Of a DNA stretch of 64,000 bases, positions 1-64,000 are shown one piece after another. Source of the DNA: Polyangium mundeleinium. Its GTDB lineage: Bacteria > Myxococcota_A > Polyangia > Polyangiales > Polyangiaceae. The stretch's first letter is position 1. Each line of letters opens with the position of its first letter. The position numbers and the translations under genes are program-made. The notes beneath the pieces are model-generated. The model saw only the letters and a program-made list of their open reading frames with translations. It had not been told where the DNA came from and ran no database searches. The DNA lies in NCBI RefSeq assembly GCF_028369105.1, contig NZ_JAQNDO010000001.1, positions 12,990,501 through 13,054,500 of the forward strand, read 5' to 3'.

Positions 1-1193
1 TCGCGACCTTTTTCCATGGTCGCCTCCTCGCCTGCGCGCACGTCCACCGCCTTGCCCGACGCCGACCGCACGCGCACCACCCCGCGCGCGACCTCGACGC
101 TCGCGCGGCCCTTGCCGGCCGTCATGACGAGCTTCGTCCCGAGCACTTCGACCTCGCCGTCGCCGACGCCGATCTTCGCGGAAGGCGCGCCCTTCAGGCT
201 CGCCACGTCGGCGACGATCGTCCCTTCCACGAGCTTCGCCTGACGCACCTTGCCGCCTTCGAGCGAGATCGACGAGCCTCGATCGATCGCGAGCTGCGAG
301 CCGTCCGCGAGCGAGACGTACGCCCGCGTGCGCGCGTCCGTGCGCAGCGTCGTGTCGTTCTTGAACGCCCATCCCGGCTTCACCGGCTTGCAGGCGCCGC
401 TCGCGTCGCACGCTTCGAGCCCGCCTTCCTTGTCGGCGGACGCGCGCGCGATCGAGTCGATCTTGCCCGACCACGCGGCTTCGAGCTTCGGCTCCTCCGG
501 CCCCTGCTTCTGTCCCTTCAGGTAGAACCCGGCGGCGGCCGCCGCGGCCATCGCGCCGAGCAGCCCCGCGACGAACTTCGGGCGGCGAAAGAGCGAGATG
601 ACCTTGCCCCCCTCGTTGCCCTTCGTCGTCTGCGGAGGTGCCGTGCGCGCTGCTCCTGTCGTCGCGCTCTTCGCCTCGGGCGCGCGTGAGCGCGGCGTAT
701 CCCGCTCCGTGATCGCCTGCGTGGGCTCGGCCGCCTTCACCTCGTCGTTCACCGTCGGCGAAGGCTGCGACTCATCGAGTCCGCGCTCCGAACCTTTGGA
801 CACCAACGTGTTCGTCCGCGTCCGCGGGGGCTCGCTCTCCGTCGTCGCGCTCGCGACCTCGGTCTTCGCCGTCGCGATGTCCGTGATCCTCGGCTCGGCG
901 ACCCGATCCTCGGCGATCACGCTCTTCGGCGCCACGCCGGCCGGCGGCTTCAAGTTCTCCACGTCGAGCCGCGCGAGCACCTTGTCCGCGAAGCCTGCGT
1001 CGGCCCGGAAATCGCCACCCGCGTGCCCCACGAACTCCGCTGTGCGCTCCGCGTCGTAGCGCAGGTCCCGGCACGTGTCGCAGTCGGCGATGTGATCGAA
1101 GAGCTCCTTCGGCGCCGAGCCGTCCAGCACCTCGGCGATTCGCTCCTCGACCTCGCGGCAGAGCCCACCCACGTTCGTCTCGCTCGTGCTCAT
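1..1193 (-). CDS. Anti-sigma factor with zinc-finger and FecR domain (C-terminus cut by window edge)
   Basis: The minus-strand frame is open from the ATG at 1193 to the window edge, so the C-terminus is missing. The N-terminus carries a zinc-binding anti-sigma motif (FDHIADCDTCRDL, H-x3-C-x2-C), as in ZAS-type anti-sigma factors that hold ECF sigma factors inactive. A charged linker of roughly 130 residues follows, then one membrane segment (KFVAGLLGAMAAAAAAGFYL), then a periplasmic FecR-like beta region (TLRTDARTRAYVSLADGS, GSSISLEGGKVRQAKLVEG, GDGEVEVLGTKLVMT). The gene starts 4 bases after the stop of the sigma factor at 1198, so the two are almost certainly co-translated as a sigma/anti-sigma pair. 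Seen: motifs and coupling. Inferred: the FecR part senses an envelope or iron-related signal. What that signal is cannot be told from the sequence. Confidence 0.85.
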   Translation of the reverse strand, partial: MSTSETNVGGLCREVEERIAEVLDGSAPKELFDHIADCDTCRDLRYDAERTAEFVGHAGGDFRADAGFADKVLARLDVENLKPPAGVAPKSVIAEDRVAEPRITDIATAKTEVASATTESEPPRTRTNTLVSKGSERGLDESQPSPTVNDEVKAAEPTQAITERDTPRSRAPEAKSATTGAARTAPPQTTKGNEGGKVISLFRRPKFVAGLLGAMAAAAAAGFYLKGQKQGPEEPKLEAAWSGKIDSIARASADKEGGLEACDASGACKPVKPGWAFKNDTTLRTDARTRAYVSLADGSQLAIDRGSSISLEGGKVRQAKLVEGTIVADVASLKGAPSAKIGVGDGEVEVLGTKLVMTAGKGRASVEVARGVVRVRSASGKAVDVRAGEEATMEKGR

Positions 1194-1197
1194 CGCT

Positions 1198-1803
1198 TCA
1201 CTCCTCGCCGATCTCCGCCCGCATCTTCCCGAGCGCGCGGCTCACGCGTTTGCGCGCCGCCGCCTCGTCGATCCCGCACGCCTGGGCCACCTCTCGGAAG
1301 CTGAGCCCCGCGTCGTACCGAAGCACCAAGGCCTCCCGCTCACTCGGCTTGAGCTTCGAGAGCGCGTCGCGCGCGCGCGTCGCCCTCTCCTTCTCCAGCG
1401 CGAGCTCGCCCGCGTCCGCGCGTCCCGACGACGTGTCGTGCACCAGCCGGAGCCGCGCCTTCTGCCGCGCCTGCGTCTCGGAGAACCGACCGCAGATCCG
1501 ACGCGCGATCCCGAACAGGAACGCCCGCACGCTTCCTTCCGCTCGGTACGTCGGGAACGCGTCGTACGCGGCCAGCAAGGTCTCTTGCACGAGCTCCTCG
1601 CTGTCCGCTTGCGAGCCCGTGAAGGCCATGCAAAGCCGACCGATCGGCGTTGCGTAGACCCGGGCGCACCGCGCGAGCGCCTCGCGATGGTTGCCCGCCG
1701 CGAGGAGCTCCTCGATGTCGCGCGCCTCCTCGGCGTGCGATCGGCCTTCCTTCATTTCTGCACGTGCCAGACCCGGGGCCATGGTTGCCTCTTCGCCTGC
1801 CAT
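1198..1803 (-). CDS. RNA polymerase sigma factor, sigma-70/ECF family
   Basis: A 201-residue protein of the usual ECF size. Region 2 is recognisable (CMAFTGSQADSEELVQETLL and FGIARRICGRF), and region 4 is a helix-turn-helix (ALSKLKPSEREALVLRYDAG then SFREVAQACGIDEAAARKRV). I chose the ATG at 1803 because GAGGAG lies about ten bases upstream; a second ATG 21 bases downstream is possible. The stop codon is 4 bases before the anti-sigma start. By family knowledge it directs RNA polymerase to a small regulon when released by its membrane partner. The regulon is unknown; the trypsin-like protein at 2038 is transcribed away from it and could be a target, but no promoter match was established. Confidence 0.9.
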   Translation of the reverse strand: MAGEEATMAPGLARAEMKEGRSHAEEARDIEELLAAGNHREALARCARVYATPIGRLCMAFTGSQADSEELVQETLLAAYDAFPTYRAEGSVRAFLFGIARRICGRFSETQARQKARLRLVHDTSSGRADAGELALEKERATRARDALSKLKPSEREALVLRYDAGLSFREVAQACGIDEAAARKRVSRALGKMRAEIGEE

Positions 1804-2037
1804 GTTGCTCGGAGCTCCTCTTTTGTGACCGCGACCGAAGCGAATCCCGCGGACCCCCGTCCAACGACGTCGCGTGGACCCGGAGCGCCCCGCCCCGCGC
1901 CGTGGTAGGATCGATCGAGATCGCCGGCCCCTGCCGGCGGCCGGGCCGCCCACGGCGCGACCTTTGCAGCGCCCCCGTCCACGCTACATCATCGCGCGAG
2001 CGCCGATCTCGCCGACGAGCTTCGAGGAGCGCCTCCC

Positions 2038-3342
2038 ATGACGAATTTCCCCGCCTCGCCCGCCAAGTCCCCCGCGTTCGGTCACACCTCCGGCGTGAAG
2101 AATCGTCAACGCTGGTCGATCGCGGGTTGCCTCGCCGCCCTCGCGCTCATGGCCCCGACGGCGGTCTTCGCCCAGGCGGCGCCCGCGGTCGCCCCGGCCG
2201 ATGTCGAAGCCCCGCCGGTCGCTCGGCCTCAGCCGAACGCGCCGCCGCGCCGCGTCGCGCCGCCCCCGCAACTGCCCGCCGCCATCCCGCCTGCGTCCAC
2301 GCCCGCCGCAGAACCCAACACGCCCGCGGATCCGAACGCGAAGAAGGAACCCTCCGTTGAGGAGAAGGCGCTTCGTGGCGTCGTGGCGATCGAGCGCGCC
2401 GGCCAGCCCATCTCGCTTGGCGTCACGCTCGCGGGTGACGGTCGTATCCTCGCGGCGCTCTCGCCGCTCGGCTCGGGCAACGATCTCGAAGCGCGCTTCG
2501 CCGACGGCGCCGTCGTCCGCGTCAAGCTCGGCCACCATGATCGCACGTGGGACCTCGCGCTGCTCATCCCGCAGTCGGGGCGCTGGACCGAAGGGCTCGT
2601 CGCTTCCACGCGGGACCCGCTCCGCACCGACGCGACCATCCGCGGCTTCGCGATGGGGCCCAAGGGCAAACCCTCGGTCGCGCAGATGGTGATCCGTGGC
2701 CGGAAAAACCTCCTCGGCGCCGACGACGCCACGCTCGCGAACGCCTTCGAGCTTGGCTCGCGCATCTCGCCGCTCGATCTCGGCGCGCCGGTCATCGACG
2801 AGGACGGCCGCGTCGTCGCCCTCCTCGGCCGCGGCTGCTCCCCGAACGAAGGTCGCCCCTGCACGCCCGTCGCGTTCGGCATCCCGATCAACGCCATCCG
2901 CAGCTTCCTCCGCAGCGTCCCGCCGACCGCGGTCCAGCCTGCGGCCTGGCTCGGCATCCAGGGTTCGTCCGAGGTCGGCATGTTCGCCAAGGGCGTCCGT
3001 GTGCAGAGCATCCATCCGGACAGCCCCGCGGCCGAGGCCAAGCTCAAGGGCGGCGACGCGTCCGTGAGCGACATGATCGTCGCCGTCGACGGCGTGCCCG
3101 TGACGAGCCCCGAGCAACTCGCGGAGGTCATCCGGACGCACGCGGTCGGCGAGAAAGTGCCGTTCACGGTGTTTGGCCAGGGCAAGTATCGTCAGGTGAC
3201 GGTCGTGCTCCGTCAGGCGCCCGATCCGCGCGCCGCACCGAAGGCGCCGCCGGCGCACCCGGCCGAGCTCCCGACGCTCGGCGATGCAGCGCCCCCCACG
3301 CAAGCTCGTCCCAAAGCGGACGCGCTCGACCGCAGGAGGTAA
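2038..3342 (+). CDS. Exported HtrA-like protein with PDZ domain, catalytic His and Ser lost
   Basis: A 434-residue protein with an exported N-terminus (hydrophobic run around residues 28-45 ending AVFAQA), a Pro/Ala-rich linker to about 105, a trypsin-like beta-barrel at about 108-290 and a PDZ domain at about 303-395 (GVRVQSIHPDSPAAEAKLKG, VSDMIVAVDG). The barrel keeps Asp172 in DLALL. The segment expected to carry the catalytic His reads RILAALSPL, and the GNSGGP serine loop reads SPLDLGAP, so two of the three catalytic residues appear to be absent. It is therefore probably a non-proteolytic binding protein of the cell envelope. GAGGAG lies about nine bases before the ATG; a GTG at 2095 would give a more conventional signal peptide. 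Confidence 0.75.
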   Translation: MTNFPASPAKSPAFGHTSGVKNRQRWSIAGCLAALALMAPTAVFAQAAPAVAPADVEAPPVARPQPNAPPRRVAPPPQLPAAIPPASTPAAEPNTPADPNAKKEPSVEEKALRGVVAIERAGQPISLGVTLAGDGRILAALSPLGSGNDLEARFADGAVVRVKLGHHDRTWDLALLIPQSGRWTEGLVASTRDPLRTDATIRGFAMGPKGKPSVAQMVIRGRKNLLGADDATLANAFELGSRISPLDLGAPVIDEDGRVVALLGRGCSPNEGRPCTPVAFGIPINAIRSFLRSVPPTAVQPAAWLGIQGSSEVGMFAKGVRVQSIHPDSPAAEAKLKGGDASVSDMIVAVDGVPVTSPEQLAEVIRTHAVGEKVPFTVFGQGKYRQVTVVLRQAPDPRAAPKAPPAHPAELPTLGDAAPPTQARPKADALDRRR

Positions 3343-3508
3343 GGTCGATCCCATCTGATCAACCTGGAAACGACGCCCGCGACGACCCCTCTCGCGGGAT
3401 CTCGTTGACACCCCGCCGAACGATCCCGACCATGACCAGCGCGGCTCTCGGCTCCCCTCACTGGAACGAGAAAAGGCGAGCCGCTCCGTCCCTCACATTC
3501 GGTGAACC

Positions 3509-4282
3509 GTGGCTCAACAGCTCCGCATCGAGGTAGCCGGCGAGACGAACGTCGGCCGCAAGCGTAATCACAACGAAGACAACTTCGCGATCATGGCGGA
3601 GTACGGCCTCTTCATCGTGGCCGACGGCATGGGTGGTCATGCATCGGGCGAGGTCGCCTCGAAGATGGCCGTCGATGCAATGCAAGAGTTCTTCGCGCAG
3701 ACGCAGGAGGATCCCGAGCGCACGTGGCCCTACAAGATGGACCGCACGAAGGGCTACGAGGAAAACCGCCTCATCACGGGCATCAAGCTCGCGAACCTGC
3801 GCATCTACGAGACCGCGCAGCGCGAGTCGAAGAAGCGCGGCATGGGGACGACGTTCGTCGGCATCTTCACGGCGAACGACGGCGTGTACATCGCGCACGT
3901 CGGTGACAGCCGCGTCTACCGGCATCGCGACGGCAAGCTCGAGTGCCTCACCGAGGACCACTCGCTGCTCAACGACTACATCAAGATGAAGCGCCTCACG
4001 CCCGAGGAGATCGCGAACTTCCCGCACAAGAACGTCATCGTTCGCGCGCTCGGGATGAAGGAGACCGTCAAGGTCGACACGCGCTTCGAGGTGCCCGCCG
4101 TCAACGACACGTACCTGCTCTGCTCCGACGGCCTCTCCGGCCCCGTGAGTGATCCCGAGATCGCCGACATCCTCTCGCGCCACGGCGACATCAAGACCGC
4201 GACGGCGAAGCTCATCGAGCGCGCCAACGAGAACGGCGGACCGGACAACGTCACGTGCGTCCTCGTCCGCTGGACGCTCTGA
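3509..4282 (+). CDS. PP2C-family protein Ser/Thr phosphatase
   Basis: A complete 257-residue PPM/PP2C phosphatase starting at a GTG. Metal-binding motifs are intact: NED at 22-24, VADGMGGHASG at about 38-48, GDSRVYR near 134, LLCSDGLSG near 203 and GGPDNVTCVLVR at the C-terminus. It is cytosolic, with no signal peptide or membrane segment. Members of this family remove phosphate from Ser/Thr of proteins phosphorylated by Hanks-type kinases. It faces the Ser/Thr kinase at 4363-5880 tail to tail and 80 bases away, which suggests but does not prove that the two act on shared substrates. Confidence 0.93.
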   Translation: MAQQLRIEVAGETNVGRKRNHNEDNFAIMAEYGLFIVADGMGGHASGEVASKMAVDAMQEFFAQTQEDPERTWPYKMDRTKGYEENRLITGIKLANLRIYETAQRESKKRGMGTTFVGIFTANDGVYIAHVGDSRVYRHRDGKLECLTEDHSLLNDYIKMKRLTPEEIANFPHKNVIVRALGMKETVKVDTRFEVPAVNDTYLLCSDGLSGPVSDPEIADILSRHGDIKTATAKLIERANENGGPDNVTCVLVRWTL

Positions 4283-4307
4283 TCCACGTCACACGCAGAC
4301 GACGTCA

Positions 4308-4331
4308 CACGCGCCGCATCCACGGCGCGTG
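4308..4331. terminator. Hairpin between convergent phosphatase and kinase genes
   Basis: A perfect 9-bp inverted repeat, CACGCGCCG and CGGCGCGTG, with a 6-base loop lies in the 80-base gap between two convergent genes. It has no U-tract on either strand, so intrinsic termination is inferred from position and stem strength only. Confidence 0.45.
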
Positions 4332-4362
4332 AAGGCGCTCGTGCGCGCGGCACGCGCGGGGA

Positions 4363-5880
4363 TCACTTGCCCGTGGAGAGCATGATCGCCGCGACGATGC
4401 TGAAGCCGATCAGCGCGAACAGCACGCCGCCGAGCAGGAAGGGCCAGACGCGGCGCGGCGCGGGCTGCGAGGCGAGGTCGGTCGCGACCGGCTGCAGCCC
4501 CGTCTGCTGCTGCCACGGGGCCTGCTGCACCGGCGCGCTCATCGATCGCTGCGCGTAGGACTGCGAGGCCTCCGGGTACGGCGCGTTCGGCATCGGCGTT
4601 TGCATCGCCGAGCCGTAGCCCGGTGGCACGCTCGGCGACGCGGACACGGGTGGCTGCACCGCGCCGTACGTCCCCGAGTTTGCCGCGCCCATGTAACTGT
4701 TGGAGCTCGGACCATATTGCGACGGGCTCGGCCGCGCCGCGCTCGAGCCCGAGGGCTGCGGCAGCGGCGGCCACTGCGGGCCTCCTCCGCTCGGGTTCGG
4801 CATGAGCCGCGCGATGGGCATCGCGAGCGTCGCGGCCGCGTCGTCGGTCGTGTTCTCTGCCTCGATGGGCGGAGGTTCGGGGCGACGGATGTGCGGCTCG
4901 TGGCGCGTCACGTCGTACGGCATCGTCCCGCGTGGCCCGCCGCTCAGCGACGACGGCGTGTGAGAGGGCGCGGGCATCGTGTGTGCGGTCCCGAGCGCAT
5001 TCGGCTGCATGTACGACCCCGACGAACGTGGGCTCAGCTCGCGCCACGCGGCGAGCGCCTCCGTCGCGGTCTGGAACCTCTGGTCCGGGTCTCGCGCGAG
5101 CCCGCGCGCGACGAACGCTTCGAGCCGCGGATCGATGGGGCCATCCATCGCGTCGCCGATCCTGCGCGGCGGCGCCTTGGCCTTCATCTCCACCATCACG
5201 AGCACGTTCTTCGCGAGGTAGGGGAGCTGCCCTGTCAGCGACTGGTAGATCATCGTCGTGCACGCGTAGATGTCCGCGCGCTCGTCGACCATCTTCGCCT
5301 TGCCGATCTGCTCGGGCGGCATGAACGAGAACGTCCCGAGGCTCTGCCCCATCTCCGTCAGCGTCTCGCCCTCCATCTCCTTCGGCAGCTTCGAGATGCC
5401 GAAGTCGAGGATCTTCACCCTCGTCGAACCGTCGGGGCGGCGCTCCAAGTAGACGTTCGAGGGCTTGAGGTCGCGGTGGATGATCTTCACGCGGTGCGCG
5501 TCCGCGAGGCCCATCCAGACCTGTTCGAGGATGACGTAGAGCTCGTCGAAGGGAATCGGCCCGGTGCGCTTCAGCCGATCGATGAGGCTCTCGCCTTCGA
5601 GCAGTTCGAAGACGAGCACGATGCCGAAGTTCGCGTCTTCCTCGACGTCGAGGACCTGCGTGACGTAATCGCTGTTGATCGAGCCCGCCGCGCGCGCCTC
5701 GCGTCGGAAGCGCTCGACGGCCGAGTGCTTCGTCTTCGCGTCGGCGTGCAGCACCTTGATCGCCACCTGGCGCCCGGTGCGTGTGTTCTCCGCGGCGAAC
5801 ACCTCGCCCATCCCGCCGCGCCCGAGCGGGCGGATCACGCGGTAGCGATTCGCGATGATGGTGCCGGTTTCGATCTCCAA
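4363..5880 (-). CDS. Hanks-type Ser/Thr protein kinase with C-terminal membrane anchor
   Basis: A 505-residue protein. The kinase domain covers about residues 11-270: glycine loop PLGRGGMGEVFAAE, invariant Lys in VAIKVLHAD, catalytic loop IIHRDLKPSN, metal-binding LDFGISKL, and MPPEQIGK at the activation segment end. Then comes a long Pro/Ser/Gln-rich low-complexity linker and one C-terminal membrane segment (PFLLGGVLFALIGFSIVAA). There is no PASTA or other extracellular sensor after it, so the protein is tail-anchored with its catalytic domain in the cytoplasm. It starts 23 bases after the TPR protein at 5903 stops, which suggests one transcript, and it converges on the PP2C gene. Confidence 0.93.
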   Translation of the reverse strand: MEIETGTIIANRYRVIRPLGRGGMGEVFAAENTRTGRQVAIKVLHADAKTKHSAVERFRREARAAGSINSDYVTQVLDVEEDANFGIVLVFELLEGESLIDRLKRTGPIPFDELYVILEQVWMGLADAHRVKIIHRDLKPSNVYLERRPDGSTRVKILDFGISKLPKEMEGETLTEMGQSLGTFSFMPPEQIGKAKMVDERADIYACTTMIYQSLTGQLPYLAKNVLVMVEMKAKAPPRRIGDAMDGPIDPRLEAFVARGLARDPDQRFQTATEALAAWRELSPRSSGSYMQPNALGTAHTMPAPSHTPSSLSGGPRGTMPYDVTRHEPHIRRPEPPPIEAENTTDDAAATLAMPIARLMPNPSGGGPQWPPLPQPSGSSAARPSPSQYGPSSNSYMGAANSGTYGAVQPPVSASPSVPPGYGSAMQTPMPNAPYPEASQSYAQRSMSAPVQQAPWQQQTGLQPVATDLASQPAPRRVWPFLLGGVLFALIGFSIVAAIMLSTGK

Positions 5881-5902
5881 ACGCGCGCCTCGTCCCTTCG
5901 GA

Positions 5903-6988
5903 CTAGAACGTCCCGACGGCCATCATGCCGCCGCCTTGCGGTATCGCCCATGGAGCGAAGGCGAACGACTCCTTCGGCGGCTCGGCCGGCTTCTTCTCGG
6001 GCCGCAGGACGAAGAGGACCGTCGCCGCCACGGCGCCCGCCGCGGCCAGGCCGAAGCACACGTCCGCGACCGTGTTGAGCGTCACGACCTTCGAGCGCAT
6101 GTCCTCGAGGACCTGGAGCTCCTCTTTGCTGTTCGCTTTTCCGTTCGATGCGTCGAAGTCGGCCTTCGCGCCCGTCGCGAGCGCGCCGCCGACGATCGCG
6201 CCGGCCACGCCTGCGGCGATCGCCGCGCCACCCACGACGAACACCGTGATGGGTACGGGGCGCGAGGGCTGCTCGGCGGGTTTGTCCTCGCCTCCGAGGA
6301 GATCCTTCTCGGTAAAACCCTCGGCCGTCACGGGTTTGCCCTTGTCGAACTCGAACTCGCGATCGTACTTGCCGCCGTTCGTGATCTCGACCTTCCACAC
6401 CTGATCCGGCGCGCCGTCGACGCTCGCCTTGAACTCGTGCGTACCGGGGTGGATGCCGATGCGCGTGCCCGTGAGGCCGATCGTGTAGCGGTTCGTGATC
6501 GGAAAGCCGCGCGCAGGCGTGCGCACGTCCGTGATGGTCACGCCCGGCCTGTCCGACTTCAACGTCACCCACGCGACGACCGAGCGCAGCGCCTTGAGGT
6601 CTGTCTCCATCTGCTGCTTGTCCGCGGGGTCGAGCTGATCGCCCTTCGCTTCGAGGAATTTTTCGAGCAGGGAGATCGCCTCGCCGTCGCGCTCGAGCTC
6701 CATCGCGCAGAGGCCCATGCCCTTGACTGCGTTCATCGAGCCCGACAGGTCGAAGGCCTTCTTGAACTCGCGATACGCCTCCTCGCACTTGTGCCCGGAG
6801 GGATCGTTGTAGAAGGCGGCGCCCGCCTCCATGTGCTTCTTCGCTTCGACGAGGTTCGGATCCTCGGGCGCCGCAGGCTCGGCCGGAGGCTTCTTGCCGC
6901 CTTTGCCCTGTGCGAGTGCCGGGCATGCAGCGGCAAGCATGGCGAGAGCCGTGATCGCGGAGAACGTACGCGTCAGCGCGGACCGCAT
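5903..6988 (-). CDS. Exported TPR-type protein with C-terminal membrane segments
   Basis: A 361-residue protein beginning with a signal peptide (FSAITALAMLAAACPALAQG). The next 120 residues are helical and TPR-like: AKKHMEAGAAFYNDPSGHKC, EAYREFKKAFDLSGSMNAVK and the rest of that stretch, a pattern shared with the 9128-10492 protein. A PEGA-like beta region follows (VTLKSDRPGVTITDV, HPGTHEFKASVDG), then two hydrophobic segments at about 245-275 and 305-330. This architecture is common in myxobacterial envelope proteins of unknown function that sit beside Ser/Thr kinases, as this one does (kinase start is 23 bases downstream). Function unknown; a periplasmic scaffold or kinase-associated sensor is a guess. 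Confidence 0.75.
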   Translation of the reverse strand: MRSALTRTFSAITALAMLAAACPALAQGKGGKKPPAEPAAPEDPNLVEAKKHMEAGAAFYNDPSGHKCEEAYREFKKAFDLSGSMNAVKGMGLCAMELERDGEAISLLEKFLEAKGDQLDPADKQQMETDLKALRSVVAWVTLKSDRPGVTITDVRTPARGFPITNRYTIGLTGTRIGIHPGTHEFKASVDGAPDQVWKVEITNGGKYDREFEFDKGKPVTAEGFTEKDLLGGEDKPAEQPSRPVPITVFVVGGAAIAAGVAGAIVGGALATGAKADFDASNGKANSKEELQVLEDMRSKVVTLNTVADVCFGLAAAGAVAATVLFVLRPEKKPAEPPKESFAFAPWAIPQGGGMMAVGTF

Positions 6989-7047
6989 GCCCCAAAGGGT
7001 ACCGCGGGTCGCGCTGGATCGGAAAGAGAACCGCAGGGGTGCGGAGC

Positions 7048-7079
7048 GGGGCGTAGCTCCGCTCGCGGAGCGCAGCCCC
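7048..7079. terminator. G+C-rich hairpin after acetyl-CoA synthetase
   Basis: GGGGC and GCCCC enclose a second inverted repeat (GCTCC and GGAGC) in the 123-base gap downstream of the acs stop at 7112. There is no U-tract, so this may be a terminator or only a stable spacer structure. Confidence 0.35.
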
Positions 7080-7111
7080 GAGCGTCAAACGACGCGGCGA
7101 AGGGGGGCGTC

Positions 7112-9079
7112 TTACTCCTCGTTGGAGCGGAGCTTGGCGAGAACGCTGAGGTCTTCGAGGGTCGAGGTGTCGCCGGTGGTCTCGCGCCCCGTGGCCACGT
7201 CCTTCAAGAGGCGCCGCATGATCTTGCCGCTCCTCGTCTTCGGAAGCGCGTCGGCGAAGCGGATCTGATCCGGCCGGGCGAACTTGCCGATCTCTTGGCC
7301 GACGTGGTTCGCGAGTTTGGTCGCGAGCTCCGGGCTCGCTGAAAAGCCGGGGCGGAGCGAGACGAAGACCACGAGCGCCTGGCCCTTGAGGTCGTCCGGC
7401 CGGCCGACCGCGGCCGCCTCGGCCACGGCCGGATGCGAGACGAGCGTGCTTTCGATCTCTGCGGTGCCGATGCGATGACCCGCGACGTTCAGGACGTCGT
7501 CGATGCGGCCGATCACCCAGTAGTAGCCGTCGTCGTCACGTCGCGCGCCGTCGCCGGTGAAGTAGCAGCCCTCGACGTCGCTGAAGTACTGCTTGCGGAA
7601 GCGCTCGTCGTCGCCCCACACGGTGCGCAGCATCGAGGGCCACGGCTGCCGGAGGACGAGCATGCCGCCCGCGTTCGCGCCGACGCTCGTGCCTTCCTTG
7701 GTCACGACGTCCGGCACCACGCCGAACATCGGAAGGCCCGTCGATCCGGGCTTCGCCGAGGCTGCGCCGGGCAGCGTCGTCATGAGGATCGAGCCCGTCT
7801 CCGTTTGCCACCACGTGTCGACGATGGGGCAACGCTCGCCGCCGACGTTCTTGTGGTACCAGATCCACGCCTCGGGGTTGATCGGCTCGCCGACCGAGCC
7901 GAGCAGGCGCAGGCTCGAAAGATCGCTCTTCTTCGGCCAGTCGTCGCCCTGGCGCATGAAGGCGCGGATCGCGGTGGGCGCGGTGTAGAGGATGGTCACG
8001 CCGTGCCGCTCGATGAGGCGCCAGAAGCGGCCCCAGTCGGGGAAGTTCGGCGCGCCTTCGTAGAGAAGACATGTCGCGCCGTTCGAGAGCGGGCCGTAGA
8101 CGATGTAGCTGTGCCCGGTCACCCAGCCGACGTCGGCCGTGCACCAGTAGACGTCGTCGTCGCGCAGGTCGAAGACGTACTTCGTCGTGACGTGCGTGCC
8201 GACGAGATATCCCGCGGTCGTGTGCAGCACGCCCTTCGGTTTGCCCGTCGATCCCGAGGTGTAGAGGATGAACAGCGGGTGCTCGGCGTCGACGATCGTG
8301 GCCTCGCGGCGCGCATGCCCGTTCGGATCGACGATGTCGTGCCACCACACGTCACGCCCCTCGACCATGGTCACGGGACACTTCTCGGCGCCGAGGTGGC
8401 GCAGCACGACGGTCTTCTGCACGCTCGCCGCCTCTGGCTGCGCGAGCGCCTTGTCGACCGTCGACTTCAGCTCGAGCACGTGGCCGCGCCGGTAGCCGCC
8501 GTCCTGCGTGATCACGACCTTCGCCTGGCAGTCCTGCACGCGGTCGCGGATCGCGTCCGCCGCGAAGCCGCCGAAGATCACGGTGTGCACCGCGCCGAGC
8601 CGCGCACACGCGAGCATCGCCACCGCGACCTCGGGCACCATGCCCATGTAGATCGCCACGCGGTCGCCCTTCTCCACGCCGAGCTTCGCGAGCGCGTCGG
8701 CGAAGAGCACGGTCTCGCGGTAGAGCTGCGCGTAGGTGAGCGTGCGCGTCTCGCCGTACTCGCCTTCCCAGATGATCGCTGCCTTGTTCCGCGTCGGCGT
8801 CGACATGTGTCGATCGAGACAGCTCTCCGAGATGTTGAGCGTCGCGCCCTGGAACCACTTCGCGTGCGGGAGGTTCCATTCGACCGTCTGCGTCCACGGC
8901 GTGCGGAAGACGAGATCCTTCGCCTCGCGACGCCAGAACGTGTCCGGATCGTCGAGGCTCTCGCGGTAGAGCGCGTCGTAGGCCTCACGCGAGGTGATGC
9001 GCGCGCGCGCGGCGAACTCGGCCGGCGGATCGAACCGGCGCGTCTCCTTCAGCAAGCTTTCGATGGCTTCGTTCGACAT
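7112..9079 (-). CDS. acs: Acetyl-CoA synthetase (AMP-forming)
   Basis: 655 residues, the normal length of Acs. It converts acetate, ATP and CoA to acetyl-CoA, AMP and pyrophosphate in the cytosol. Diagnostic segments: N-terminal ACAS motif ([19 protein letters not shown]), AMP-binding loop [28 protein letters not shown], and the C-terminal [10 protein letters not shown], whose last Lys is the residue acetylated to inactivate Acs in other bacteria. The ATG at 9079 gives the expected N-terminus. It follows the TPR/PEGA gene by 48 bases on the same strand and may be read from the same message. Confidence 0.97.
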
Positions 9080-9127
9080 GCGTCCTCCCGAGGCGGACGC
9101 GGAGGATACCGCTCCGGAAGAACACCG

Positions 9128-10488
9128 TCACCAACCGCCGAGGCCCACGCGCGCGCCGAGGCCCAGGGTCACGCGCGGGTCGGCGAGCTCGACGTCGGCC
9201 GTGTCGGTCCCGCCGAGCAGGAGCGTCTGCTGTGCGGCGAGACCGACCAGGACGCCGCTCCAGTCGAGCTCGAAGCCCGTGTCGAGGTTGATGAAGGCGA
9301 CGCCGCCGGGGCTCTCGCCGCTGCCGAGCCAGTTGTACGCGAGGCCGCCGCCGATCGTGGCGACGAACCGCGCCTTGCGTCCGGGGCTCATGAGCCGCAC
9401 GCCGCCGCCGAAGCGCGCCGAGTTCAGGCGGACCGTGCTGTCGCCGCTCTTCGTGGCGATTTGGTTGTTCGCGTAGTCGAAGATGAACTCGAGCCCGATC
9501 GGCGTGGAGATCCGGTAGCCGAGCCGCGCGCCGACCATGCCGCCCGCGCCCTCCTCGCCGAGCATCAGGAAGACGCCGCCCGTCGCGTTCGCGTACGCCC
9601 CGCGGAGAGGCGGCTCCGGCGGCTTCGCGATCTTGGGCGGCGGCGGAGGCGGGGTCGGGAGCGAGCGCGGCACGGCGATGGGCACGCCGCCGACGTCGGG
9701 ACGAACCTCCTGCGCTTTGCCGGCCACGACGAGCACCTGGAACGCGTACTCGGGGCCGCCCTGGCGATACATCTGCACGAGGTGTGTCCCCGGCTCGACG
9801 AGGCCGGCCCACTGCCCGAGCGCGAGCGGCACTTGATCGATCGCGATGGCCATCTCGGGGTCGTCCGTCTTCACGACGACCCACCCCTTGTTCGGCACGA
9901 GCGCGAGCTTGACGACCTTGTCCTGGTCCTTGCTCGTGATCGTGATCGCCTCCTCGGCGTCCTCGTACCCCTCGGCGCGCGCGCCGATGCGGTGCCGACC
10001 CGGGCCGAGCGGCAGGGGTTTGTCCGCGGTGCCGGGGGGCTGCGGTTCGTCGTCCACGAGGAGCACGGCGTGCGACGGCGAGAGCTCGACCTTCACGTAC
10101 CCGATGAGCGCGCGCATCTCGGCGATCGCGCTCTCGGCGGCGGCCTTGTCCTCGGGCTCCATCGTGTCCGCGTGCTTGCGGAGCGCGAGCTCGAGGGCGG
10201 CGATGGCCTTCGGGTATTCGAAGAGGCTCTTGTGCGCGAGCGCGATGTTGACGAGCGGGCTCGCGCGCGGGCGTTCGGCGTAGGCGGCCTCGAACTCCAC
10301 GATGGCGGCGGCGAAGTTGCCGTCGCCGTAGAGCTTCACGCCGTTCGCCATGTGCTGCTTGTACGCGTCGGAGAGCGGCGCGCCTTCGGCCTTGGGCTCG
10401 CCGGCCGCGACGGCATCGGGCGCGATCGTGGCGAGCGCGATCGTGAAGGCGAGGGCCGCGCGGGGCCGGGATCGACCGAGGAGCGAAC

Positions 10489-10492
<4 letters not shown>
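9128..10492 (-). CDS. Exported TPR and PEGA-type protein
   Basis: A 454-residue protein: signal peptide (ALAFTIALATIAPDAVAAG), TPR-like helices (YKQHMANGVKLYGDGNFAAA, FEAAYAERPRASPLVNIALA and on), then PEGA-like beta repeats of the kind VLLVDDEPQPPG ... LPLGPGRHRIGARAEGYED and MAIAIDQVPL. A Pro-rich linker and a C-terminal beta-rich domain of about 170 residues ending LGLGARVGLGGW look like an outer-membrane or surface barrel. The ATG at 10492 overlaps the stop of the kinase at 10489 in an ATGA, so kinase and this protein are translationally coupled. It may be the kinase's envelope partner. The start was chosen because of that overlap and the signal peptide. Confidence 0.82.
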
Positions 10493-12021
<1,529 letters not shown>

Positions 12022-12139
12022 CGAGGCCGGGTCGACCTCGTCCCCCCATGGACGAGCGAACGAGAGAAAACCTTCGGCCGATCGGACCGAGCTTATCACC
12101 GCTCCCCCGGGGCGTGCACGATCTCGACGAAACGGCGCG

Positions 12140-12442
12140 TTAGCGCGGCAGCGGCGGCAGGTCCGGCGGGGGGGCCTCGCCGAGCAGCGCGTCGAGCTTT
12201 CCGTTTTGATCGAGCGTGGCGACGTCCGTAAATCCGCCCACGGGGCGGTTGTTGATGAACACCTGCGGCACGGTGCGCTGACCCGTGGCGTCCGAGAGCC
12301 AGCGGCGCAGGTCGGGCCGTGTGTCGACGTCGATTTCCGCGAAGCGCACGTTCTTCTTGGAAAGCAGGGCTTTCGCGCGGTGGCAGTAGGGGCACCAGGG
12401 GGTCGTGTAGATGGCGACGTCGGCCGGCATGATGCTGGACAT
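12140..12442 (-). CDS. Glutaredoxin
   Basis: A 100-residue glutaredoxin, possibly starting 12 bases later at the second ATG. The active-site motif TTPWCPYCHRAK is present, as are the cis-Pro segment TVPQVFINNRPVGGFTD and the GG that binds glutathione. It reduces disulfides and mixed disulfides at the expense of glutathione in the cytosol. The C-terminus ends in a Pro-rich APPPDLPPLPR. It is the first gene of the minus-strand series that runs down to 4363 and is divergent from the histidine kinase at 12741; the 298 bases between them hold both promoters, but I could not place either with confidence. Confidence 0.95.
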   Translation of the reverse strand: MSSIMPADVAIYTTPWCPYCHRAKALLSKKNVRFAEIDVDTRPDLRRWLSDATGQRTVPQVFINNRPVGGFTDVATLDQNGKLDALLGEAPPPDLPPLPR

Positions 12443-12740
12443 TTCGGTTCTGCCAGCGACGAGCGCAAGGGGTGGATGCGTGCTCGGGCGGTTGGTGGAG
12501 GGACGGAGCGAGGGGAGGAGGTTGGCTGCGTTGCTGGGGGAAGCGAGGGGGCGGGGGCAAGGACGTTTCCGGCTTCGCTTGGGGAAGTGAACGAAGGCGG
12601 GTAGGGAGCCGCAGGAGGCGGGTGCATGGAGCGGCGCAGGTAGGCCGCGGCCTCGGTGCTGTCGCTTCACCCATCGAAGAGACGCTTGTCGGCGGAGGAG
12701 GCCCCCAGTACGTCTGAGCGCGGGACTGCTGGGAGATGCC

Positions 12741-14798
12741 ATGAAGCCGCCGATGTTCCAGCTAGAAACGGACGGAGATCCGCAGGAGGCCGTGGCGCAG
12801 GTCTACCGTGCCGCGGGCTTCGAGGTCGAGCGGCGCGTCGGCGATGCGCCTGGCACGGTCGAATGGTTTGCTTCTTCCACGGGGTTTCCCCGCGTACGCA
12901 CCTACTTCCGGGTCTTGCCGAAGGTCCCCGAGGACCTCGCACGTGAACTCGCGGAACTCACCGCCATTTGCCAGGTCACCGGTTCCGACCGCGCGATCGG
13001 GATCGTGCTGGAGGGCGAGTTGCCCGAGGGCTACGAGCCCAACCTCGCCACGGCGACGTCCGCGGCCCTGATCACCGTCCGGCAATGGGTCCTGGAGGTC
13101 ACGGGTATCGCAACCAAAGCGAGAGAGCTCGTCCGTACGATGGACGCGGCTGCGGCAGGCCTCTACTTCCCCCGGAGAGCGCGGCTCACATCGGGCGAGG
13201 AGGTGGACGCGGATGTGTTCATCGCTCGCTGGGCAGACGAGTCGGTCGACTCCACACTCATCGTTGTCGGACCCGGGAAGAGGACGACGGTGTCCCATGC
13301 CGCATGGAGCCTCGCTCGTCGGTTCGAGGAGCGGCCGGATGTCGTGACACCGCCCATCATGTCGTACGCGGGTGAACGGTCTTTTCACCTGCCCAGCGTC
13401 GTTGTCGTGGCGGACGCCAGGCATTACGACCGCCCACCGCCCACGCGTAGCCTGCTGTATTGGAGCGATCGTAGCGACAAGACCCTGCTCACGGCGCCTG
13501 GCATCGTCGTGCTGCGGTTGCTACCGCCCCGCGCAGACGAGATCGAGCGTTGGTTCGAGCGGCATCTCGAACCACGCCCGCCCTTCGATCGCTTCCTCGC
13601 GGCGCGCAGGGCCAGCAAGGACTTCGCTGATCTCTCGAATGTCCTCGGAAACCTCGTGCTCCTCCGGGACACGATCCGTGCCCTGCCAACCCCTGCCTCC
13701 GATGCGACGCCCATCGAGGCATGGATCGTCGCGGTGGTGGCTGCTCATGTCGGCCAGGTGGCGTCAACCGTATCGCAGGATTGGGGTCGTGACCGCGCCA
13801 GCGCCTCCGATCTCGAGGATCTCGCCCTGGAGCAGTTTGCGATCGGGAAAGCAGCGTCCCGAAGGTTCCTGCTTCCTTGGGAATCCTATGGCTGGTTGGA
13901 CCGGGAAGGCGAGCTCTTCTCCAACCAGCTCGTCATGCACTTCTTCCTCGCCCGGAAGATCGTCCGCGAGGTCCGCGCTGGTCACGACGACGTGCTCCTT
14001 CGGTACCAGTTCCCTCGGGAGGTCTTTCTCTTCCTGACCGTCATCGCACCGGACGTCGCCGCACGGCTCACGGACAGCGCCGTCGCCGGCATGGAGCAGC
14101 GGATCCGCGAGGAGGCCGAGCGGATTGCGCAGCTCGGGTTTGCGCATCGGCTCAATCGTCCGGTGGGCGCGATGCGACAGCACCTCGGCGAGATCCGCGA
14201 CGCGCTCGACAGGGAGCAACAAGCCGCGCTCGTGCGCCCCTTCGCGCGGCTCGAAGAGGAGATCGACTACATCGAGCGGCTCACCGAAAAGACGCGTATC
14301 TGGGAGGCAGGGCCCACGGGCACCAAGGCGAACGTCGTGCTCCGTCCGCTCGTCGAGGACGAGCTCGCGCCCCTCACGCGACGCTACACGGAGGTCGATA
14401 CGCTCGTCGAGGTCCCGAGCGAGCTCCACGTCGAGGCGATCTCCGACGCGCTCCACGAGACGCTGCACTGCCTCCTCGAAAACGCCTTTCACGCGGTCCT
14501 GTGCAGCACGCGGGCGACTGTTCGAAGGATCGTGGTCTCGGGGAGCCGTACGGGCGACGTGATCCGCCTGGAGATCCGCGACAGCGGAGACGGCGTGAAT
14601 CCAGGCGACCGGGATCGGATCTTCGAACCGTTCAACACGAACAAGACGGGCGGCGCAGGCAAACCTCGCGGCACGGGCCTCGGTCTTGCTATCGCCAAGC
14701 GCTTCGTGGAAAGGATGGGGGGCCGGATCGGCCTAGATCCTGCGCACGAGGAGACCTGCTTCTTCATCGAGCTGGTCGCGGGCAAGGAGGACGGATGA
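12741..14798 (+). CDS. Soluble hybrid sensor: degenerate NACHT/STAND-like module fused to histidine kinase
   Basis: A 685-residue protein without membrane segments. The C-terminal third is a histidine kinase: H-box FAHRLNRPVGAM with His469 and Pro474, N-box LLENAFHAV (Asn581), G1 DSGDGV, F-box RIFEPFNTNK and G2 GTGLGLAIAKRF. Residues 170-435 follow the order of a NACHT/STAND protein: a P-loop-like STLIVVGPGKRTTVSHAAWS with wrong spacing for Walker A, ARRFEERPDVVTPP, an arginine-finger-side segment VLRLLPPRADEIERWFERHL, NVLGNLVLLRDTI, and FSNQLVMHFFLARKIV, like the FxHxSfqEYf element. Residues 10-125 (EAVAQVYRAAGFEVERRVG) look like a restriction-nuclease-fold domain without its catalytic E-x-K. 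A GGGAG five bases before the ATG supports the start. It overlaps the response-regulator gene by ATGA. Kinase: firm. NACHT-like and nuclease-like readings: pattern inference. Confidence 0.82.
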   Translation: MKPPMFQLETDGDPQEAVAQVYRAAGFEVERRVGDAPGTVEWFASSTGFPRVRTYFRVLPKVPEDLARELAELTAICQVTGSDRAIGIVLEGELPEGYEPNLATATSAALITVRQWVLEVTGIATKARELVRTMDAAAAGLYFPRRARLTSGEEVDADVFIARWADESVDSTLIVVGPGKRTTVSHAAWSLARRFEERPDVVTPPIMSYAGERSFHLPSVVVVADARHYDRPPPTRSLLYWSDRSDKTLLTAPGIVVLRLLPPRADEIERWFERHLEPRPPFDRFLAARRASKDFADLSNVLGNLVLLRDTIRALPTPASDATPIEAWIVAVVAAHVGQVASTVSQDWGRDRASASDLEDLALEQFAIGKAASRRFLLPWESYGWLDREGELFSNQLVMHFFLARKIVREVRAGHDDVLLRYQFPREVFLFLTVIAPDVAARLTDSAVAGMEQRIREEAERIAQLGFAHRLNRPVGAMRQHLGEIRDALDREQQAALVRPFARLEEEIDYIERLTEKTRIWEAGPTGTKANVVLRPLVEDELAPLTRRYTEVDTLVEVPSELHVEAISDALHETLHCLLENAFHAVLCSTRATVRRIVVSGSRTGDVIRLEIRDSGDGVNPGDRDRIFEPFNTNKTGGAGKPRGTGLGLAIAKRFVERMGGRIGLDPAHEETCFFIELVAGKEDG

Positions 14799-15766
14799 GT
14801 GACGCCGCCAAGCGGATCCTGCTCGTCGAGGACGACGATCAGAACGCGGAAGACTACAGGGACTGGCTGCGAACCGCGGGCTACGAGGTCGAACGAGCGC
14901 GCGCCGTTGAGGACGGCCTCACGCTTGCCGAATCGTTCCGCCCGGACGTGGTCGTTCTCGATCTCCAGATCCCCTCCCAGCCGGGCCGGACCGACGAGGA
15001 CACGCGGTTCGGGCTCGCCACACTCGAAGGGCTCATCCGCGCGGATCCGTTCCGGCCAGTCGTGATCGCGACCGCGCACAAGAACAACCCCGAACTCATG
15101 CGCGAGATCATGCAGCGCACGCGGGGTGGCCATTTCCTGTTCAAGAGCGAGCGCGACTTGAAGGGACAGTTGCTTCGTTCGATCGCGCTCGCCCTCGCGA
15201 GCCCCGCCTACATCGGAAGTCGCGCGGTTCGTGCCTTCGAGGCACTCGTCGACAAGAACGAGAAAGAGGACAAGTACCGTGACTTCCTCAAGAAGAACTG
15301 GCGCATCCTCCTCGGCCCGAAGTACCGCGAATGCCGTTCCCCCCACGAGGTCGGTCGCGGCGCCGAGGTCGATCTGCTCTTCGTCCGGCACGACGGTTTC
15401 CCGGACCTCTGGGAGCTGAAGCGCCCCGATCAGCCGGTCTTCAAGGCGTACAACCGCCACCTCCACCAGAGCGAGGAGTGCTCTCGCGCGGTCGGGCAGA
15501 TCATCGAGTACCTCGATCTGGCGGAGAAGCAGGTCCCAGGTCCGAACAGCTACGAGGCGCAGCGCGGAATCCGCGTCGACCTCAACCGACCCCGCGGATA
15601 CGTGGTCATCGGCCGGCGCAAGGACGAGCGCGAGCGCGACCGGCTTGCCCTCGAAAACAGCTTCCTCGCCGGGATCACGATCCTCACGTACGACGACCTA
15701 ATCGAGGGCGCGCGCGAGGTGCTGACCTTCCTGCGCGACTACCGCAACGGGGACGGCGGGACCTGA
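14795..15766 (+). CDS. Response regulator with Shedu-type (DUF4263-like) nuclease output domain
   Basis: 323 residues. Residues 5-125 form a receiver: acidic pocket EDDD at 12-15, phospho-acceptor Asp56 (VVVLDLQIP), Thr93 (IATAH) and Lys117 (LFKSE), all conserved and therefore probably functional. Residues 150-315 match the Shedu/SduA nuclease pattern: KYRDFLKKNWRILLGPKY, EVDLLFVRHD with Asp193, LWELKRPD with Glu207 and Lys209, AVGQIIEYL with Gln235, GYVVIGRR and the ending GITILTYDDLIEGA. Asp, Glu-x-Lys and Gln give the PD-(D/E)XK active site. No DNA-binding output domain is present. The start overlaps the kinase stop (ATGA). Shedu nucleases are known anti-phage effectors; here the usual N-terminal part is replaced by a receiver, so phosphorylation by the partner kinase probably gates nuclease activity. 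The gating is inference. Confidence 0.88.
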   Translation: MSDAAKRILLVEDDDQNAEDYRDWLRTAGYEVERARAVEDGLTLAESFRPDVVVLDLQIPSQPGRTDEDTRFGLATLEGLIRADPFRPVVIATAHKNNPELMREIMQRTRGGHFLFKSERDLKGQLLRSIALALASPAYIGSRAVRAFEALVDKNEKEDKYRDFLKKNWRILLGPKYRECRSPHEVGRGAEVDLLFVRHDGFPDLWELKRPDQPVFKAYNRHLHQSEECSRAVGQIIEYLDLAEKQVPGPNSYEAQRGIRVDLNRPRGYVVIGRRKDERERDRLALENSFLAGITILTYDDLIEGAREVLTFLRDYRNGDGGT

Positions 15767-15790
15767 CGAGGGCGGGGATGTGCGCGAGAG

Positions 15791-16150
15791 CTCGGCGAAG
15801 CGCCAAGAGAGGGTCGGGCGAGGTCAGGTGGCGAAAGGCGGAGCGCCAAGCACGGGGGAGCAGAGCCAAGCGGGTGCTCGGCGCATCGCCACGGACAGTC
15901 CTTTTGCGCCAGGGTCGTGCTTGGCGAAGCGCCAAGGAGAGGTCGGGAGGGCCGGTCGCCGGGATGGCGAAGCGCCAAGGAGAGGTCGGAACAGGTCGAA
16001 CGGTGCTTGGCGCAGCGGCAAGGAGGCGTCCGACAACTCCCGGGTGCGCTTGGCGCAGCGGCAAGGAGGCGTCCGAAAACTCCCGGGTGTGCTTGGCGCA
16101 GCGCCAAGGAAGAGCGAGGGGCTCCCGATGTTGCTTGGCGATGCGCCAAG
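15791..16150. repeat. Nine 17-bp palindromes at a 43-bp period
   Basis: Nine copies of an interrupted palindrome, consensus CTTGGCG-(CA/AA/AT)(G)-CGCCAAG, begin at 15791, 15834, 15877, 15920, 15963, 16006, 16049, 16092 and 16134. Eight intervals are 43, 43, 43, 43, 43, 43, 43 and 42 bases. The copies at 15920, 16092 and 16134 are perfect 7-bp stems with 3-base loops; outer copies are degenerate. The 25-26-base intervening segments are related (many begin GAG-GG/GC) but differ. The period is not a multiple of three, so it is not coding. About four helical turns separate the copies, which would place them on one face of DNA. It fills the gap between the Shedu-regulator gene and the ClpB-like gene. 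Function unknown: protein-binding array, transcript barrier or simple tandem repeat. Confidence 0.9.
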
Positions 16151-16256
16151 CACATCCAGGGGCTCGGGCATGTCAGAACGAGGGACGACGGCGTAACCTA
16201 GAAGCACGACGCGCCGTCCCTTGCGCGCGCTGCTCACCTGGTGAGAAAAAGGACCC

Positions 16257-18890
16257 ATGGCCGACACCGAGGGCACAATCCACCTCGAACGCTTCACGAA
16301 CGACGCGAGGCAGATCGTCGCGGGCGCGCAAGCGCTCGCCGACGACCGGAAGCACGCCGAGGTCTCGCCGCTGCACCTGCTCGTGCGTTTGCTCGAACGC
16401 GATCGCGGCGTCCTCGATGTCTTCCGGCGCGCCGGCGCCGACCCGAACGAAACGATGAACCTCGCGGAGGCGGCCCTCCGGCGTCAGCCGAAATCGACGG
16501 GCGGCGTCTCGTACGTGGACGCCCGGCTGCTCGACCTGCTCAGCCGAGCCGAGCGCGAGGCCACGCGGGACAAGGCTCCCAACGTCGGCATCGAGCACCT
16601 CCTGCACGCGCTGGCGCAGGAGATCCGCGGGCCGGCGGGGGAGATCCTCTCGTCGTTCGGCATCAGCCCCGGCGCGTTCCGCCCGCACCTCGGCGCGCTC
16701 GCGGAGGGGGACGCGAAGGCGTCGGCGCCGCGGGATTCGGCCGCGGTGATCGTCACGAGCACAGCGGGGAGCGCCGAGGCGAATGGCTACACGCGGGACC
16801 TCGTGGCGGACGCGCGCAAGGGCCTCTTCGATCCGGTGATCGGCCGCGACGGCGAGGCGCGAAGGCTGCTGCAGATCCTGGAGCGCCGCTTCAAGAACCA
16901 TCCGCTCGTCGTGGGGGAGCCGGGCGTCGGCAAGTCAGCCTTGATCCGCGGGCTCGCGGATCGCATCGCGCGCGGCGACGTGCCGAGCAATCTCGCGGGC
17001 GCGCGCCTCTACGAGCTCGACACGGGCGCGCTCGTCGCGGGCGCGAAGCTGCGCGGCGAGATCGAGCAACGCCTCAAGGCCCTCATCGACAAGCTCCGCA
17101 GCGTGCAGGACGCCGAGACGATCCTCGTCGTCGAGGACATCGACGCGCTCTTCGGCCAGGGCGTGCAGGGCTCGGGTGTCGGCGATCTCCTGAAGCCGCT
17201 GCTCGCGCGGAGCGAGATCCGCATCCTCGCGACCACCACACCCGAGGGCATCCGCAAGCTGAACGAGCGTGACTCTTCGATCCTGCGGCGCTTCGCGGTG
17301 GTGAACATGGAGCCGCCGTCGATCGATCAGGCGACCGAGATCCTGCGCGGCGTCGCCACGAAGTACGAGGCGCACCACCGCGTGCGCATCGGCGAGAGCG
17401 CGATCCTCTCGGCCGTGAGCCTCGCCAAGCGTTACCTCTCCGATCGCGCGCTGCCGGACACGGCGGTGGATCTCCTCGACGAGACCAGCGCGCGCAAGCG
17501 CGTCGAGGTCGACGGCGTGCCTGCGGAGGTCGATGCGCTGAGCCGCCGCGTCGACGCGCTGAAGGCGCAGATCGCGGCGCTCGCGGACGACGAGGATCGG
17601 CTGAGCGTGCAGGCGCGGCAGCGGCTGGAGAAGGAGCTCGCCGAGGTCGAGCCGCGCGCGACGGAGATGCGCACGAACATCGCAGCGCGGCGCGGCGTCG
17701 TCGCGGCGGTGCAGTCGATCCGCAAGGAGCTCGCGGCGGCGAACGAGGCGCTCGCGACCGCGCAACGCGAGAAGAACTACGCGCGGATCGGCGAGATCGA
17801 GCACGTGACCTTGCCTGAGATCCGCCGCCGTCTGGAGACGGCCGAGGGGGCCGCGAAGCGCGAGGGCGCCGAGAGCGGCTCGAACATGGTCACGGAGAAC
17901 GACGTGGCCGGCACGCTCGCCGAGTGGACGGGCATCCCGGTCGCGAAGATGCTCGAAGGCGAGTCGGAGAAGCTGCTCAAGATGGAAGAGCGCCTCGCGC
18001 GCCGCGTGGTCGGCCAGGACGAGGCCGTGCGCGCCATCGCCCGCGCCGTACGCCGCGGCCGCGTGGGCCTCCGGGATCCGGGCAAGCCCATCGGCTCGTT
18101 CCTCTTCCTCGGGCCGAGCGGTGTCGGCAAGACCGAGCTCGCCAAGGCCCTCGCCGAGTTCTTGTTCGATGACGAGCAGGCGCTCACGCGGCTCGACATG
18201 AGCGAGTTCATGGAGCGGCACATGGCGCAGCGCCTCATCGGCGCGCCGCCCGGCTACGCCGACAGCGAGCAAGGCGGCTTCTTGACCGAGGCCGCGCGGC
18301 GCAGGCCCTACAGCGTCCTGCTCTTCGACGAGGTCGAGAAGGCGCACGCGGACGTGTTCAACCTGCTCCTCCAGATCCTCGACGACGGCCGTCTGACCGA
18401 CGGTCGTGGCAGGACGGCGGATTTTTCGAACACGGTCGTGATCATGACCTCGAACATCGGTTCGAAGCGGATCCTGGAGACCGACGCGAAGCTCTTCGGC
18501 ACCGAGGACGGGCGCGACGCGATCCGCGACGTGCTCTTCGAGGAGCTCAAGAACTTCTTCCGGCCGGAATTCTTGAACCGTATCGATGACATCGTCGTGT
18601 TCAAGGCCCTCACCAAGCAGGACCTGCGCGGCGTCGTCGACATCCAGCTCCGGCGGCTGGAGCGGCTCCTCGCGGATCGAGAGATTAAGGTGCAGCTCGA
18701 CGACGCGGCGAAGGACCTGCTCGTCGACCTCGGCTACGAGCCCTCGCTCGGCGCGCGCCCGCTCAAGCGCGCCATCCTGAAAGAGCTGCAAAACCCGCTC
18801 GCCGAAGCGATCCTCGCGGGCGGCTACGGCCCCGGCCAGATCGTGCACATCCGCGCGGCCGACGGTTCGTTCTCCTTCACCAAGGCGTGA
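16257..18890 (+). CDS. ClpB-like Hsp100 AAA+ unfoldase, divergent
   Basis: 877 residues with ClpB layout: Clp-N repeats at about 8-145, AAA-1 at about 185-400, a coiled-coil middle domain at about 415-530, AAA-2 at about 560-870. AAA-1 has Walker A GEPGVGKSA (220-228) and arginine fingers in ILRRF, but its Walker B reads ILVVEDID where ClpB has an FIDE motif, and the pore loop is AKLRG with Leu265 instead of the usual Tyr. AAA-2 is canonical: GPSGVGKTE at 619, LLFDEVEKAH, and pore loop GAPPGYADSEQGG keeping Tyr. ClpB disaggregates proteins with DnaK; the changes suggest a specialised paralogue. AAGGA precedes the ATG. No T6SS genes are near, so ClpV is unlikely. Whether it works with the upstream kinase/nuclease pair is not known. 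Confidence 0.85.
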   Translation: MADTEGTIHLERFTNDARQIVAGAQALADDRKHAEVSPLHLLVRLLERDRGVLDVFRRAGADPNETMNLAEAALRRQPKSTGGVSYVDARLLDLLSRAEREATRDKAPNVGIEHLLHALAQEIRGPAGEILSSFGISPGAFRPHLGALAEGDAKASAPRDSAAVIVTSTAGSAEANGYTRDLVADARKGLFDPVIGRDGEARRLLQILERRFKNHPLVVGEPGVGKSALIRGLADRIARGDVPSNLAGARLYELDTGALVAGAKLRGEIEQRLKALIDKLRSVQDAETILVVEDIDALFGQGVQGSGVGDLLKPLLARSEIRILATTTPEGIRKLNERDSSILRRFAVVNMEPPSIDQATEILRGVATKYEAHHRVRIGESAILSAVSLAKRYLSDRALPDTAVDLLDETSARKRVEVDGVPAEVDALSRRVDALKAQIAALADDEDRLSVQARQRLEKELAEVEPRATEMRTNIAARRGVVAAVQSIRKELAAANEALATAQREKNYARIGEIEHVTLPEIRRRLETAEGAAKREGAESGSNMVTENDVAGTLAEWTGIPVAKMLEGESEKLLKMEERLARRVVGQDEAVRAIARAVRRGRVGLRDPGKPIGSFLFLGPSGVGKTELAKALAEFLFDDEQALTRLDMSEFMERHMAQRLIGAPPGYADSEQGGFLTEAARRRPYSVLLFDEVEKAHADVFNLLLQILDDGRLTDGRGRTADFSNTVVIMTSNIGSKRILETDAKLFGTEDGRDAIRDVLFEELKNFFRPEFLNRIDDIVVFKALTKQDLRGVVDIQLRRLERLLADREIKVQLDDAAKDLLVDLGYEPSLGARPLKRAILKELQNPLAEAILAGGYGPGQIVHIRAADGSFSFTKA

Positions 18891-19024
18891 TCCCGACGCG
18901 TCGCTGACGCGTCGCGTCGCCGGGACCCGTCCTCGCTCGTCCGAGGGACGGCGGATCGGGACTCCGCGCAAACATTGACGCCGCCGTGACGAGCGGAGAT
19001 CCTGCGAGTGTAGGAGGCTCCGGC

Positions 19025-19570
19025 ATGCCTGGCAGGAACGTATCGCGGCGGTTGTTCGTGGGAGTGATGGGGGGCGGTGTGCTCGCCGCACCGGTTGTCG
19101 CCTCCGCGCGCCCGGAGACCACGTCCTCTGCAAAGAACGCGGCGCACAGCGAAAAACCGCTCGACGCGCCGACGCGCGAGAACGTCGCCAAGCTGCTGCA
19201 TCCGCTCGCGGCGGGATCACGCCTGGCGCGCTGGACGATCGTCCAGATCGATCCGGTCGTGAACGGGTGTGTGAGCATCAAGGTTCGGACGGACGATGGG
19301 CACACGTTCGACCTCGAGTTGCTCGCGCGCGACCGCACCGCGCTCGCGCAGCGGCCGCCCGCGGAGACGGAGCGGCACGCGATCTTCGTGGTGAACGGCG
19401 GCAACGGCTGGGCGACCACGCAGGAAGAGCTGGGGCTCGCGGCCATGACGCTCGCGCAGATCGTCGCGAAGAACGAGCGCGAGGTGCGCTTGTCCGGGCT
19501 GCTCACGCACGCCGAGCGCATCCAGAACCACGGCGACGCGCTCCTCGTTCCGGCGGAGGGACCGGGCTGA
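19025..19570 (+). CDS. Tat-exported protein at the head of the His-Xaa-Ser operon
   Basis: 181 residues, not a family I recognise. The N-terminus is a twin-arginine signal (NVSRRLFVGVMGGGVLAAPVVASA), so it should be exported folded, perhaps with a cofactor. The mature part contains a beta-rich core (ARWTIVQIDPVVNGCVSIKV, GHTFDLELLARD) and a conserved-looking IFVVNGGNGW. I chose the ATG at 19025 because AGGAGG sits seven bases upstream and because it places the Tat motif at the N-terminus; the frame stays open to 18986. It ends 4 bases before the radical SAM gene hxsC, so it belongs to the same transcript. It may act on or present the modified peptide outside the membrane; that is inference. 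Confidence 0.75.
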   Translation: MPGRNVSRRLFVGVMGGGVLAAPVVASARPETTSSAKNAAHSEKPLDAPTRENVAKLLHPLAAGSRLARWTIVQIDPVVNGCVSIKVRTDDGHTFDLELLARDRTALAQRPPAETERHAIFVVNGGNGWATTQEELGLAAMTLAQIVAKNEREVRLSGLLTHAERIQNHGDALLVPAEGPG

Positions 19571-19574
19571 ACAC

Positions 19575-20426
19575 ATGGCGACGGTCCTCTCCCTCGCTTG
19601 GACCTGCAACAATGCGTGCGTCTTCTGCGCGCAAGGGGAGCGGTCCGCCTCGCACGAACGCGAGGCCGAGGGGATGGATCTCGCGGCGCGCCTGCGCGTC
19701 GAGCAGGGCGACGTCGTGTTCGTGCAGGGCGGCGAGCCGACGCTCACGGACGATCTGCCCGCGGTGATTCGCGCTCTCGACGCGCGCGGCGCGCGCCGCA
19801 TCGTGGTGCAGACGAACGGCCGTCGCCTCGCGTATCGCGCGTATGCACGCGCCCTGCGCGAGGCTTCGAGCAAGCTCTCGCTCGACGTCTCGCTCCACGG
19901 CGCGACCGAGCCGATGCACGACTACCACACGCAGACGCCGGGCAGCTTCAAGCAGACCGCGCTCGGCGTGCGGCATGCGCGCGCCGAGGGGATCGAGGTC
20001 GGGACGACCACGGTGATCACGCGGTCGAACTACCGTCACCTCGCGGAGATCGTGCAGCTCTCGCGCGCGCTCGGGGCCCGCGCGGTGTACCTCGCGAGGG
20101 CGTCTCGTTTGGGCCGCGCGGCGCGCGCGGCGGATCGGATCGTCGCGCCGGAGGAGCTCGTGCGTCCGCAGCTCACGCGTGCGCTGGCGGAGGCATCGAG
20201 GCTCGGGATGGGCTGGCTCGCGAGCGAGAGGGCGAGTCATGCGGAGGTGCGCGATCTCTTCGCGGGCCTCGGCGAGGCGGAGATCGTGCCGGCGGAGGGG
20301 CTGGGTTCGTCGAGGACTTCGCCCGGCGTCGAGGTCACGGCCTCGGACAAGAACTTCGTGGACACGTCTCGGCTCGTCCGAGCGAAACCACCGAGCGTCA
20401 ACCGAAGCATTGCTTGGGAGCGGTGA
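19575..20426 (+). CDS. hxsC: Radical SAM protein, HxsC-like maturase of a His-Xaa-Ser system
   Basis: 283 residues. The radical SAM cluster motif is at the very N-terminus: WTCNNACVFC with Cys11, Cys15 and Cys18. GGEPTLTDDLP and VQTNGRRLAYR are the SAM-binding and beta-strand motifs, and LDVSLHGATEPMHDYHT and TTTVITRSNYRHL complete the barrel. No C-terminal Cys cluster is seen, so it probably carries one [4Fe-4S] cluster. Together with HxsB it is expected to modify the Ser-His-Gly repeat peptide encoded at 24816, by a chemistry not established for this family. The assignment as HxsC rests on co-occurrence with HxsB, HxsD-like and HxsA-like genes. Spacing: four bases after the Tat protein, contiguous with the next gene. 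Confidence 0.8.
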   Translation: MATVLSLAWTCNNACVFCAQGERSASHEREAEGMDLAARLRVEQGDVVFVQGGEPTLTDDLPAVIRALDARGARRIVVQTNGRRLAYRAYARALREASSKLSLDVSLHGATEPMHDYHTQTPGSFKQTALGVRHARAEGIEVGTTTVITRSNYRHLAEIVQLSRALGARAVYLARASRLGRAARAADRIVAPEELVRPQLTRALAEASRLGMGWLASERASHAEVRDLFAGLGEAEIVPAEGLGSSRTSPGVEVTASDKNFVDTSRLVRAKPPSVNRSIAWER

Positions 20427-22475
20427 GTGACAATGGCGAGCAACGTCAAAGCCAGTGACGAGCAGCGGGGCAAGCAGGTGCGACGGGTCGCCATTGCGGC
20501 GCTTCTGACGGTGATCGGCGGAGCCGCCGCATCGTCGTGCGCCGAGGGCGGGAGCGTGACGTCGGGTGGCAGCCTGACGAGCTCGAGCTCGAGCGGCTCT
20601 GGTGGAAGGGGCGGCGAGGGCGGCACGGGCGGCGACGGAGGCACGGGCGGCGTCGGCGGCACGGGCGGCGTCGGCGGCACGGGCGGCGTCGGTGGTGTCG
20701 GTGGTGTCGGTGGCGCGGGTGGCATGGGCGGCACGGGCGGCGCGGGCGGCCAGATGTGCGTCCCGCAGACCGAGGTCTGCGACGGCGTCGACAACAACTG
20801 CGACGGCGTCACCGACGAGGGCTGCGACTGCGTGACCGGCGTGAAGGAGGCCTGTTACACGGGCCCCGACGGCACGAAGGGCGTTGGCGTGTGCAAGGAA
20901 GGCCAGAGGACGTGCGACGCGTCCGGCAAGTGGGGCCCGTGCACGGATGAGGTCGTCCCGGCCGCGGTCGAGGCTTGCAACGGCTTCGACGACGACTGCG
21001 ACACCGAGGTCGACGAAGGAGAGTGTGACTGCGTCACGGGCGCGACGAAGGGCTGCTACACGGGCCCGCAGGGCACGCAGAACACCGGACTCTGCAAGCC
21101 TGGCTCGCAGACGTGTGACGCGAACGGGAAGTGGGGCCCGTGCCTGGGTGACACCACGCCGGCTCCCGAGATCTGCAACGGTCTCGACGATAGCTGTGAC
21201 GGCACGATCGACGAGGGCAATCCGGGCGGAGGCGATGCGTGCGTCGCGCCGGGCCTCGGCGAGTGCAAGAAGGGCACGCTGAACTGCATCAACGGCGCGG
21301 TGAAGTGCTCGCCCGCGCCCGTGCAGCCCGAGATCTGCGACGGCCTCGACAACAACTGCGACGGCAACACCGACGAGGGCAACCCCGGCGGCGGCATGCA
21401 GTGCATGACGGGCTTCTTGGGCCTGTGCAGCACGGGTTTGACCAAGTGCGACGGCGCGAACGGCGTGACGTGCATGCCGAACGTCGTCCCCGGCCAGCTC
21501 TCCGAGGCGTGCAACAACCTCGACGACGACTGCGACGGCATGGTCGACGACGCCATCCCGCAAGTCGGCATGGCGTGTACGAAGCCGGGTCAGCTCGGCG
21601 TCTGCCAGTTCGGCACCTTCGAGTGCCCCGCGGGCGCGTCGCAGCTCCTTTGCAACGCGCCCTTGCCCGGCACGGTCCAGGAGACGTGCAACGGCAAGGA
21701 CGACGACTGCAACGGCACGATCGACGATCCGGCCCTCGTGAACGGGCTGCCCTGCAACACGGCGTTCCCCGGCGTTTGCTCGACGGGCACCACGGTCTGC
21801 GTGGGCGGCAGCTCGTCGTGCAACCCGCAGGTCACGCCTGGGTCGCAGACCGAGATCTGCGACTCCAAGGACAACAACTGCAACGGGCAGGCGGACGAGA
21901 TGCAGCCGAACCCGGCGTGCACCGCGCAGAACCCGAATGCGCAGTTCGTCTCGGGTTGGTCGTGCACCGCGGGCCAGTGCCAGATCGTGCAGTGCAACGT
22001 CGGCTACGCGAACATCGACGGCGCGCCGGGCAACGGCTGCGAGTGCGCGACGGATCAGTACGCGAACCAGTGCGTGAGCGCGGGTGCGGTCAGCGTGCCG
22101 AAGGGCGGCACGGTGAACATGATCGGCAAGGTCGAGACCGCGAATACGAGCGACTGGCTCACGTTCAACTTCGTCGCGCCGGCGGGGCTTGGCCAGGCGT
22201 ACACGCCGAAGGTCCAGCTCGTGAACGACTCCGGTGGTCAGTACGGGATGGACGTGCTCTTCGACTGCAACACCGTCGCGACCTGCAACGACGGCGGCAC
22301 GGGGTCGGGGGCCACCGTGTGGGAGCTGAATTATCAGTACAACATGAGCGGCAGTCCCACAGGCCCCTGGTCCGACAGCAACCCGAAGATCGTGTCTGTC
22401 AAGGTTCGCGTGTATCGCAAGAACGGTACGCCGCCGACCTGCGATCAGTATACCGTGACCGCCACGAACCCGTGA
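20427..22475 (+). CDS. Exported protein with seven MopE-type CDG-DNNCDG repeats
   Basis: 682 residues. A signal/lipoprotein-like N-terminus (VAIAALLTVIGGAAASSCAE) is followed by a Gly-rich tract of GG-x repeats at about 45-108. Seven units of the putative metal-binding motif of MopE proteins follow (CDGVDNNCDGVTDEG, CNGFDDDCDTEVDEG, CNGLDDSCDGTIDEG, CDGLDNNCDGNTDEG, CNNLDDDCDGMVDDA, CNGKDDDCNGTIDDP, CDSKDNNCNGQADEM), rich in Cys and Asp and expected to bind divalent metal. The last 150 residues form a beta domain (DWLTFNFVAP, YTPKVQLVNDSGG). Start: GTG at 20427 abutting the hxsC stop; an ATG six bases later is an alternative. It is a surface lipoprotein embedded in the Hxs operon, possibly carrying or displaying its product. 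Confidence 0.8.
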   Translation: MTMASNVKASDEQRGKQVRRVAIAALLTVIGGAAASSCAEGGSVTSGGSLTSSSSSGSGGRGGEGGTGGDGGTGGVGGTGGVGGTGGVGGVGGVGGAGGMGGTGGAGGQMCVPQTEVCDGVDNNCDGVTDEGCDCVTGVKEACYTGPDGTKGVGVCKEGQRTCDASGKWGPCTDEVVPAAVEACNGFDDDCDTEVDEGECDCVTGATKGCYTGPQGTQNTGLCKPGSQTCDANGKWGPCLGDTTPAPEICNGLDDSCDGTIDEGNPGGGDACVAPGLGECKKGTLNCINGAVKCSPAPVQPEICDGLDNNCDGNTDEGNPGGGMQCMTGFLGLCSTGLTKCDGANGVTCMPNVVPGQLSEACNNLDDDCDGMVDDAIPQVGMACTKPGQLGVCQFGTFECPAGASQLLCNAPLPGTVQETCNGKDDDCNGTIDDPALVNGLPCNTAFPGVCSTGTTVCVGGSSSCNPQVTPGSQTEICDSKDNNCNGQADEMQPNPACTAQNPNAQFVSGWSCTAGQCQIVQCNVGYANIDGAPGNGCECATDQYANQCVSAGAVSVPKGGTVNMIGKVETANTSDWLTFNFVAPAGLGQAYTPKVQLVNDSGGQYGMDVLFDCNTVATCNDGGTGSGATVWELNYQYNMSGSPTGPWSDSNPKIVSVKVRVYRKNGTPPTCDQYTVTATNP

Positions 22476-22522
22476 GGCGTGCGGGACGCACCTCACGGTA
22501 CGTCATGGGGAGCGAAGGGCGA

Positions 22523-23014
22523 ATGAGCGACATGTCGTTTCACTTGGGAGAGGGCTCGGTCCGGATCGAGTTCGACGAGGGCCTGTACCCCAAGGATGCG
22601 ATCTATGGAGCGGCGTACGTCTTCATCGATCGCTGCTGGGTGCACCTCGATCGTGCGGGGGATCGTCGCATCCAGGTGACGCTCAAGTCGAAGAAGCCGG
22701 GCGCTGACACGCAGGTCTACGCGGGCGAGTTCCAGAACGAGCTGCTCGGGCAGGCGTGGCGCCTGCGGATCGTCGACGAGAACAAGAAGCTCGTCGAGTC
22801 GATCACGGCGCGCGCGCTCGGCGGTGCCGCGGGACCGCCTGGGCTCGACGAGCTGCTCGCGATGGACATCGGCGAGGAGACGGCCTTCGAGGATCCGCTC
22901 GGCATCGCGATGAGCTGGGAGGAGAAGTACAAGAAGAAGGGCAAGGGCGAAGGCGCGAAGGCCGAGGCGGAAGGCGCGTCGGGCGACGCCTCGGGGGGCG
23001 AGAAGGCGTCGTGA
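22523..23014 (+). CDS. HxsD-like protein of the His-Xaa-Ser system (longer copy)
   Basis: 163 residues, starting at the ATG at 22523 (two other ATGs lie at 22505 and 22532). Residues 5-90 fit the HxsD pattern: an early strand VRIEFDEGLYPKDAIYGAAY, FIDRCWVHLDR, a strand IQVTLKSKKPG and a helix FQNELLGQAWRLRIVDEN corresponding to the LLNDYxLRE signature. A charged Lys/Glu/Gly-rich tail follows (WEEKYKKKGKGEGAKAEAEG), absent from the small copy downstream. HxsD proteins are small adaptor-like components of unknown mechanism in Hxs operons; a role in binding the precursor leader for the radical SAM enzymes is plausible. Its stop overlaps the next start (GTGA). Confidence 0.72.
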   Translation: MSDMSFHLGEGSVRIEFDEGLYPKDAIYGAAYVFIDRCWVHLDRAGDRRIQVTLKSKKPGADTQVYAGEFQNELLGQAWRLRIVDENKKLVESITARALGGAAGPPGLDELLAMDIGEETAFEDPLGIAMSWEEKYKKKGKGEGAKAEAEGASGDASGGEKAS

Positions 23015-23253
23015 TCGAGCTCAGGTTTCATGAAGAGCTCTACGACGGCTTCGCGATCGACGAGGCCGTCAAGACGTACGCGGCGTACGCGACGGCGGAG
23101 CTCTCGCGGGATGGCGGCGCGTACGTCGTGAAGGTGACGGCGAAGCCCGAGGCCACGAGCGAAGGCATCGACGAGCGCGTGCTCTCCGCGGAGCTCGCGA
23201 ACTACGCGCTCGGCCTCACGATCGAACGCGCGCGGGCAGGGGGTGCGGCGTGA
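23011..23253 (+). CDS. HxsD-like protein (short copy)
   Basis: 80 residues from a GTG that overlaps the previous stop (GTGA); its own stop overlaps the next start in the same way. The fold signature parallels the upstream gene: IELRFHEELYDGFAIDEAVK, AELSRDGGAYVVKVTAK, and ELANYALGLTIER matching the LLNDYxLRE element. It is therefore an HxsD-type protein and the second in this operon. The two may form a heterodimer or serve the two radical SAM enzymes separately; nothing in the sequence decides this. Confidence 0.72.
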   Translation: MIELRFHEELYDGFAIDEAVKTYAAYATAELSRDGGAYVVKVTAKPEATSEGIDERVLSAELANYALGLTIERARAGGAA

Positions 23254-24764
23254 CGGGCCTCTCGACGCTCTTCACCGAGCTCGGCTCCACGGCGAAGGCG
23301 CCGACGGGCCTCGTGCCGTTCCGGTTCCGCGAGGTGAGCGGAGATATTTTGCTCACCAACTTCCTCGGCGACTGGCTCTTCGTCACGCAGGACGAGTTCC
23401 GCGCGCTCGCGCGTGGCGAGCTCGATTCCGCCTCGCCGCTCCACGACAAACTCGCGTCGCGGAACTTCCTCCGCGAGGGGTTCGATCAGGCGAAGGCCGC
23501 CGAGCGCATCGCGTACAAGAAGCGGTTCCTCAACTGGGGGCCGAACCTGCACATCGCGGTCGTCACGCTCCGCTGCAACGAGACGTGCGTCTACTGCCAC
23601 GCGAGCCGCGCGAACATGGACGCGGTCCACACCGACATGACGCCGGAGATCGGCGAGAAGGTCGTGGACCTGATGCTCCAGTCGACGTCGCCCTCGGTGA
23701 CGCTGGAGTTCCAGGGCGGTGAGCCGCTCGCGAACTTCCCGGTGATGAAGCACGTCATCGAGTACGCGCTCGCGCGGAACCGCGCCTACGGCAAGGGGCT
23801 CGAGTTCACGATGGTCTCGAACCTGGCCATGATGGACGCGGAGAAGCTCGCCTTCCTCGTCGATCGCAAGGTTCAGATCTGCACGAGCATCGACGGCCCG
23901 GAGCACCTGCACACGAAGCAGCGCATCCTCGCGGGCGGCAACGCGCACCGCGAGGCCGTGAAGTGGATCGAGCGCATCAACAAGGCCTACATCGACATCG
24001 GCCTCGACCCGACGCTCTACCATGTCGAAGCGCTGCTCACGACGACACGCGAGGCGCTCAAGTACCCGAAGGAGATCGTCGACACGTACGTCGGCCTCGG
24101 CTGCCGCGCGATCTTCCTCCGGCCCGTCGATCCCTTCGGCTTCGCGGGCAAGACCGCGCAGATCGTCGAGTACGACCGCGCCGCGTACAACGACTTCTAC
24201 CGCACCGCGGTCGAGCACATCCTCGATCTGAACCGGCGCGGCGAGCAGGTCCTCGAGCGGTACGGCTCGATCTTCCTCACGAAGATCCTCGGCGACGATG
24301 ATCCGAACTTCCTCGACATCCGCTCGCCGAGCGGCTCGGGGATCGGCGCTCTCGCCTACAACTACGACGGGAAGATCTTCTCCAGCGACGAGGGCCGGAT
24401 GATGTACGAGACCGGCGATCCTGCGTTCCAGATCGGCGACGTGTTCACCTCGTCGTATCGCTCGCTCATGAAGCACGAGACGGTGCGCGCGCTGGTGATG
24501 GCGTCGATCCGTGAGGCGCAGCCCGACTGCGTGAACTGCACGTACACGCCCTACTGCGGGGTGCAGCCCGAGCACAGCTACCGGACGCAGGGCACGATCT
24601 TCGGTAGGATGCGTGAGAGCACCTTGTGCGCCGTCCACAAGGGCATCCAGGATTTTCTCTTCGACAAACTGCGCGAGAACGACCCGAAGACGGTCGAGAT
24701 CCTCCGGCGCTGGACCACGGTCCGGGCGCGAACGCATTTCATCCACGCGTCGTCGGCATCTTGA
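23250..24764 (+). CDS. hxsB: Radical SAM maturase HxsB of the His-Xaa-Ser system
   Basis: 504 residues from a GTG overlapping the previous gene. The N-terminus (FRFREVSGDILLTNFLGDWL, FVTQDEFRALARGEL) resembles the PqqD/HxsB entry domain. The radical SAM motif is RCNETCVYCHASR with Cys109, Cys113 and Cys116; FQGGEPLANFP and CTSIDGPEHLHTKQR follow. The C-terminal region supplies extra cysteines (CVNCTYTPYCGVQPE and, later, LCAVH), as in SPASM-type radical SAM enzymes that bind auxiliary clusters. It is expected to modify the core of the precursor encoded 51 bases downstream. This is the best-supported member of the cluster. Confidence 0.88.
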   Translation: MTGLSTLFTELGSTAKAPTGLVPFRFREVSGDILLTNFLGDWLFVTQDEFRALARGELDSASPLHDKLASRNFLREGFDQAKAAERIAYKKRFLNWGPNLHIAVVTLRCNETCVYCHASRANMDAVHTDMTPEIGEKVVDLMLQSTSPSVTLEFQGGEPLANFPVMKHVIEYALARNRAYGKGLEFTMVSNLAMMDAEKLAFLVDRKVQICTSIDGPEHLHTKQRILAGGNAHREAVKWIERINKAYIDIGLDPTLYHVEALLTTTREALKYPKEIVDTYVGLGCRAIFLRPVDPFGFAGKTAQIVEYDRAAYNDFYRTAVEHILDLNRRGEQVLERYGSIFLTKILGDDDPNFLDIRSPSGSGIGALAYNYDGKIFSSDEGRMMYETGDPAFQIGDVFTSSYRSLMKHETVRALVMASIREAQPDCVNCTYTPYCGVQPEHSYRTQGTIFGRMRESTLCAVHKGIQDFLFDKLRENDPKTVEILRRWTTVRARTHFIHASSAS

Positions 24765-24815
24765 GGGCAAACGATCGACGCGGGCGCGACGGGACTTGGG
24801 ATCAGGGAGGCCACG

Positions 24816-25112
24816 ATGGCGAACAATGGAACAGGTGGGCTGCCGAGCTTCTCCCGCAAGCCGGGTGGCATGCTCTCCAAGACGGAGAGCGAGGTCGGCG
24901 CGAAGGCGAGCGAAGAGGCGGATCGCGCCGGCGTGATCGGCGATGACGCGGGTGGTGTGATCCCGGCGCAGCATTGCTCGCACGGCAGCCACGGCTCGCA
25001 CGGCAGCCACGGCTCGCACGGCAGCCACGGCTCGCACGGCAGCCACGGCTCGCACGGCAGCCACGGCTCGCACGGCAGCCACGGCTCGCACGGCAGCCAC
25101 GGCAGCTGGTAG
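24816..25112 (+). CDS. hxsA: HxsA-like precursor peptide with 14 Ser-His-Gly repeats
   Basis: 98 residues. AGGGAGG lies five bases before the ATG. Residues 1-53 form a polar leader (NGTGGLPSFSRKPGGMLSKT ...) with a GG at 46-47 and a Cys at 54. Residues 55-96 are 14 consecutive SHG triplets, read as His-Gly-Ser repeats in register with the His-Xaa-Ser signature, ending in Ser-Trp. It is the last gene of the operon, directly after hxsB. By analogy it is the substrate of the two radical SAM enzymes. Leader cleavage at the GG is possible, but no protease gene was found in the operon. Confidence 0.85.
   Translation: MANNGTGGLPSFSRKPGGMLSKTESEVGAKASEEADRAGVIGDDAGGVIPAQHCSHGSHGSHGSHGSHGSHGSHGSHGSHGSHGSHGSHGSHGSHGSW
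24978..25103 (+). repeat. Seven 18-bp units encoding (Ser-His-Gly)2 in the precursor
   Basis: The core of the precursor is a tandem repeat of TCGCACGGCAGCCACGGC, seven units with alternating TCG and AGC serine codons. Such a perfect array can expand and contract by slippage in steps of six residues. Confidence 0.92.
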
Positions 25113-25275
25113 ACCGTCCCCCGGCGCGCCCACAGCCCCAGTTACTCCTCGCCCGGCGGGCGAAACGGCCCCGTTCGTCCGCCCTATCGCCTTGTTCTCA
25201 CGCGTTTCCAGCCTGCTCGGATCGGCCTCTCGTAGAGGCTCTGGATCCAAAGGGACGGCGGCGCATTTGATCAGC

Positions 25276-25303
25276 TTGCGGAACGGACGCGCGTCCGTAT
25301 ACT
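25276..25303 (+). promoter_or_regulatory. Candidate sigma-A promoter of rplU-rpmA
   Basis: TTGCGG at 25276-25281 and TATACT at 25298-25303, 16 bases apart, lie 68 bases before the rplU start. The A+T-rich -10 stands out in this G+C-rich DNA. The 258 bases from the precursor gene to rplU hold nothing else that I can name. Confidence 0.5.
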
Positions 25304-25370
25304 TCCGCTCCCTTGTTTCCCGACGGAGTACGTCGGTGAAGCAAATGTCGAGGGCGTCGAGGGCACGAAC

Positions 25371-25679
25371 ATGTACGCGGTCATCAAGACGGGCGGCAAG
25401 CAGTACAGGGTCAGCGAAGGCCAGGTGCTGCGCGTCGAGAAGCTGAGCGGCAACGCTGGCGACAAGGTTACGTTCAACGAAGTCCTGCTCGTCGGCGGCG
25501 AGGCCACCAAGATCGGCCAGCCGCTCGTTGCGGGTGCAAAGGTCGAGGCGCAGATCAATGCGCAGGATCGCGGCAAGAAGGTCGTGATCTTCAAGTTCCG
25601 GCGTCGGAAGAACTACCGCCGCAAGACGGGGCACCGGCAGCCGTACACCGAGCTCAAGATCACCGGCATCAGCGCCTAG
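25371..25679 (+). CDS. rplU: 50S ribosomal protein L21
   Basis: 102 residues matching L21 throughout: [18 protein letters not shown] at the start, [32 protein letters not shown] and [10 protein letters not shown] at the end. It binds 23S rRNA. It precedes rpmA by 11 bases, the universal arrangement; the obg GTPase gene that often follows is not here. Confidence 0.98.
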
Positions 25680-25690
25680 GAGAAACCGGC

Positions 25691-25945
25691 ATGGCTCATA
25701 AAAAAGGCGGCGGCTCGTCCCGGAACGGGCGCGATTCGAGCGCACAAAAGCGCGGCGTGAAGGTGTACGCGGGGACCGAGGTCCCGGCGGGCAGCATCCT
25801 CGTGCGGCAGGTTGGTTCGTCGATCCACGCCGGCAAGAACGTCGGCACTGGCAAGGACTTCACGCTCTTCGCCCTCGTGGAGGGCGTCGTGAAGTACGAG
25901 TGGAAGTCGAACACGAAGAAGCAGGTCTCGGTCTATCCGGCCTGA
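25691..25945 (+). CDS. rpmA: 50S ribosomal protein L27
   Basis: 84 residues with the L27 signature: [60 protein letters not shown]. The N-terminal AHKKGGG tail reaches the peptidyl-transferase centre in this family and needs no cleaved extension here. Co-transcribed with rplU. Confidence 0.98.
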
Positions 25946-25974
25946 GTCTGCGGCGTTCGTGATCGAGACGAGTC

Positions 25975-26008
25975 GGGCGATGCGGCGGGGAAAACCCGTC
26001 GATCGCCC
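25975..26008 (+). terminator. Hairpin after rpmA
   Basis: GGGCGAT and ATCGCCC bracket an inner CGGG/CCCG with a GAAAA apex, 30 bases after the L27 stop. It is a strong interrupted stem without a U-tract; termination of the rplU-rpmA message is inferred. Confidence 0.4.
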
Positions 26009-26067
26009 GTCGTCCATTTGAGGCCCAACCTATCACGCGCGCTCTGCGGCGAGGACGAACCGCGGCG

Positions 26068-26904
26068 ATGACGTACAAGCTCCTGGCCCTCGATCTCGAT
26101 GGCACCCTGCTCCGTCACGACGGCTCGCTCCACGAGCGCGATCGTTGGGCGATTGAGCGCCTGCAGAGCGGCGGCGTGGCCGTGACGATCTGCACGGGCC
26201 GGCTCTACTCGGGCTCGCGCGAGGCTGCCGTGGCGGCGCGGATCCAGGGGCCGATCGCCTGCGTGGACGGGAGCCACATCGTCGACGCGCGTGACGATCG
26301 CGAGCACTACCACGCCTCGCTCACGGGGGATCATGCAGCGCAGCTTCGGCGCGTGCTCGAGCGGCATCGGACCGCGAGCTTCGTGTTCGCGCACGACAGC
26401 ATCGTGCACGACGCCGCGGGTGCGCCGTGGAGCAGCTACGTGCGCACGTGGTCGCCGCGGGTGACGGTCGTCGAGCGCGTCACATCACACCCGTACTGGG
26501 AGCACGAGCGGGGGCTGCTCGCAGTCGTGGCGATCGGCTCGAAGGACAGCGTGCACGCGGCTGCGGAGGAGCTCGAAGGCGAGCTCGGCGGCGCGGCGTT
26601 CGTCGTCCGGTTCGCGGTGACGCGCACGGCCGACACACACGCGATGGTGGTGCGCGCGGCCGGGCCGACGAAGGGCACGGCGATCGCGTGGCTCGCGGAC
26701 TACCACGGCTGCACGGTGGACGAGGTCGTCGTGGTGGGCGATTGGCTCAACGACGTGCCGATGTTCCAGGTCGCGGGGCGATCGTTCGCGATGGGCAGCG
26801 CGCCGTCGTTCGTGAAGGAACACGCGACCGAAGAGCTCTCCGCGTGGAGCGCGGATGACGCGGGCGTCGCAGAGGCGATCGAGCGGGCCTGGGGGACGTT
26901 ATGA
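26068..26904 (+). CDS. HAD-superfamily phosphatase, Cof/YidA-like
   Basis: 278 residues. Motif I is LLALDLDGTLLRHDG with the nucleophile Asp; motif II is ICTGRL; a Cof-type C2 cap covers about 85-195; motif III Lys is in TKGTAIAWLADYHG; motif IV is VVVGDWLNDVPMF. This is the HAD-IIB (Cof) arrangement of sugar-phosphate or nucleotide phosphatases. Substrate cannot be told. Its stop overlaps the convergent response-regulator gene by six bases. Confidence 0.9.
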   Translation: MTYKLLALDLDGTLLRHDGSLHERDRWAIERLQSGGVAVTICTGRLYSGSREAAVAARIQGPIACVDGSHIVDARDDREHYHASLTGDHAAQLRRVLERHRTASFVFAHDSIVHDAAGAPWSSYVRTWSPRVTVVERVTSHPYWEHERGLLAVVAIGSKDSVHAAAEELEGELGGAAFVVRFAVTRTADTHAMVVRAAGPTKGTAIAWLADYHGCTVDEVVVVGDWLNDVPMFQVAGRSFAMGSAPSFVKEHATEELSAWSADDAGVAEAIERAWGTL

Positions 26905-27342
26905 CGAGCTCTTCGACGAGGGCGCGCTGGAGATAGGCGCGCGCGGCGTGCCCACGTGCGAAGGGGGCGCGAAGCCGAGGTAGAAGAGCCGTTCGACCTC
27001 GCCGATGAGATCACGCATGCCGATGGGCTTGGCGAGGAACCCTTCGGCGCCGGCCTGCGCGGCCTCGGCGCGCGCGCCGCGTTTGCCCGAGATCACGAGG
27101 AAGCGGCAGTCGTAGCCGCGCGAGCGCGCGGCCTCGATGAAGTCGGTGCCGCTCATCTCGGGCATGCGCTGGTCGACGACGACGACGTCGACGCGGTCGA
27201 GTCGCTCGAGCGCCGCCGCGGGGGACATCGTCTCGCGCACCTCACACCCCTCGGCTTCCAGGCACATCCCCAGGAGCCTCAAGATGTCGGGGTCGTCATC
27301 GACCACGAGCACGACGGGGGGACGCGGTCGCCACGTGCGCAT
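26899..27342 (-). CDS. Single-domain response regulator
   Basis: About 147 residues with only a receiver domain: VVLVVDDDPDIL (acidic pocket), VDVVVVDQRMPEMSG with the phospho-Asp, LVISGKRG with Ser at the switch position and FLAKPIGMRDLIGE with the Lys. A short Ser/Pro-rich tail follows and no output domain is present, so it would act by protein interaction or in a phosphorelay. No kinase is adjacent. I chose the ATG at 27342; an in-frame ATG 36 bases upstream is possible. No convincing ribosome-binding site distinguishes them. Confidence 0.85.
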   Translation of the reverse strand: MRTWRPRPPVVLVVDDDPDILRLLGMCLEAEGCEVRETMSPAAALERLDRVDVVVVDQRMPEMSGTDFIEAARSRGYDCRFLVISGKRGARAEAAQAGAEGFLAKPIGMRDLIGEVERLFYLGFAPPSHVGTPRAPISSAPSSKSSS

Positions 27343-27518
27343 GATCCGGAGATTACCCGGGTTTCTGCATGCTTCCAAATGTGAAAGACGACCGGCACGA
27401 AAATGCTGGGGGGACGGATCACGCTCCGTCCGTGGTCGTCAGTGCGAGGATTTGGGGGGTTTGCCCGGGGGCTCGACGCGTGTCGCGGAGCCCCCGAGCG
27501 CGGGCGTGTGTCGCGCTG

Positions 27519-28649
27519 TTACTTGCGCTGCTGCTGGGCGGCGGCGAGCTGCTGCTGCTGCTGCTGGAGGAACTGCGCGACCATGCGCGAGCGCTCGATG
27601 GCGAACTGCTTGACCTCCTTGTTGGGCGAACCCGCGAGGGCGTTGAGCAGCTTCGTGACCTTCTCGATCTGGCGCGACTGGAAGAGGGCCTCGAAGTAGT
27701 TGTTCGCGATGCGCACGTCGCGGCTCATCTTCGCCTCGTGCGGCTGGAGGAGCCGGATCACGGCCTCGAGGTCGCCCTTCTGGCCGTAGAGCGCCGAGAG
27801 GCAGAGCAGCGCGAGCGGATCGTCGGGCGCGATCTCGACGCCCTTCTTGGCGTAGGTGACGGCGCGATCACGGGTCGCGTCGTCGTTGGCGAAGAAGCCC
27901 TGGAGCGCGATGTACGGCGCGGCGCTCTTCTTGTCGGCGGCCATCTTCTCGATCTCGGCGATGGCCTTGTCCTCGTCGCCGTTCTGCTTGAGGTGCTGGT
28001 AGAGGTAGGCCCACGCGTCGATGCAGCCGATGCTGATGCTGATCGCCTTGTCGACGAACTCGCGCTCCTTGTCGGCTTCCTTCTTGAGCTGGAAGACCTT
28101 GGCGAGGTGCAGCGAGGGGTAGGGGTTGTCCTTGAGGAGGTTCTGCGCGCCCTTCAGCGTGCCTTCGGCCTTGTCGAGCTTCTCCTGCTGGAGCTGCGCG
28201 ATGCCGAGCGCGAGCCAGTCGTCGCCCGTGCCGCCCTTCGCCACGACCTTCGAGAGGACCTGCTCGGCGCGCTGCAGGCGGTTGTACTTGAGGAGCTCCT
28301 GAGCGTAGATGCGCGCGCGGTTGAGGTCGTCGGGCTGCTCCTGCCAGTGCTTCTCCAGGCCGGCGAGCAGGTCTTCGAGACCGATCGCGATCGGGCGACC
28401 CTGGTCGTCCTGCACCTGCACCGCGGGGCCGTTGAAGCCGAGCAGCTTCCACATCTGCTCGGGCGTCACGAGCGACGGGCCCTGGTCGAGCATGGCCTTG
28501 GTGTCGTCGTCGACCTTCGAGATGGGAATCACGATGAGAGCGTTGCCAGGCACTCCGTTGGGAAATGCGCTGACGGGCGCGATGATGGCCGCGCCGCCCG
28601 TGATCTGAAGTCCCGCCGCCACTCCACCCTGCTGTCCGTTCTGCGCCAT
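27519..28649 (-). CDS. TPR-repeat protein
   Basis: 376 residues without signal peptide or membrane segment. After about 100 residues with hydrophobic beta segments (ALIVIPISKVDDDTKAML), helical TPR-like repeats run from about 105 to 350 (LNRARIYAQELLKYNRLQRA, DDWLALGIAQLQQEKLDKA, DDPLALLCLSALYGQKGDLE). The C-terminus is a Gln/Ala-rich tail (LQQQQQQLAAAQQQRK). Scaffold function is inferred from TPRs; partners unknown. The 188 bases between its start and recD2 contain nothing recognisable. Confidence 0.75.
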   Translation of the reverse strand: MAQNGQQGGVAAGLQITGGAAIIAPVSAFPNGVPGNALIVIPISKVDDDTKAMLDQGPSLVTPEQMWKLLGFNGPAVQVQDDQGRPIAIGLEDLLAGLEKHWQEQPDDLNRARIYAQELLKYNRLQRAEQVLSKVVAKGGTGDDWLALGIAQLQQEKLDKAEGTLKGAQNLLKDNPYPSLHLAKVFQLKKEADKEREFVDKAISISIGCIDAWAYLYQHLKQNGDEDKAIAEIEKMAADKKSAAPYIALQGFFANDDATRDRAVTYAKKGVEIAPDDPLALLCLSALYGQKGDLEAVIRLLQPHEAKMSRDVRIANNYFEALFQSRQIEKVTKLLNALAGSPNKEVKQFAIERSRMVAQFLQQQQQQLAAAQQQRK

Positions 28650-28837
28650 GGTCGCTCCACCCGGGAAACGCGAGGCGCGCCTTGCGCCCGCGGTCGCCGC
28701 TCGACGGCGCTCTTGTACGCGTCGAACGGGAAAGAAATGTCGTTGGTTACGAGGGGCGGGCAGGCTAGCAGGATGCCCCCATCAGAGCAACGGCCCCCAC
28801 GGATCCGAGGCTTTTCGCTCACGTCGATACCAACAAG

Positions 28838-31162
28838 TCAGCCGCGGCGGAGTCGATACGCGAGGCCGGTCTGCCGCTCCTCGCGCCGCGTCTCGGAGAG
28901 CGCGAGGTTGAGCGCTCGCCCGTCCGTGACGAGCACGACGAGCCGCTTTCCGCGCGTGACGGCCGTGTAGAGCAGGTTCCGCGAGAGCATCACGAAATGC
29001 TGCGAGAGCAGCGTGATCACCACGGCCGGATACTCGCTGCCTTGGCTCTTGTGGATGCTCGTCGCGTACGCGAGCACGAGCTCGTCGAGGTCGCTTTCTT
29101 CGTAGGCGACGTCTCGGCCGTCGAACGTGACCGTGAGTGTCCCGGCCTCGGCGTCGATCGCGCGGACGAGGCCGACGTCGCCGTTGTAGACCTCGCGGTC
29201 GTAGTCGTTCTTGAGCTGCATGACCTTGTCGCCGAGGCGGAAGACCTTGCCGCCGCGCGTGACCGAGGGGCCGTCGGGATTGAGCGTTCGCTGGAGCGTT
29301 TCGTTCAGCGTGATCGTGCCGACGGGGCCCTTGTTCATCGGGGAAAGGACCTGCACATCGCGGACAGGGTGCAGGCCGAAACCACGCGGGATGCGCTCGG
29401 TGACGAGCTCGTGGATCGTGGCGGCGGCCTCCTCGGGGTCCTTTCGTTGGAAGACAAAGAATTCGCCGCGTTTGTCGGTCGCGCCCTCGGGTTTTTCGCC
29501 GTCGTGGATGCGGTGCGCGTTCTGTACGATGAGGCTGCCCTCGGCCTGCCGGAAGATCTGCGAGAGGCGCACCGTAGGGATGGCGCCCGAGGCGATGACG
29601 TCGCGCAGGACCGCACCCGGGCCGACGGACGGGAGCTGATCGACGTCGCCGACGAGCACGAGCCGCGCTTCGTCGGAGGTGGCCTGCGTGAGCGCGTCGC
29701 AGAGCGGCAGATCGATCATCGAGGCCTCGTCCACGATGAGCACGTCGGCCTCGAGCGCGCGGCCCTTCTTGCGGAGGAAGCCGCGCTCCTTCGGGTCGAA
29801 CTCGAGCATGCGGTGGAGCGTGACGGCCTCGCGCCCCGTCGCCTCGCTCATGCGTTTGGCGGCGCGGCCCGTGGGTGCGGCGAGGCGCACCGTGTGGCCC
29901 GCGAGGTCGAAGAGCGCGAGGATCGCCCGGACGATCGTGGTTTTTCCGACGCCGGGTCCGCCCGTGATGACGAGGATCTTGCTCCGCGCGGCTTGCTCGA
30001 TCGCGTCGCGTTGCGCGGGCGCGAGGGCGACACGCGTACGGGCCTCGAAGCTCTCGATCGCGGCCTGGGCGACGGCCTCCGGAGGTTCGCCGCGGCGGCC
30101 CGAGAGGGGACGGCCGGGCGCGCGGAGGAGCGCGAGGAGGCGCTCGGCGAGGCGTGCTTCCGCTTCGTAGAGCGACGATTCGTAGACGGCGACCTCGCCC
30201 GAGGGGAGGGTTTCGACCCGCGCGCGGCCCGAGAGCGCGAGCGCGTCGACGGCGCGATTCACGCCTTCCTCCTCGCGTTCGAGCATGAGCGCGGCGGCCG
30301 CGACGAGCGCGTTTCGCTCGGCGTACACGTGCCCCTTGCCCGCGAGGTCGCTCAGCATTTGCAGCACGCCGGCCTGCGCGCGCTCGGGTGCGTCTGGCGA
30401 AACGCCGACGGCGCGCGCGATCTGGTCGGCGGTCTTGAACCCGACGCCCCAGACTTCGAGTGCGAGCCGGTAGGGCGAGCGCTTCACGATCTCGATCGCG
30501 GAGGCGCCGAAGCGCTTGTAGATGCGCGTCGCCAGCGCGGCGGAGGCGCCGTGCTGCTGGAGGAAGATCATGATGTCGCGGATGACGCGCTGCGACGCCC
30601 AGGCCTTGGCCACGGCCTCGGCGCGTCGTGATCCGAGCCCCGGCACCTCGGCGAGGCGCTCGGGCTCCTCGTCGAGCACACGCAGCGCGTCCACGCCGAG
30701 CGTCTCGACGATCCGCTTCGCGAACACCGGACCGACGCCGGCGACCATGCCCGAGCCGAGGTATTTTTCGAGGCCCTGCAAGGTCGAGGGCGCGATCTCC
30801 AGCAGGGTTTCGACGCGGAGCTGGTCGCCGTGGCGGCCATCGCGTTCGTAGCGTCCGGTCGCTCGGACGCGTGTGCCGGGGGCGACGGGCTGGAAGCGGC
30901 CGACCCAAGGCAGAGGGGCCTCGTGGCCGTCGATCGCGACCTTCACGACCCGGAAGCCCGTCTGGTCGTTCTCGTAGGTGACACGCACGACCTCGCCTTC
31001 GAGGGTGAGGGTGCCGTCCTTCGCGGGGGCCGCCTTCTGCGCCGTGAAAAGCGTGTGCTGCGCGGGACCCTGGGGCCCGGATCGCGGGCGTGACGCGGCC
31101 CCGGCCGGGCCTTTTCGACCCGTCCCCCCGGCAAGCAGAGGCGTGCGTCCGCGGCGGTTCAT
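28838..31162 (-). CDS. recD2: RecD2-type 5'-3' DNA helicase
   Basis: 774 residues, the length of RecD2. An OB-like N-terminal domain (LTLEGEVVRVTYENDQTGF) and helix-hairpin-helix region (YLGSGMVAGVGPVFAKRIVE) precede the helicase core: Walker A ITGGPGVGKTTIVRA at about 399-413, Walker B VLIVDEASMIDL, VGDVDQLPSVGPG, LSQIFRQAEGS, and the C-terminal ATSIHKSQGSEYPAVV and LYTAVTRGKRLVVLV motifs. RecD2 unwinds DNA with 5'-3' polarity independently of RecBC. About 45 basic/Gly-rich residues precede the conserved part, so the start could lie downstream. Monocistronic. Confidence 0.95.
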   Translation of the reverse strand: MNRRGRTPLLAGGTGRKGPAGAASRPRSGPQGPAQHTLFTAQKAAPAKDGTLTLEGEVVRVTYENDQTGFRVVKVAIDGHEAPLPWVGRFQPVAPGTRVRATGRYERDGRHGDQLRVETLLEIAPSTLQGLEKYLGSGMVAGVGPVFAKRIVETLGVDALRVLDEEPERLAEVPGLGSRRAEAVAKAWASQRVIRDIMIFLQQHGASAALATRIYKRFGASAIEIVKRSPYRLALEVWGVGFKTADQIARAVGVSPDAPERAQAGVLQMLSDLAGKGHVYAERNALVAAAALMLEREEEGVNRAVDALALSGRARVETLPSGEVAVYESSLYEAEARLAERLLALLRAPGRPLSGRRGEPPEAVAQAAIESFEARTRVALAPAQRDAIEQAARSKILVITGGPGVGKTTIVRAILALFDLAGHTVRLAAPTGRAAKRMSEATGREAVTLHRMLEFDPKERGFLRKKGRALEADVLIVDEASMIDLPLCDALTQATSDEARLVLVGDVDQLPSVGPGAVLRDVIASGAIPTVRLSQIFRQAEGSLIVQNAHRIHDGEKPEGATDKRGEFFVFQRKDPEEAAATIHELVTERIPRGFGLHPVRDVQVLSPMNKGPVGTITLNETLQRTLNPDGPSVTRGGKVFRLGDKVMQLKNDYDREVYNGDVGLVRAIDAEAGTLTVTFDGRDVAYEESDLDELVLAYATSIHKSQGSEYPAVVITLLSQHFVMLSRNLLYTAVTRGKRLVVLVTDGRALNLALSETRREERQTGLAYRLRRG

Positions 31163-31243
31163 GGGCGCGGGGCGAGGCTAGCGCGGTTTTCCCGCGGCGA
31201 GGGGCTTTGCTCGGCGGGTTTGTTGGGTAAGACTCGCCGCCCG

Positions 31244-33952
31244 ATGAGCCTCGAGCACCGCCTCCACGACCGCTGCGCGTGCGGATCTGCGCTTTCGTCC
31301 TACGCCCACTCGTCCGCCTCCGCTGCCTCCGGGCGCCCGTTCACGCTGGCCGGCGTGCAGCGCGTCTACGAGCGGCCTCGGCCGTTTCAGGTCACGCACA
31401 TCGCGCTCGACCTTCGCCTCGACGTACCGAAGAAGTCGGTCGCGGGCGAAGCGACGCTCGACGTCTCGCGCATCGACGTGCGCGCAAAGGAGCTCTCGCT
31501 CGACGCCGTGGGCTTCGACCTCGAAGCGGTCGAGCTGCGCGTGGGCGACGACGGCAAGTTCGCCGCGGCAGCGCACGTGTACGACGGGCAGACGCTGCGT
31601 GTGTCGATCCCCGAGGCGGCTTCGCGCGTGACGGTGCGGGTGCGCTACGCGGCGACGCCGCGGCGTGGGCTCTACTTCCTCGCGCCGGACGAGCACGTGC
31701 GGGACCGGCCCGCGCAGGTCTGGTCGCAGTGCCAGGACGAGGACGCGCGGCACTTCTTCCCGTGCATCGACAAGCCGCACAACAAGCAGTCGACGTCGCT
31801 GCGCGTGACGGTGCCCGAGGGCTGGTTCGCGCTGTCGAACGGCGCGCGCGAGAGCGACGAGGACGAGGAGCAGCGCGGCGTCTACCGCTACCGGATGGAC
31901 GACCCGCACCCGAGCTACCTGTTCACGCTCGTCGCGGGCGAGTTCGAGCGGATCGACGACGAGGCGGACGGCGTTCGCCTACATTACTTTGTGCCCAAAG
32001 GAAAAACCGACGAGGGCAAGCGGACGTTCCGGCGGACGCCGGACATGGTGCGCCGCTTCGGCAAGCTCACGGGCGTCGCGTACCCGTGGAAGACGTACTC
32101 GCAGATCGTCGTGAGCGATTTCATCTTCGGCGGGATGGAGAACACGACGGCGACGACGATGTACGAGCACATCCTGCTCGACGAGCGCGCCACGATCGAC
32201 GTGACGGCCGACGACCTCATCGCGCACGAGCTCGCGCATCACTGGTTCGGCGACCTCGTGACGTGCCGTGACTGGTCGCACGCGTGGCTGAACGAGGGGT
32301 TTGCCACGTACATGGAGCACGTCGATCGCGAGGGCTACCTCGGCCGTGACGAGTACGAGCACGGCGTGCGCGGCGACGTGGCGGCGTATCTCGGCGAGGC
32401 AGGAGGGCGCTACCGCCGGCCGATCGTGTGCCAGGACTACGACGCGCCGATCGACATCTTCGATCGCCACCTCTACGAGAAGGGCGCGTGCGTCCTGCAC
32501 ATGCTGCGCCTGGAGCTCGGCGACGAGGCGTTCTGGCGCGGCATCAAGACCTACCTGGAGCGGCATGCGCGCGGGATCGTGGAGACGCGTGACCTCCTGC
32601 GCGCGCTCGAAGAGGCGAGCGGCAGGAGCCTGGAGCGCTTCTTCGAGCAGTGGGTGTTCCGCGCAGGGCACCCGGAGCTCGAGGTGAAGATCGATCACGA
32701 CGGCGAGGCGCTGACCGTGTCGGTCAAGCAGGCGCAAGCCGCGAAAGAGGGCCGGGAGAAGGACAAGGACGACGCCGGGACGCACGTCTTCGTGCTCGAT
32801 CTGGAGCTCGACATCTCCATCGACGGCGAGGTGCGGCGCGAGGTGCGGCGCGTGGAGTCGGCGACCGCGACGTTCACGATTCGCGTGCCGAAGCGGCCCG
32901 CGTTCATCGTGGTGGATCCGGAGCTCAGGATCGTGGGTGACGTGCGGGTCGAGTGCCCGGGCGACATGCTGCGTGCGCAGCTCACCGGGGCGCCGACGGC
33001 GCGCGGCCGGCTGCTCGCGGCGAGCCTGATGGGCAAGCTCGACGATCCGGCGACGACGCGCGCGCTCGGCGCCTCGCTCGCGAAGGAGGACGAGTTCTGG
33101 GGCGTGCGAGCGGAGGCGGCCTCGGCGCTCGGCGATGTGCGCAGCGACGACGCGCTCACGCACCTCCTCGCCCACGCGCGGACGGGGCACGCAAAGGTGC
33201 GACGCGCGGTCGCGGCGGCGCTCGGCAAGTTCCGCAAGGCGCAGGCCGCCGACGCGCTGAAGAGCCTCGCGCTGCGGGACGCGAGTTACCTCGTGGAGGC
33301 GGAGGCCGCGCGCGCGCTCGGCGCGACCCGGCAGAGCGCGGCGTTCGATACGCTGATCGAGGTGCTCGATCGTCCCTCGTGGGCCGACGTGGTTCGCGCG
33401 GGCGCGCTCGACGGGCTCGCGGCTCTGCGCGACGAACGCGCGCAGGCACACGTGCTCACGCGCACGCGCTACGGAATCCCCACGCGCGGCCGGCGCGCCG
33501 CGATCATGGCGCTGCCGAAGCTCTCGACGGACCGCAAGGTGCGCGAGGCGCTGGAGGACCTGCTCGATCAGGCGGATCCGTACCTCAAGGTGGACGTGGT
33601 GCGCGCGCTGCTCGACATCGGCGACACGAAGTCGCGCGGGCCGCTCTCGCGCCAGCTCGAACGCGAGCTCGACGGCCGCGTGCGCCGCCGGATCCGCGAG
33701 GCCTTGCGGGACCTCGGCGGCGCGGGCAAGCGCGAAGCCGAGCGGCTGCGCGAGGACCTGGAGGCGCTGCGGGGCGAGCACGCCGAGCTCAAGGCGCGCC
33801 TCGGCAAGCTCGAAGCCCTGCTCACGCCGAAGGAGGCCGCGAGCAAGCCGAACGGCGTCCACCAGGGCCGCGACGCGGACAAACACGAGGCCGAGAAGGA
33901 CGCGAGCGAGAAGGGCAAGAAGAGGAAGAAGGATGAACGAGCTTCGCGGTAA
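31244..33952 (+). CDS. M1-family zinc aminopeptidase with C-terminal HEAT-like repeats
   Basis: 902 residues from the ATG at 31244. Substrate-binding GGMEN lies at 296-300 and the zinc site HELAHHWFGD at 328-337, with the third ligand Glu351 in WLNEGFATYMEH, so the peptidase is intact. It removes N-terminal residues from peptides. From about 590 the protein changes to HEAT-like helical repeats: MGKLDDPATTRALGASLAKE, VRAEAASALGDVRSDDALTH, VRRAVAAALGKFRKAQAADA, AEAARALGATRQSAAFDTLI. The end is a coiled coil and a Lys/Glu-rich tail. No signal peptide; CACGSA near the start is unexplained. The stop overlaps the dehydrogenase start by 20 bases. Confidence 0.93.
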   Translation: MSLEHRLHDRCACGSALSSYAHSSASAASGRPFTLAGVQRVYERPRPFQVTHIALDLRLDVPKKSVAGEATLDVSRIDVRAKELSLDAVGFDLEAVELRVGDDGKFAAAAHVYDGQTLRVSIPEAASRVTVRVRYAATPRRGLYFLAPDEHVRDRPAQVWSQCQDEDARHFFPCIDKPHNKQSTSLRVTVPEGWFALSNGARESDEDEEQRGVYRYRMDDPHPSYLFTLVAGEFERIDDEADGVRLHYFVPKGKTDEGKRTFRRTPDMVRRFGKLTGVAYPWKTYSQIVVSDFIFGGMENTTATTMYEHILLDERATIDVTADDLIAHELAHHWFGDLVTCRDWSHAWLNEGFATYMEHVDREGYLGRDEYEHGVRGDVAAYLGEAGGRYRRPIVCQDYDAPIDIFDRHLYEKGACVLHMLRLELGDEAFWRGIKTYLERHARGIVETRDLLRALEEASGRSLERFFEQWVFRAGHPELEVKIDHDGEALTVSVKQAQAAKEGREKDKDDAGTHVFVLDLELDISIDGEVRREVRRVESATATFTIRVPKRPAFIVVDPELRIVGDVRVECPGDMLRAQLTGAPTARGRLLAASLMGKLDDPATTRALGASLAKEDEFWGVRAEAASALGDVRSDDALTHLLAHARTGHAKVRRAVAAALGKFRKAQAADALKSLALRDASYLVEAEAARALGATRQSAAFDTLIEVLDRPSWADVVRAGALDGLAALRDERAQAHVLTRTRYGIPTRGRRAAIMALPKLSTDRKVREALEDLLDQADPYLKVDVVRALLDIGDTKSRGPLSRQLERELDGRVRRRIREALRDLGGAGKREAERLREDLEALRGEHAELKARLGKLEALLTPKEAASKPNGVHQGRDADKHEAEKDASEKGKKRKKDERASR

Positions 33953-34739
33953 AACGGCGCTCGTCACCGGCGCCTCGGCCGGGATCGGCCGGGAGATCGC
34001 GCGCGTGCTCGGTCGCGAGGTGGGCGTGCTCGTGCTCGTCGCGCGCCGCCGCGAGCGGCTCGACGAGCTCGCGCGTGAGCTCGTGGCCGCGCGTCCGGGC
34101 CTCCGCGTGCTCGTACGTGCGGTCGATCTGCTCGACCGGAAGGCGCTCGGTGCGATGCTCGACGACCTCGCGCAGGCGGGCGAGGTGATCGACGTGCTCG
34201 TGAACAACGCGGGCTTCGGCGACTACGGCCTGCTCGAGAACCGCGAATGGGAGAAGATCGAGCGGATGCTCGAGCTCAACGTCGTGAGCACGACGATGCT
34301 GCTCGCGCGGCTCGTGCCGCCGATGGTGGCGCGGGGATCGGGCGCGATCCTGAACGTCGGTTCGATCGCGGGGATCCTGCCGTCGCCCGCGATGAGCACG
34401 TACGCGGCGAGCAAGGCGTACGTGAACCACCTGAGCGAGGGCCTGCGCGCGGAGCTCGCGGGGACGGGCGTGTCGGTGACGGTGGTCTGTCCGGGCCCGG
34501 TGCCGACGGAGTTCCAGGAGGTCGCGGGCAGCGACGCGCGGCCGGATCTCCCGAAAGCGGTGTATGTGGACGCGGTGACGTGCGCGGAGGAGGCGGTCGC
34601 GGGGCTCGCGCGTGGTCAGGCGCGCGTGATCCCGGGCGTCGTGCCGCGGGCGATGGCGATGACGGTGGACGCGCTGCCGAAGGCGCTCGTGCGACCGTTC
34701 CTGTCGAAGATGGGGAAGAAGGCGCGCGGGGGCCGGTAG
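33933..34739 (+). CDS. Short-chain dehydrogenase/reductase
   Basis: 268 residues of classical SDR type: cofactor loop TGASAGIGREIA, VARRRERL (Arg after the second strand favours NADP), NNAGFGDYG, catalytic Ser in ILNVGSIAGI, and YAASKAYVNHLSEGL with Tyr and Lys. The C-terminal hydrophobic/basic end (FLSKMGKKARGGR) resembles membrane-associated DltE-like or fatty-acyl SDRs. Substrate unknown. It overlaps the peptidase gene by 20 bases and its end is 10 bases from a convergent gene. Confidence 0.92.
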   Translation: MNELRGKTALVTGASAGIGREIARVLGREVGVLVLVARRRERLDELARELVAARPGLRVLVRAVDLLDRKALGAMLDDLAQAGEVIDVLVNNAGFGDYGLLENREWEKIERMLELNVVSTTMLLARLVPPMVARGSGAILNVGSIAGILPSPAMSTYAASKAYVNHLSEGLRAELAGTGVSVTVVCPGPVPTEFQEVAGSDARPDLPKAVYVDAVTCAEEAVAGLARGQARVIPGVVPRAMAMTVDALPKALVRPFLSKMGKKARGGR

Positions 34740-34748
34740 CCGCGTCGA

Positions 34749-36452
34749 TCAGGGCAGGAAGCGCCCGAGGAACGCGTCGCCGTCCTTCCCGTCGAACGAG
34801 CCCACGAGCGCCTTGTTGATCAAGAACGGCGCGTGGCTCTGGCCACCGACGATCAGATCGCCCGCAGGCAGGAGCGCGAGCGCGAGCACCGTGTTGGTGG
34901 CGTCGTTGTCTTTGGCCCCGCCACTGAGAAGGACGCTCGACGCGACGTGTGTGCCATCGCTGCTGAGCTTCGCGAAAAACAAGTCGCCGGCATCCGCGGC
35001 CATGAGGGGTCCGCCGCCGAAGTCCATGCCGCCCTGGAACGTGCCTGCGAGCGCGAGCTGATCGGCCGTGCCCACCGCGAGGCTGGCCTGCGTCACGAAC
35101 GCCGTGGTGTCGCCGATCGCCTTGGCCCAGACGGCGCTGTCGCCGGTGCCCGCGATGCGCGTCACGTAGAGCGCGCGTGAGGCGACATCGGCCGTTTGGA
35201 TCGTCTGCCCGAAGAAGTCGAGCTTGCCCTCGAACGCGCCCGTGAGGAAGACGTCGCCGTTCGACGCGATCGCCACGTCGAACGCTTGCTGCGTGGTCGC
35301 GTCGCCCCAGGCGTTCGCCCAGATCGGGGTGAAGGTCGGCGAGAGCTGCGCGGCGAAGACGTCGAGCCCGCCCTTGCTCGTGAGGACGTTGCCGGCGATG
35401 AGCTCGAGCGTGCTGGCGAAGACGCCGGTGATGACCACCTGATCGCTGGCGTTGAGGGCGATCGCGCGGAATTCGTCGACGCCTTGACCGCCGATGCGCC
35501 GCGAGGCCGCGTGGAAGCCGGTCTCGTCGAACTTGGCGAGGAAGATGTCGTTGCCGCCGGCGGACGTGAGCTGCGCTCCTCCGAGCGCGATGGTGCCCGC
35601 GAAGTTGCCCGCGATGATCACCTGGTTCGCCTTGGTCACCGCGATCGCCCGCACCTCTTGCGAGGCCGTGTCGCCGAAGAGCTTGCTCCACACCGGGCCG
35701 CCGTCGGCGTCGAACTTCGCGAGGAACGCGTCGCCCGTGCCCGCGCTCGTCAGGACGCCGCTGCCGAAGTTCACCGCACCGAGCACACGTCCGCCGACGT
35801 AGATCGCGCCGTCCTTGTCGACGGCGACGGCGTTCGCTTGTTGCTGGGCCGCATCGCCGAAGCGCTTGGCCCAGACGACCTCGCCTTTCGGCGTGAGCTT
35901 CGCGAGGAGGATGTCGAGGCTGCCCGTGCTCGCGAGAGGGCCGTCGCCGAGATCGATCGTCCCGGCAAACGCGCCTGCGATCACGATGTTGCCGTCGGGG
36001 GCGATCGCGATATCCGTGATCATCTGCGGGGAGAGCTGCTCGCCGTACGTTCGCAGCCAGCCGATTCCGAGCGCCGGGCATTCGAGCGGGTCGACGCCGT
36101 TGCACGCTTCGTCCTCGGGCGTCATGCAGTCTTCGGGCTGCGGCAAGACCGCGCCGCCGCACTCGCCGAAGCCCGTGCCATTCGGCAGGCAAACCTCGAT
36201 GCCCGGCTTGCACGTGCCCATGTCCTCGGTGCCGGGCGGGCCGTTGTAACAAGAGCGCTGTTCGTCGGGCGTGCAGACCATGCCACCGCCGCTGCCGCCC
36301 GCGCCGCCCGTGCCACCCGCGCCCGTCGGTTCGAATTCACGCTCCTCCGGCGAGCACGCCGCGAGCGCCATCAAGCCGAGCCATGCGACGACGGCGAGCC
36401 TCCGCGAAAGAGCCGAGTTTTGCCGAAACCTGCGTTTCATTGCTTCGAACAT
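34749..36452 (-). CDS. Secreted lipoprotein with beta-propeller (SBBP-type) repeats, copy 1
   Basis: 567 residues. Lipoprotein signal ending GLMALAACSPEE, Gly-rich linker (GAGGTGGAGGSGGG), a Cys-rich module (CYNGPPGTEDMGTCKPGI, CLPNGTGFGECGG, ACNGVDPLECP) and then about nine repeats of the form xVVWAKRFGDAxxQxA-V-D-xG-IYVGG-xLGAVNFG-G-L-SAG--DAFLAKFDADG. These repeats form beta-propellers. The start at 36452 was chosen for the lipobox and an AAGGA nine bases upstream, inside the stop region of copy 2. It is the third gene of a three-paralogue series on the minus strand. Probable outer-surface protein; ligand unknown. Confidence 0.85.
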   Translation of the reverse strand: MFEAMKRRFRQNSALSRRLAVVAWLGLMALAACSPEEREFEPTGAGGTGGAGGSGGGMVCTPDEQRSCYNGPPGTEDMGTCKPGIEVCLPNGTGFGECGGAVLPQPEDCMTPEDEACNGVDPLECPALGIGWLRTYGEQLSPQMITDIAIAPDGNIVIAGAFAGTIDLGDGPLASTGSLDILLAKLTPKGEVVWAKRFGDAAQQQANAVAVDKDGAIYVGGRVLGAVNFGSGVLTSAGTGDAFLAKFDADGGPVWSKLFGDTASQEVRAIAVTKANQVIIAGNFAGTIALGGAQLTSAGGNDIFLAKFDETGFHAASRRIGGQGVDEFRAIALNASDQVVITGVFASTLELIAGNVLTSKGGLDVFAAQLSPTFTPIWANAWGDATTQQAFDVAIASNGDVFLTGAFEGKLDFFGQTIQTADVASRALYVTRIAGTGDSAVWAKAIGDTTAFVTQASLAVGTADQLALAGTFQGGMDFGGGPLMAADAGDLFFAKLSSDGTHVASSVLLSGGAKDNDATNTVLALALLPAGDLIVGGQSHAPFLINKALVGSFDGKDGDAFLGRFLP

Positions 36453-36465
36453 GAAAGGATTTCCT

Positions 36466-38154
36466 TCAGGGCAAGAGGCGCGCGAGGAACAGGAGCGGTT
36501 GCTGGGTGTCGCCCGTCGTGAGCGGGCCATCGCCGAAATCGATCGGCCCGTAGCTCAGGCCTCCGAGGATCGGATCTCCGGTCGGCATCACGCCGAGCGC
36601 GAGCACGCCGGCCGCCATTTCGGTCGTGTAGGTGCGCGAGCTCCGGTGCGTTCCGTCGAACTCGAGCTGCGCGATGAAGGGGCTCACCTGGATGTTCGAG
36701 GTCAGCGGTCCGCCGCCGAAGTCGATCTGATCGCTGAACCAACCCGCGGTCACGATGCGCCCCTTCGCGACGCCGAGCCACATGCCCCAATCGGAGATGG
36801 ATTTCGGTCCGCCGAGGATCTTGCTCCACGCGAGCGCGCCGTCCGCCCCGAGCTTCACGAGGTACGCGTTCGTCGCCATGGGCGCGGCTTCGATCTTCGA
36901 GCCGTCGTCGAAGCTGATGACGCCCGCGATGTGCCCCGAGAGGACGATCTCGTCGTTCGGCGTGATCGCGATGCCGAGCGCCTCCTGATCGGCGGTGTCG
37001 CCCCACTGCTTGGCCCAGACGGGGCTTCCGTTTCCCTGGACTTTGAGCGTGAACACGTCGTCGCTGCCGGCGCTCGTGAACATGCCGGCGACGCCGAAAT
37101 CGACCGTGCCGTCGAAGTTGCCCGTGAGGACGATGTTGTCCTTCGTGTCGAGCGCGAGGCCGATGAGGTCCTCGAAGCCCGTGCCGCCGTACCGGCGTGA
37201 CATCGAGTGGAAGCCCGATCCGTCGAGCCGGGCGACGAACAGGTCCGTATCCATCGGGGCCGTGAGCGCCGAGCCGCCGAGGTTGATCGTGCCCTGGAAC
37301 TCGCCGCCGATGACGACCTGCCCCGCCTGGGTGAGCGCGATGCTCGTCGCGCGTTGCGTGCTCGCGTCGCCGAAGAGCTTCGCCCACACGACATCGCCGT
37401 TCGCGTCGAACTTCGCGACGAGCGCGTCGTTACCGCCCTCGCTCGTGAGCGTCCCATTTCCGAGGTCGATCGCGCCGGAGACCGAGCCCGCGAGGTAGAT
37501 CATCCCCGAGGCGTCGACCACCACGCCGCCGGTCGTCTGCGACGACGCATCGCCGAAGCGCTTGCTCCACTGGTGCTTGCCATCGGCGCTGAACTTCGCG
37601 AGCAGGATGTCGGAGCTGCCCGTGCTCGCGAGCGGACCGCCGCCGAGATCGAGCGTGCCGCGAACCTCGCCCGCGATCACGATGTCGAGCGTCTTCGGGT
37701 CGACGGCGATGCTGCGGATGTAGACATCGTCGAGGATGGGGAAGCCCTTGCTCCACACGTGGTCGAGCGGCGGGCAATCGGCCGGCTCGTCGCCGTTGCA
37801 CGCCTCGTCCTCGGGCGTGAGGCAGTTCTCGGCTTGGGGCAGGACGTCACCGGAGCACTCGCCGAAGCCCGTGCCGTTCGGCAGACAGATCTGGACGCCC
37901 TTCTTGCATGCGCCGATGTCCTCGGTGCCGGGCGGCCCGGTGTAGCAGGATCTCTCTTCGTTCGGCGCGCAGCCCATGCTGCCACCCGCGCCGCCCGACC
38001 CGCTCGAGCTCGTCGTGTCGCCGAAGTCGCGCGCCTCCGGCGTGCACGCAGCCACCCCGATGGCGATCATCGACGCGGCGCCGAGCACGGCGCCGAGATG
38101 TCGATGAGACCAAGCCAAGCCCCTATGGATCCTGCGCAGCATCGATCCGAGCAT
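36466..38154 (-). CDS. Secreted lipoprotein with beta-propeller repeats, copy 2
   Basis: 562 residues, paralogous to both flanking genes. Lipoprotein signal ASMIAIGVAACTPEA, Gly/Ser linker, Cys-rich module (CYTGPPGTEDIGACKKGV, CLPNGTGFGECSGDVL) and propeller repeats (KHQWSKRFGDASSQTTGGVV, DVVWAKLFGDASTQRATSIA, SRRYGGTGFEDLIGLALD). The middle aromatic W-x-K-x-FGD motif recurs in every unit. It ends 13 bases before copy 1 begins, so the two are co-transcribed. Two start ATGs (38154 and 38142) are possible. Confidence 0.85.
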   Translation of the reverse strand: MLGSMLRRIHRGLAWSHRHLGAVLGAASMIAIGVAACTPEARDFGDTTSSSGSGGAGGSMGCAPNEERSCYTGPPGTEDIGACKKGVQICLPNGTGFGECSGDVLPQAENCLTPEDEACNGDEPADCPPLDHVWSKGFPILDDVYIRSIAVDPKTLDIVIAGEVRGTLDLGGGPLASTGSSDILLAKFSADGKHQWSKRFGDASSQTTGGVVVDASGMIYLAGSVSGAIDLGNGTLTSEGGNDALVAKFDANGDVVWAKLFGDASTQRATSIALTQAGQVVIGGEFQGTINLGGSALTAPMDTDLFVARLDGSGFHSMSRRYGGTGFEDLIGLALDTKDNIVLTGNFDGTVDFGVAGMFTSAGSDDVFTLKVQGNGSPVWAKQWGDTADQEALGIAITPNDEIVLSGHIAGVISFDDGSKIEAAPMATNAYLVKLGADGALAWSKILGGPKSISDWGMWLGVAKGRIVTAGWFSDQIDFGGGPLTSNIQVSPFIAQLEFDGTHRSSRTYTTEMAAGVLALGVMPTGDPILGGLSYGPIDFGDGPLTTGDTQQPLLFLARLLP

Positions 38155-38198
38155 GCCATGGAATGCAGCCTCTCGGATCAGCCGCGTGGGGCCGGTCT

Positions 38199-39725
38199 TC
38201 AGGGCGAGAGGCGCGCCAGAAAGCCACTCGCGTCGAGCGTGCTCGTGGTCGTGAACGCGCCGCCGCCGAAGTCGATCGAGCCCGCGTACACGCCGCCGAC
38301 CACGAGATCACCCTGCGGGCCGAGGTCGAGGGCGAGCGCACCGTCGGCGCCCGCACCGCCGAACACGCGCGAGCCGAGGTGCGCGCCGCTCATCGTGAAC
38401 CGCGCGAGGAACACGTCGACGCCGCCCGCCGCGGAGAGAGGCCCGCCGCCGAAGTCGACTTCGTCGTCGAAGAAGCCCGCGGTGACGATGCTCTCCGTGC
38501 TCGGATCCACGCGAACGGAGACGCCCCACGAGCCGGAGAATTTGCCGCCGAACATCTGGCTCCAGAAGGCGCTGCCGCTCGACGAGTACCGCGCGAGGAA
38601 GAGACCTCGGTCGCCCTTCGCGTAGACGACGGGGCCGTCGAGGTACAGCGTGCCGGACGCGTCGCCCGCGACGATCACGTCGCCGTTCGGCGCCGCCGCG
38701 ATCGCGAGTCCGCGCTGGGTGCCGGCGTCGCCCGCGCGATGCGCCCAGAGGCCGGTGCCGCTCGCGGAGAGCTTGGCGATGAAGATGTCGTGGCCGCCGA
38801 TGCTCGTGAGCGCGTCGCCCGTGACGGGGCCGAAGTCGATCGTCGTGTCGAACGTGCCCGTCACGAGCAGCGAGCCCGTGGGGTCGACGGCGAGCCCGCC
38901 GAGGTCGTCGAAGCTATTGCCTCCGAACCGACGCGAGAAGACGTGCGCGCCCTCGGCGTTGATCTCGGCCACGTAGACGTCGTTCAATCCCGCGGAGACG
39001 AGGTTCGTGCCGCCGAAGTTGATCGTGCCGGCGAAGGCGCCGCCGAGGACGATCTGCCCGGACGGCGTGATCACGATGCGCGTGACGCGCTGGGCTTTTG
39101 CGTCGCCGAAATGCTTGGCCCATGCGAGGTTTCCTTCGGCGTCGAGCCTCGCGACGAACGCGTCGTCACTGCCCGCGCTCGTCAGGAGCTGACCGTCGCC
39201 GAAGTCCGAGGAGCCTTGGATCGCGCCGCCGACGTAGATCGATCCGGCAGCATCGATCGCGACCGCGGTGGCTTCCTGGTTCGCGGCGTCGCCGACGCGC
39301 TTGCTCCATCGGTGTTCGCCGAGCGGACTGAAGCGCGCGACGAAGAGGTCGCTTTCCCCTGCGCTCACGAGCGGTCCTCCGCCGAGGTCGACGACGCCGC
39401 GGAACGAGCCGACGGCCACGACGTCGCCCGTCGCCGGATCGGTCGCGACGCCCTGGATCGACTGCACATCGGTCTCGCCGAAGCTCTTGCTCCACACGTG
39501 CTTGAACGCCGGCGTCGGGTCCGGTCCGCCATCTTCGCCGCCCGCGCCGGCCATACCGCCCGATCCGCCTGCGCCGCCGGATCCGCCTGTGCCGCCCGTG
39601 CCGCCCGTCACGCTGGGCCCTGCGTCGGGCGTGCACGCCGCCGCACACGCCATCACCAGGCCGAGGAGCCCGAGCCACGCGCCGTTTCGCTTTTCAAGCC
39701 GCCCCGTACCCGTTTGCCTTTTCAT
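38199..39725 (-). CDS. Secreted lipoprotein with beta-propeller repeats, copy 3
   Basis: 508 residues from the ATG at 39725; an in-frame ATG lies 18 bases upstream. Lipoprotein signal LGLLGLVMACAAACTPDAG, then GG-T/GG-S repeats, but without the Cys-rich module that copies 1 and 2 carry. Propeller repeats begin at once (FKHVWSKSFGETDVQSIQGV, HRWSKRVGDAANQEATAVAI, LAWAKHFGDAKAQRVTRIVI, VFSRRFGGNSFDDLGGLAVD). It is the promoter-proximal member, 44 bases before copy 2. It is divergent from enoyl-CoA hydratase, with 72 bases between starts. Confidence 0.85.
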   Translation of the reverse strand: MKRQTGTGRLEKRNGAWLGLLGLVMACAAACTPDAGPSVTGGTGGTGGSGGAGGSGGMAGAGGEDGGPDPTPAFKHVWSKSFGETDVQSIQGVATDPATGDVVAVGSFRGVVDLGGGPLVSAGESDLFVARFSPLGEHRWSKRVGDAANQEATAVAIDAAGSIYVGGAIQGSSDFGDGQLLTSAGSDDAFVARLDAEGNLAWAKHFGDAKAQRVTRIVITPSGQIVLGGAFAGTINFGGTNLVSAGLNDVYVAEINAEGAHVFSRRFGGNSFDDLGGLAVDPTGSLLVTGTFDTTIDFGPVTGDALTSIGGHDIFIAKLSASGTGLWAHRAGDAGTQRGLAIAAAPNGDVIVAGDASGTLYLDGPVVYAKGDRGLFLARYSSSGSAFWSQMFGGKFSGSWGVSVRVDPSTESIVTAGFFDDEVDFGGGPLSAAGGVDVFLARFTMSGAHLGSRVFGGAGADGALALDLGPQGDLVVGGVYAGSIDFGGGAFTTTSTLDASGFLARLSP

Positions 39726-39797
39726 GTCGTAACGCGCGAGCATGGCACAACGACGAGCCTCTTTGCGCGCGCCGCCGCCTTCGCTACGCACGGGCGT

Positions 39798-40589
39798 ATG
39801 TCCGATCAATCCTCCCCCGTGAAAGTCGAGCGTCGCGGCGCCGTCGGCGTGCTCGTGATCGACCGCGCCGATCGTCGCAACGCGCTCTCGCGCGACACCC
39901 TCTACGCCCTCGGGCGCCTCGGCAAGGAGCTCGTCTCCGACCCCCAGGTGCGCGCCATCGTGCTCACCGGCGCCGGCGACAAGGCCTTTTGCGCGGGCGC
40001 CGATCTAAAGGAGCGCCAGGGCATGAGCTCCGACGACGTGCGCAAGCAGGTCGGCCTCTACCGCAGCGAGCTCGGGGTGCTCGACCGCAGCGAGAAGCCC
40101 GTGATCGCGGCGATCAACGGCGTCGCCTTCGGCGGTGGGCTCGAGCTCGCGCTGATCTGCGACCTGCGCGTCGCGGCGCCGCACGCCGAGCTCGCGTTGC
40201 CCGAGACCACGCTCGGCATCATTCCAGGCGCAGGAGGCACGCAGCGGCTCCCGCGTGTCGTGGGGGAGGCGCGCGCCAAGGAGATGATCCTGCTCGGCCG
40301 GAAGCTCGGGGCGGCCGAGGCGCTCGCGTGGGGCCTCGTGAACCGCGTCTCGCCCGAGGGCACGAACGTCCTCGACGACACGCTCGCCTGGATCGAGCCC
40401 ATCGCGTCCGGCGCGCCGATCGCGCAGAGCGCCGCGCTCCGGGCGATCGACACGTCCTACGAGGTGCCGCTCGCGCTCGGCCTCGAGCTCGAACGCGTCT
40501 ACTACGACGAGACGCTGCGCAGCGAGGATCGGCTGGAAGCGCTGCGCGCGTTCGCCGAGAAGCGCAAGCCCGCCTTCCGCGGCGTGTAG
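39798..40589 (+). CDS. Enoyl-CoA hydratase/isomerase family protein
   Basis: 263 residues of crotonase type. Oxyanion-hole segments are GAGDKAFCAGADLKE and NGVAFGGGLELALICD. The two acid/base Glu positions are visible: ELALPETTLGIIPGAGGTQR keeps Glu in PETTLG, and the second falls at the usual Gly/Pro loop. FAEKRKPAFRG is the normal C-terminal motif. It hydrates 2-enoyl-CoA or acts on a methylglutaconyl-type substrate; the GIIPGAGGTQRLPR form is close to AUH-like hydratases. No other beta-oxidation gene is adjacent. Confidence 0.92.
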   Translation: MSDQSSPVKVERRGAVGVLVIDRADRRNALSRDTLYALGRLGKELVSDPQVRAIVLTGAGDKAFCAGADLKERQGMSSDDVRKQVGLYRSELGVLDRSEKPVIAAINGVAFGGGLELALICDLRVAAPHAELALPETTLGIIPGAGGTQRLPRVVGEARAKEMILLGRKLGAAEALAWGLVNRVSPEGTNVLDDTLAWIEPIASGAPIAQSAALRAIDTSYEVPLALGLELERVYYDETLRSEDRLEALRAFAEKRKPAFRGV

Positions 40590-40592
40590 GGC

Positions 40593-41690
40593 CTACACGC
40601 CGTCCGTTGGATCTCGAAGCATCTGGATCTTGCTCTCCAGCCGCTTCGAGACCCACACCTTGTTGTGCTCGTCCACGACGACCGCGCCGCAGTCGTCGAG
40701 CTCCTCGCAGATCGACAGGCCTTTGTCCGGGCCGAGGATGAAGATCGCGTCGTCGATCCCGTCGGCGGTGAAGGCGTCCTTGGCCCACACGGTCACGCTG
40801 CGGCTCTTCCGGGCGGGGTAGCCCGTGCGTGGATCGATGATGTGATGCCAGCGCTTGCCGTCCTTCACGAAGGCGCGCTCGTAGTCGCCGGCCGTCGAGA
40901 AGGAGTGGTCGGTCACGTCGATCATCGCGAAGTAGTCGTTCGGACCCTGCCCCCGTGGATCCCGCACGCCGACGCGGTAGGGCGAGCCGTCGGGCTTCTT
41001 GCCGCGCACGTACAGATCGCCGCCGGCCTGCACGTAGAACGACGCGAGCCCCTCCGCTGCGAGCACCTTCGCGGCGGCGTCGACGGCGTACCCCTTGGCG
41101 ATGCCGCCGAGGCTCACGCGCATGCCGGGCTTGCTCAGCATCACGCTGCGCGCGTCGTGGTCGAGCTTGATCTTGCGGTAATCGATGAGCGCGCGTGCCG
41201 CGTCGAGGTCAGCCTTCGAGGGCACCTCCTCGACCTTGTTCTCGTCGAAGCGCCAGAGATCGCGCATCGCCTCGAACGAGATGTCGAACACGCCCTCCGA
41301 GCGATCCGCGACCGAGATGCTCTTCTTGATCACCTCGAACGTCTCGGGCCCGACGGCGACGGCCTGCTTGCCCGCGGCCTGGTTGATGCGCGAGATCTCG
41401 CTGTCGTCGCGCCAGGTCGTCATGAGCCGCTCGAGCCTGCGGATCTCGGCGAGCGCCTTGTCGAGCTTCGGCCGGATCGCCGCTTCGTCGAGCTCGCGCG
41501 TGGTGTACGTCGTGATCACGACGTGCGTGCCCATCGCCTTGTCGTCGAGCGTCACCTTCTTCGGCTCGAAGGGCGGCGGGCGCGGCGTCGCGGATGACGC
41601 GCGCGGCTCGGGCGTGGGCTCGGGCGGCGAGGACGTGTTGCACGCCGCGAGGGCGAGCGCGCCGAGGAGGAACACTTGGCTCGTTCGCAT
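40593..41690 (-). CDS. apbE: FAD:protein FMN transferase (ApbE), lipoprotein
   Basis: 365 residues. Lipobox GALALAACNTS; mature enzyme from about 45. ApbE segments: MGTHVVITTYTTRELDEAAI, RLERLMTTWRDDSEISRIN, SLGGIAKGYAVDAAAKVLA, VQAGGDLYVRG, HHIIDPRTGYPARKSRSVTV, ADGIDDAIFILGPDKGL. It attaches FMN to Thr of NqrB/RnfG-type proteins outside the membrane, with Mg. Its start shares a base with the methyltransferase stop (TGATG), so the two are coupled, although their roles have no evident link. Confidence 0.94.
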   Translation of the reverse strand: MRTSQVFLLGALALAACNTSSPPEPTPEPRASSATPRPPPFEPKKVTLDDKAMGTHVVITTYTTRELDEAAIRPKLDKALAEIRRLERLMTTWRDDSEISRINQAAGKQAVAVGPETFEVIKKSISVADRSEGVFDISFEAMRDLWRFDENKVEEVPSKADLDAARALIDYRKIKLDHDARSVMLSKPGMRVSLGGIAKGYAVDAAAKVLAAEGLASFYVQAGGDLYVRGKKPDGSPYRVGVRDPRGQGPNDYFAMIDVTDHSFSTAGDYERAFVKDGKRWHHIIDPRTGYPARKSRSVTVWAKDAFTADGIDDAIFILGPDKGLSICEELDDCGAVVVDEHNKVWVSKRLESKIQMLRDPTDGV

Positions 41691-42736
41691 CACGGCTCCC
41701 GCGTGATCCGCACGTAGACGTGCGACGGCGGGGCGATGCCCGTCTCCACGCGCACCTTGGGCATCCCCGGCGCGAGCGCCGCGACGAGCGCGAGCTCTTC
41801 CTCGTAGAACATGCGTCGGATCGAGGTCACGGCGTCGTAGTAGAACGTGTACGTCCGACCGTACAGGGCCCCGACGAGCGCCACGAGCCCGAGCGTCGTG
41901 AAGCTCCGCTCCCCGTCGATGAAACACGCGCCGACGCGGGCGCGCCGCGCCGCCTCGCTCATCATCCGCGCGATCATCCCCGGCGGGAAATGGTGGATCG
42001 CCTGGGTGCAGGTGATCACGTCCACGCCCCGCTCCGAGAGGCCTCCAAGCGCGAGCGCGTCCTCGACCGAGAACCGCACCGAGAGCCCCCGCTCGGCCGC
42101 CTGCGTGCGCCCGAGCGCGAGGTACTCCTCCCGCAGATCACTCGCCTCGATCGTGACCCGATCCCCGAGCCGCTCGGCGAGATGCAACGCGAGCCCGCCG
42201 TGCCCCGCCGCGACGTCGTGCACGATCGGCCGCTTCCCCTCGCCGCTCGCCGCCTCCACGAGCGGATCGATCGCCGCCATCACGGTCTCGTAGATCCCCG
42301 TGCAGTGGTTGAACCGATCGAGCACGTCGAGCGCGTGCGTCCGCTCGTCCTCCGGGAGGCTCGGATCATCCATGAGCTCCGGCCTGTCGCGGTAGAGACG
42401 CGCGTCCACCGCGTGGAGCAGCTCCGTGAGCGGGGCGCGTCCGTCTTCGTCGAGATCGCTCGGCCGTTCGGCGCGCATCGTCGTGACGGCCTCGGCGACA
42501 AGGGCGTCGAAGCGCTCGATCGCCGCTGGCTCGCCGCGGAGCACGGCGCCTTCGAGCGGGGCGATCGCGGGCCCGAATCGATCGATCGTGCGGCGCATCG
42601 CCCTGCCGCGGTGCGGCGCGAGCGCGGCGCGGAGCGGTCCACGCACATCGTGACGGCTCATCCTGCGCATCACCGCTTCGAGGGCTGGATCGAACCGGCG
42701 GCGGAGGACCTCGGAGAGCATCGAGGCTCGGGGCAT
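41690..42736 (-). CDS. SAM-dependent methyltransferase
   Basis: 348 residues. The N-terminal 130 residues are helical and Arg-rich (LEAVMRRMSRHDVRGPLRAA). A class I methyltransferase fold follows: SAM loop IVHDVAAGHGGLALHLAERL, VTIEASDLREEYLALG, FSVEDALALG, CTQAIHHFPPGMIARMMSEA, CFIDGERSFTTLGLVALVGA. The last part suggests action on a hydrophobic or small-molecule substrate (UbiE/MenG-like). Substrate unknown. Overlaps apbE by one base. Confidence 0.88.
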   Translation of the reverse strand: MPRASMLSEVLRRRFDPALEAVMRRMSRHDVRGPLRAALAPHRGRAMRRTIDRFGPAIAPLEGAVLRGEPAAIERFDALVAEAVTTMRAERPSDLDEDGRAPLTELLHAVDARLYRDRPELMDDPSLPEDERTHALDVLDRFNHCTGIYETVMAAIDPLVEAASGEGKRPIVHDVAAGHGGLALHLAERLGDRVTIEASDLREEYLALGRTQAAERGLSVRFSVEDALALGGLSERGVDVITCTQAIHHFPPGMIARMMSEAARRARVGACFIDGERSFTTLGLVALVGALYGRTYTFYYDAVTSIRRMFYEEELALVAALAPGMPKVRVETGIAPPSHVYVRITREP

Positions 42737-42816
42737 GGCGCGAGCATAACGCATCCCGACGCGTCGTCGCGTCACGGGCGCCCCGCGCGAGAGGGCTGTA
42801 TGATGCGCGATCGACC

Positions 42817-44010
42817 ATGCCGACGACGTCCATCGATCGACCCGTCAGGGAATCCATCCTCGCGGCCGCGCGTGCCGTTGCGCCGATCGTCCGCGACGTC
42901 GCCGCGCGGATCTTCGCGCACCCGGAGCTACGCTTCGAAGAGACGCGCGCTGCAGGCTGGCTGTGTGAGGCCATCGAGGCCGAGGGTGTCCCCGTCGAAC
43001 GCGGCACCGGCGGCCTCCCCACGGCCTTCCGCGCGCGCCTCGGCAGCGGCGCGGGCCCGCGCATCGCGATCCTCGCTGAGTACGACGCGCTCCCCGAAAT
43101 GGGCCACGCGTGTGGCCACAACCTCATCGCCGGCGGCGCGCTCGGCGCGTTCCTCGCGATCGCGCGGGCGCGCCCGTCCTTCGTGGGCACGATCGAGATC
43201 ATCGGCACGCCTGCCGAGGAGGGCGGCGGCGGCAAGATCCGCCTGCTCGAAGCCGGCGTCTTCGACGGCGTCACCGCCGCGATGATGTTTCACCCGTATG
43301 ATTGCGACCTGCTCGCGCCCTCCTCCCTCGCGAGCTACTGGCTCTCGCTCCGCTTCAAGGGAGTGCCTTCGCATGCGGCGATGGCCCCGTGGGAGGGCAA
43401 GAGCGCGCTCGCGGCGGCGCTCGCGACGATGCACCTCGTCGATGCGCAACGCGTGCACCTGCGGGACGGCACGCGTGTGCATGGCGTGGTCGTCGAGGGT
43501 GGCCAGGCGGTCAACATCATCCCCGAGCGCGCCGTGGTGGACTTCGCGGTGCGCGCGTCGTCGTTCGCGGAGCTCTCGGTCGTGCGCGCGCTCGTCGAGC
43601 GATGCGCGCGCGGCGCGGCGATCGCGTGTGGCGTGGAGGTCGAGATCGAGGTGCGGGGTGGTTACAAGGACCTGCGCCCGAACATCCCGCTCGCGCGCCG
43701 CTTTGGCGAACACCTCGCCGCGCTCGGCAGGCCTGCGCGCGAGGTCGACCCCGTGCGCAGCATGGGCTCGACGGACATGGGCGACATCTCGCACGTGATC
43801 CCGTCGATCCACCCGCTGATTGCGATCTGCGACGAGGGGGAGACCATGTGCCACGAGCACCCGTTCGCGCGGCATGCGGACAGCGATCGAGGCGCGGAGG
43901 CCATGATGTTCGCGGCGCAGGCGATGGCGCTCACGGCGCTCGACGTGCTCGCGGACGCACCCTTGCGCGCGACGATGACTTCTTTTTTCGAGGGGAAAAG
44001 CGGGCGGTAA
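42817..44010 (+). CDS. M20-family amidohydrolase/carboxypeptidase
   Basis: 397 residues. Metal ligands typical of M20D: ILAEYDALPEMGHACGHN (Asp and His), GTPAEEGGGGKIRLLEAG (Glu-Glu) and CHEHPFARHADS near the end. The dimerisation domain is at about 175-290 (FKGVPSHAAMAPWEGKSALA). The closest well-known relatives are aminoacylases and AbgB-like p-aminobenzoyl-glutamate hydrolases. Cytosolic. Its stop is one base from the convergent gene at 44012. Confidence 0.9.
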   Translation: MPTTSIDRPVRESILAAARAVAPIVRDVAARIFAHPELRFEETRAAGWLCEAIEAEGVPVERGTGGLPTAFRARLGSGAGPRIAILAEYDALPEMGHACGHNLIAGGALGAFLAIARARPSFVGTIEIIGTPAEEGGGGKIRLLEAGVFDGVTAAMMFHPYDCDLLAPSSLASYWLSLRFKGVPSHAAMAPWEGKSALAAALATMHLVDAQRVHLRDGTRVHGVVVEGGQAVNIIPERAVVDFAVRASSFAELSVVRALVERCARGAAIACGVEVEIEVRGGYKDLRPNIPLARRFGEHLAALGRPAREVDPVRSMGSTDMGDISHVIPSIHPLIAICDEGETMCHEHPFARHADSDRGAEAMMFAAQAMALTALDVLADAPLRATMTSFFEGKSGR

Positions 44011-44011
44011 A

Positions 44012-44629
44012 TCAGGCGGCGGGCGCGCGCTTGCTATCGACGCCGGCGGCTTGCAGGTCGTCGAGCATGCCCGTCGTACCTTCGAGCGGGATCGCGCGGG
44101 CGAGGGCCACGCGTTCGAGGATCATCGCGAGCTCCAGCATGTTGCTCACGGGCGGCAGGAGCGCGCTCGTCCCGTCCCAGAGATCGAGCCCGATGTGGCC
44201 GCGCAGCACCGGCAGCTCCTGCCCCTTCTGCTCGGTCTTCGGGATGCGCACCTTGTCGATCTGCGACCAGCTCCAGCGCCGCACCCGCGGCACCCCGAAC
44301 GAGAGCAGCTCGCGCAGCACGATCCCCTCCGGGTTCACCACCACGCCGCGCATCTGGTCGCGCAAAACCCCTGCAATGGCGCTGCAAAACAGGATGATCG
44401 CGCACACGCTGGCGGGCATGATGCGGTGCCGATCGTCCTCGACGACGTACTTGAAGAGCCAGGTGTCCGTCGGAGCGTGTTGCCCGTAGACGATCGCGCC
44501 CGAGATCAGGAGCGCGACCGCGAGGTACACGAGCCAGGGAAGGCGCTCCTTCAGCGGCGGCCCGAACGACACCGTGCTGTCCGGGCGATACGTCATGTCG
44601 AAGCCGGGAGGACGAGAAGGTCGCGCCAT
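44012..44629 (-). CDS. Small membrane protein with PH-like C-terminal domain
   Basis: 205 residues, unrecognised family. Two hydrophobic segments at about 30-50 (WLVYLAVALLISGAIVYG) and 70-90 (MPASVCAIILFCSAIAG) are followed by a cytoplasmic beta-rich part (GVVVNPEGIVLRELLSFG, RRWSWSQIDKVRIP, LDLWDGTSALLPPV) with the two-helix-plus-PH-like layout of YdbS/bPH2-like proteins. The sequence alone gives no function. Confidence 0.7.
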   Translation of the reverse strand: MARPSRPPGFDMTYRPDSTVSFGPPLKERLPWLVYLAVALLISGAIVYGQHAPTDTWLFKYVVEDDRHRIMPASVCAIILFCSAIAGVLRDQMRGVVVNPEGIVLRELLSFGVPRVRRWSWSQIDKVRIPKTEQKGQELPVLRGHIGLDLWDGTSALLPPVSNMLELAMILERVALARAIPLEGTTGMLDDLQAAGVDSKRAPAA

Positions 44630-44679
44630 ACGCAGCAGTCTACACGACCCAGGCGCGAACCTTGGCTCGCCCTAGCGGC

Positions 44680-45027
44680 TCACTGGCACTCGGAAGCCTT
44701 CGTCGGATTCGACCGGAAATATTCGAGACACCAGGGGCTCAGCCCCGCGGTGAAGTCCGCACACGGGATCTGATCCGGCGCCGTGCCCGAGCGATCCGTC
44801 GCCAGCGCTTCTTTGCAGGACGCGCAGCACTTCTGCTTCATGTCGCCCTCGCCCTCGGGCTTCGCGTTTTCTTCGGGTTTCGGCGCCGCCTCCTCGCCGG
44901 CCATGTCCTGGCCGCCCGTGTCCTTGTCGACGTCCGGGACTTCCGCCTGCTTGGGCTTGCCGCACGCGGCGACGAGCAGGGCGGACGCGAAGAACAAGCC
45001 GACGAGCGCGCTCGAAACCTTCTTCAT
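44680..45027 (-). CDS. Small Cys-containing lipoprotein
   Basis: 115 residues from the ATG at 45027. Lipoprotein signal FASALLVAACGKPK, an acidic/Pro-rich linker, then a compact Cys-rich end: KQKCCASCKEALAT, PCADFTAGLSPWCLEYF, ASECQ. Six cysteines could form three disulfides. Similar small lipoproteins are frequent in this group. No function known. Confidence 0.75.
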   Translation of the reverse strand: MKKVSSALVGLFFASALLVAACGKPKQAEVPDVDKDTGGQDMAGEEAAPKPEENAKPEGEGDMKQKCCASCKEALATDRSGTAPDQIPCADFTAGLSPWCLEYFRSNPTKASECQ

Positions 45028-45129
45028 GAGCCCGGCTTTATCGGAAGCACGTCCGGGAATCAAACGTGGTGTTCGTCGCGGCGCTTTGAGCGTGGCGCCC
45101 TCCTACCCTCCTATAGCAAACTCGCCGCC

Positions 45130-46599
45130 ATGCACGTGCACCTCGTGGGCGTCGCAGGAACCGGGATGGGCGCGCTCGCCGGGCTCTTCAAAGCCAGCGG
45201 GCACGACGTCTCCGGATCCGACGTCGCCTTCTATCCCCCCATGGGCCCCGCCCTCGAACGCTGGGGCATCCGGCTCATGGAGGGCTTCGACCCGAAGCAC
45301 CTCGAGCCCCGCCCCGATCTCGTCGTCATCGGGAACGTTTGCCGTCCAACGAACCCCGAGGCCCGCGCCGCGCAGGGCAGCGGCATCCCGACGAAGAGCA
45401 TGCCGCACGCGCTCGCCGAGCTCCTGCTCGTGCACCGCTCTCCGCTCGTCGTCGGCGGCACCCACGGCAAGACCACGACGAGCGCGCTCTGCGCATGGCT
45501 CCTCCACGAGGCCGGTCGTGATCCGGGCTTCCTCATCGGCGGCTTGCCGAAGAACTTCGACGCGAGCTTCCGCGTCCCCGGCGACGTCGCGCGCGGCGGC
45601 CGTTTGCCGCTCGTCACGGGCGAGGGCATGTCGCGCCGCAAGACGCCGTTCGTCGTCGAGGGCGACGAGTACGACACGGCCTTCTTCGAGAAGACGCCGA
45701 AGTTCTGGCACTACCGGCCCGAGGTCGCGATCCTCACGTCGATCGAGCACGACCACATCGACATCTACCCCGACGAAGCCTCCTACCTCGCGGCCTTCCG
45801 CGGCTTCGTCGAGCGTGTCCCCGAGAGCGGCCTCATCGTCGCCGCCGCGGCCGATCGCCACGTCGTTGACATCGTCCGCGCATCGGCCCGCGCGGAGGTC
45901 GCGTGGTTCGCCCTCGAAGGCGACGACACCCACGGACAGCCGCCCCACTGGCTCGCTGCGCCTGCCGGAGTCGACGAGACCGGCCAGTCCTTCGACCTCT
46001 ATGCCGGCGGCGTCTACGCGGGCCGCGTCGCGGTCACGATTCCCGGCCGCCACAACATCCGCAACGCGCTCGCCGCGGCCGCCGCCGTCGCCCAGGGCTT
46101 TGGCGTGCCGCTCTCCACCGTGATCTCGGCGCTCGCGACCTTCCAGGGCGTTCGCCGCCGGCAGGATCTTCTCTACGAAGTGCGCGGCGTCCGCGTCTAC
46201 GACGACTTCGCCCACCACCCGACCGCCGTCGACGAGACCCTGCGCGCCCTCCGCGCCCGCCACACGAAAGGCTCGCTCTTCGCCGTGTTCGAGCCGCGCA
46301 GCGCGACGGCGTGCCGCGCCCTGCACCAGGCGCAGTACGGAAGCTCCTTCGATGCGGCCGACGTCATCGTCCTCGCCCCGCTTGGCCGCACCGAGATCCC
46401 CGAGGCCGAGCGGCTCGATCTGCGCGCGCTCGCCGCGGCGCTCGAAGCGCGGGGCAAGCGCGCGCTCACGCCTGCGTCCGTCGACGAGATCGTCACGTTG
46501 CTCGCGCGGGACGCGCAGGCGGGCGACACCATCGCGCTGCTCTCGAACGGCGCGTTCGGCGGGATCTACGACAAGCTAAGGGGAGCGCTCGCGCCATGA
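45130..46599 (+). CDS. mpl: UDP-MurNAc:L-Ala-gamma-D-Glu-meso-DAP ligase
   Basis: 489 residues, the Mpl length. N-terminal Rossmann-like MHVHLVGVAGTGMGALAGLF; ATP loop GGTHGKTTTSALCAWLLHEA; LVTGEGMSRRKTPFVVEGDE YD in two parts with the Mg-binding Glu; IEHDHIDIYP; GRHNIRNALAAAA; and the C-terminal YDDFAHHPTAVDETLRALRA that marks the Mur ligase family. It recycles the tripeptide released from peptidoglycan. The ATG at 45130 removes a long upstream shadow extension. It overlaps the next gene by four bases (ATGA). Confidence 0.96.
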   Translation: MHVHLVGVAGTGMGALAGLFKASGHDVSGSDVAFYPPMGPALERWGIRLMEGFDPKHLEPRPDLVVIGNVCRPTNPEARAAQGSGIPTKSMPHALAELLLVHRSPLVVGGTHGKTTTSALCAWLLHEAGRDPGFLIGGLPKNFDASFRVPGDVARGGRLPLVTGEGMSRRKTPFVVEGDEYDTAFFEKTPKFWHYRPEVAILTSIEHDHIDIYPDEASYLAAFRGFVERVPESGLIVAAAADRHVVDIVRASARAEVAWFALEGDDTHGQPPHWLAAPAGVDETGQSFDLYAGGVYAGRVAVTIPGRHNIRNALAAAAAVAQGFGVPLSTVISALATFQGVRRRQDLLYEVRGVRVYDDFAHHPTAVDETLRALRARHTKGSLFAVFEPRSATACRALHQAQYGSSFDAADVIVLAPLGRTEIPEAERLDLRALAAALEARGKRALTPASVDEIVTLLARDAQAGDTIALLSNGAFGGIYDKLRGALAP

Positions 46600-47438
46600 A
46601 GACCACGACGACGGGCGAGCGTGCGCAGTTTGCCGCCATCGCGCAGCTTGTGGCCGAGGAGGCGGGCGCGCTCGTGAGCGCCGGCTTCCGTTCGCGCCCG
46701 CCCGTCGAGTCGAAGGGCCCTTCCGACCTCGTCACCGAGTACGACCGCGCGAGCGAGGACATGATCTCCATGCGCCTCGGCTCGCTCGCCCCCGGCATCC
46801 CGGTCGTCGGCGAAGAGCGCGGCGACGGCTTCGCCCCGATGGCCTTGCGAAGCGGCCTTGTCTGGTACGTCGACCCGCTCGACGGCACGACGAACTTCGT
46901 GCACGGCCACCCGTTCTGGAGCATCTCCGTTGGCCTCTTCGACGGCGACGAGCCGATCGCGGGCGCGGTCGTGGCGCCTGCGCTCGGCCTTCGCTGGAGC
47001 GGCTGGGTGGGGGAGCCCGTGAGCGTCACGGGCCGCTCGGGCCGGCACGGCGAGGCGCGGCGCAACGGTCAGCGTTGCGGCGTGAGCCCGACGTTGCGGC
47101 TCGAAGACGCGCTCGTCGCGACGGGCTTTCCGACAGTGCGCAATGTCGCGCCTGCGAACAACTTCCACTCGTTCATGAGCGTGAAGCACGTCGTGCAGGG
47201 GGTGCGGCGTTGCGGGAGCGCCGCGATTGACCTGTGCATGGTGGCCGACGGCACGTACGACGGGTACTGGGAGCGCAAGCTCAACATCTGGGACGTCGCG
47301 GCGGGCTGCGCGATGGTGCTGGCGGCGCGGGGGCGGATCACGGCGCTGGATGGCAGGCTGCCGAACTACCACGATGGGCACATCGCCGTGTCGAATGGCC
47401 ACCTGCACGACGCGCTGGTCGAAGCGATCAATGCGTAG
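46596..47438 (+). CDS. Inositol monophosphatase family protein
   Basis: 280 residues. Li-sensitive phosphatase motifs: VVGEERGDG, YVDPLDGTTNFVHGHPFWSI, and LNIWDVAAGCAMVLAARGR. Segment GSAAIDLCMVADGTYDGYWE is typical of SuhB/IMPase. Substrates in the family are inositol-1-phosphate, PAP and other sugar phosphates. Coupled to mpl by a 4-base overlap. The last 29 bases recur in altered form at 48263-48291, downstream of the next gene. Confidence 0.95.
   Translation: MKTTTTGERAQFAAIAQLVAEEAGALVSAGFRSRPPVESKGPSDLVTEYDRASEDMISMRLGSLAPGIPVVGEERGDGFAPMALRSGLVWYVDPLDGTTNFVHGHPFWSISVGLFDGDEPIAGAVVAPALGLRWSGWVGEPVSVTGRSGRHGEARRNGQRCGVSPTLRLEDALVATGFPTVRNVAPANNFHSFMSVKHVVQGVRRCGSAAIDLCMVADGTYDGYWERKLNIWDVAAGCAMVLAARGRITALDGRLPNYHDGHIAVSNGHLHDALVEAINA
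47410..47438 (+). repeat. Direct repeat, left copy (3' end of monophosphatase gene)
   Basis: The 29 bases ending in the monophosphatase stop TAG match 48263-48291 at 25 positions. Both read ALVEAI-x-A-stop. The two copies flank the lower-G+C gene at 47449-48090. Confidence 0.7.
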
Positions 47439-47448
47439 CGGGTGAAAA

Positions 47449-48090
47449 TCAATAGGGCTTCGGGGCGAGGGCGGGCGCGACCGTCTTGTGGCCGAGCAGG
47501 GTGGAGACGGCATGAACGCGGCACGCGGCGACATAGAAATCCGTGATGTACCTGTATTTGTTCAGCACGATTTCGAGCACCTCGCGCAGGGAGATGACCT
47601 TCAAATACCCTGTGAAGATGGAGCGTGATCGCACGGTGACGACGTGCGGGGCCCATCGCACGACGTTCGTGCCGGCCCATGTGCCGTTGTCGTTCCAGTC
47701 TTTGTCTCGCTTGTCCTTCTGGCGATAACCGAACCTTTTGACGCCTTCGTAGGCGGAGTGCATGAGGCCGTCGATCCCGAGGTAGTCTTCCGGTGCGGCC
47801 TTCGTATTCACCACCTTCGACAGGACGTAGTTAGGACACTGTTTTCCTTCCTTGACGTCTTCGTACACCAGGTGGCTGTCCCTCAGAATGAGGTCCGTCA
47901 CGCTGCCCGGCAGCGGGACGCCGGGGGACGTGAAAAAGTGAATCGTGACGCCCTGCGGCACGGTGAAGTAGCCGGAGTTCTCGTAGGTCGCGCCGTGCGA
48001 CAACGTCAAGCAGTCCGTGACCGGCGTCTGCTTTTCGATCTCGTAGACGCTGCGGAAGAAGTAGAGGCGCGGCTCGATCTCGATCTTCAT
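47449..48090 (-). CDS. Uncharacterised protein of lower G+C, possible Stv-type adhesin-like domain
   Basis: 213 residues from the ATG at 48090, with GAGGTG close upstream. No signal peptide or membrane segment. N-terminal 150 residues are beta-rich with YFTVPQGVTIHFFTSPGVPL, DLILRDSHLVYEDVKEG and CPNYVLSKVVNTK, reminiscent of putative adhesin (Stv) domains found near toxin-like genes; that is a weak resemblance. The C-terminus is helical with Tyr and Lys residues (LNKYRYITDFYVAACRVHA). A/T at third positions is clearly higher than in the neighbours, and a duplicated piece of the flanking gene lies beyond it, so horizontal acquisition is likely. Confidence 0.6.
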   Translation of the reverse strand: MKIEIEPRLYFFRSVYEIEKQTPVTDCLTLSHGATYENSGYFTVPQGVTIHFFTSPGVPLPGSVTDLILRDSHLVYEDVKEGKQCPNYVLSKVVNTKAAPEDYLGIDGLMHSAYEGVKRFGYRQKDKRDKDWNDNGTWAGTNVVRWAPHVVTVRSRSIFTGYLKVISLREVLEIVLNKYRYITDFYVAACRVHAVSTLLGHKTVAPALAPKPY

Positions 48091-48262
48091 GGGACACCTC
48101 GGGGAGCGCAAAGAAACCGCCCTTCGGAGGGTACGGAATGCGCCCCCCTGCGGCGTCGACACCGAGAGCGTAATTCGTCGTGATCCAGAAACCAACGCCT
48201 ATTACGTTATGGACAGTGCCATCGTAGGCTCGGCGAAGCGTGTGGTGATTGTGCGTTGAGCT

Positions 48263-48291
48263 ACGCGCTGGTGGAGGCGATCCACGCGTAG
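48263..48291 (+). repeat. Direct repeat, right copy (remnant of a monophosphatase 3' end)
   Basis: Reads YALVEAIHA-stop in the frame matching the monophosphatase end (DALVEAINA-stop). Differences fall mostly at third codon positions, so this is an old coding remnant rather than chance. It is not part of any intact gene. The 222 bases from 48091 to 48312 otherwise hold only the promoter side of the 47449 gene and the 3' side of the kelch gene. Confidence 0.65.
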
Positions 48292-48312
48292 GGAGGGGAG
48301 GCGCCTCGCGCT

Positions 48313-51294
48313 TCAGCGCTTGCGACGGCGCGCGAAGAGGGCGCCGAGGGCCACGAGGGCCGCGAGCCCGCGTCCGGGGGTCTCGATGGGTCCGCTGGCC
48401 AGGTGGCAATCCGCGCCGCCGCCCAGCTCACCGCCGGAACCGCCAGAGCCCGTCGGTCCACCGGAGCCGCCGATACCACCGGAGCCGCCGATACCACCGG
48501 AGCCGCCAATACCACCGGAGCCGCCGATACCACCGGAGCCGCCAATACCACCGGAGCCGCCGGAACCGCCGATACCACCGGAGCCGCCGGAACCGCCCAC
48601 TCCACCGGAACCGCCGGAACCGCCGGAACCGCCGATACCACCGGAGCCGCCGGAGCCGCCCATACCGCCTGCGCCGCCCGCGCCGCCGATACCGCCCGCG
48701 CCGCCCGCGCCGCCGATACCACCGGAGCCGCCGATGCCGCCCGCGCCGCCCGCGCCGCCGATACCGCCGGAGCCGCCGATACCACCGGCACCGCCCGCGC
48801 CGCCCATCCCGCCCGCGCCGCCCATTCCACCCGCGCCACCGCTGCCGTCCGGCGTCACGCCGCCTTCGAAAATCTCCGCGCTCTCGCGGGCCTGCGGGTC
48901 GCCGTCGCCGGACGAGCAGCCTTCCTGCATCCCTCCGAAGACCAGCACACGATTGCCTTCGAGCCGCACGGCATTGGCATAGGTGCGCGTTTGGCTCATG
49001 TTGGGCACCGGCGTCCAGTCATTCGTGATCGGGTCGTACACGGCGGCGCTGCGGAGGGGGCACTCGTTGCCGCCGGCCCGCTCCCTGCCGCCCGCGAGCA
49101 ACACCTTTCCGTTTCCGAGCAACATCGCCGCCTGACGCCCGCGCGAGACGCCGAGGTGCCCGGTCACCGTCCAATCGTTCGTCGCCGGATCATACACCTG
49201 CGCATGCGGCATGTTCCGCGCGCCCGTGACCAGCACCCGGCCGTCGTCGAGGCGCGTCGTCGTGAATTCGACGGGTGGCGCCAGCAAGGTCTGCGTCGGC
49301 GTCCATGCATTCGTCGCCGGATCATACCGGTCCGCGCCTTGCCCGCTCACCACGAGCACGCTGCCGTCGAGCAGCCGCGTCGCCTGGTGCGACGGATGCG
49401 CGAACGAAAGCGTACCGGCCGGCGAGAACGTCCCCGTCGCCGGGTCATAAAGCTCCGCCGTCGCCGGGTTCCCATAACCCGCGGTCACCAGCACCTTTCC
49501 TCCCGAAAGGACGACCGCTGAATGCCCCGAGCGCGCCGCGCCGAGATAACCCGTCGCGCTCCACGATTTCGTCGCCGGGTCGTACAGCTCCGCGGCCGTC
49601 GTCCCGCCGCCCACCGCGAGGATGCGCTCGTCGGGCAGCCGCGCCAGGACGAGGCCGTTGTCGTGGTGCGCGACCATGGCGCCGGTGAGCGTCCACGTAT
49701 TGCTCGCCGCATCGTAGACCTCCGCCGAGGACGGGGAATCGCCGCCCACCACCAGGATCTCGCCAGTCGCGACCCGCAGCGACTTCGCGCGACGGCGCGC
49801 ATGCAAGAGCGGCGCGGCGTCGCTCCAGGCGTTCGTCGCCGCGTCGTAGAGATGCGCCGCGAGCGTCTCGTTCCAGTCGTTGTCGATTCCGCCGGCCACG
49901 AGCACGCGGCCGCCTTCCAGCTCGGCCCACGTGGCCTCTTGATGTCCCACGGACATGCTCCCGGCCGGCGTCCATGCGGATTGGCAGCCGACCGGGGCAT
50001 CCCCGACGCAGGCGCCCGCCTGGCATACGCCATTTGCCGTGCAACCATTGGCGCTGCCGCAGGTGGCCCCGCTCAGCGGGGTGCAGATCCCGTCCGCGGA
50101 CGCGCCCTTGCTCACCGTGCAAGCGTCACACGACCCGGCGTCGCACGCGGCATTGCAGCAGACGCCGTCGACGCAGAAGCCGCTCGCGCATTCGCCGTCG
50201 AAGAGGCAGGCGCCGCCGTTGGCCGAGAAGGGGAGCGACTCGACGCTCGCCATGCCGCCGCCGGTGATGAGCACCCGCCCGTCTTGGAGCTGCGTGGCGT
50301 CGTGCCGGCTGCGGTTCGTGTTGAGGAATTTGCCGAGCGACCATGTCCCGGTCGCCGGATCGTAGAGCTCCGTGAGCGCACCGCCCGTGATCAGCACCCG
50401 ACCATCGGCGAGGCGCGTGGCCGCGTGCAGGTAGTGGGTCGCGTTCATCGACGTCGTCGCCGTCCAGGCATGGGTCACCGGATCGTAAAGCAGCGCGCTG
50501 CGGTTCTCGGCGGTGAAGCCCTCGCCGCCGTAATCGGTGTAGCCGCCGGTGATGAGCGCCTTGCCGTTGTCGAGCGCCGTCGCGGTGTAGCCCTCGCGAT
50601 TCTGGATCATGCCCGTGAAGGCCCAGGAATCCGTGGCGGGATCATACACCTGCGTGAGGGACCCGGACACGACGAGGATCTCCCCGTTTTGCAGCAGCGT
50701 CGCCGTATGGTCTTCGATGTAGTCGGGCGGCGCCGTGACCTCGATCGACGTGCTCGTGACCGGATCGTAAATCTCCGCCTCGAAGGTCACCCCATCGCCG
50801 TCCACGACGCCGCCGAGGAAGTAGACCCGCCCGTCGGGCAGCAGCGTCGCGGTATGCCCGTAGCGGGGCGTGAGCATCGGCGCGGCGGCCGTCCACGTCC
50901 CGGCGACCGGATCGTACACCTCGACGACCTCCGACGGCCCGCCGGCCACGAGGACCTTTCCATTCGGCAGGAGCGTCGCGGAATGGGACGTGCGCGCCGT
51001 GCTCATGGATGCGACGAGCGTCCAGGTATTCGTGGCCGGATCGTAGACCTCGGCCGTGTTGCTCCCGCCGCCGACCGCGAGGAGCCTTCCGTCGGACAAG
51101 CGCGTCGCGGTGTGCCGATTCCGCGAGACATTCATCGGCGGCGCCACGTCCCAGCGCGGCGCCGTGAGCGCCGATGCGGACGTATTCAGGGTGAGCACCT
51201 TCGGGGTATCGCCGCGGCTGCATGCGAGCGGCAATACGACAGGCACGACACCAAAAGCGAAAAGGAGCCGGAGAAAGGGCGACGTAGTACGCAT
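48313..51294 (-). CDS. Giant kelch-repeat surface protein with Gly-rich stalk and MYXO-CTERM-like anchor
   Basis: 993 residues. Hydrophobic export signal (LLFAFGVVPVVLPLACSRGD), about a dozen kelch units of the form RHTATRLSDGRLLAVGGGSN then AEVYDPATNTWTL, split by a Cys-rich insert at about 375-445 (CLFDGECASGFCVDGVCCN, CDAGSCDACTVSKGAS). Then a Gly-Gly-x tract of about 120 residues (GGIGGSGGIGGAGG) and a C-terminus of Cys (GADCHLASG), a hydrophobic segment (GLAALVALGALFA) and RRRKR. The last three elements match the MYXO-CTERM sorting signal cleaved at Cys. It should be a cell-surface beta-propeller protein on a flexible stalk. Two propellers are likely. Ligand unknown. Confidence 0.88.
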   Translation of the reverse strand: MRTTSPFLRLLFAFGVVPVVLPLACSRGDTPKVLTLNTSASALTAPRWDVAPPMNVSRNRHTATRLSDGRLLAVGGGSNTAEVYDPATNTWTLVASMSTARTSHSATLLPNGKVLVAGGPSEVVEVYDPVAGTWTAAAPMLTPRYGHTATLLPDGRVYFLGGVVDGDGVTFEAEIYDPVTSTSIEVTAPPDYIEDHTATLLQNGEILVVSGSLTQVYDPATDSWAFTGMIQNREGYTATALDNGKALITGGYTDYGGEGFTAENRSALLYDPVTHAWTATTSMNATHYLHAATRLADGRVLITGGALTELYDPATGTWSLGKFLNTNRSRHDATQLQDGRVLITGGGMASVESLPFSANGGACLFDGECASGFCVDGVCCNAACDAGSCDACTVSKGASADGICTPLSGATCGSANGCTANGVCQAGACVGDAPVGCQSAWTPAGSMSVGHQEATWAELEGGRVLVAGGIDNDWNETLAAHLYDAATNAWSDAAPLLHARRRAKSLRVATGEILVVGGDSPSSAEVYDAASNTWTLTGAMVAHHDNGLVLARLPDERILAVGGGTTAAELYDPATKSWSATGYLGAARSGHSAVVLSGGKVLVTAGYGNPATAELYDPATGTFSPAGTLSFAHPSHQATRLLDGSVLVVSGQGADRYDPATNAWTPTQTLLAPPVEFTTTRLDDGRVLVTGARNMPHAQVYDPATNDWTVTGHLGVSRGRQAAMLLGNGKVLLAGGRERAGGNECPLRSAAVYDPITNDWTPVPNMSQTRTYANAVRLEGNRVLVFGGMQEGCSSGDGDPQARESAEIFEGGVTPDGSGGAGGMGGAGGMGGAGGAGGIGGSGGIGGAGGAGGIGGSGGIGGAGGAGGIGGAGGAGGMGGSGGSGGIGGSGGSGGSGGVGGSGGSGGIGGSGGSGGIGGSGGIGGSGGIGGSGGIGGSGGIGGSGGPTGSGGSGGELGGGADCHLASGPIETPGRGLAALVALGALFARRRKR
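48450..48840. repeat. Triplet-rich coding repeat (GG-x units) of the kelch protein
   Basis: About 390 bases of near-tandem CCGCCxxxACC triplets encode the Gly-Gly-Ile/Ser/Ala stalk on the minus strand. It is a likely site of length variation and assembly error. Confidence 0.85.
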
Positions 51295-51454
51295 GCACCG
51301 GACAATAACGGCGCCTGCGCCGCACTTGTCAACGGGCGAGCACGAGGCGTGTGACGGTCATGTTGTGCGGGAGGGCACCGTCTGTCGTCGACGTTCCGGT
51401 CATTTCGCACCGTCCCCGCGCGTGTTCGTGCTGGAGCGTTGGCCTCGGGGGTGG

Positions 51455-51460
51455 TAGGGT
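51455..51460 (+). promoter_or_regulatory. -10 element of the 6S RNA gene
   Basis: TAGGGT ends six bases before the first base that can pair in the closing stem of the 6S RNA (51466). No clear -35 was found 17 bases upstream, so this rests on position and the match to TAxxxT. Confidence 0.45.
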
Positions 51461-51462
51461 AT

Positions 51463-51662
51463 GGTCGTTCCCTCTGCTGTTGTCCGTGAGGTGATTGGCA
51501 ATTGAATCCCGAGTAAGCATGAACCAGGGGCCCACAACGCTGTCGTGGTGAGCTAGGCCCGAGAAGTCATCGGGAAGCCTAAAGCGGCACATCGGGTACC
51601 CACCTAGCCGCAAGCTAGGGGTTCAAGTCATCAACCCACGATTACGGCGGTAAGGAACGCTT
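51463..51662 (+). ncRNA. ssrS: 6S RNA
   Basis: About 200 bases with the 6S architecture. The ends pair: CGTTCC at 51466-51471 with GGAACG at 51654-51659, extended by mismatched pairs. A central bubble follows. The internal parts match the enterobacterial 6S order: GTGGTGAGC, then CCCGAGAAG, GGAAGCCTAAA, then CACCTAG with GGGGTTCAAG and, near the end, TACGGCGG. In this family the bubble mimics an open promoter and binds sigma-70-type RNA polymerase in stationary phase. The mature ends are approximate. A strong intrinsic terminator follows 5 bases later. It lies in the gap between the divergent kelch gene and the gene at 51735. Confidence 0.88.
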
Positions 51663-51666
51663 CTTC

Positions 51667-51697
51667 GAGCCCGGTGAGAGCCGGGCTCTTTTCTTTT
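51667..51697 (+). terminator. Rho-independent terminator of 6S RNA
   Basis: An 8-bp stem GAGCCCGG/CCGGGCTC with loop TGAGAG is followed by TTTTCTTTT, the only clear U-tract hairpin in the window. Because the stop of the convergent gene at 51735 is 38 bases away, it may also serve that side. Confidence 0.93.
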
Positions 51698-51734
51698 GTC
51701 GAACGTGCGGGGATGTCGGGCTGGGGGGCAGCTC

Positions 51735-52448
51735 CTACCCCTCGCTGCCCGCGCTGCCGGCGGACGTGTTGTCCTCGGTCTCCTCGTCGTCGCCGGCGTC
51801 GAGCCCGTCGTCGGTCTTGTCCTTGAGGAAGAAGAGGTCTTGCGTCTGCTTGTCGCGCGGGAAGGCGGCCTTGATGCGATTGGCGACCTCGGCGAACACG
51901 TCGAGAAACTCCTCTTTCGCGAGGTTCCGCGCCGCGCGCGCCTGCGCCGTGGCTTCCACGCCGAGCTTGCGTGCTTCGAGCGCCTGTTCGTAGCGGTACC
52001 GGACGGCGGTGATCTTGTCGAGCTCGGCCGAGCCCGCAGGGTAGATCGCGGCGACCTCCGTGTACCGGCCTTCGAGGGCGCGCATTTCTTTGATCTGCGT
52101 GCCGCCCACGGGCTTGATGATCGGCGTCGAGCCGCCGGGGAACAGGGCGGTGACGATACGCCCCCCGGGGCGACCATCCTCGAGCTCGGCGCGCTTGAGG
52201 GCGAGGCGAACGAGCTGGTCCGCGAGCCGGTCCGTGAACTTCACCTCGACCCGGATGACGATCAGCTCTTTGACCTTCTGCTCGTAGGCCTGCTCGCGCG
52301 CGAGGAGCCCGTTCGTGGCGTCGGCGAGCTTGGAGGCGAGGCCATTCAGGGCAGCGACGTCGGAGAACTTTCCGAGCATGGCCTGCGTGTAAAGGCTCTT
52401 GAGCTCGCAGCGGGTGATGGGTGTCTTGGCGTTGGGGAGTACCGACAA
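51735..52448 (-). CDS. Uncharacterised helical protein with TTG start
   Basis: 237 residues, no family recognised. The frame is open far upstream, but a TTG at 52448 is preceded by a perfect AGGAGG at 52455-52460 with six bases between, a stronger signal than any ATG in this frame, so I take it as the start. The protein is mostly helical (LADQLVRLALKRAELEDG, VRYRYEQALEARKLGVEATA) with a central loop FPGGSTPIIKPVGG and an acidic tail (DDGLDAGDDEETEDNTSAGS). No signal peptide. It might be a structural or phage-tail-like component, but nothing supports that beyond helix content. Confidence 0.65.
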   Translation of the reverse strand: MSVLPNAKTPITRCELKSLYTQAMLGKFSDVAALNGLASKLADATNGLLAREQAYEQKVKELIVIRVEVKFTDRLADQLVRLALKRAELEDGRPGGRIVTALFPGGSTPIIKPVGGTQIKEMRALEGRYTEVAAIYPAGSAELDKITAVRYRYEQALEARKLGVEATAQARAARNLAKEEFLDVFAEVANRIKAAFPRDKQTQDLFFLKDKTDDGLDAGDDEETEDNTSAGSAGSEG

Positions 52449-52504
52449 AGCTTGCCTCCTGGTTCGTTTGGTAAGTCGGAAAGCAGAGAAGATGTGGGCG
52501 GGGT

Positions 52505-52510
52505 TGTCAA
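52505..52510 (-). promoter_or_regulatory. TTGACA -35-like element upstream of the 51735 gene
   Basis: TTGACA on the minus strand, 57 bases before the TTG start. A -10 at 16-18 bases is not clear (TCTGCT is the nearest), so promoter activity is only suggested. Confidence 0.35.
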
Positions 52511-52550
52511 GGACGAATACGGGTGGCTTGGAGGGGAGGCGGGGGAAGGG

Positions 52551-52790
52551 GGAGGGCGCGGCAACGTGACTTGCGGCGGCGCCGCGGGGTGGCGGTGGGG
52601 GTGGAGGCGTTGCTCGGGGCTTGGCGGTGGCGTGGCGGAGGGTGCGGAACGATGGGCGTACACACGAAGGCGGCGTGGCGGAGGGCGCGGAAACGTGGCC
52701 GAGGGTCTGGGCGGGGTGTGGCGGAGGGCGCGGACACGTGGCCGGAGATTCGGCCGCGGCGCGGCGGCGGTGGGGGCGGCGTTGCTTGGG
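52551..52790. repeat. Second array with a 43-bp period, core GGAGGGCGCGG
   Basis: The 453 bases between the divergent genes at 52448 and 52902 hold no convincing gene. Cores GGAGGGCGCGG (52551), GGAGGGTGCGG (52637), GGAGGGCGCGG (52680) and GGAGGGCGCGG (52723) are spaced in multiples of 43; degenerate copies occupy the intervening positions 52594 and 52766. Each of the good copies is followed by AACGTGGC or a close variant. The sequence differs from the array at 15791 but the period is identical and again not a multiple of three. Function unknown. Confidence 0.75.
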
Positions 52791-52888
52791 GGGAGGGGAG
52801 GAGGCGGGCGGCGGGGAAGCAACGTGGCGCGACGTTCGCCAGGAGGACGCCACGCCGTTCGTGGACCGGCTCGTTGGACCCTACATGC

Positions 52889-52894
52889 TACAAT
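52889..52894 (+). promoter_or_regulatory. -10 element (TACAAT) of a leaderless gene
   Basis: TACAAT ends seven bases before the ATG at 52902. The stretch from TACAATC to ATGGC is nearly the same as upstream of the paralogue at 53436, so the start of transcription should fall on or next to the start codon. No ribosome-binding site is present between them. Confidence 0.6.
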
Positions 52895-52901
52895 CGGTGT
52901 A

Positions 52902-53351
52902 ATGGCTGACGCTTCGGGCTTATGGGAGGCAAGGCACTCCCTCGACGCCCCCTTTGACCTCATTCCTGGTGTCGCTCGGTTCGAACCCCCCGACATCGTC
53001 TCGTGTCGCCTCGTCCGTGAGCTGACCACCGACGAAATCACGCGCCTCTTCGCGTTCACCAACGAGGCCGCAGCACGGACCGGCGGACTCTTCTCGGTCA
53101 CGGACGCCTCCGTGCCCTTCGCGCGCATGAGCGTCAGCGCCGCCCTCGAGTTCAACCGACAGTTCAACCCGCGCATGGTCCGCGCCGCCGCCCTCGTCGG
53201 CGCGAGTTACCGCATGCGCACGCTCTCCGAGACGCTCGTCCGCGCCGCGCGCCTCCTCAAGCTCGAAATCGCGAGCTCCCCCGTTCGTTACTTCGACGAC
53301 CACGCCTCCGCGCGCGCCTGGTTCGACGAGCTGCGCGCGAGCCCCGTCTGA
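52902..53351 (+). CDS. SpoIIAA/STAS-like small protein, copy 1
   Basis: 149 residues, about half of them identical to copy 2. The fold pattern is that of SpoIIAA-like (STAS-type) proteins: VARFEPPDIVSCRLVRELTT, GLFSVTDASVPFARMSVSAA, RMVRAAALVGASYRMRTLSE, ETLVRAARLLKLEI, VRYFDDHASARAWFDELR. The family may bind lipids or nucleotides or act in anti-anti-sigma signalling; no conserved phospho-Ser is evident, so an anti-anti-sigma role is not supported. No ribosome-binding site precedes the ATG, and the promoter abuts it. Confidence 0.75.
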   Translation: MADASGLWEARHSLDAPFDLIPGVARFEPPDIVSCRLVRELTTDEITRLFAFTNEAAARTGGLFSVTDASVPFARMSVSAALEFNRQFNPRMVRAAALVGASYRMRTLSETLVRAARLLKLEIASSPVRYFDDHASARAWFDELRASPV

Positions 53352-53422
53352 CCGCTCACGCCAACCCGAGCCTGCGCTCCTGAGGGACGCACAAGGCGAC
53401 GCCTGCGTCCCAGCGCCCGTGA

Positions 53423-53428
53423 TACAAT
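53423..53428 (+). promoter_or_regulatory. -10 element (TACAAT) of the paralogous leaderless gene
   Basis: TACAAT, then seven bases, then ATG at 53436, exactly as at 52889. The block GATACAATCAGTGTT differs from the first copy at a few positions only. Confidence 0.6.
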
Positions 53429-53435
53429 CAGTGTT

Positions 53436-53888
53436 ATGGCCGATACTCCTAACTTGTGGGTACCCGGGCACACATCCCTCGACGCTTTCATCGACATCGT
53501 CCCCGACGTCGCGTGGTTCGAGCCTCCCGACGTGCTCGTCTTTTGCCCTGCCCGTGAGATGACGCCCGCGGACGCCGAGCGCATCGCGACCTTCGCGCGG
53601 GATGCCTCGCGGCGGACCAACGGCCTTTTCACGGTCTCGGATCTCTCGAAGACGCTCGGCCACGTGAGCGTCAGCTCCGCCCTCGAATTCAACCGCCAGT
53701 TCGACACGAAGTTCCTGCGCGCCGGCGCCATCGTCGTCACGAGCTACCGCATGCGCGCGATCTCCGAGACGCTCGTCCGCGCCGCCCGCCTCCTCAAGCT
53801 CGACGTCGCGAAAGCCCCCGTTCGCTACTTCGAGGACCACGCCTCCGCCCGCGCCTGGTTCGACACGCTCCGCCAAGGCGCCTCTTGA
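53436..53888 (+). CDS. SpoIIAA/STAS-like small protein, copy 2
   Basis: 150 residues, tandem paralogue of the gene at 52902. Matching segments: VAWFEPPDVLVFCPAREMTP, GLFTVSDLSKTLGHVSVSSA, LEFNRQFDTKFLRAGAIVVT, SYRMRAISETLVRAARLLKL and VRYFEDHASARAWFDTLRQG. The two have their own promoters, so they are separately transcribed rather than an operon. Divergence is greatest at the N-terminus. Role unknown. Confidence 0.75.
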   Translation: MADTPNLWVPGHTSLDAFIDIVPDVAWFEPPDVLVFCPAREMTPADAERIATFARDASRRTNGLFTVSDLSKTLGHVSVSSALEFNRQFDTKFLRAGAIVVTSYRMRAISETLVRAARLLKLDVAKAPVRYFEDHASARAWFDTLRQGAS

Positions 53889-54062
53889 CGGATCACTCCA
53901 CCGCCTCTGTCAAGCAAAACCCGTCGCGCGCCCGCCCGCGTACGCGCCTCAGCCGTCATCCCGCCACCCATCTGACGCTTGCGCGACGGGGCCCGCGTGC
54001 CGCCCTCCCTGACGGCTTTTCTTTTCCGTTTGCCCTGCCATTCCGGTAGCTTCCCCCTTCCG

Positions 54063-54830
54063 ATGGACACGTTCGACACGCTCGTTTCCAAGGCGAAGGC
54101 GAGCCAATCTGGCCGCCTGCGCGGCCTGCTCCGCCGAGGAGCCGTCGCACTCGTGCTCTTGACCGTTCCAGGCGTTGCGTTTGCCGCCGTCACGGCCAAG
54201 GGCAAGCTGAGCGGGGCCGACAAGCTCCTGAACCCCGTGTGGAACGAGGCGAAGGACCCGAACGCTCGTCGCTACACGTTCCGCGAGCCCTCCCCGACGG
54301 TGCGGCCCGACGTGCGTACCCTCACGGGGCACCTGCCGAAAGAGCTCGCGATCGTCGCGCTCGGCGACAAGGGCACGCCGCAGAAGGTGCCCGTCACCGT
54401 CAGCGTCGCCGGCGGTCGCACGAGCCCCGTCACGATCGTCGTGCCCGAGGGCCAGCAGATCAACTTCGAGAACAAAGACCCGTTCCCGCACAAGCTCTAC
54501 GAGACGGGAAACAAGGGCTTCGGCGCCGTCGAGACCGCGCCGAACAAGAGCCGCTCGTGGACCCCGCCCGGGCCCGGCAAGTACGAGATTCGTGATCAGT
54601 TCGCGCCGAGCGTCCGATCGTGGGTCGTCGTCGAGCCCCGCGCGATCGCCTCGACCTACCCCGATCGCAAGGGCGACTTCGCGATCGATCTCGAGCCCGG
54701 CCCGCACAAGCTTCGCGCGTACTTCAACGGCGAGCCCGTGGGCCAGGAGCTCGACGTCGTGATCACGCCCTTCCCGACCGAGCAGCCGCTCAAGGCGCCT
54801 CTCGTCGTCGCTGTGACCCCGAGCAAGTGA
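54063..54830 (+). CDS. Exported cupredoxin-fold protein lacking copper ligands
   Basis: 255 residues. Signal region (LLRRGAVALVLLTVPGVAFA), then a cupredoxin-type domain at about 100-205 (VTIVVPEGQQINFENKDPFP, KLYETGNKGFGAVET, PPGPGKYEIRDQFAPSVRSW) and a carboxypeptidase-regulatory-like beta domain (FAIDLEPGPHKLRAYFNGEP). Blue-copper proteins end in C-x-x-H-P-x-M; the aligned positions here read D-Q-F-A-P-S-V. One His (FPHKLYE) remains. It is therefore probably a binding or structural module. It precedes the MXAN_5187-like gene by 16 bases. Confidence 0.75.
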   Translation: MDTFDTLVSKAKASQSGRLRGLLRRGAVALVLLTVPGVAFAAVTAKGKLSGADKLLNPVWNEAKDPNARRYTFREPSPTVRPDVRTLTGHLPKELAIVALGDKGTPQKVPVTVSVAGGRTSPVTIVVPEGQQINFENKDPFPHKLYETGNKGFGAVETAPNKSRSWTPPGPGKYEIRDQFAPSVRSWVVVEPRAIASTYPDRKGDFAIDLEPGPHKLRAYFNGEPVGQELDVVITPFPTEQPLKAPLVVAVTPSK

Positions 54831-54846
54831 AGGCGGAGACGAGCCG

Positions 54847-56511
54847 ATGATCCTGTCCCGTTTCTGGTACCTCGCCCTCGCCATCCTGCTCGGCGTGTCG
54901 GCGTTCACGCTGATGCTCGCCGCGCAGATGTACAACCGCTCCGGCCTCCGCGCGATGAGCGACTCGCTCGCCGCCGACTCGAGCGCCGTCGGTTGGTACC
55001 TCAAAGACGACGCGCGCAACCGTTCGAGCGCGCTCATTCCGATCGCGCTCGCCCCCGAGCTCCGCGGGCAACTCGCGAAGTCCACGCCCGAGGCCAAGCC
55101 GAGCCGCGAGATCCGCGACGAGGCCAAGAAGGCGCTGAAGAAGCTCGACGGCGAGGTCCCCGCGGACCTCAAGTTCGACGCGCTCTGGGCCGTCGACGGC
55201 AACGGCCGTGTCATCGCCTCCGTCGGCATCGAGCACGCCGAGGACTGGGAGCTCGGCGGCTACCCCGTCGTCGCGGACGCTCTGCACGGCTGGATCCGTG
55301 ACGACGCGTGGGTCTGGAAGGGCCGCATCTATCGCGTCGTTTCGCGCCCCGTCGAGGCCGAGGTCAACGGCGAGCCCGTCGGCGCGGTCATCGGCGTGAA
55401 GATCGTCGACGACAAGTTCGCGCAGGGCGTCTCGAAGCGCACGGGCGCCGCGGTCGGCTTCTACGCCGACGGCGCGCGCGTCGCGTCCTGGGCCCCCGAA
55501 GGGTTCGACAAGGCGAACCTCGATCAGATCACGCAAGATCTGATGCAGCTCGAAAACAACAAGGACTACCAGGAGAAGGGCCGCAGCGAGCCGCGTGTCA
55601 TCGCCGCGCACCTCGGCGTCGTCTACGCGCGCATGCCCGGCGAGGCCTGGGATCTCGGCGCGGGATATGCCGTCGGTCGCCTCGCGGTCGCCGTCGACTC
55701 GCCGCTCGACTTCCTCAACAAGGCCGACGACACCGACAAGAAGAACGTCCCGACGATCTTCGTCATCGTGGCCATCCTCGGGCTCGCGGGCGTCGGCGTC
55801 TTCTTCTCGGTCCTCGAGCACACGCAGCCGCTCGCCACGTTCAGCAAGGAGGCCATCCGCCTCGCAAAGGGCGAGGTCGACGTGCTCGCGCCGAGCAAGT
55901 TCCGCGGCGCGTACAAGAAGATCGCCTCCGACCTCAACGACGGCATCGACAAGATCGCGGCCAAGGGCGGCGCGCCGCGTCGCGCCGCCGATCTCGAACA
56001 GGTCCTCGGCCCGATCCCGGCCGCGCCCACGATGAGCGCGTTCGCCGTGCCCGGCCCCGGCGAGACCTCGTCGACCGCGATCCCGGTCCCGAACAGCGCA
56101 CCCGCTGCGAAGCCCCTGCCCAAGGCGCTCCCGAAGCCGAAGCCGCGTCCGGGTTCGACGACGCAGGACCCGGTCGAGTCGGTGCCCGAGCCGGAGCCCG
56201 AGGCCGCGCCTGCGCCGGCTGCGGCGCCGCCTCCGCTGCCGAAGGCGGCCGCGGCCGAGCCTGCGGCGCCCGCGGCGGAGGGGGACGAGGTCGACGAGCT
56301 CACCGAGTGGCAGAAGGTCTACGAAGAGTTCGTCGCGATGAAGCAGCAGTGCGGCGAGCAGACGGCGGGCATGACGTTCGACAAGTTCAAGTCGACGCTT
56401 CAGCGCAACAAGGACGCGCTCGTGCAACGGCACGGCGTGACGCGCGTGAAGTTCACGGTGTACGCGAAGGAAGGCAAGGCCGCGCTGAAGGCCTCGCCGG
56501 TCAACAAGTAA
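54847..56511 (+). CDS. MXAN_5187-like membrane protein with periplasmic sensor-like domain
   Basis: 554 residues. A transmembrane helix at about 7-28 (WYLALAILLGVSAFTLMLAA) and another at about 300-322 (VPTIFVIVAILGLAGVGVFF) enclose a periplasmic Cache-like domain (FDALWAVDGNGRVIASVGIE, WKGRIYRVVSRPVEAEVNGE). After helix two comes a HAMP-like linker, a long Pro/Ala-rich stretch (about 400-480) and a conserved helical C-terminal domain (ELTEWQKVYEEFVAMKQQCG, FDKFKSTLQRNKDALVQRHG, RVKFTVYAKEGKAALKASPV), the MXAN_5187-type end. No kinase or methyl-accepting domain is present. Probably co-transcribed with the cupredoxin-fold and FadL-like genes. Confidence 0.78.
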   Translation: MILSRFWYLALAILLGVSAFTLMLAAQMYNRSGLRAMSDSLAADSSAVGWYLKDDARNRSSALIPIALAPELRGQLAKSTPEAKPSREIRDEAKKALKKLDGEVPADLKFDALWAVDGNGRVIASVGIEHAEDWELGGYPVVADALHGWIRDDAWVWKGRIYRVVSRPVEAEVNGEPVGAVIGVKIVDDKFAQGVSKRTGAAVGFYADGARVASWAPEGFDKANLDQITQDLMQLENNKDYQEKGRSEPRVIAAHLGVVYARMPGEAWDLGAGYAVGRLAVAVDSPLDFLNKADDTDKKNVPTIFVIVAILGLAGVGVFFSVLEHTQPLATFSKEAIRLAKGEVDVLAPSKFRGAYKKIASDLNDGIDKIAAKGGAPRRAADLEQVLGPIPAAPTMSAFAVPGPGETSSTAIPVPNSAPAAKPLPKALPKPKPRPGSTTQDPVESVPEPEPEAAPAPAAAPPPLPKAAAAEPAAPAAEGDEVDELTEWQKVYEEFVAMKQQCGEQTAGMTFDKFKSTLQRNKDALVQRHGVTRVKFTVYAKEGKAALKASPVNK

Positions 56512-56546
56512 AACCCAGCATCGAAATCGGCAGGAGCGGCAGAGCG

Positions 56547-58094
56547 ATGGGCGCGAGGAATCTCGTCGTGGGGGCGGTCGTGGGGTCGGTCTTGCTGGGG
56601 GGCGCGGGCGTCGCGCGCGCCTCCTCGGGGCTCGACTCTCCCGACAATGGCGTCGTGCAACTCGGCCGTGGCGCGACCTATGTCGCGCGCGCGGACGACC
56701 CGCTCGCCGCGTACTTCAACCCTGCGGGCCTCGCGTTCCAGAAGTCGGGCGTGCATGTCGGCGCGCACCTTCTGTTCATGAACACCTGCTTCTCGCGCAG
56801 GGACGTGAACGGTCAGCCTGTCTCGCCGGGCGGCGGCATCCCGGGCCCCGGCGCGGCGGGTGGCCCCTCCGATCCGGTCTGCTCCGAGACCTCGCCCTTC
56901 CCGAACCCGCAGATCGCCGCGAACTTCCGCATCACGCAAAAGCTCGCGATCGGCCTGTCCGTCATGGGCCCGCACGGCGTCGGCAAGATCGTCTGGCCCG
57001 AGTCGATCCCGTACACGAACCAGCTCGGCCTCTCGACCACGCAGCCTGCGCCGCAGCGCCATCTGCTCATCGAGAGCGACTCGCTCATCTTCAACCCGAC
57101 GCTCAGCGTGAGCTACGCGATCAAGGACTGGCTCAGCGTCGGCGCGGGCTTCATCTGGGGCGTCGCCTCGATCGATTTCGTCAACTTCACCGAGGCGACC
57201 TCGCAGATCCCGAGGGACGACTTCGCCGGCAACCAGGAAGTGAAGTCGACGCTCTCGGCCTTCGATGGCTTCGTGCCCGGCGTCGTCGTGGGTGTCCTCG
57301 CTTCGCCGCACAAGCGCCTCGACCTCGGCGCGTGGTTCAAGTGGCAGGACGCGATCTCCACGCGCACCGGCGTGAAGCTCGAATCGCTCTACTGGCGCGC
57401 GGGCGGCCAGAAAAACGACAACCCGTGTCCGGCGGGCCCGGCGAACTGCAACATCACCGAGGACAAGGACGCGGGCACGCTCAAGTTCAGGATCCCGCTC
57501 GAAGCGCGCCTCGGCTTCCGCTACCACCACCCGCTGCGCGCAGGCTCGCTCGTGCCCAAGGTCGGCGCCAAGGTGCGCGACCCGCTCGCGGACGACCTCT
57601 TCGACCTCGAGGTCGACTTCACCTACGCGCACAACAGCGTCGTCGACAACCTCGAGGTCCGCTTCGATCCGGGCATCCGCGTGAACGGCACGCCCGGCGA
57701 GATCCCCACGAACGCCGACATCCCGCACAAGTGGAAGAACGTCTTCGGCGTGCGGTTCGGCGGCGACTTCGTGGTCATCCCCGGCTTCCTCGCGGTCCGG
57801 GCCGGCGGATTTTTCGAAACGAACGGCCAGGACCCCGCCTACCTGAACCCGGATTTCCACCTCGGCGCCCGTGTCGGCGTGGGCGGCGGCGGCAGCGTGC
57901 GCGTCGGGCCCGTCGACGTCTCGGTCGCCTACCAGCACACCTTCTTCGAGCCGCTCGACAACGGCGGTCGGGGCGAGGTCTACGGCCTCTCCGGTGACGC
58001 GACGACGAATTATCGCAGCCCTCACAACGTCAATGGCGGGCGGCTCGAGTCGAGCCTGAACGAGGTTGCGCTCGGGGCCACCTACCGGTTCTGA
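56547..58094 (+). CDS. FadL/OmpP1-type outer-membrane transport protein
   Basis: 515 residues. Signal peptide (VVGAVVGSVLLGGAGVARAS), then the FadL entry segment LGRGATYVARADDPLAAYFN PAGL (given in two parts), which forms the N-terminal hatch with the NPAG motif. Beta-strands alternate to the C-terminus, which ends in Phe (VALGATYRF) as required for outer-membrane assembly. FadL proteins let long-chain fatty acids or other hydrophobic compounds diffuse in. AGGAG upstream supports the ATG at 56547. It lies 35 bases after the MXAN_5187-like gene. Confidence 0.88.
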   Translation: MGARNLVVGAVVGSVLLGGAGVARASSGLDSPDNGVVQLGRGATYVARADDPLAAYFNPAGLAFQKSGVHVGAHLLFMNTCFSRRDVNGQPVSPGGGIPGPGAAGGPSDPVCSETSPFPNPQIAANFRITQKLAIGLSVMGPHGVGKIVWPESIPYTNQLGLSTTQPAPQRHLLIESDSLIFNPTLSVSYAIKDWLSVGAGFIWGVASIDFVNFTEATSQIPRDDFAGNQEVKSTLSAFDGFVPGVVVGVLASPHKRLDLGAWFKWQDAISTRTGVKLESLYWRAGGQKNDNPCPAGPANCNITEDKDAGTLKFRIPLEARLGFRYHHPLRAGSLVPKVGAKVRDPLADDLFDLEVDFTYAHNSVVDNLEVRFDPGIRVNGTPGEIPTNADIPHKWKNVFGVRFGGDFVVIPGFLAVRAGGFFETNGQDPAYLNPDFHLGARVGVGGGGSVRVGPVDVSVAYQHTFFEPLDNGGRGEVYGLSGDATTNYRSPHNVNGGRLESSLNEVALGATYRF

Positions 58095-58115
58095 ACGTTC
58101 CGAGTGCGGAGAACA

Positions 58116-58121
58116 TTGACA
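58116..58121 (+). promoter_or_regulatory. TTGACA -35-like element before the 58192 lipoprotein
   Basis: TTGACA lies 70 bases upstream of the next start. No good -10 is found 16-18 bases on, so confidence is low. Confidence 0.3.
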
Positions 58122-58191
58122 TCCGGCGTGCCGGCGCGCTTCATTGCGACGGTTATCGTCGCATGGGGACGAACTTGTCCGGGAGGATGGG

Positions 58192-58992
58192 ATGAACGCG
58201 CGTGCATCGTTGATGGTGGTCGGGCTGGGTTTGGCGGTCGTCGGCTGTGCCATTCCCAAGCCGCCGCCGACGGCCCCGGACGAATACGAGTATACGTTTG
58301 AACACAAAAAGACCGGCGAGCCCCTGAAGGTCGAGGGCGAGAGTTTTACGTACACGACCACGGAGCGCGTCGAGCTCGGCGAGCAGGAGGTCCGCGACGC
58401 GTCGGGGCGCCTCGTCGGATCGAGCCGCATCTACGGCAACCAGCAGGTCGCGCGCCGCGGCTACGCCTGGGGCGTCTATCAGGGCAGGCAAGAGATCGAC
58501 GTGCTCAGCGCGCTGCACATCGCGCGCGACAAGGCGTTCGAGGATGCATTCGAGGAGCGCATCGTGGAGATCCGCGACAACCACGCGGAGTCGATGGCCG
58601 TCTACGAGAAGGGCATCAAGGACAACGCCGGCAAGCGATCCACCGGCATGATCGTGGCGGGCGTGGGCTACGGCATCATGGGTGGCTGGGCCATCGCCGC
58701 GGCGGTCACGAAGGATGATCCCATCATCCCGACGGCGGGCTCGACGGCCATCATCATCGGCGGGGTCATCGTCGGCGCGATCGGCACCTGGATCTACCAG
58801 AGCGCGCTGAACGGCATGCGTCGCGAGGCGAACAAGGCCACCGCGATGGCCACCGACAAGATCTCGGCCTCCGACTTCCCGAAGCTCACGAGCGAGTCCT
58901 ACCTCCACGACGTCGCCCGCGAGTACAACCGCGGCCTCGCCCCCGAGCCCCCGCCGCCGCCGAAGGACACGAAGAAGAAGAAAAAGAAGTAG
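58192..58992 (+). CDS. Lipoprotein with internal membrane hairpin
   Basis: 266 residues. GGAGG lies five bases before the ATG at 58192. Lipobox LAVVGCAIPKP. A beta-rich stretch (YTFEHKKTGEPLKVEGESFT) and a helical stretch (ALHIARDKAFEDAFEERIVE) precede two hydrophobic segments (STGMIVAGVGYGIMGGWAIA and TAIIIGGVIVGAIGTWIY) and a C-terminus ending PPPPPKDTKKKKKK. No family recognised; an envelope role is inferred. Confidence 0.7.
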   Translation: MNARASLMVVGLGLAVVGCAIPKPPPTAPDEYEYTFEHKKTGEPLKVEGESFTYTTTERVELGEQEVRDASGRLVGSSRIYGNQQVARRGYAWGVYQGRQEIDVLSALHIARDKAFEDAFEERIVEIRDNHAESMAVYEKGIKDNAGKRSTGMIVAGVGYGIMGGWAIAAAVTKDDPIIPTAGSTAIIIGGVIVGAIGTWIYQSALNGMRREANKATAMATDKISASDFPKLTSESYLHDVAREYNRGLAPEPPPPPKDTKKKKKK

Positions 58993-59075
58993 TTCTCGGC
59001 CCCGATCGGCCGCTCTTTCCCGCCTCCGTTCGTCCGGGTGGCGCGCGCGTATCGACGCGGCCGCGCGCCTTCGCT

Positions 59076-60053
59076 ATGACCCGGGCCAGCATGACCGACA
59101 CACCCGTCCGCAACGTCATCATCATCGGCTCGGGCCCTGCGGGCCTGACTGCGTCCATCTACGCCGCACGCGCGAATCTGAAGCCGCTCTGCATCGAGGG
59201 GTTCAACGCGGGCGGGCTCATCCCCGGCGGTCAGCTCATGTTCACGACCGACGTCGAGAACTATCCGGGCTTTCCGCAGAAGGTCACGGGCCAGGAGCTC
59301 ATGCAGCGCTTCCGTGATCAGGCGGAGCACCAGGGCACCGAGATCGTGACGGCGGACGTGACGAAGGTCGATCTCTCGGCGCGGCCGTTCAAGGTCTGGG
59401 TCGAGGAGACGCTCTACCTCGCCAAGACCGTGGTCGTCGCGACGGGCGCGCGCGCGAACTACCTCGGCCTGCCGAGCGAAGAAGCGCTCAAGAACAAGGG
59501 TGTGAGCGCATGCGCGGTCTGCGACGGCGCGCTCTACCGCGGCCGTGACGTCGCCGTCGTCGGCGGCGGCGACACCGCGATGGAGGAGGCGAGTTACCTC
59601 GCGGGCCTCTGCTCCTCGGTCACGCTCGTGCATCGCCGCGACGAGTTCCGCGCGAGCAAGGCGATGATCGAGCGCGTCGTTTCGAACCCGAAGATCAAGA
59701 TCCTCTACAGCCACGTGGTCGAGGAGGTGCTCGACGTCCGCGCGGACGAGGTCACGGGGATCGTCGTGAAGAACCTGAAGACGGGCGAAACTTCGTCCAT
59801 TCCGGTCGCGGCGTTTTTCGTGGCGATCGGCCACACGCCCATGACCGAGCTCTTCGTCGGGCAGCTCGAGACGCACGCGAACGGCTACTTGAAGACCGTG
59901 CCTGGTTCGACGCGCACGAGCGTGCCCGGCGTGTTCGCCGCGGGCGACGTGCAGGACTGGACGTACAGGCAGGCGGTCACGGCCGCGGGGACGGGCTGCA
60001 TGGCCGCGCTCGACGCCGAGCGGTTCTTGCAGCAAGAAGGTGGGAGTCACTGA
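59076..60053 (+). CDS. trxB: Thioredoxin reductase
   Basis: 325 residues (an ATG at 59091 would shorten it by five). FAD loop IIIGSGPAGLTASIYAARAN, redox pair CAVC in GVSACAVCDGALYRG, NADPH loop VVGGGDTAMEEASYLA, and C-terminal FAAGDVQDWTYRQAVTAAG. It reduces thioredoxin with NADPH. The small linker YRGRDVAVVGGGD is as in bacterial TrxB. It precedes the uracil-DNA glycosylase by 12 bases. Confidence 0.97.
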   Translation: MTRASMTDTPVRNVIIIGSGPAGLTASIYAARANLKPLCIEGFNAGGLIPGGQLMFTTDVENYPGFPQKVTGQELMQRFRDQAEHQGTEIVTADVTKVDLSARPFKVWVEETLYLAKTVVVATGARANYLGLPSEEALKNKGVSACAVCDGALYRGRDVAVVGGGDTAMEEASYLAGLCSSVTLVHRRDEFRASKAMIERVVSNPKIKILYSHVVEEVLDVRADEVTGIVVKNLKTGETSSIPVAAFFVAIGHTPMTELFVGQLETHANGYLKTVPGSTRTSVPGVFAAGDVQDWTYRQAVTAAGTGCMAALDAERFLQQEGGSH

Positions 60054-60065
60054 CGCAGGCCTTCG

Positions 60066-60998
60066 ATGGACGAGCCCCACGCCGATCCGCGCGACGAGCT
60101 CTTCGAGATCGCGACCTCGGTGCGCGCGCTCGTCGAGTGGTACGACAGCACGGGCGCGTGGGGTCTGCCGCTCGCGCCCGCGCGTGGCGAGGTCGAGCCC
60201 GCGTATCCTGCGGCTGAACCTCACGCCGCGCCGCCGCCAAACCCGCGCGCGCCTGCGCCCGTCGCGGATCGGCGCCCCGTCCCCTCGGACGCCACCTTCG
60301 CGCAGCCCGCGCAGTTCACGTCGCCGCCCGAGCGCGCGCCGGTGCCGCAGTACACGCCGCCTCCGCCGCCTGCCGAGAGGCCGCAGCGCCCCGCCGCTCC
60401 GCGCCCCGAGGCACGCACGCCCGAGGCGCGTATCGAGCAGCTCCGCGTCCTCGCCTCCGAGGTCGCCTCCTGCACGCGTTGCCGCCTCGCCGAGCGGCGC
60501 ACGCAGACCGTGTTTGCCCGCGGCAACCCGCTGTCCGAGCTTTGTTTCGTCGGTGAAGGACCGGGCGTGGAGGAAGACCTCGCGGGCGAGCCGTTCGTCG
60601 GTCCTGCGGGGCAGCTCCTCGACAAGATGATCTCCGCGATGGGGTACAGGCCGGGCGAGGTCTACATCTGCAACATCGTCAAGTGCCGGCCTCCGGAGAA
60701 CCGCAAGCCGCAGCCTGACGAGATGGAGGCGTGCAAGGGCTACCTCGCGTCGCAGCTCGAGCTCGCGCGGCCGAGGTACATCGTCGCGCTCGGCGCGACG
60801 GCGATTCAGGGCCTGCTCGGCACGTCCGAGGGCATCACGAAGCTGCGCGGCAAGTGGAAGATGTACCGCGGGATCCCCGTCATGCCGACGTTCCATCCGG
60901 CCTACCTCCTCAGGCAGCCGTCGGCGAAACGCGAGGTATGGACCGACCTGCAGGAAGTGATGGCGCGCCTCGGCAAGAAGCCACCCGCGCGGGGCTGA
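60066..60998 (+). CDS. Family-4 uracil-DNA glycosylase
   Basis: 310 residues. A Pro/Arg-rich N-terminal 100 residues precede the enzyme. Four Fe-S cysteines are visible: SCTRCRLAERR gives two, YICNIVKCRPPENR and EMEACKGYL the others. Motif 1 is LCFVGEGPGVEEDLAGEPFV, the uracil pocket is GQLLDKMI, and motif C is TFHPAYLLRQPS. It removes uracil from DNA. The extended N-terminus is unusual but low in complexity. The C-terminus overlaps the next gene if that starts at 60938. Confidence 0.95.
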   Translation: MDEPHADPRDELFEIATSVRALVEWYDSTGAWGLPLAPARGEVEPAYPAAEPHAAPPPNPRAPAPVADRRPVPSDATFAQPAQFTSPPERAPVPQYTPPPPPAERPQRPAAPRPEARTPEARIEQLRVLASEVASCTRCRLAERRTQTVFARGNPLSELCFVGEGPGVEEDLAGEPFVGPAGQLLDKMISAMGYRPGEVYICNIVKCRPPENRKPQPDEMEACKGYLASQLELARPRYIVALGATAIQGLLGTSEGITKLRGKWKMYRGIPVMPTFHPAYLLRQPSAKREVWTDLQEVMARLGKKPPARG

Positions 60999-61450
60999 CG
61001 CTCGAGCGTGTCCTCCGCGTGCTGCTCTGCCTCGTCGGCGTCGCGCCGTTCGTCGCGCCCTTCGCGCGCCGCGTGACGAGCCCCGAGACGGGCGAGCTCC
61101 TCTACCTGCTCTTCGCGCCGGTTTGCCACCTCAAACCCGAGCGCACGCTCGCGCTCGCCGGCGTGCTCATGCCGCTCTGCAGCCGTTGCGCTGGCATCTT
61201 CGCGGGGTTCGTGACGGCCGGGATGTTTCCGCGTCCGCGATGGAGCGTGCGTGCGTGCCTCGGGTACGGGTTCGTCGCGAGCGTGATCATGCTGGCCGAC
61301 GTGATCACGCAGGACCTCCGCCTGCGCCCGCTCTTTCATCCGGCGCGGCTCGTGACGGGCGTCTTGTGGGGGCACGTGTTCGCCCTGGGGATCCTCGCGA
61401 TCGCGCGCGAGCACCTCGCAAGGCCTGCGCGCGTCACTTCTTCAGCGTGA
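60938..61450 (+). CDS. DUF2085 family membrane protein
   Basis: About 170 residues if started at the ATG at 60938, which overlaps the glycosylase end; a GTG at 61019 would remove the non-conserved N-terminus. Three or four membrane segments (VLLCLVGVAPFVAPFAR, ALAGVLMPLCSRCAGIFAG, GYGFVASVIMLADVITQD, VLWGHVFALGILAIARE). The marks of DUF2085 are present: FAPVCHLKPER, CSRCAGIFAGF and a His/Asp pattern in LADVIT. Function unknown; the Cys/His set suggests metal. The C-terminus overlaps the convergent lipoprotein by 17 bases. Confidence 0.8.
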   Translation: MDRPAGSDGAPRQEATRAGLTLERVLRVLLCLVGVAPFVAPFARRVTSPETGELLYLLFAPVCHLKPERTLALAGVLMPLCSRCAGIFAGFVTAGMFPRPRWSVRACLGYGFVASVIMLADVITQDLRLRPLFHPARLVTGVLWGHVFALGILAIAREHLARPARVTSSA

Positions 61451-62207
61451 CGGGCCTGCCTGCGACGGGCGCTTCGCCGAGGAGCACGAGCGTCTCGATC
61501 TTCTTCTTGTCGCTCTTCTCGTCGACGACCTTCAGCGTGCCCGCGAGGTTATAGGCCATCTCCCACGAGACCGTGTCGTCGGCCGAGAAGAAGGCGAACG
61601 ACGAGTCGCAGATCGCGAGGTCCTTCTTGATCGCGTCGCCCGTGTTCGAGAGATCGGGCCCTGCGAACCCTTTGCGTTGCTTTTTGCCGAGCCCGCCCTT
61701 GAACGGCCACACCGCGGTCGAGAGGTCCTTCAGCACCATCACCGTTACCGAGCAGCCGGGCGGGTTCGACACCTTGTCCGGCGGCGTGATCAGGAGTTCC
61801 TTCGGCACGTCGTCTCGGCCGTCGGTCTTGAGCAGGATCGTCGGCGCGCCCGCGCGGCCGAGCTCGGCCACGACGGCGGCGACGTCCGGCGTGCGCGCCT
61901 TCTTCTCGGCGATCACCGTGACCTGCTGCCCGTTGATCGGGAGATCCTTCACCGCCGCCGTGAGCTTCTCCGGCCATTTCTCCTGCTTCATGTCGACGCG
62001 GATCTGGCCGATGTACGGGCCGAGCGAGTCGACGATCAGCGCGGGCATCGTCTTCGGCTTGGGCGGCGGCGCGGGTTCCGTCGGCGCTGCGGCAGAGGCG
62101 GTCGCGCTCGGGGCGGCGCCCGTCTTGGACTTGTCGTCGCCGCAGGCGGTCAGCGTCGTCGCGACGAGGAGCACGAGCGAGGCGAGGACAGGGACGCGGG
62201 AGTGCAT
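61434..62207 (-). CDS. Secreted lipoprotein, unknown function
   Basis: 257 residues from the ATG at 62207. Lipobox LVATTLTACGDDK, Ala/Pro-rich linker (AAPTEPAPPPKPK), then a mixed alpha/beta domain: LIVDSLGPYIGQIRVDMKQE, QVTVIAEKKARTPDVAAVVA, GAPTILLKTDGRDDVPKELL, CSVTVMVLKDLSTAVWPFKG. The ExbD/TolR-like form of the middle part (PTILLKTDGR) is only suggestive. Convergent with the DUF2085 gene and overlapping it by 17 bases. Confidence 0.75.
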   Translation of the reverse strand: MHSRVPVLASLVLLVATTLTACGDDKSKTGAAPSATASAAAPTEPAPPPKPKTMPALIVDSLGPYIGQIRVDMKQEKWPEKLTAAVKDLPINGQQVTVIAEKKARTPDVAAVVAELGRAGAPTILLKTDGRDDVPKELLITPPDKVSNPPGCSVTVMVLKDLSTAVWPFKGGLGKKQRKGFAGPDLSNTGDAIKKDLAICDSSFAFFSADDTVSWEMAYNLAGTLKVVDEKSDKKKIETLVLLGEAPVAGRPVTLKK

Positions 62208-62331
62208 GGCGGCGGAGTGTACCGAAGCCGAAGGCTCGGGAGAAAGGAAGCGGCGTCCTCGGGGCGACGGGGCGTGGTAGCTTCCGCGCGGACCGGCCGT
62301 TCGGCCCCTCGAATCGAGCTCCGATTTCACG

Positions 62332-63873
62332 ATGCCTTCTCCCTTCGTCACGCGCCTCGCAAGCTTTCAGCACGAAGAGCGGCTCGCCGTGGAGGACGAC
62401 ACGCGGAGCCGCACGTTCGCCGAGCTTTGGGATCGCGCCCAGCGCGTCCGCCTCGCGCTCACCGAGGGCGCGCCTTCGCTCGAAGGCCGCGCCGTGGCCA
62501 TCCTCGTCTCGCCCGGCGCGCTCTGGCTCGAAGCCTTCTTCGGCACGATCCTCGCGGGCGGCGTGGCCTTGCCGCTCTCGCCGCTTTATCCGCCCGCCGA
62601 GCTCGCTTGGTTCGGCGAGGACGCGCGCGCGGCTGCGGTGATCGTCTCCGAGGACCAGCGCGAGCGTGGGGCCTTGCTCTGCGAAGGCCGCCGCGTCCTC
62701 CTCGCGGAGACGCTCGCCGACGGCCCGCGGCCCGAGGGCGACGCGGCCCCGCTCGAACCCGACGACGTCGCGCTCCTGCTCTACACGAGCGGCACAACGG
62801 GCAAACCCAAGGGCGCGATGATCACGCATGAGAACGTCGACGTGCAGGCCGCGATTTTGCGCGAGGCGTGGGCGTTCAGTGAGGGCGATCGGCTGCTCCA
62901 CGCGCTGCCGCTGCATCACCTGCACGGCCTCGGTATCTCGCTGCTCACCACGCTGCTCGCGGGCGCCGCGGCGCGGCTCCTCCCGCGCTTCGACGCGCGG
63001 CGCGTGTGGGAGACGTTTTGCGGGCCAAACCCGCCGACGGTCTGGATGGCCGTGCCCACGATGTACCAGAAGCTCTTCGAGGCGTTCGACGCGGCCGACG
63101 AGCCGACGCGGGCGCGGTGGGCGGGCGGCGCGCGCAGTTTGCGCCTCGCGACGAGCGGCTCGGCCGCGCTCCCCGTCACCCTCGCCGAGCGCTGGCGCGC
63201 CGTCACGGGCGCGATCCCGCTCGAGCGTTTCGGCATGACCGAGATCGGGGTTGGCGCGACGAACGCCCTTGATCCTTTGGGCCGACGCTCCGGCTCGGTG
63301 GGTTTGCCTCCGCGCTCGGTCGAGGCGCGGATCGTCGACGAGGCGGGCAATGACCTCGAGCGTGGCCCCGGCGAGCTCTGGATTCGTGGGCCCAGCGTGT
63401 TCAAGGGGTACCTCGGCCGCGAGCAGGCCACGCAGGACGCGTTTGCCGAGGGCCGCTGGTTCCGCACCGGCGATGTGGCCGAGCGCGCCGAGGATGGCTA
63501 CCTGCGTTTGCTCGGACGAACCAGTGTAGACATTTTGAAGAGCGGCGGGTACAAGCTCTCGGCCCTGGAGATCGAGGAGGCGCTGCGGGAAAACGCGGCC
63601 GTCGCCGAGGTCGCGGTCGTGGGTTTGCCCGACGAGGCGTGGGGCGAGCGTGTCGTCGCGGTCGTCGTCGCCGCGCCGGGTCGCGCCGCGGAATGCGCGC
63701 CGGAGGTGCTGCGCGGCTGGGCGAAAGAGCGAATCGCGCCGTACAAGGTTCCACGCGAGGTGATCGTGGCGACGTCGCTCCCGCGCAATGCGCTCGGAAA
63801 GGTCGTCAAGCCCGAACTCGTGAAGGCAATTTTGGATGGGACGGTCGCAAATATGTCGCGGACCGAATCGTAA
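62332..63873 (+). CDS. AMP-forming acyl-CoA ligase, malonyl-CoA-synthetase-like (MatB/ACSF3 type)
   Basis: 513 residues. AMP loop LLYTSGTTGKPKGAMITHEN, ADP-forming core LHALPLHHLHGLGISLLTTL, VPTMYQKLFEAF, ATSGSAALPVTL, ERFGMTEIGVGATNALDPLG, GSVGLPPRSVEARIVD, GYLGREQATQDAFAEGRWFR, SVDILKSGGYKLSALEIEEA, and C-terminal LPRNALGKVVKPEL with the catalytic Lys. The MTEIG and GSVGLP segments match malonyl-CoA synthetases (MatB/ACSF3), which activate malonate. Short chain length (513) also fits. The assignment to malonate is probable, not certain. Confidence 0.85.
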   Translation: MPSPFVTRLASFQHEERLAVEDDTRSRTFAELWDRAQRVRLALTEGAPSLEGRAVAILVSPGALWLEAFFGTILAGGVALPLSPLYPPAELAWFGEDARAAAVIVSEDQRERGALLCEGRRVLLAETLADGPRPEGDAAPLEPDDVALLLYTSGTTGKPKGAMITHENVDVQAAILREAWAFSEGDRLLHALPLHHLHGLGISLLTTLLAGAAARLLPRFDARRVWETFCGPNPPTVWMAVPTMYQKLFEAFDAADEPTRARWAGGARSLRLATSGSAALPVTLAERWRAVTGAIPLERFGMTEIGVGATNALDPLGRRSGSVGLPPRSVEARIVDEAGNDLERGPGELWIRGPSVFKGYLGREQATQDAFAEGRWFRTGDVAERAEDGYLRLLGRTSVDILKSGGYKLSALEIEEALRENAAVAEVAVVGLPDEAWGERVVAVVVAAPGRAAECAPEVLRGWAKERIAPYKVPREVIVATSLPRNALGKVVKPELVKAILDGTVANMSRTES

Positions 63874-63976
63874 CGACGTAACGCATGAGAAGTTTTGACC
63901 TCGACGCCCCCACGTGTCAGGGAGCGGCGTCGTCAGACATTCCGTGGAACGACCACGGATTCAAAGGAGACTTCAC

Positions 63977-64000
63977 ATGCGAATGCTTTCGATTCTTGCC
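63977..64000 (+). CDS. Start of an exported protein (cut by window edge)
   Basis: AAGGAG at 63964-63969 is seven bases before an ATG that opens MRMLSILA, the start of a signal peptide. Only eight codons are inside the window. The 103 bases between the ligase stop and this start include a TTGACC at 63895-63900, a possible -35 without a clear -10. Confidence 0.6.

Follow-up and report, generated by a model that had tools for sequence, protein, structure and literature searches.

An HxsA4-type locus of Polyangium mundeleinium, predicted to modify a Ser-His-Gly repeat peptide, and its Tat-signal partner

Introduction

What is done to a peptide of 14 consecutive Ser-His-Gly (SHG) units whose gene stands behind genes for two radical SAM (rSAM) proteins, and why does a protein with a Tat signal head the same run of genes? 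The question is raised by a locus of the soil bacterium Polyangium mundeleinium (19025-25112 of the window, by which I mean the whole 64,000-nt stretch of contig NZ_JAQNDO010000001.1 that was analyzed). The original prediction took the locus for a complete His-Xaa-Ser (Hxs) peptide-modification operon with unusual extra genes and an exported, possibly metal-linked product. Hxs systems were themselves predicted from sequence by Haft and Basu, as cited in the excerpt of PMC9062424 that was available, where HxsB and HxsC are termed putative maturases. That their chemistry and product are not established agrees with the literature searched, in which no Hxs product is reported and which leaves most subscription journals outside its coverage.

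Results

Layout and class of the locus

Seven genes were foreseen in one cluster, and all seven are found on the plus strand. A Tat-signal protein (19025..19570, 181 aa) is followed after a 4-nt gap by a short HxsC-like rSAM protein (19575..20426, 283 aa) and, with zero gap, by a lipoprotein-like MopE-type protein (20427..22475, 682 aa), the true start of which may be the ATG at 20433. A gap of 47 nt leads to HxsD (22523..23014, 163 aa), which overlaps the gene of an HxsD-like paralogue (23011..23253, 80 aa) by GTGA at 23011-23014, as the latter overlaps HxsB (23250..24764, 504 aa) at 23250-23253; these two GTGA overlaps were read from the sequence. The precursor gene (24816..25112, 98 aa) comes 51 nt further on. 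A promoter scan gave no sites and a terminator scan 4, against 2.7 expected, and none of the operon genes is a recognized transporter gene.

Families were called by score against the curated NCBIfam cut-offs. Four genes pass those of Hxs families: HxsB (TIGR03978, 548.5 bits, cut-off 370, E 1.2e-164), the precursor (NF038313, HxsA4, 111.8 bits, cut-off 55, E 2.2e-32), HxsD (TIGR03976, 57.9 bits, cut-off 50) and the HxsD-like paralogue (NF038315, 76.3 bits, cut-off 41). The locus is thus an Hxs-family rSAM peptide-modification operon with two HxsD-like proteins, as had been proposed, but it is not complete in the HxsABCD sense. A search with the HxsA-D models bears out HxsB and HxsD and fails for the other two. 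TIGR03979 (HxsA) is not among the 7 families that match the precursor at E 1, and none of its 7 matches in the genome falls inside the window; the HxsC slot is held by another rSAM protein, with 99.7 bits against HxsC (TIGR03977, cut-off 267.9). Nor is the latter an HxsC4 (NF038332, 110.8 bits, cut-off 500), for which a true member from a relative scores 606. I do not take NF038332, an "exception" model named "rare", as defining for the HxsA4 type, because most A4 loci have rSAM proteins of other types. With four families over their cut-offs and the second rSAM protein under those of both HxsC and HxsC4, the locus is by family scores an HxsA4-type variant rather than a canonical HxsABCD set. 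Its enzymes are already catalogued; what is new is an HxsA4 variant with an unnamed Tat-signal partner. It differs from the NCBIfam HxsA4 set, with which it shares precursor, HxsB, HxsD and HxsD-like protein, in having a separate short rSAM subfamily in place of HxsC4 (subgroups here come from clustering of BLAST scores and limits that I set, not from a tree), and in a Tat-signal protein and a lipoprotein that match no NCBIfam model.

The same genome contains a canonical-type Hxs locus elsewhere (L009/L040), with a repeat protein that falls under the TIGR03979 cut-off. The two types have in common the HxsB and HxsD families and H-x-S repeats, but the HxsC score is 395 at the canonical locus, and the HxsB of canonical loci is only 35-38% identical to that of the operon. 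The HxsD-like paralogue, the Tat-signal protein and the MopE-type protein were found in none of nine canonical loci.

The array and its candidate maturases

The precursor consists of a 52-residue leader and the core HC(SHG)14SW (24972..25109), in which the 14 SHG units (24978-25103), exactly the number foreseen, stand uninterrupted between His-Cys and Ser-Trp; the DNA is a tandem repeat (24976-25103) of period 18 with 100% matches. Six Polyangium genomes encode the same protein (100% identity), and their genes for it differ pairwise at 18-38 of 294 nt. Other A4 precursors likewise have a conserved leader and a uniform HC(SHG)nSW/QW array, a uniformity due in part to selection, since only frames with at least three consecutive SHG units entered the survey. 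What the A4 arrays (HGSHGS) share with canonical ones (HRSHSSHRSH) is His with Ser at the second position after it, while the middle residue varies, and this pattern of conservation perhaps reflects repeated His-Ser cross-links. A Gly-centered chemistry was rejected, the middle place being held in canonical arrays by R, S, A, V or Q. So were Cys thioethers as the repeated chemistry: the repeats are free of Cys, and in place of the one Cys ahead of the array some relatives (L112, L114, L115, L174, L197, L201 and L202) have Ala, Ser or Gly.

HxsB has well conserved cysteines for the SAM cluster (C109, C113, C116) and in its C-terminal part (C427, C430, C436, C460), and C211 and C285 are well conserved too. 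Its closest relative of solved structure is 5wgg (E 1.1e-33, 119.8 bits), which I take to be the thioether-forming enzyme CteB, and the second is an anaerobic sulfatase-maturating enzyme, 4k37 (E 1.2e-18, 70.2 bits); both align over the rSAM and C-terminal regions, similarity is low, and the two act on different substrates. The short rSAM protein has no Cys beyond C11, C15 and C18, hence none available for an auxiliary Fe-S cluster.

A chemical parallel is offered by the triceptides (HaaB, YhhB, MscB, XncB, OscB), with which the array has in common an aromatic residue and another residue two places further, here repeated as H-G-S. The excerpt of the review PMC11002830 that was available describes a link from His C2 to C-beta of Ala (HaaB and ScaB) and one from Phe to C-beta of Ser (MscB). 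I put forward, tentatively and somewhat short of an even chance, that the reaction would link the imidazole of His with C-beta of the Ser at i+2. HxsB itself stays far below the cut-offs of cyclophane maturases: among the best 25 of 58 families it scores 43-49 bits against the AmcB, YhhB, GrrM and DynA cyclophane families, with cut-offs of 310-450 (AmcB 49.3/425, YhhB 45.4/445, GrrM 43.9/310).

It is also an observation against a His-Ser carbon-carbon link that, among the same best 25 of 58 families, the nif11, QhpD, PapB, CcpM and SCIFF maturases are nearer to HxsB (83-95 bits) than the cyclophane ones.

An ether of the bicyclostreptin type, with the Ser oxygen bound to His or a backbone carbon, is an unlikely competitor to the carbon-carbon bond. 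The available part of the same review (PMC11002830) has HghC joining Ser O to C-beta of His(i+3) and HghB joining the His amide to the C-alpha of Gly, and HxsB is closer to thioether-type than to cyclophane maturases within the best 25 of 58 families; the spacing, however, differs, since the third residue past Ser in (SHG)n is Ser and not His. I consider it less probable still that HxsB converts every Ser in the array by oxidation into formylglycine, giving a poly-aldehyde open to further reactions, such as those with His or partner proteins. Anaerobic sulfatase-maturating enzymes make formylglycine from a single Ser or Cys, and both the kinship of HxsB to 4k37 and the place of Ser among the two residues conserved per unit fit this idea, but it leaves the equal conservation of His unexplained, and the best solved relative is 5wgg, a thioether-forming enzyme.

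The HxsD pair

HxsD is predicted to have an RPB11-like fold with a conserved tail, FEDPLGIAMSWEEKY. The top 26 Foldseek rows for its model are all RNA polymerase chains (best E 1.1e-3, probability 1.00, target TM about 0.5); I take their chain letters to denote the RPB11/AC19/Rpo11 subunit, and the title of row 26 names Rpo3/Rpo11. The best Z is 8.1 (rmsd 4.1, 94 aligned), barely above what the method ranks as common, and an unrelated metallopeptidase reaches 7.8. The resemblance suggests, at the level of a predicted model, that HxsD and the HxsD-like protein form a dimer. HxsD was not found in 23 of the 71 A4-type loci of the order, as judged from fetched stretches that in some cases end at contig ends.

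Distribution of the Tat-signal protein

Locus architectures were taken from profile searches of six-frame translations; co-occurrence was counted in 183 genomes of the order and 377 of the phylum. In the order, A4-type HxsB occurs in 61 genomes and HxsA4 in 60, with 57 common to both; in the phylum HxsA4 and HxsB are together in 118, against 6 with HxsA4 only and 8 with HxsB only. Precursor and HxsB hence keep company well beyond this genome, as the original prediction needed. The Tat-signal protein is found in 60 genomes of the order, 57 of which have A4-type HxsB, in 55 of the 60 HxsA4 genomes, and in none of the 6 with canonical HxsB only. In the phylum it accompanies HxsB in 94 of 98 genomes (4 have it alone) and is present in 90 of 124 HxsA4 genomes; since 34 of these, and 32 of the 126 HxsB genomes, are without it, it is not needed everywhere. 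Its gene had been called an unusual extra, and that description does not hold: within the order it is very probably a regular partner of HxsA4 systems.

Gene order points the same way in 20 loci chosen for Tat and HxsB on one contig (L167-L186). In 19 of them the order Tat-HxsD-(HxsD-like)-HxsB, then A4, recurs, A4 itself being seen in 18 of the 19, and one (L182) reads Tat-HxsD-HxsDlike-HxsB-A4[19]-Tat-A4[42]. The order has 67 Tat genes, and 29 of them were counted as distant from HxsB and A4 (one of these, in G013, has an array 4 kb away); the match at the level of genomes holds nonetheless. Among 20 distant genes whose surroundings were fetched, nine precede a group of rSAM, HxsD and HxsD-like genes, eight of these groups having the operon's HxsC-like rSAM type and six a MopE-type protein, while six genes have no array, HxsD or HxsC-like rSAM gene close by, or lie apart from any other recognized gene. 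Precursor and enzymes are often apart in A4-type genomes of the order: 36 of 71 loci have no array within the fetched stretch, some stretches stopping at contig ends.

The twin arginine (SRRLFVG in the operon, NRRQFLSG in some relatives) is invariant in 19 of 19 aligned proteins, in line with the Tat export first proposed. The mature domain (about residues 45-175) is harder to place. At E 1 the protein has no matching family in either Pfam or NCBIfam; its profile finds in PDB sequences nothing better than E 0.046, within the signal region; its model gives a best Foldseek E of 0.13 and a best Z of 5.5 (rmsd 4.5, 103 aligned), from which a new fold does not follow; and hhalign gives kinship with HxsD a probability of 0.2.

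The MopE-type lipoprotein

The third protein has a Gly-rich linker, seven CDGxDNNCDGxxDEG-type motifs (PF11617), the MopE motifs that had been noticed, and a C-terminal domain. The motifs are shared with MopE, a copper protein of Methylococcus capsulatus, the copper site of which requires two His and a kynurenine according to the available part of PMC3423442. There is no His among the 682 residues of the operon protein, so that a MopE-type copper site cannot form and copper binding of that kind is ruled out; what remains of the suggested link to metal is the His-rich peptide. Across ten genera of a single family, 17 genomes have in the same position an orthologue with the lipobox-like Cys, the Gly linker, the motifs and the C-terminal domain.

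That the Tat-signal and MopE-type proteins are chance neighbors of an ordinary Hxs operon is very improbable. PF11617 motifs are indeed abundant in the genome (116 matches), the MopE-type protein is present in 15 and missing from 56 of 71 A4-type loci of the order, and about a quarter of HxsA4 genomes in the phylum lack the Tat protein; but Tat genomes match A4-type HxsB in 57 of 60 cases in the order, unlinked copies included, and the place of the MopE-type orthologue is kept across those ten genera.

Discussion

The SHG array is very likely the substrate of the rSAM enzymes. The E values of precursor and HxsB and the recurrence of HxsA4 with HxsB in other genomes show that the observed gene set goes beyond chance. 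An unmodified, collagen-like, metal-binding array, for which a match to Pfam Collagen (31.6 bits, cut-off 27.2) and the 15 His of the core might speak, is hardly credible given HxsB in 118 of 124 HxsA4 genomes, the conserved leader of A4 precursors and the lack of a conserved Gly at the middle place of canonical arrays.

The explanation I propose, an HxsA4-type rSAM peptide-modification system with a route of five steps, stands as a whole at about an even chance. HxsB, with the two HxsD proteins as an RPB11-like dimer, would carry out one reaction along the array, at each H-x-S unit. The His-Ser link, if that is the reaction, would close a ring of three residues in each unit, 14 such rings one after another, and so give a stiff, imidazole-rich rod. 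The second, variable rSAM protein would add lineage-specific tailoring. The Tat-signal protein might then, having folded in the cytoplasm, bind the finished peptide and bring it through the inner membrane as a Tat passenger. I hold this step rather unlikely; it is proposed because no export signal is visible in the precursor and the operon has no recognized transporter gene. Some Tat substrates do cross as dimers with a signal on one partner only (PMC10924467, as far as the available excerpt goes). Peptide binding is here a guess, the model of the protein having yielded no convincing fold. Lastly, the lipoprotein might present or anchor the peptide at the envelope, which is doubtful. The fullest version, in which 4-52 cross-linked His-Gly-Ser units form a rod carried by a Tat escort and the RPB11-like HxsD dimer serves as a platform for rSAM processivity, is quite improbable as a package.

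The locus offers a clean handle on Hxs biology, in which a single uniform substrate and an enzyme that stays constant come together with a set of helpers and with a partner that has no name but can be tested. As a regular component, the Tat-signal protein hints at the destination of the product and offers a bait for pull-downs. HxsB stays constant while the HxsC-like rSAM proteins beside it are exchanged, which amounts to an experiment of nature on how peptides are tailored. Should all units carry the cross-link, the product would be an imidazole-rich rod of genetically coded length, and I know of no comparable peptide natural product. If the Tat escort is true as well, this peptide would be a natural product that uses the Tat route for its export and has an escort of its own.

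Family membership of the operon proteins

The operon (19025-25112) consists of seven genes, all on the plus strand, encoding in order a Tat-signal protein (181 aa), a short radical SAM protein (283 aa), a lipoprotein-like protein (682 aa), HxsD (22523-23014), an HxsD-like paralogue, HxsB, and a precursor (98 aa) with the C-terminal sequence HC(SHG)14SW. Successive junctions are 4 nt, 0 nt, 47 nt, two GTGA overlaps, and 51 nt. Upstream lies what I take, from its translation, to be a ClpB-type gene (16257-18890), and downstream are small genes at 25371 and 25691, presumably for ribosomal proteins L21 and L27, which their translations resemble. Directly upstream of the ClpB-type gene, at 15790-16160, near-palindromes (CTTGGCG-2 nt-GCGCCAAG and variants) recur every 43 nt, about eight in all; elsewhere in the genome (13.25 Mb) exact copies were found at only two places, C1:10135693 and 10135736, again 43 nt apart.

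The original prediction, that this is a complete Hxs operon with two radical SAM enzymes and two HxsD-like proteins, holds against the NCBIfam models for HxsB (548.5 bits, cut-off 370), HxsD (57.9 bits, cut-off 50), the HxsD-like protein (76.3 bits, cut-off 41) and the HxsA4 precursor (111.8 bits, cut-off 55). It fails for the second radical SAM protein, which falls below the cut-offs of both HxsC (99.7 bits, cut-off 267.9) and HxsC4 (110.8 bits, cut-off 500). The lipoprotein-like protein contains seven PF11617 stretches by Pfam. The Tat-signal protein had no NCBIfam or Pfam match at E 1, nor did five relatives match Pfam. Judged by these scores, this is a system of the HxsA4 type whose second radical SAM protein is a different one.

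The two radical SAM proteins

By sequence comparison, HxsB is constant among A4-type loci and the second radical SAM protein variable. Clustering the latter by score gave about a dozen subgroups, and of ten that were scanned one proved a true HxsC4 (606 bits) and another, from the canonical locus described below, a true HxsC. Further radical SAM genes lie within the fetched stretch in 52 of 71 A4-type loci of the order Polyangiales, up to a maximum of seven, and exactly one in each of the nine canonical loci. The only cysteines of the window's second radical SAM protein are the three of the SAM cluster. Beyond its SAM-cluster cysteines, HxsB has four C-terminal ones conserved in 19-20 of 20 sequences, along with C211 (19/20) and C285 (16/20), a number that would suffice for one auxiliary cluster or more.

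A second HxsB lies elsewhere in this genome, at C1:1340014. A true HxsC (395 bits) comes after it, and before it an H-x-S repeat protein that scores 50.9 bits, below the HxsA cut-off of 121.65. This canonical-type locus (C1:1332014-1349405) comprises the H-x-S repeat protein, HxsD, HxsB and HxsC. Next to it, and to five others of the nine canonical loci, is a large protein containing CxxCxGxG-like repeats.

The precursor and its SHG array

Counting those with three or more consecutive SHG units, 68 precursors were read from the window and 66 loci of relatives. Their cores are nearly uniform: usually His-Cys, then 4-52 SHG units with few breaks (in L108, L186 and L193), the first unit being SHA or SHS in some. 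Six precursors (L102, L108, L175, L183, L185, L202) lack the Ser-Trp or Gln-Trp that closes the array in all others, most of the six reaching a contig end, and many precursors share a leader motif resembling LPSFxRxxxGxLSxxE. Very long arrays, in L101 (41 units), L103 (52), L182 (42) and L186 (about 46), compare with 14 units in Polyangium.

The precursors of six Polyangium genomes are identical over all 98 residues, array length included, and any two of their genes differ at 18-38 of the 294 nucleotides. Most of the differences lie in the array, where serine is encoded now by TCG, now by AGC. Protein sequence and repeat number are thus maintained while the DNA turns over.

Co-occurrence of the Tat protein, HxsB and HxsA4

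In 183 genomes of the order, the Tat protein was sought by profile (A1, E 1e-5) and HxsA4 by its cut-off. HxsB is present in 67 (66 of them above cut-off), six of which have canonical-type HxsB alone and 61 the A4 type; identity to the window's HxsB is 35-38% for the canonical type and at least 42% for all others. HxsA4 (above cut-off) and the Tat protein each occur in 60 genomes. A4-type HxsB shares 57 genomes with HxsA4 (HxsB alone in four, HxsA4 alone in three) and 57 with the Tat protein (HxsB alone in four, Tat alone in three); the Tat protein and HxsA4 share 55, each being alone in five. None of the six canonical-only genomes has the Tat protein. At least one exception is explained: the contig of G014 stops inside the array, accounting for its mismatch.

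Across 377 genomes of the phylum Myxococcota_A, drawn from a larger group (HxsB at E 1e-60, HxsA4 at E 1e-9, Tat at E 1e-6), HxsB was found in 126, HxsA4 in 124 (114 above cut-off) and the Tat protein in 98. HxsA4 and HxsB share 118 genomes (six and eight alone, respectively), Tat and HxsB 94 (four and 32 alone), and Tat and HxsA4 90 (eight and 34 alone). The 34 HxsA4-only and 32 HxsB-only genomes mean that the Tat protein is common outside the order, not universal. Fisher values for co-occurrence are tiny, shared ancestry being left out of the calculation. A single Tat-protein pattern, which distant relatives could escape, found 18 relatives in contigs of 84,980 species, from Polyangium, Minicystis, Byssovorax, Polyangiaceae, Myxococcaceae, Myxococcales, Myxococcota and delta-proteobacteria. 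Near a Tat-A4 pair in each of two genomes (G083:C568 and G082:C30) is a divergent HxsB below cut-off (228 and 226 bits), which suggests a further subtype.

Gene order in relatives

Forty loci were fetched from outside the order: 20 selected for having Tat and HxsB on one contig (L167-L186), ten from genomes without Tat (L187-L196), and ten others. The order Tat, HxsD, often HxsD-like, HxsB recurs in 19 of the 20, all from other classes, with A4 next after HxsB in 18 and the contig ending in the nineteenth. The exception, L174, is from the same class and has Tat past A4 on the opposite strand. L182 reads Tat, HxsD, HxsD-like, HxsB, a 19-unit A4, Tat, and a 42-unit A4.

Of the 67 Tat genes within the order, 11 are no more than 2 kb from an A4 gene, 24 are no more than 10 kb from HxsB, and 29 were counted near neither partner. 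The co-occurrence of Tat, HxsB and A4 while unlinked argues for shared function over mere linkage. Among 20 of these 29 that were fetched, nine precede a radical SAM-HxsD-HxsD-like group; in eight the radical SAM protein is of the HxsC-like kind seen in the window, and six of the eight also have the MopE-type protein. An array does lie about 4 kb from one of the 20 (G013), and several have no other recognised gene nearby. Three modules (Tat-radical SAM-MopE-HxsD-HxsD-like; HxsB; A4) that are separate in some genera thus form a single operon in Polyangium.

An unnamed protein, about 400 aa long, adjoins A4-type HxsB loci, mostly on the opposite strand (six of eight members, on rough gene calls: L049:10249-11448, L052:11185-12393, L072, L101, L103, L108); two members scanned had no Pfam match at E 1.

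The MopE-type lipoprotein

The window genome has at least 116 PF11617 motif matches in about 44 open frames, with 150 of 318 candidates scored. That a lipoprotein lies beside Hxs genes by chance is nonetheless unlikely, because its place is conserved and the proteins are orthologous between genera. It falls between the short (or a further) radical SAM gene and HxsD in six Polyangium genomes and ten others (G070, G069, G080, G103, G102, G088, G087, G093, G094, G116), and before HxsD in G067, making 17 genomes of ten genera, which all belong to one taxonomic family. The proteins (13 compared, of which two had their start placed too far upstream and one is truncated by its contig) share a lipobox-like cysteine, a Gly-rich linker, 3-7 motifs as counted with a simple pattern, and a common C-terminal domain. 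MopE-motif proteins also precede HxsD-type/HxsB genes in L192, L193 and L195, outside the order, where no Tat protein was found, perhaps an independent association.

The copper site of MopE consists of two histidines and one kynurenine (PMC3423442). The PF11617 motifs are alike, but that site cannot form in the window protein, since none of its 682 residues is histidine; relatives with a sound start have 0-8. The Asp-rich motif looks, to my eye, closer to a calcium loop.

Predicted structures

The Tat protein model (19 sequences, mean pLDDT 76.5, residues 50-170 mostly near or above 90) has a four-strand sheet with helices and no convincing fold match (Foldseek best E 0.13, best Z 5.5). For HxsD (15 sequences, mean pLDDT 72.7, residues 11-90 near 90), every one of the best 26 Foldseek rows is a chain from an RNA polymerase entry (best E 1.1e-3, with probability 1.00), and I take the chain letters to denote the RPB11/AC19/Rpo11 subunit; the best Z is 8.1 (rmsd 4.1, 94 residues), and an unrelated metallopeptidase scores 7.8. 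The NCBIfam models of HxsD and the HxsD-like protein cross-match (28.1 and 13.8 bits), as expected of paralogues. From that relationship and the RPB11-type match, a heterodimer in the manner of RPB3/RPB11 is a fair guess. The HxsD-like paralogue was found in none of the nine canonical loci, and there HxsD could form a homodimer instead. A4-type HxsD has a strongly conserved C-terminal tail, FEDPLGIAMSWEEKY, perhaps a docking motif, missing from the canonical HxsD proteins compared.

Proposed chemistry and export

A literature search found no description of an Hxs product, a weak result with most subscription journals beyond its reach. Canonical (HRSHSSHRSH) and A4 (HGSHGS) arrays have in common a histidine with serine two residues on. 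Because these are conserved, the middle residue varies, and the repeats lack cysteine, HxsB probably acts on histidine, serine or both. HaaB and ScaB (His-Ala-Ala) are described as linking His C2 to the Ala beta-carbon, and MscB as linking Phe to the Ser beta-carbon (PMC11002830). With these precedents and the conserved array, I favour a His-Ser link in each unit, at odds somewhat short of even; what counts against it is that, among the matches listed, thioether and sulfatase maturases are closer to HxsB than cyclophane maturases are.

No export signal is visible in the precursor, and no transporter was recognised in the operon. Since the Tat protein tracks the system and Tat substrates can bring a signal-less partner along (PMC10924467), it might escort the peptide across the membrane, a proposal I rate as less likely than not.

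The type of system is already catalogued, and the window operon is a variant of it. What is new is the Tat-signal partner, the proposed fold of HxsD, the conserved lipoprotein, and a second radical SAM protein that varies around a constant core.
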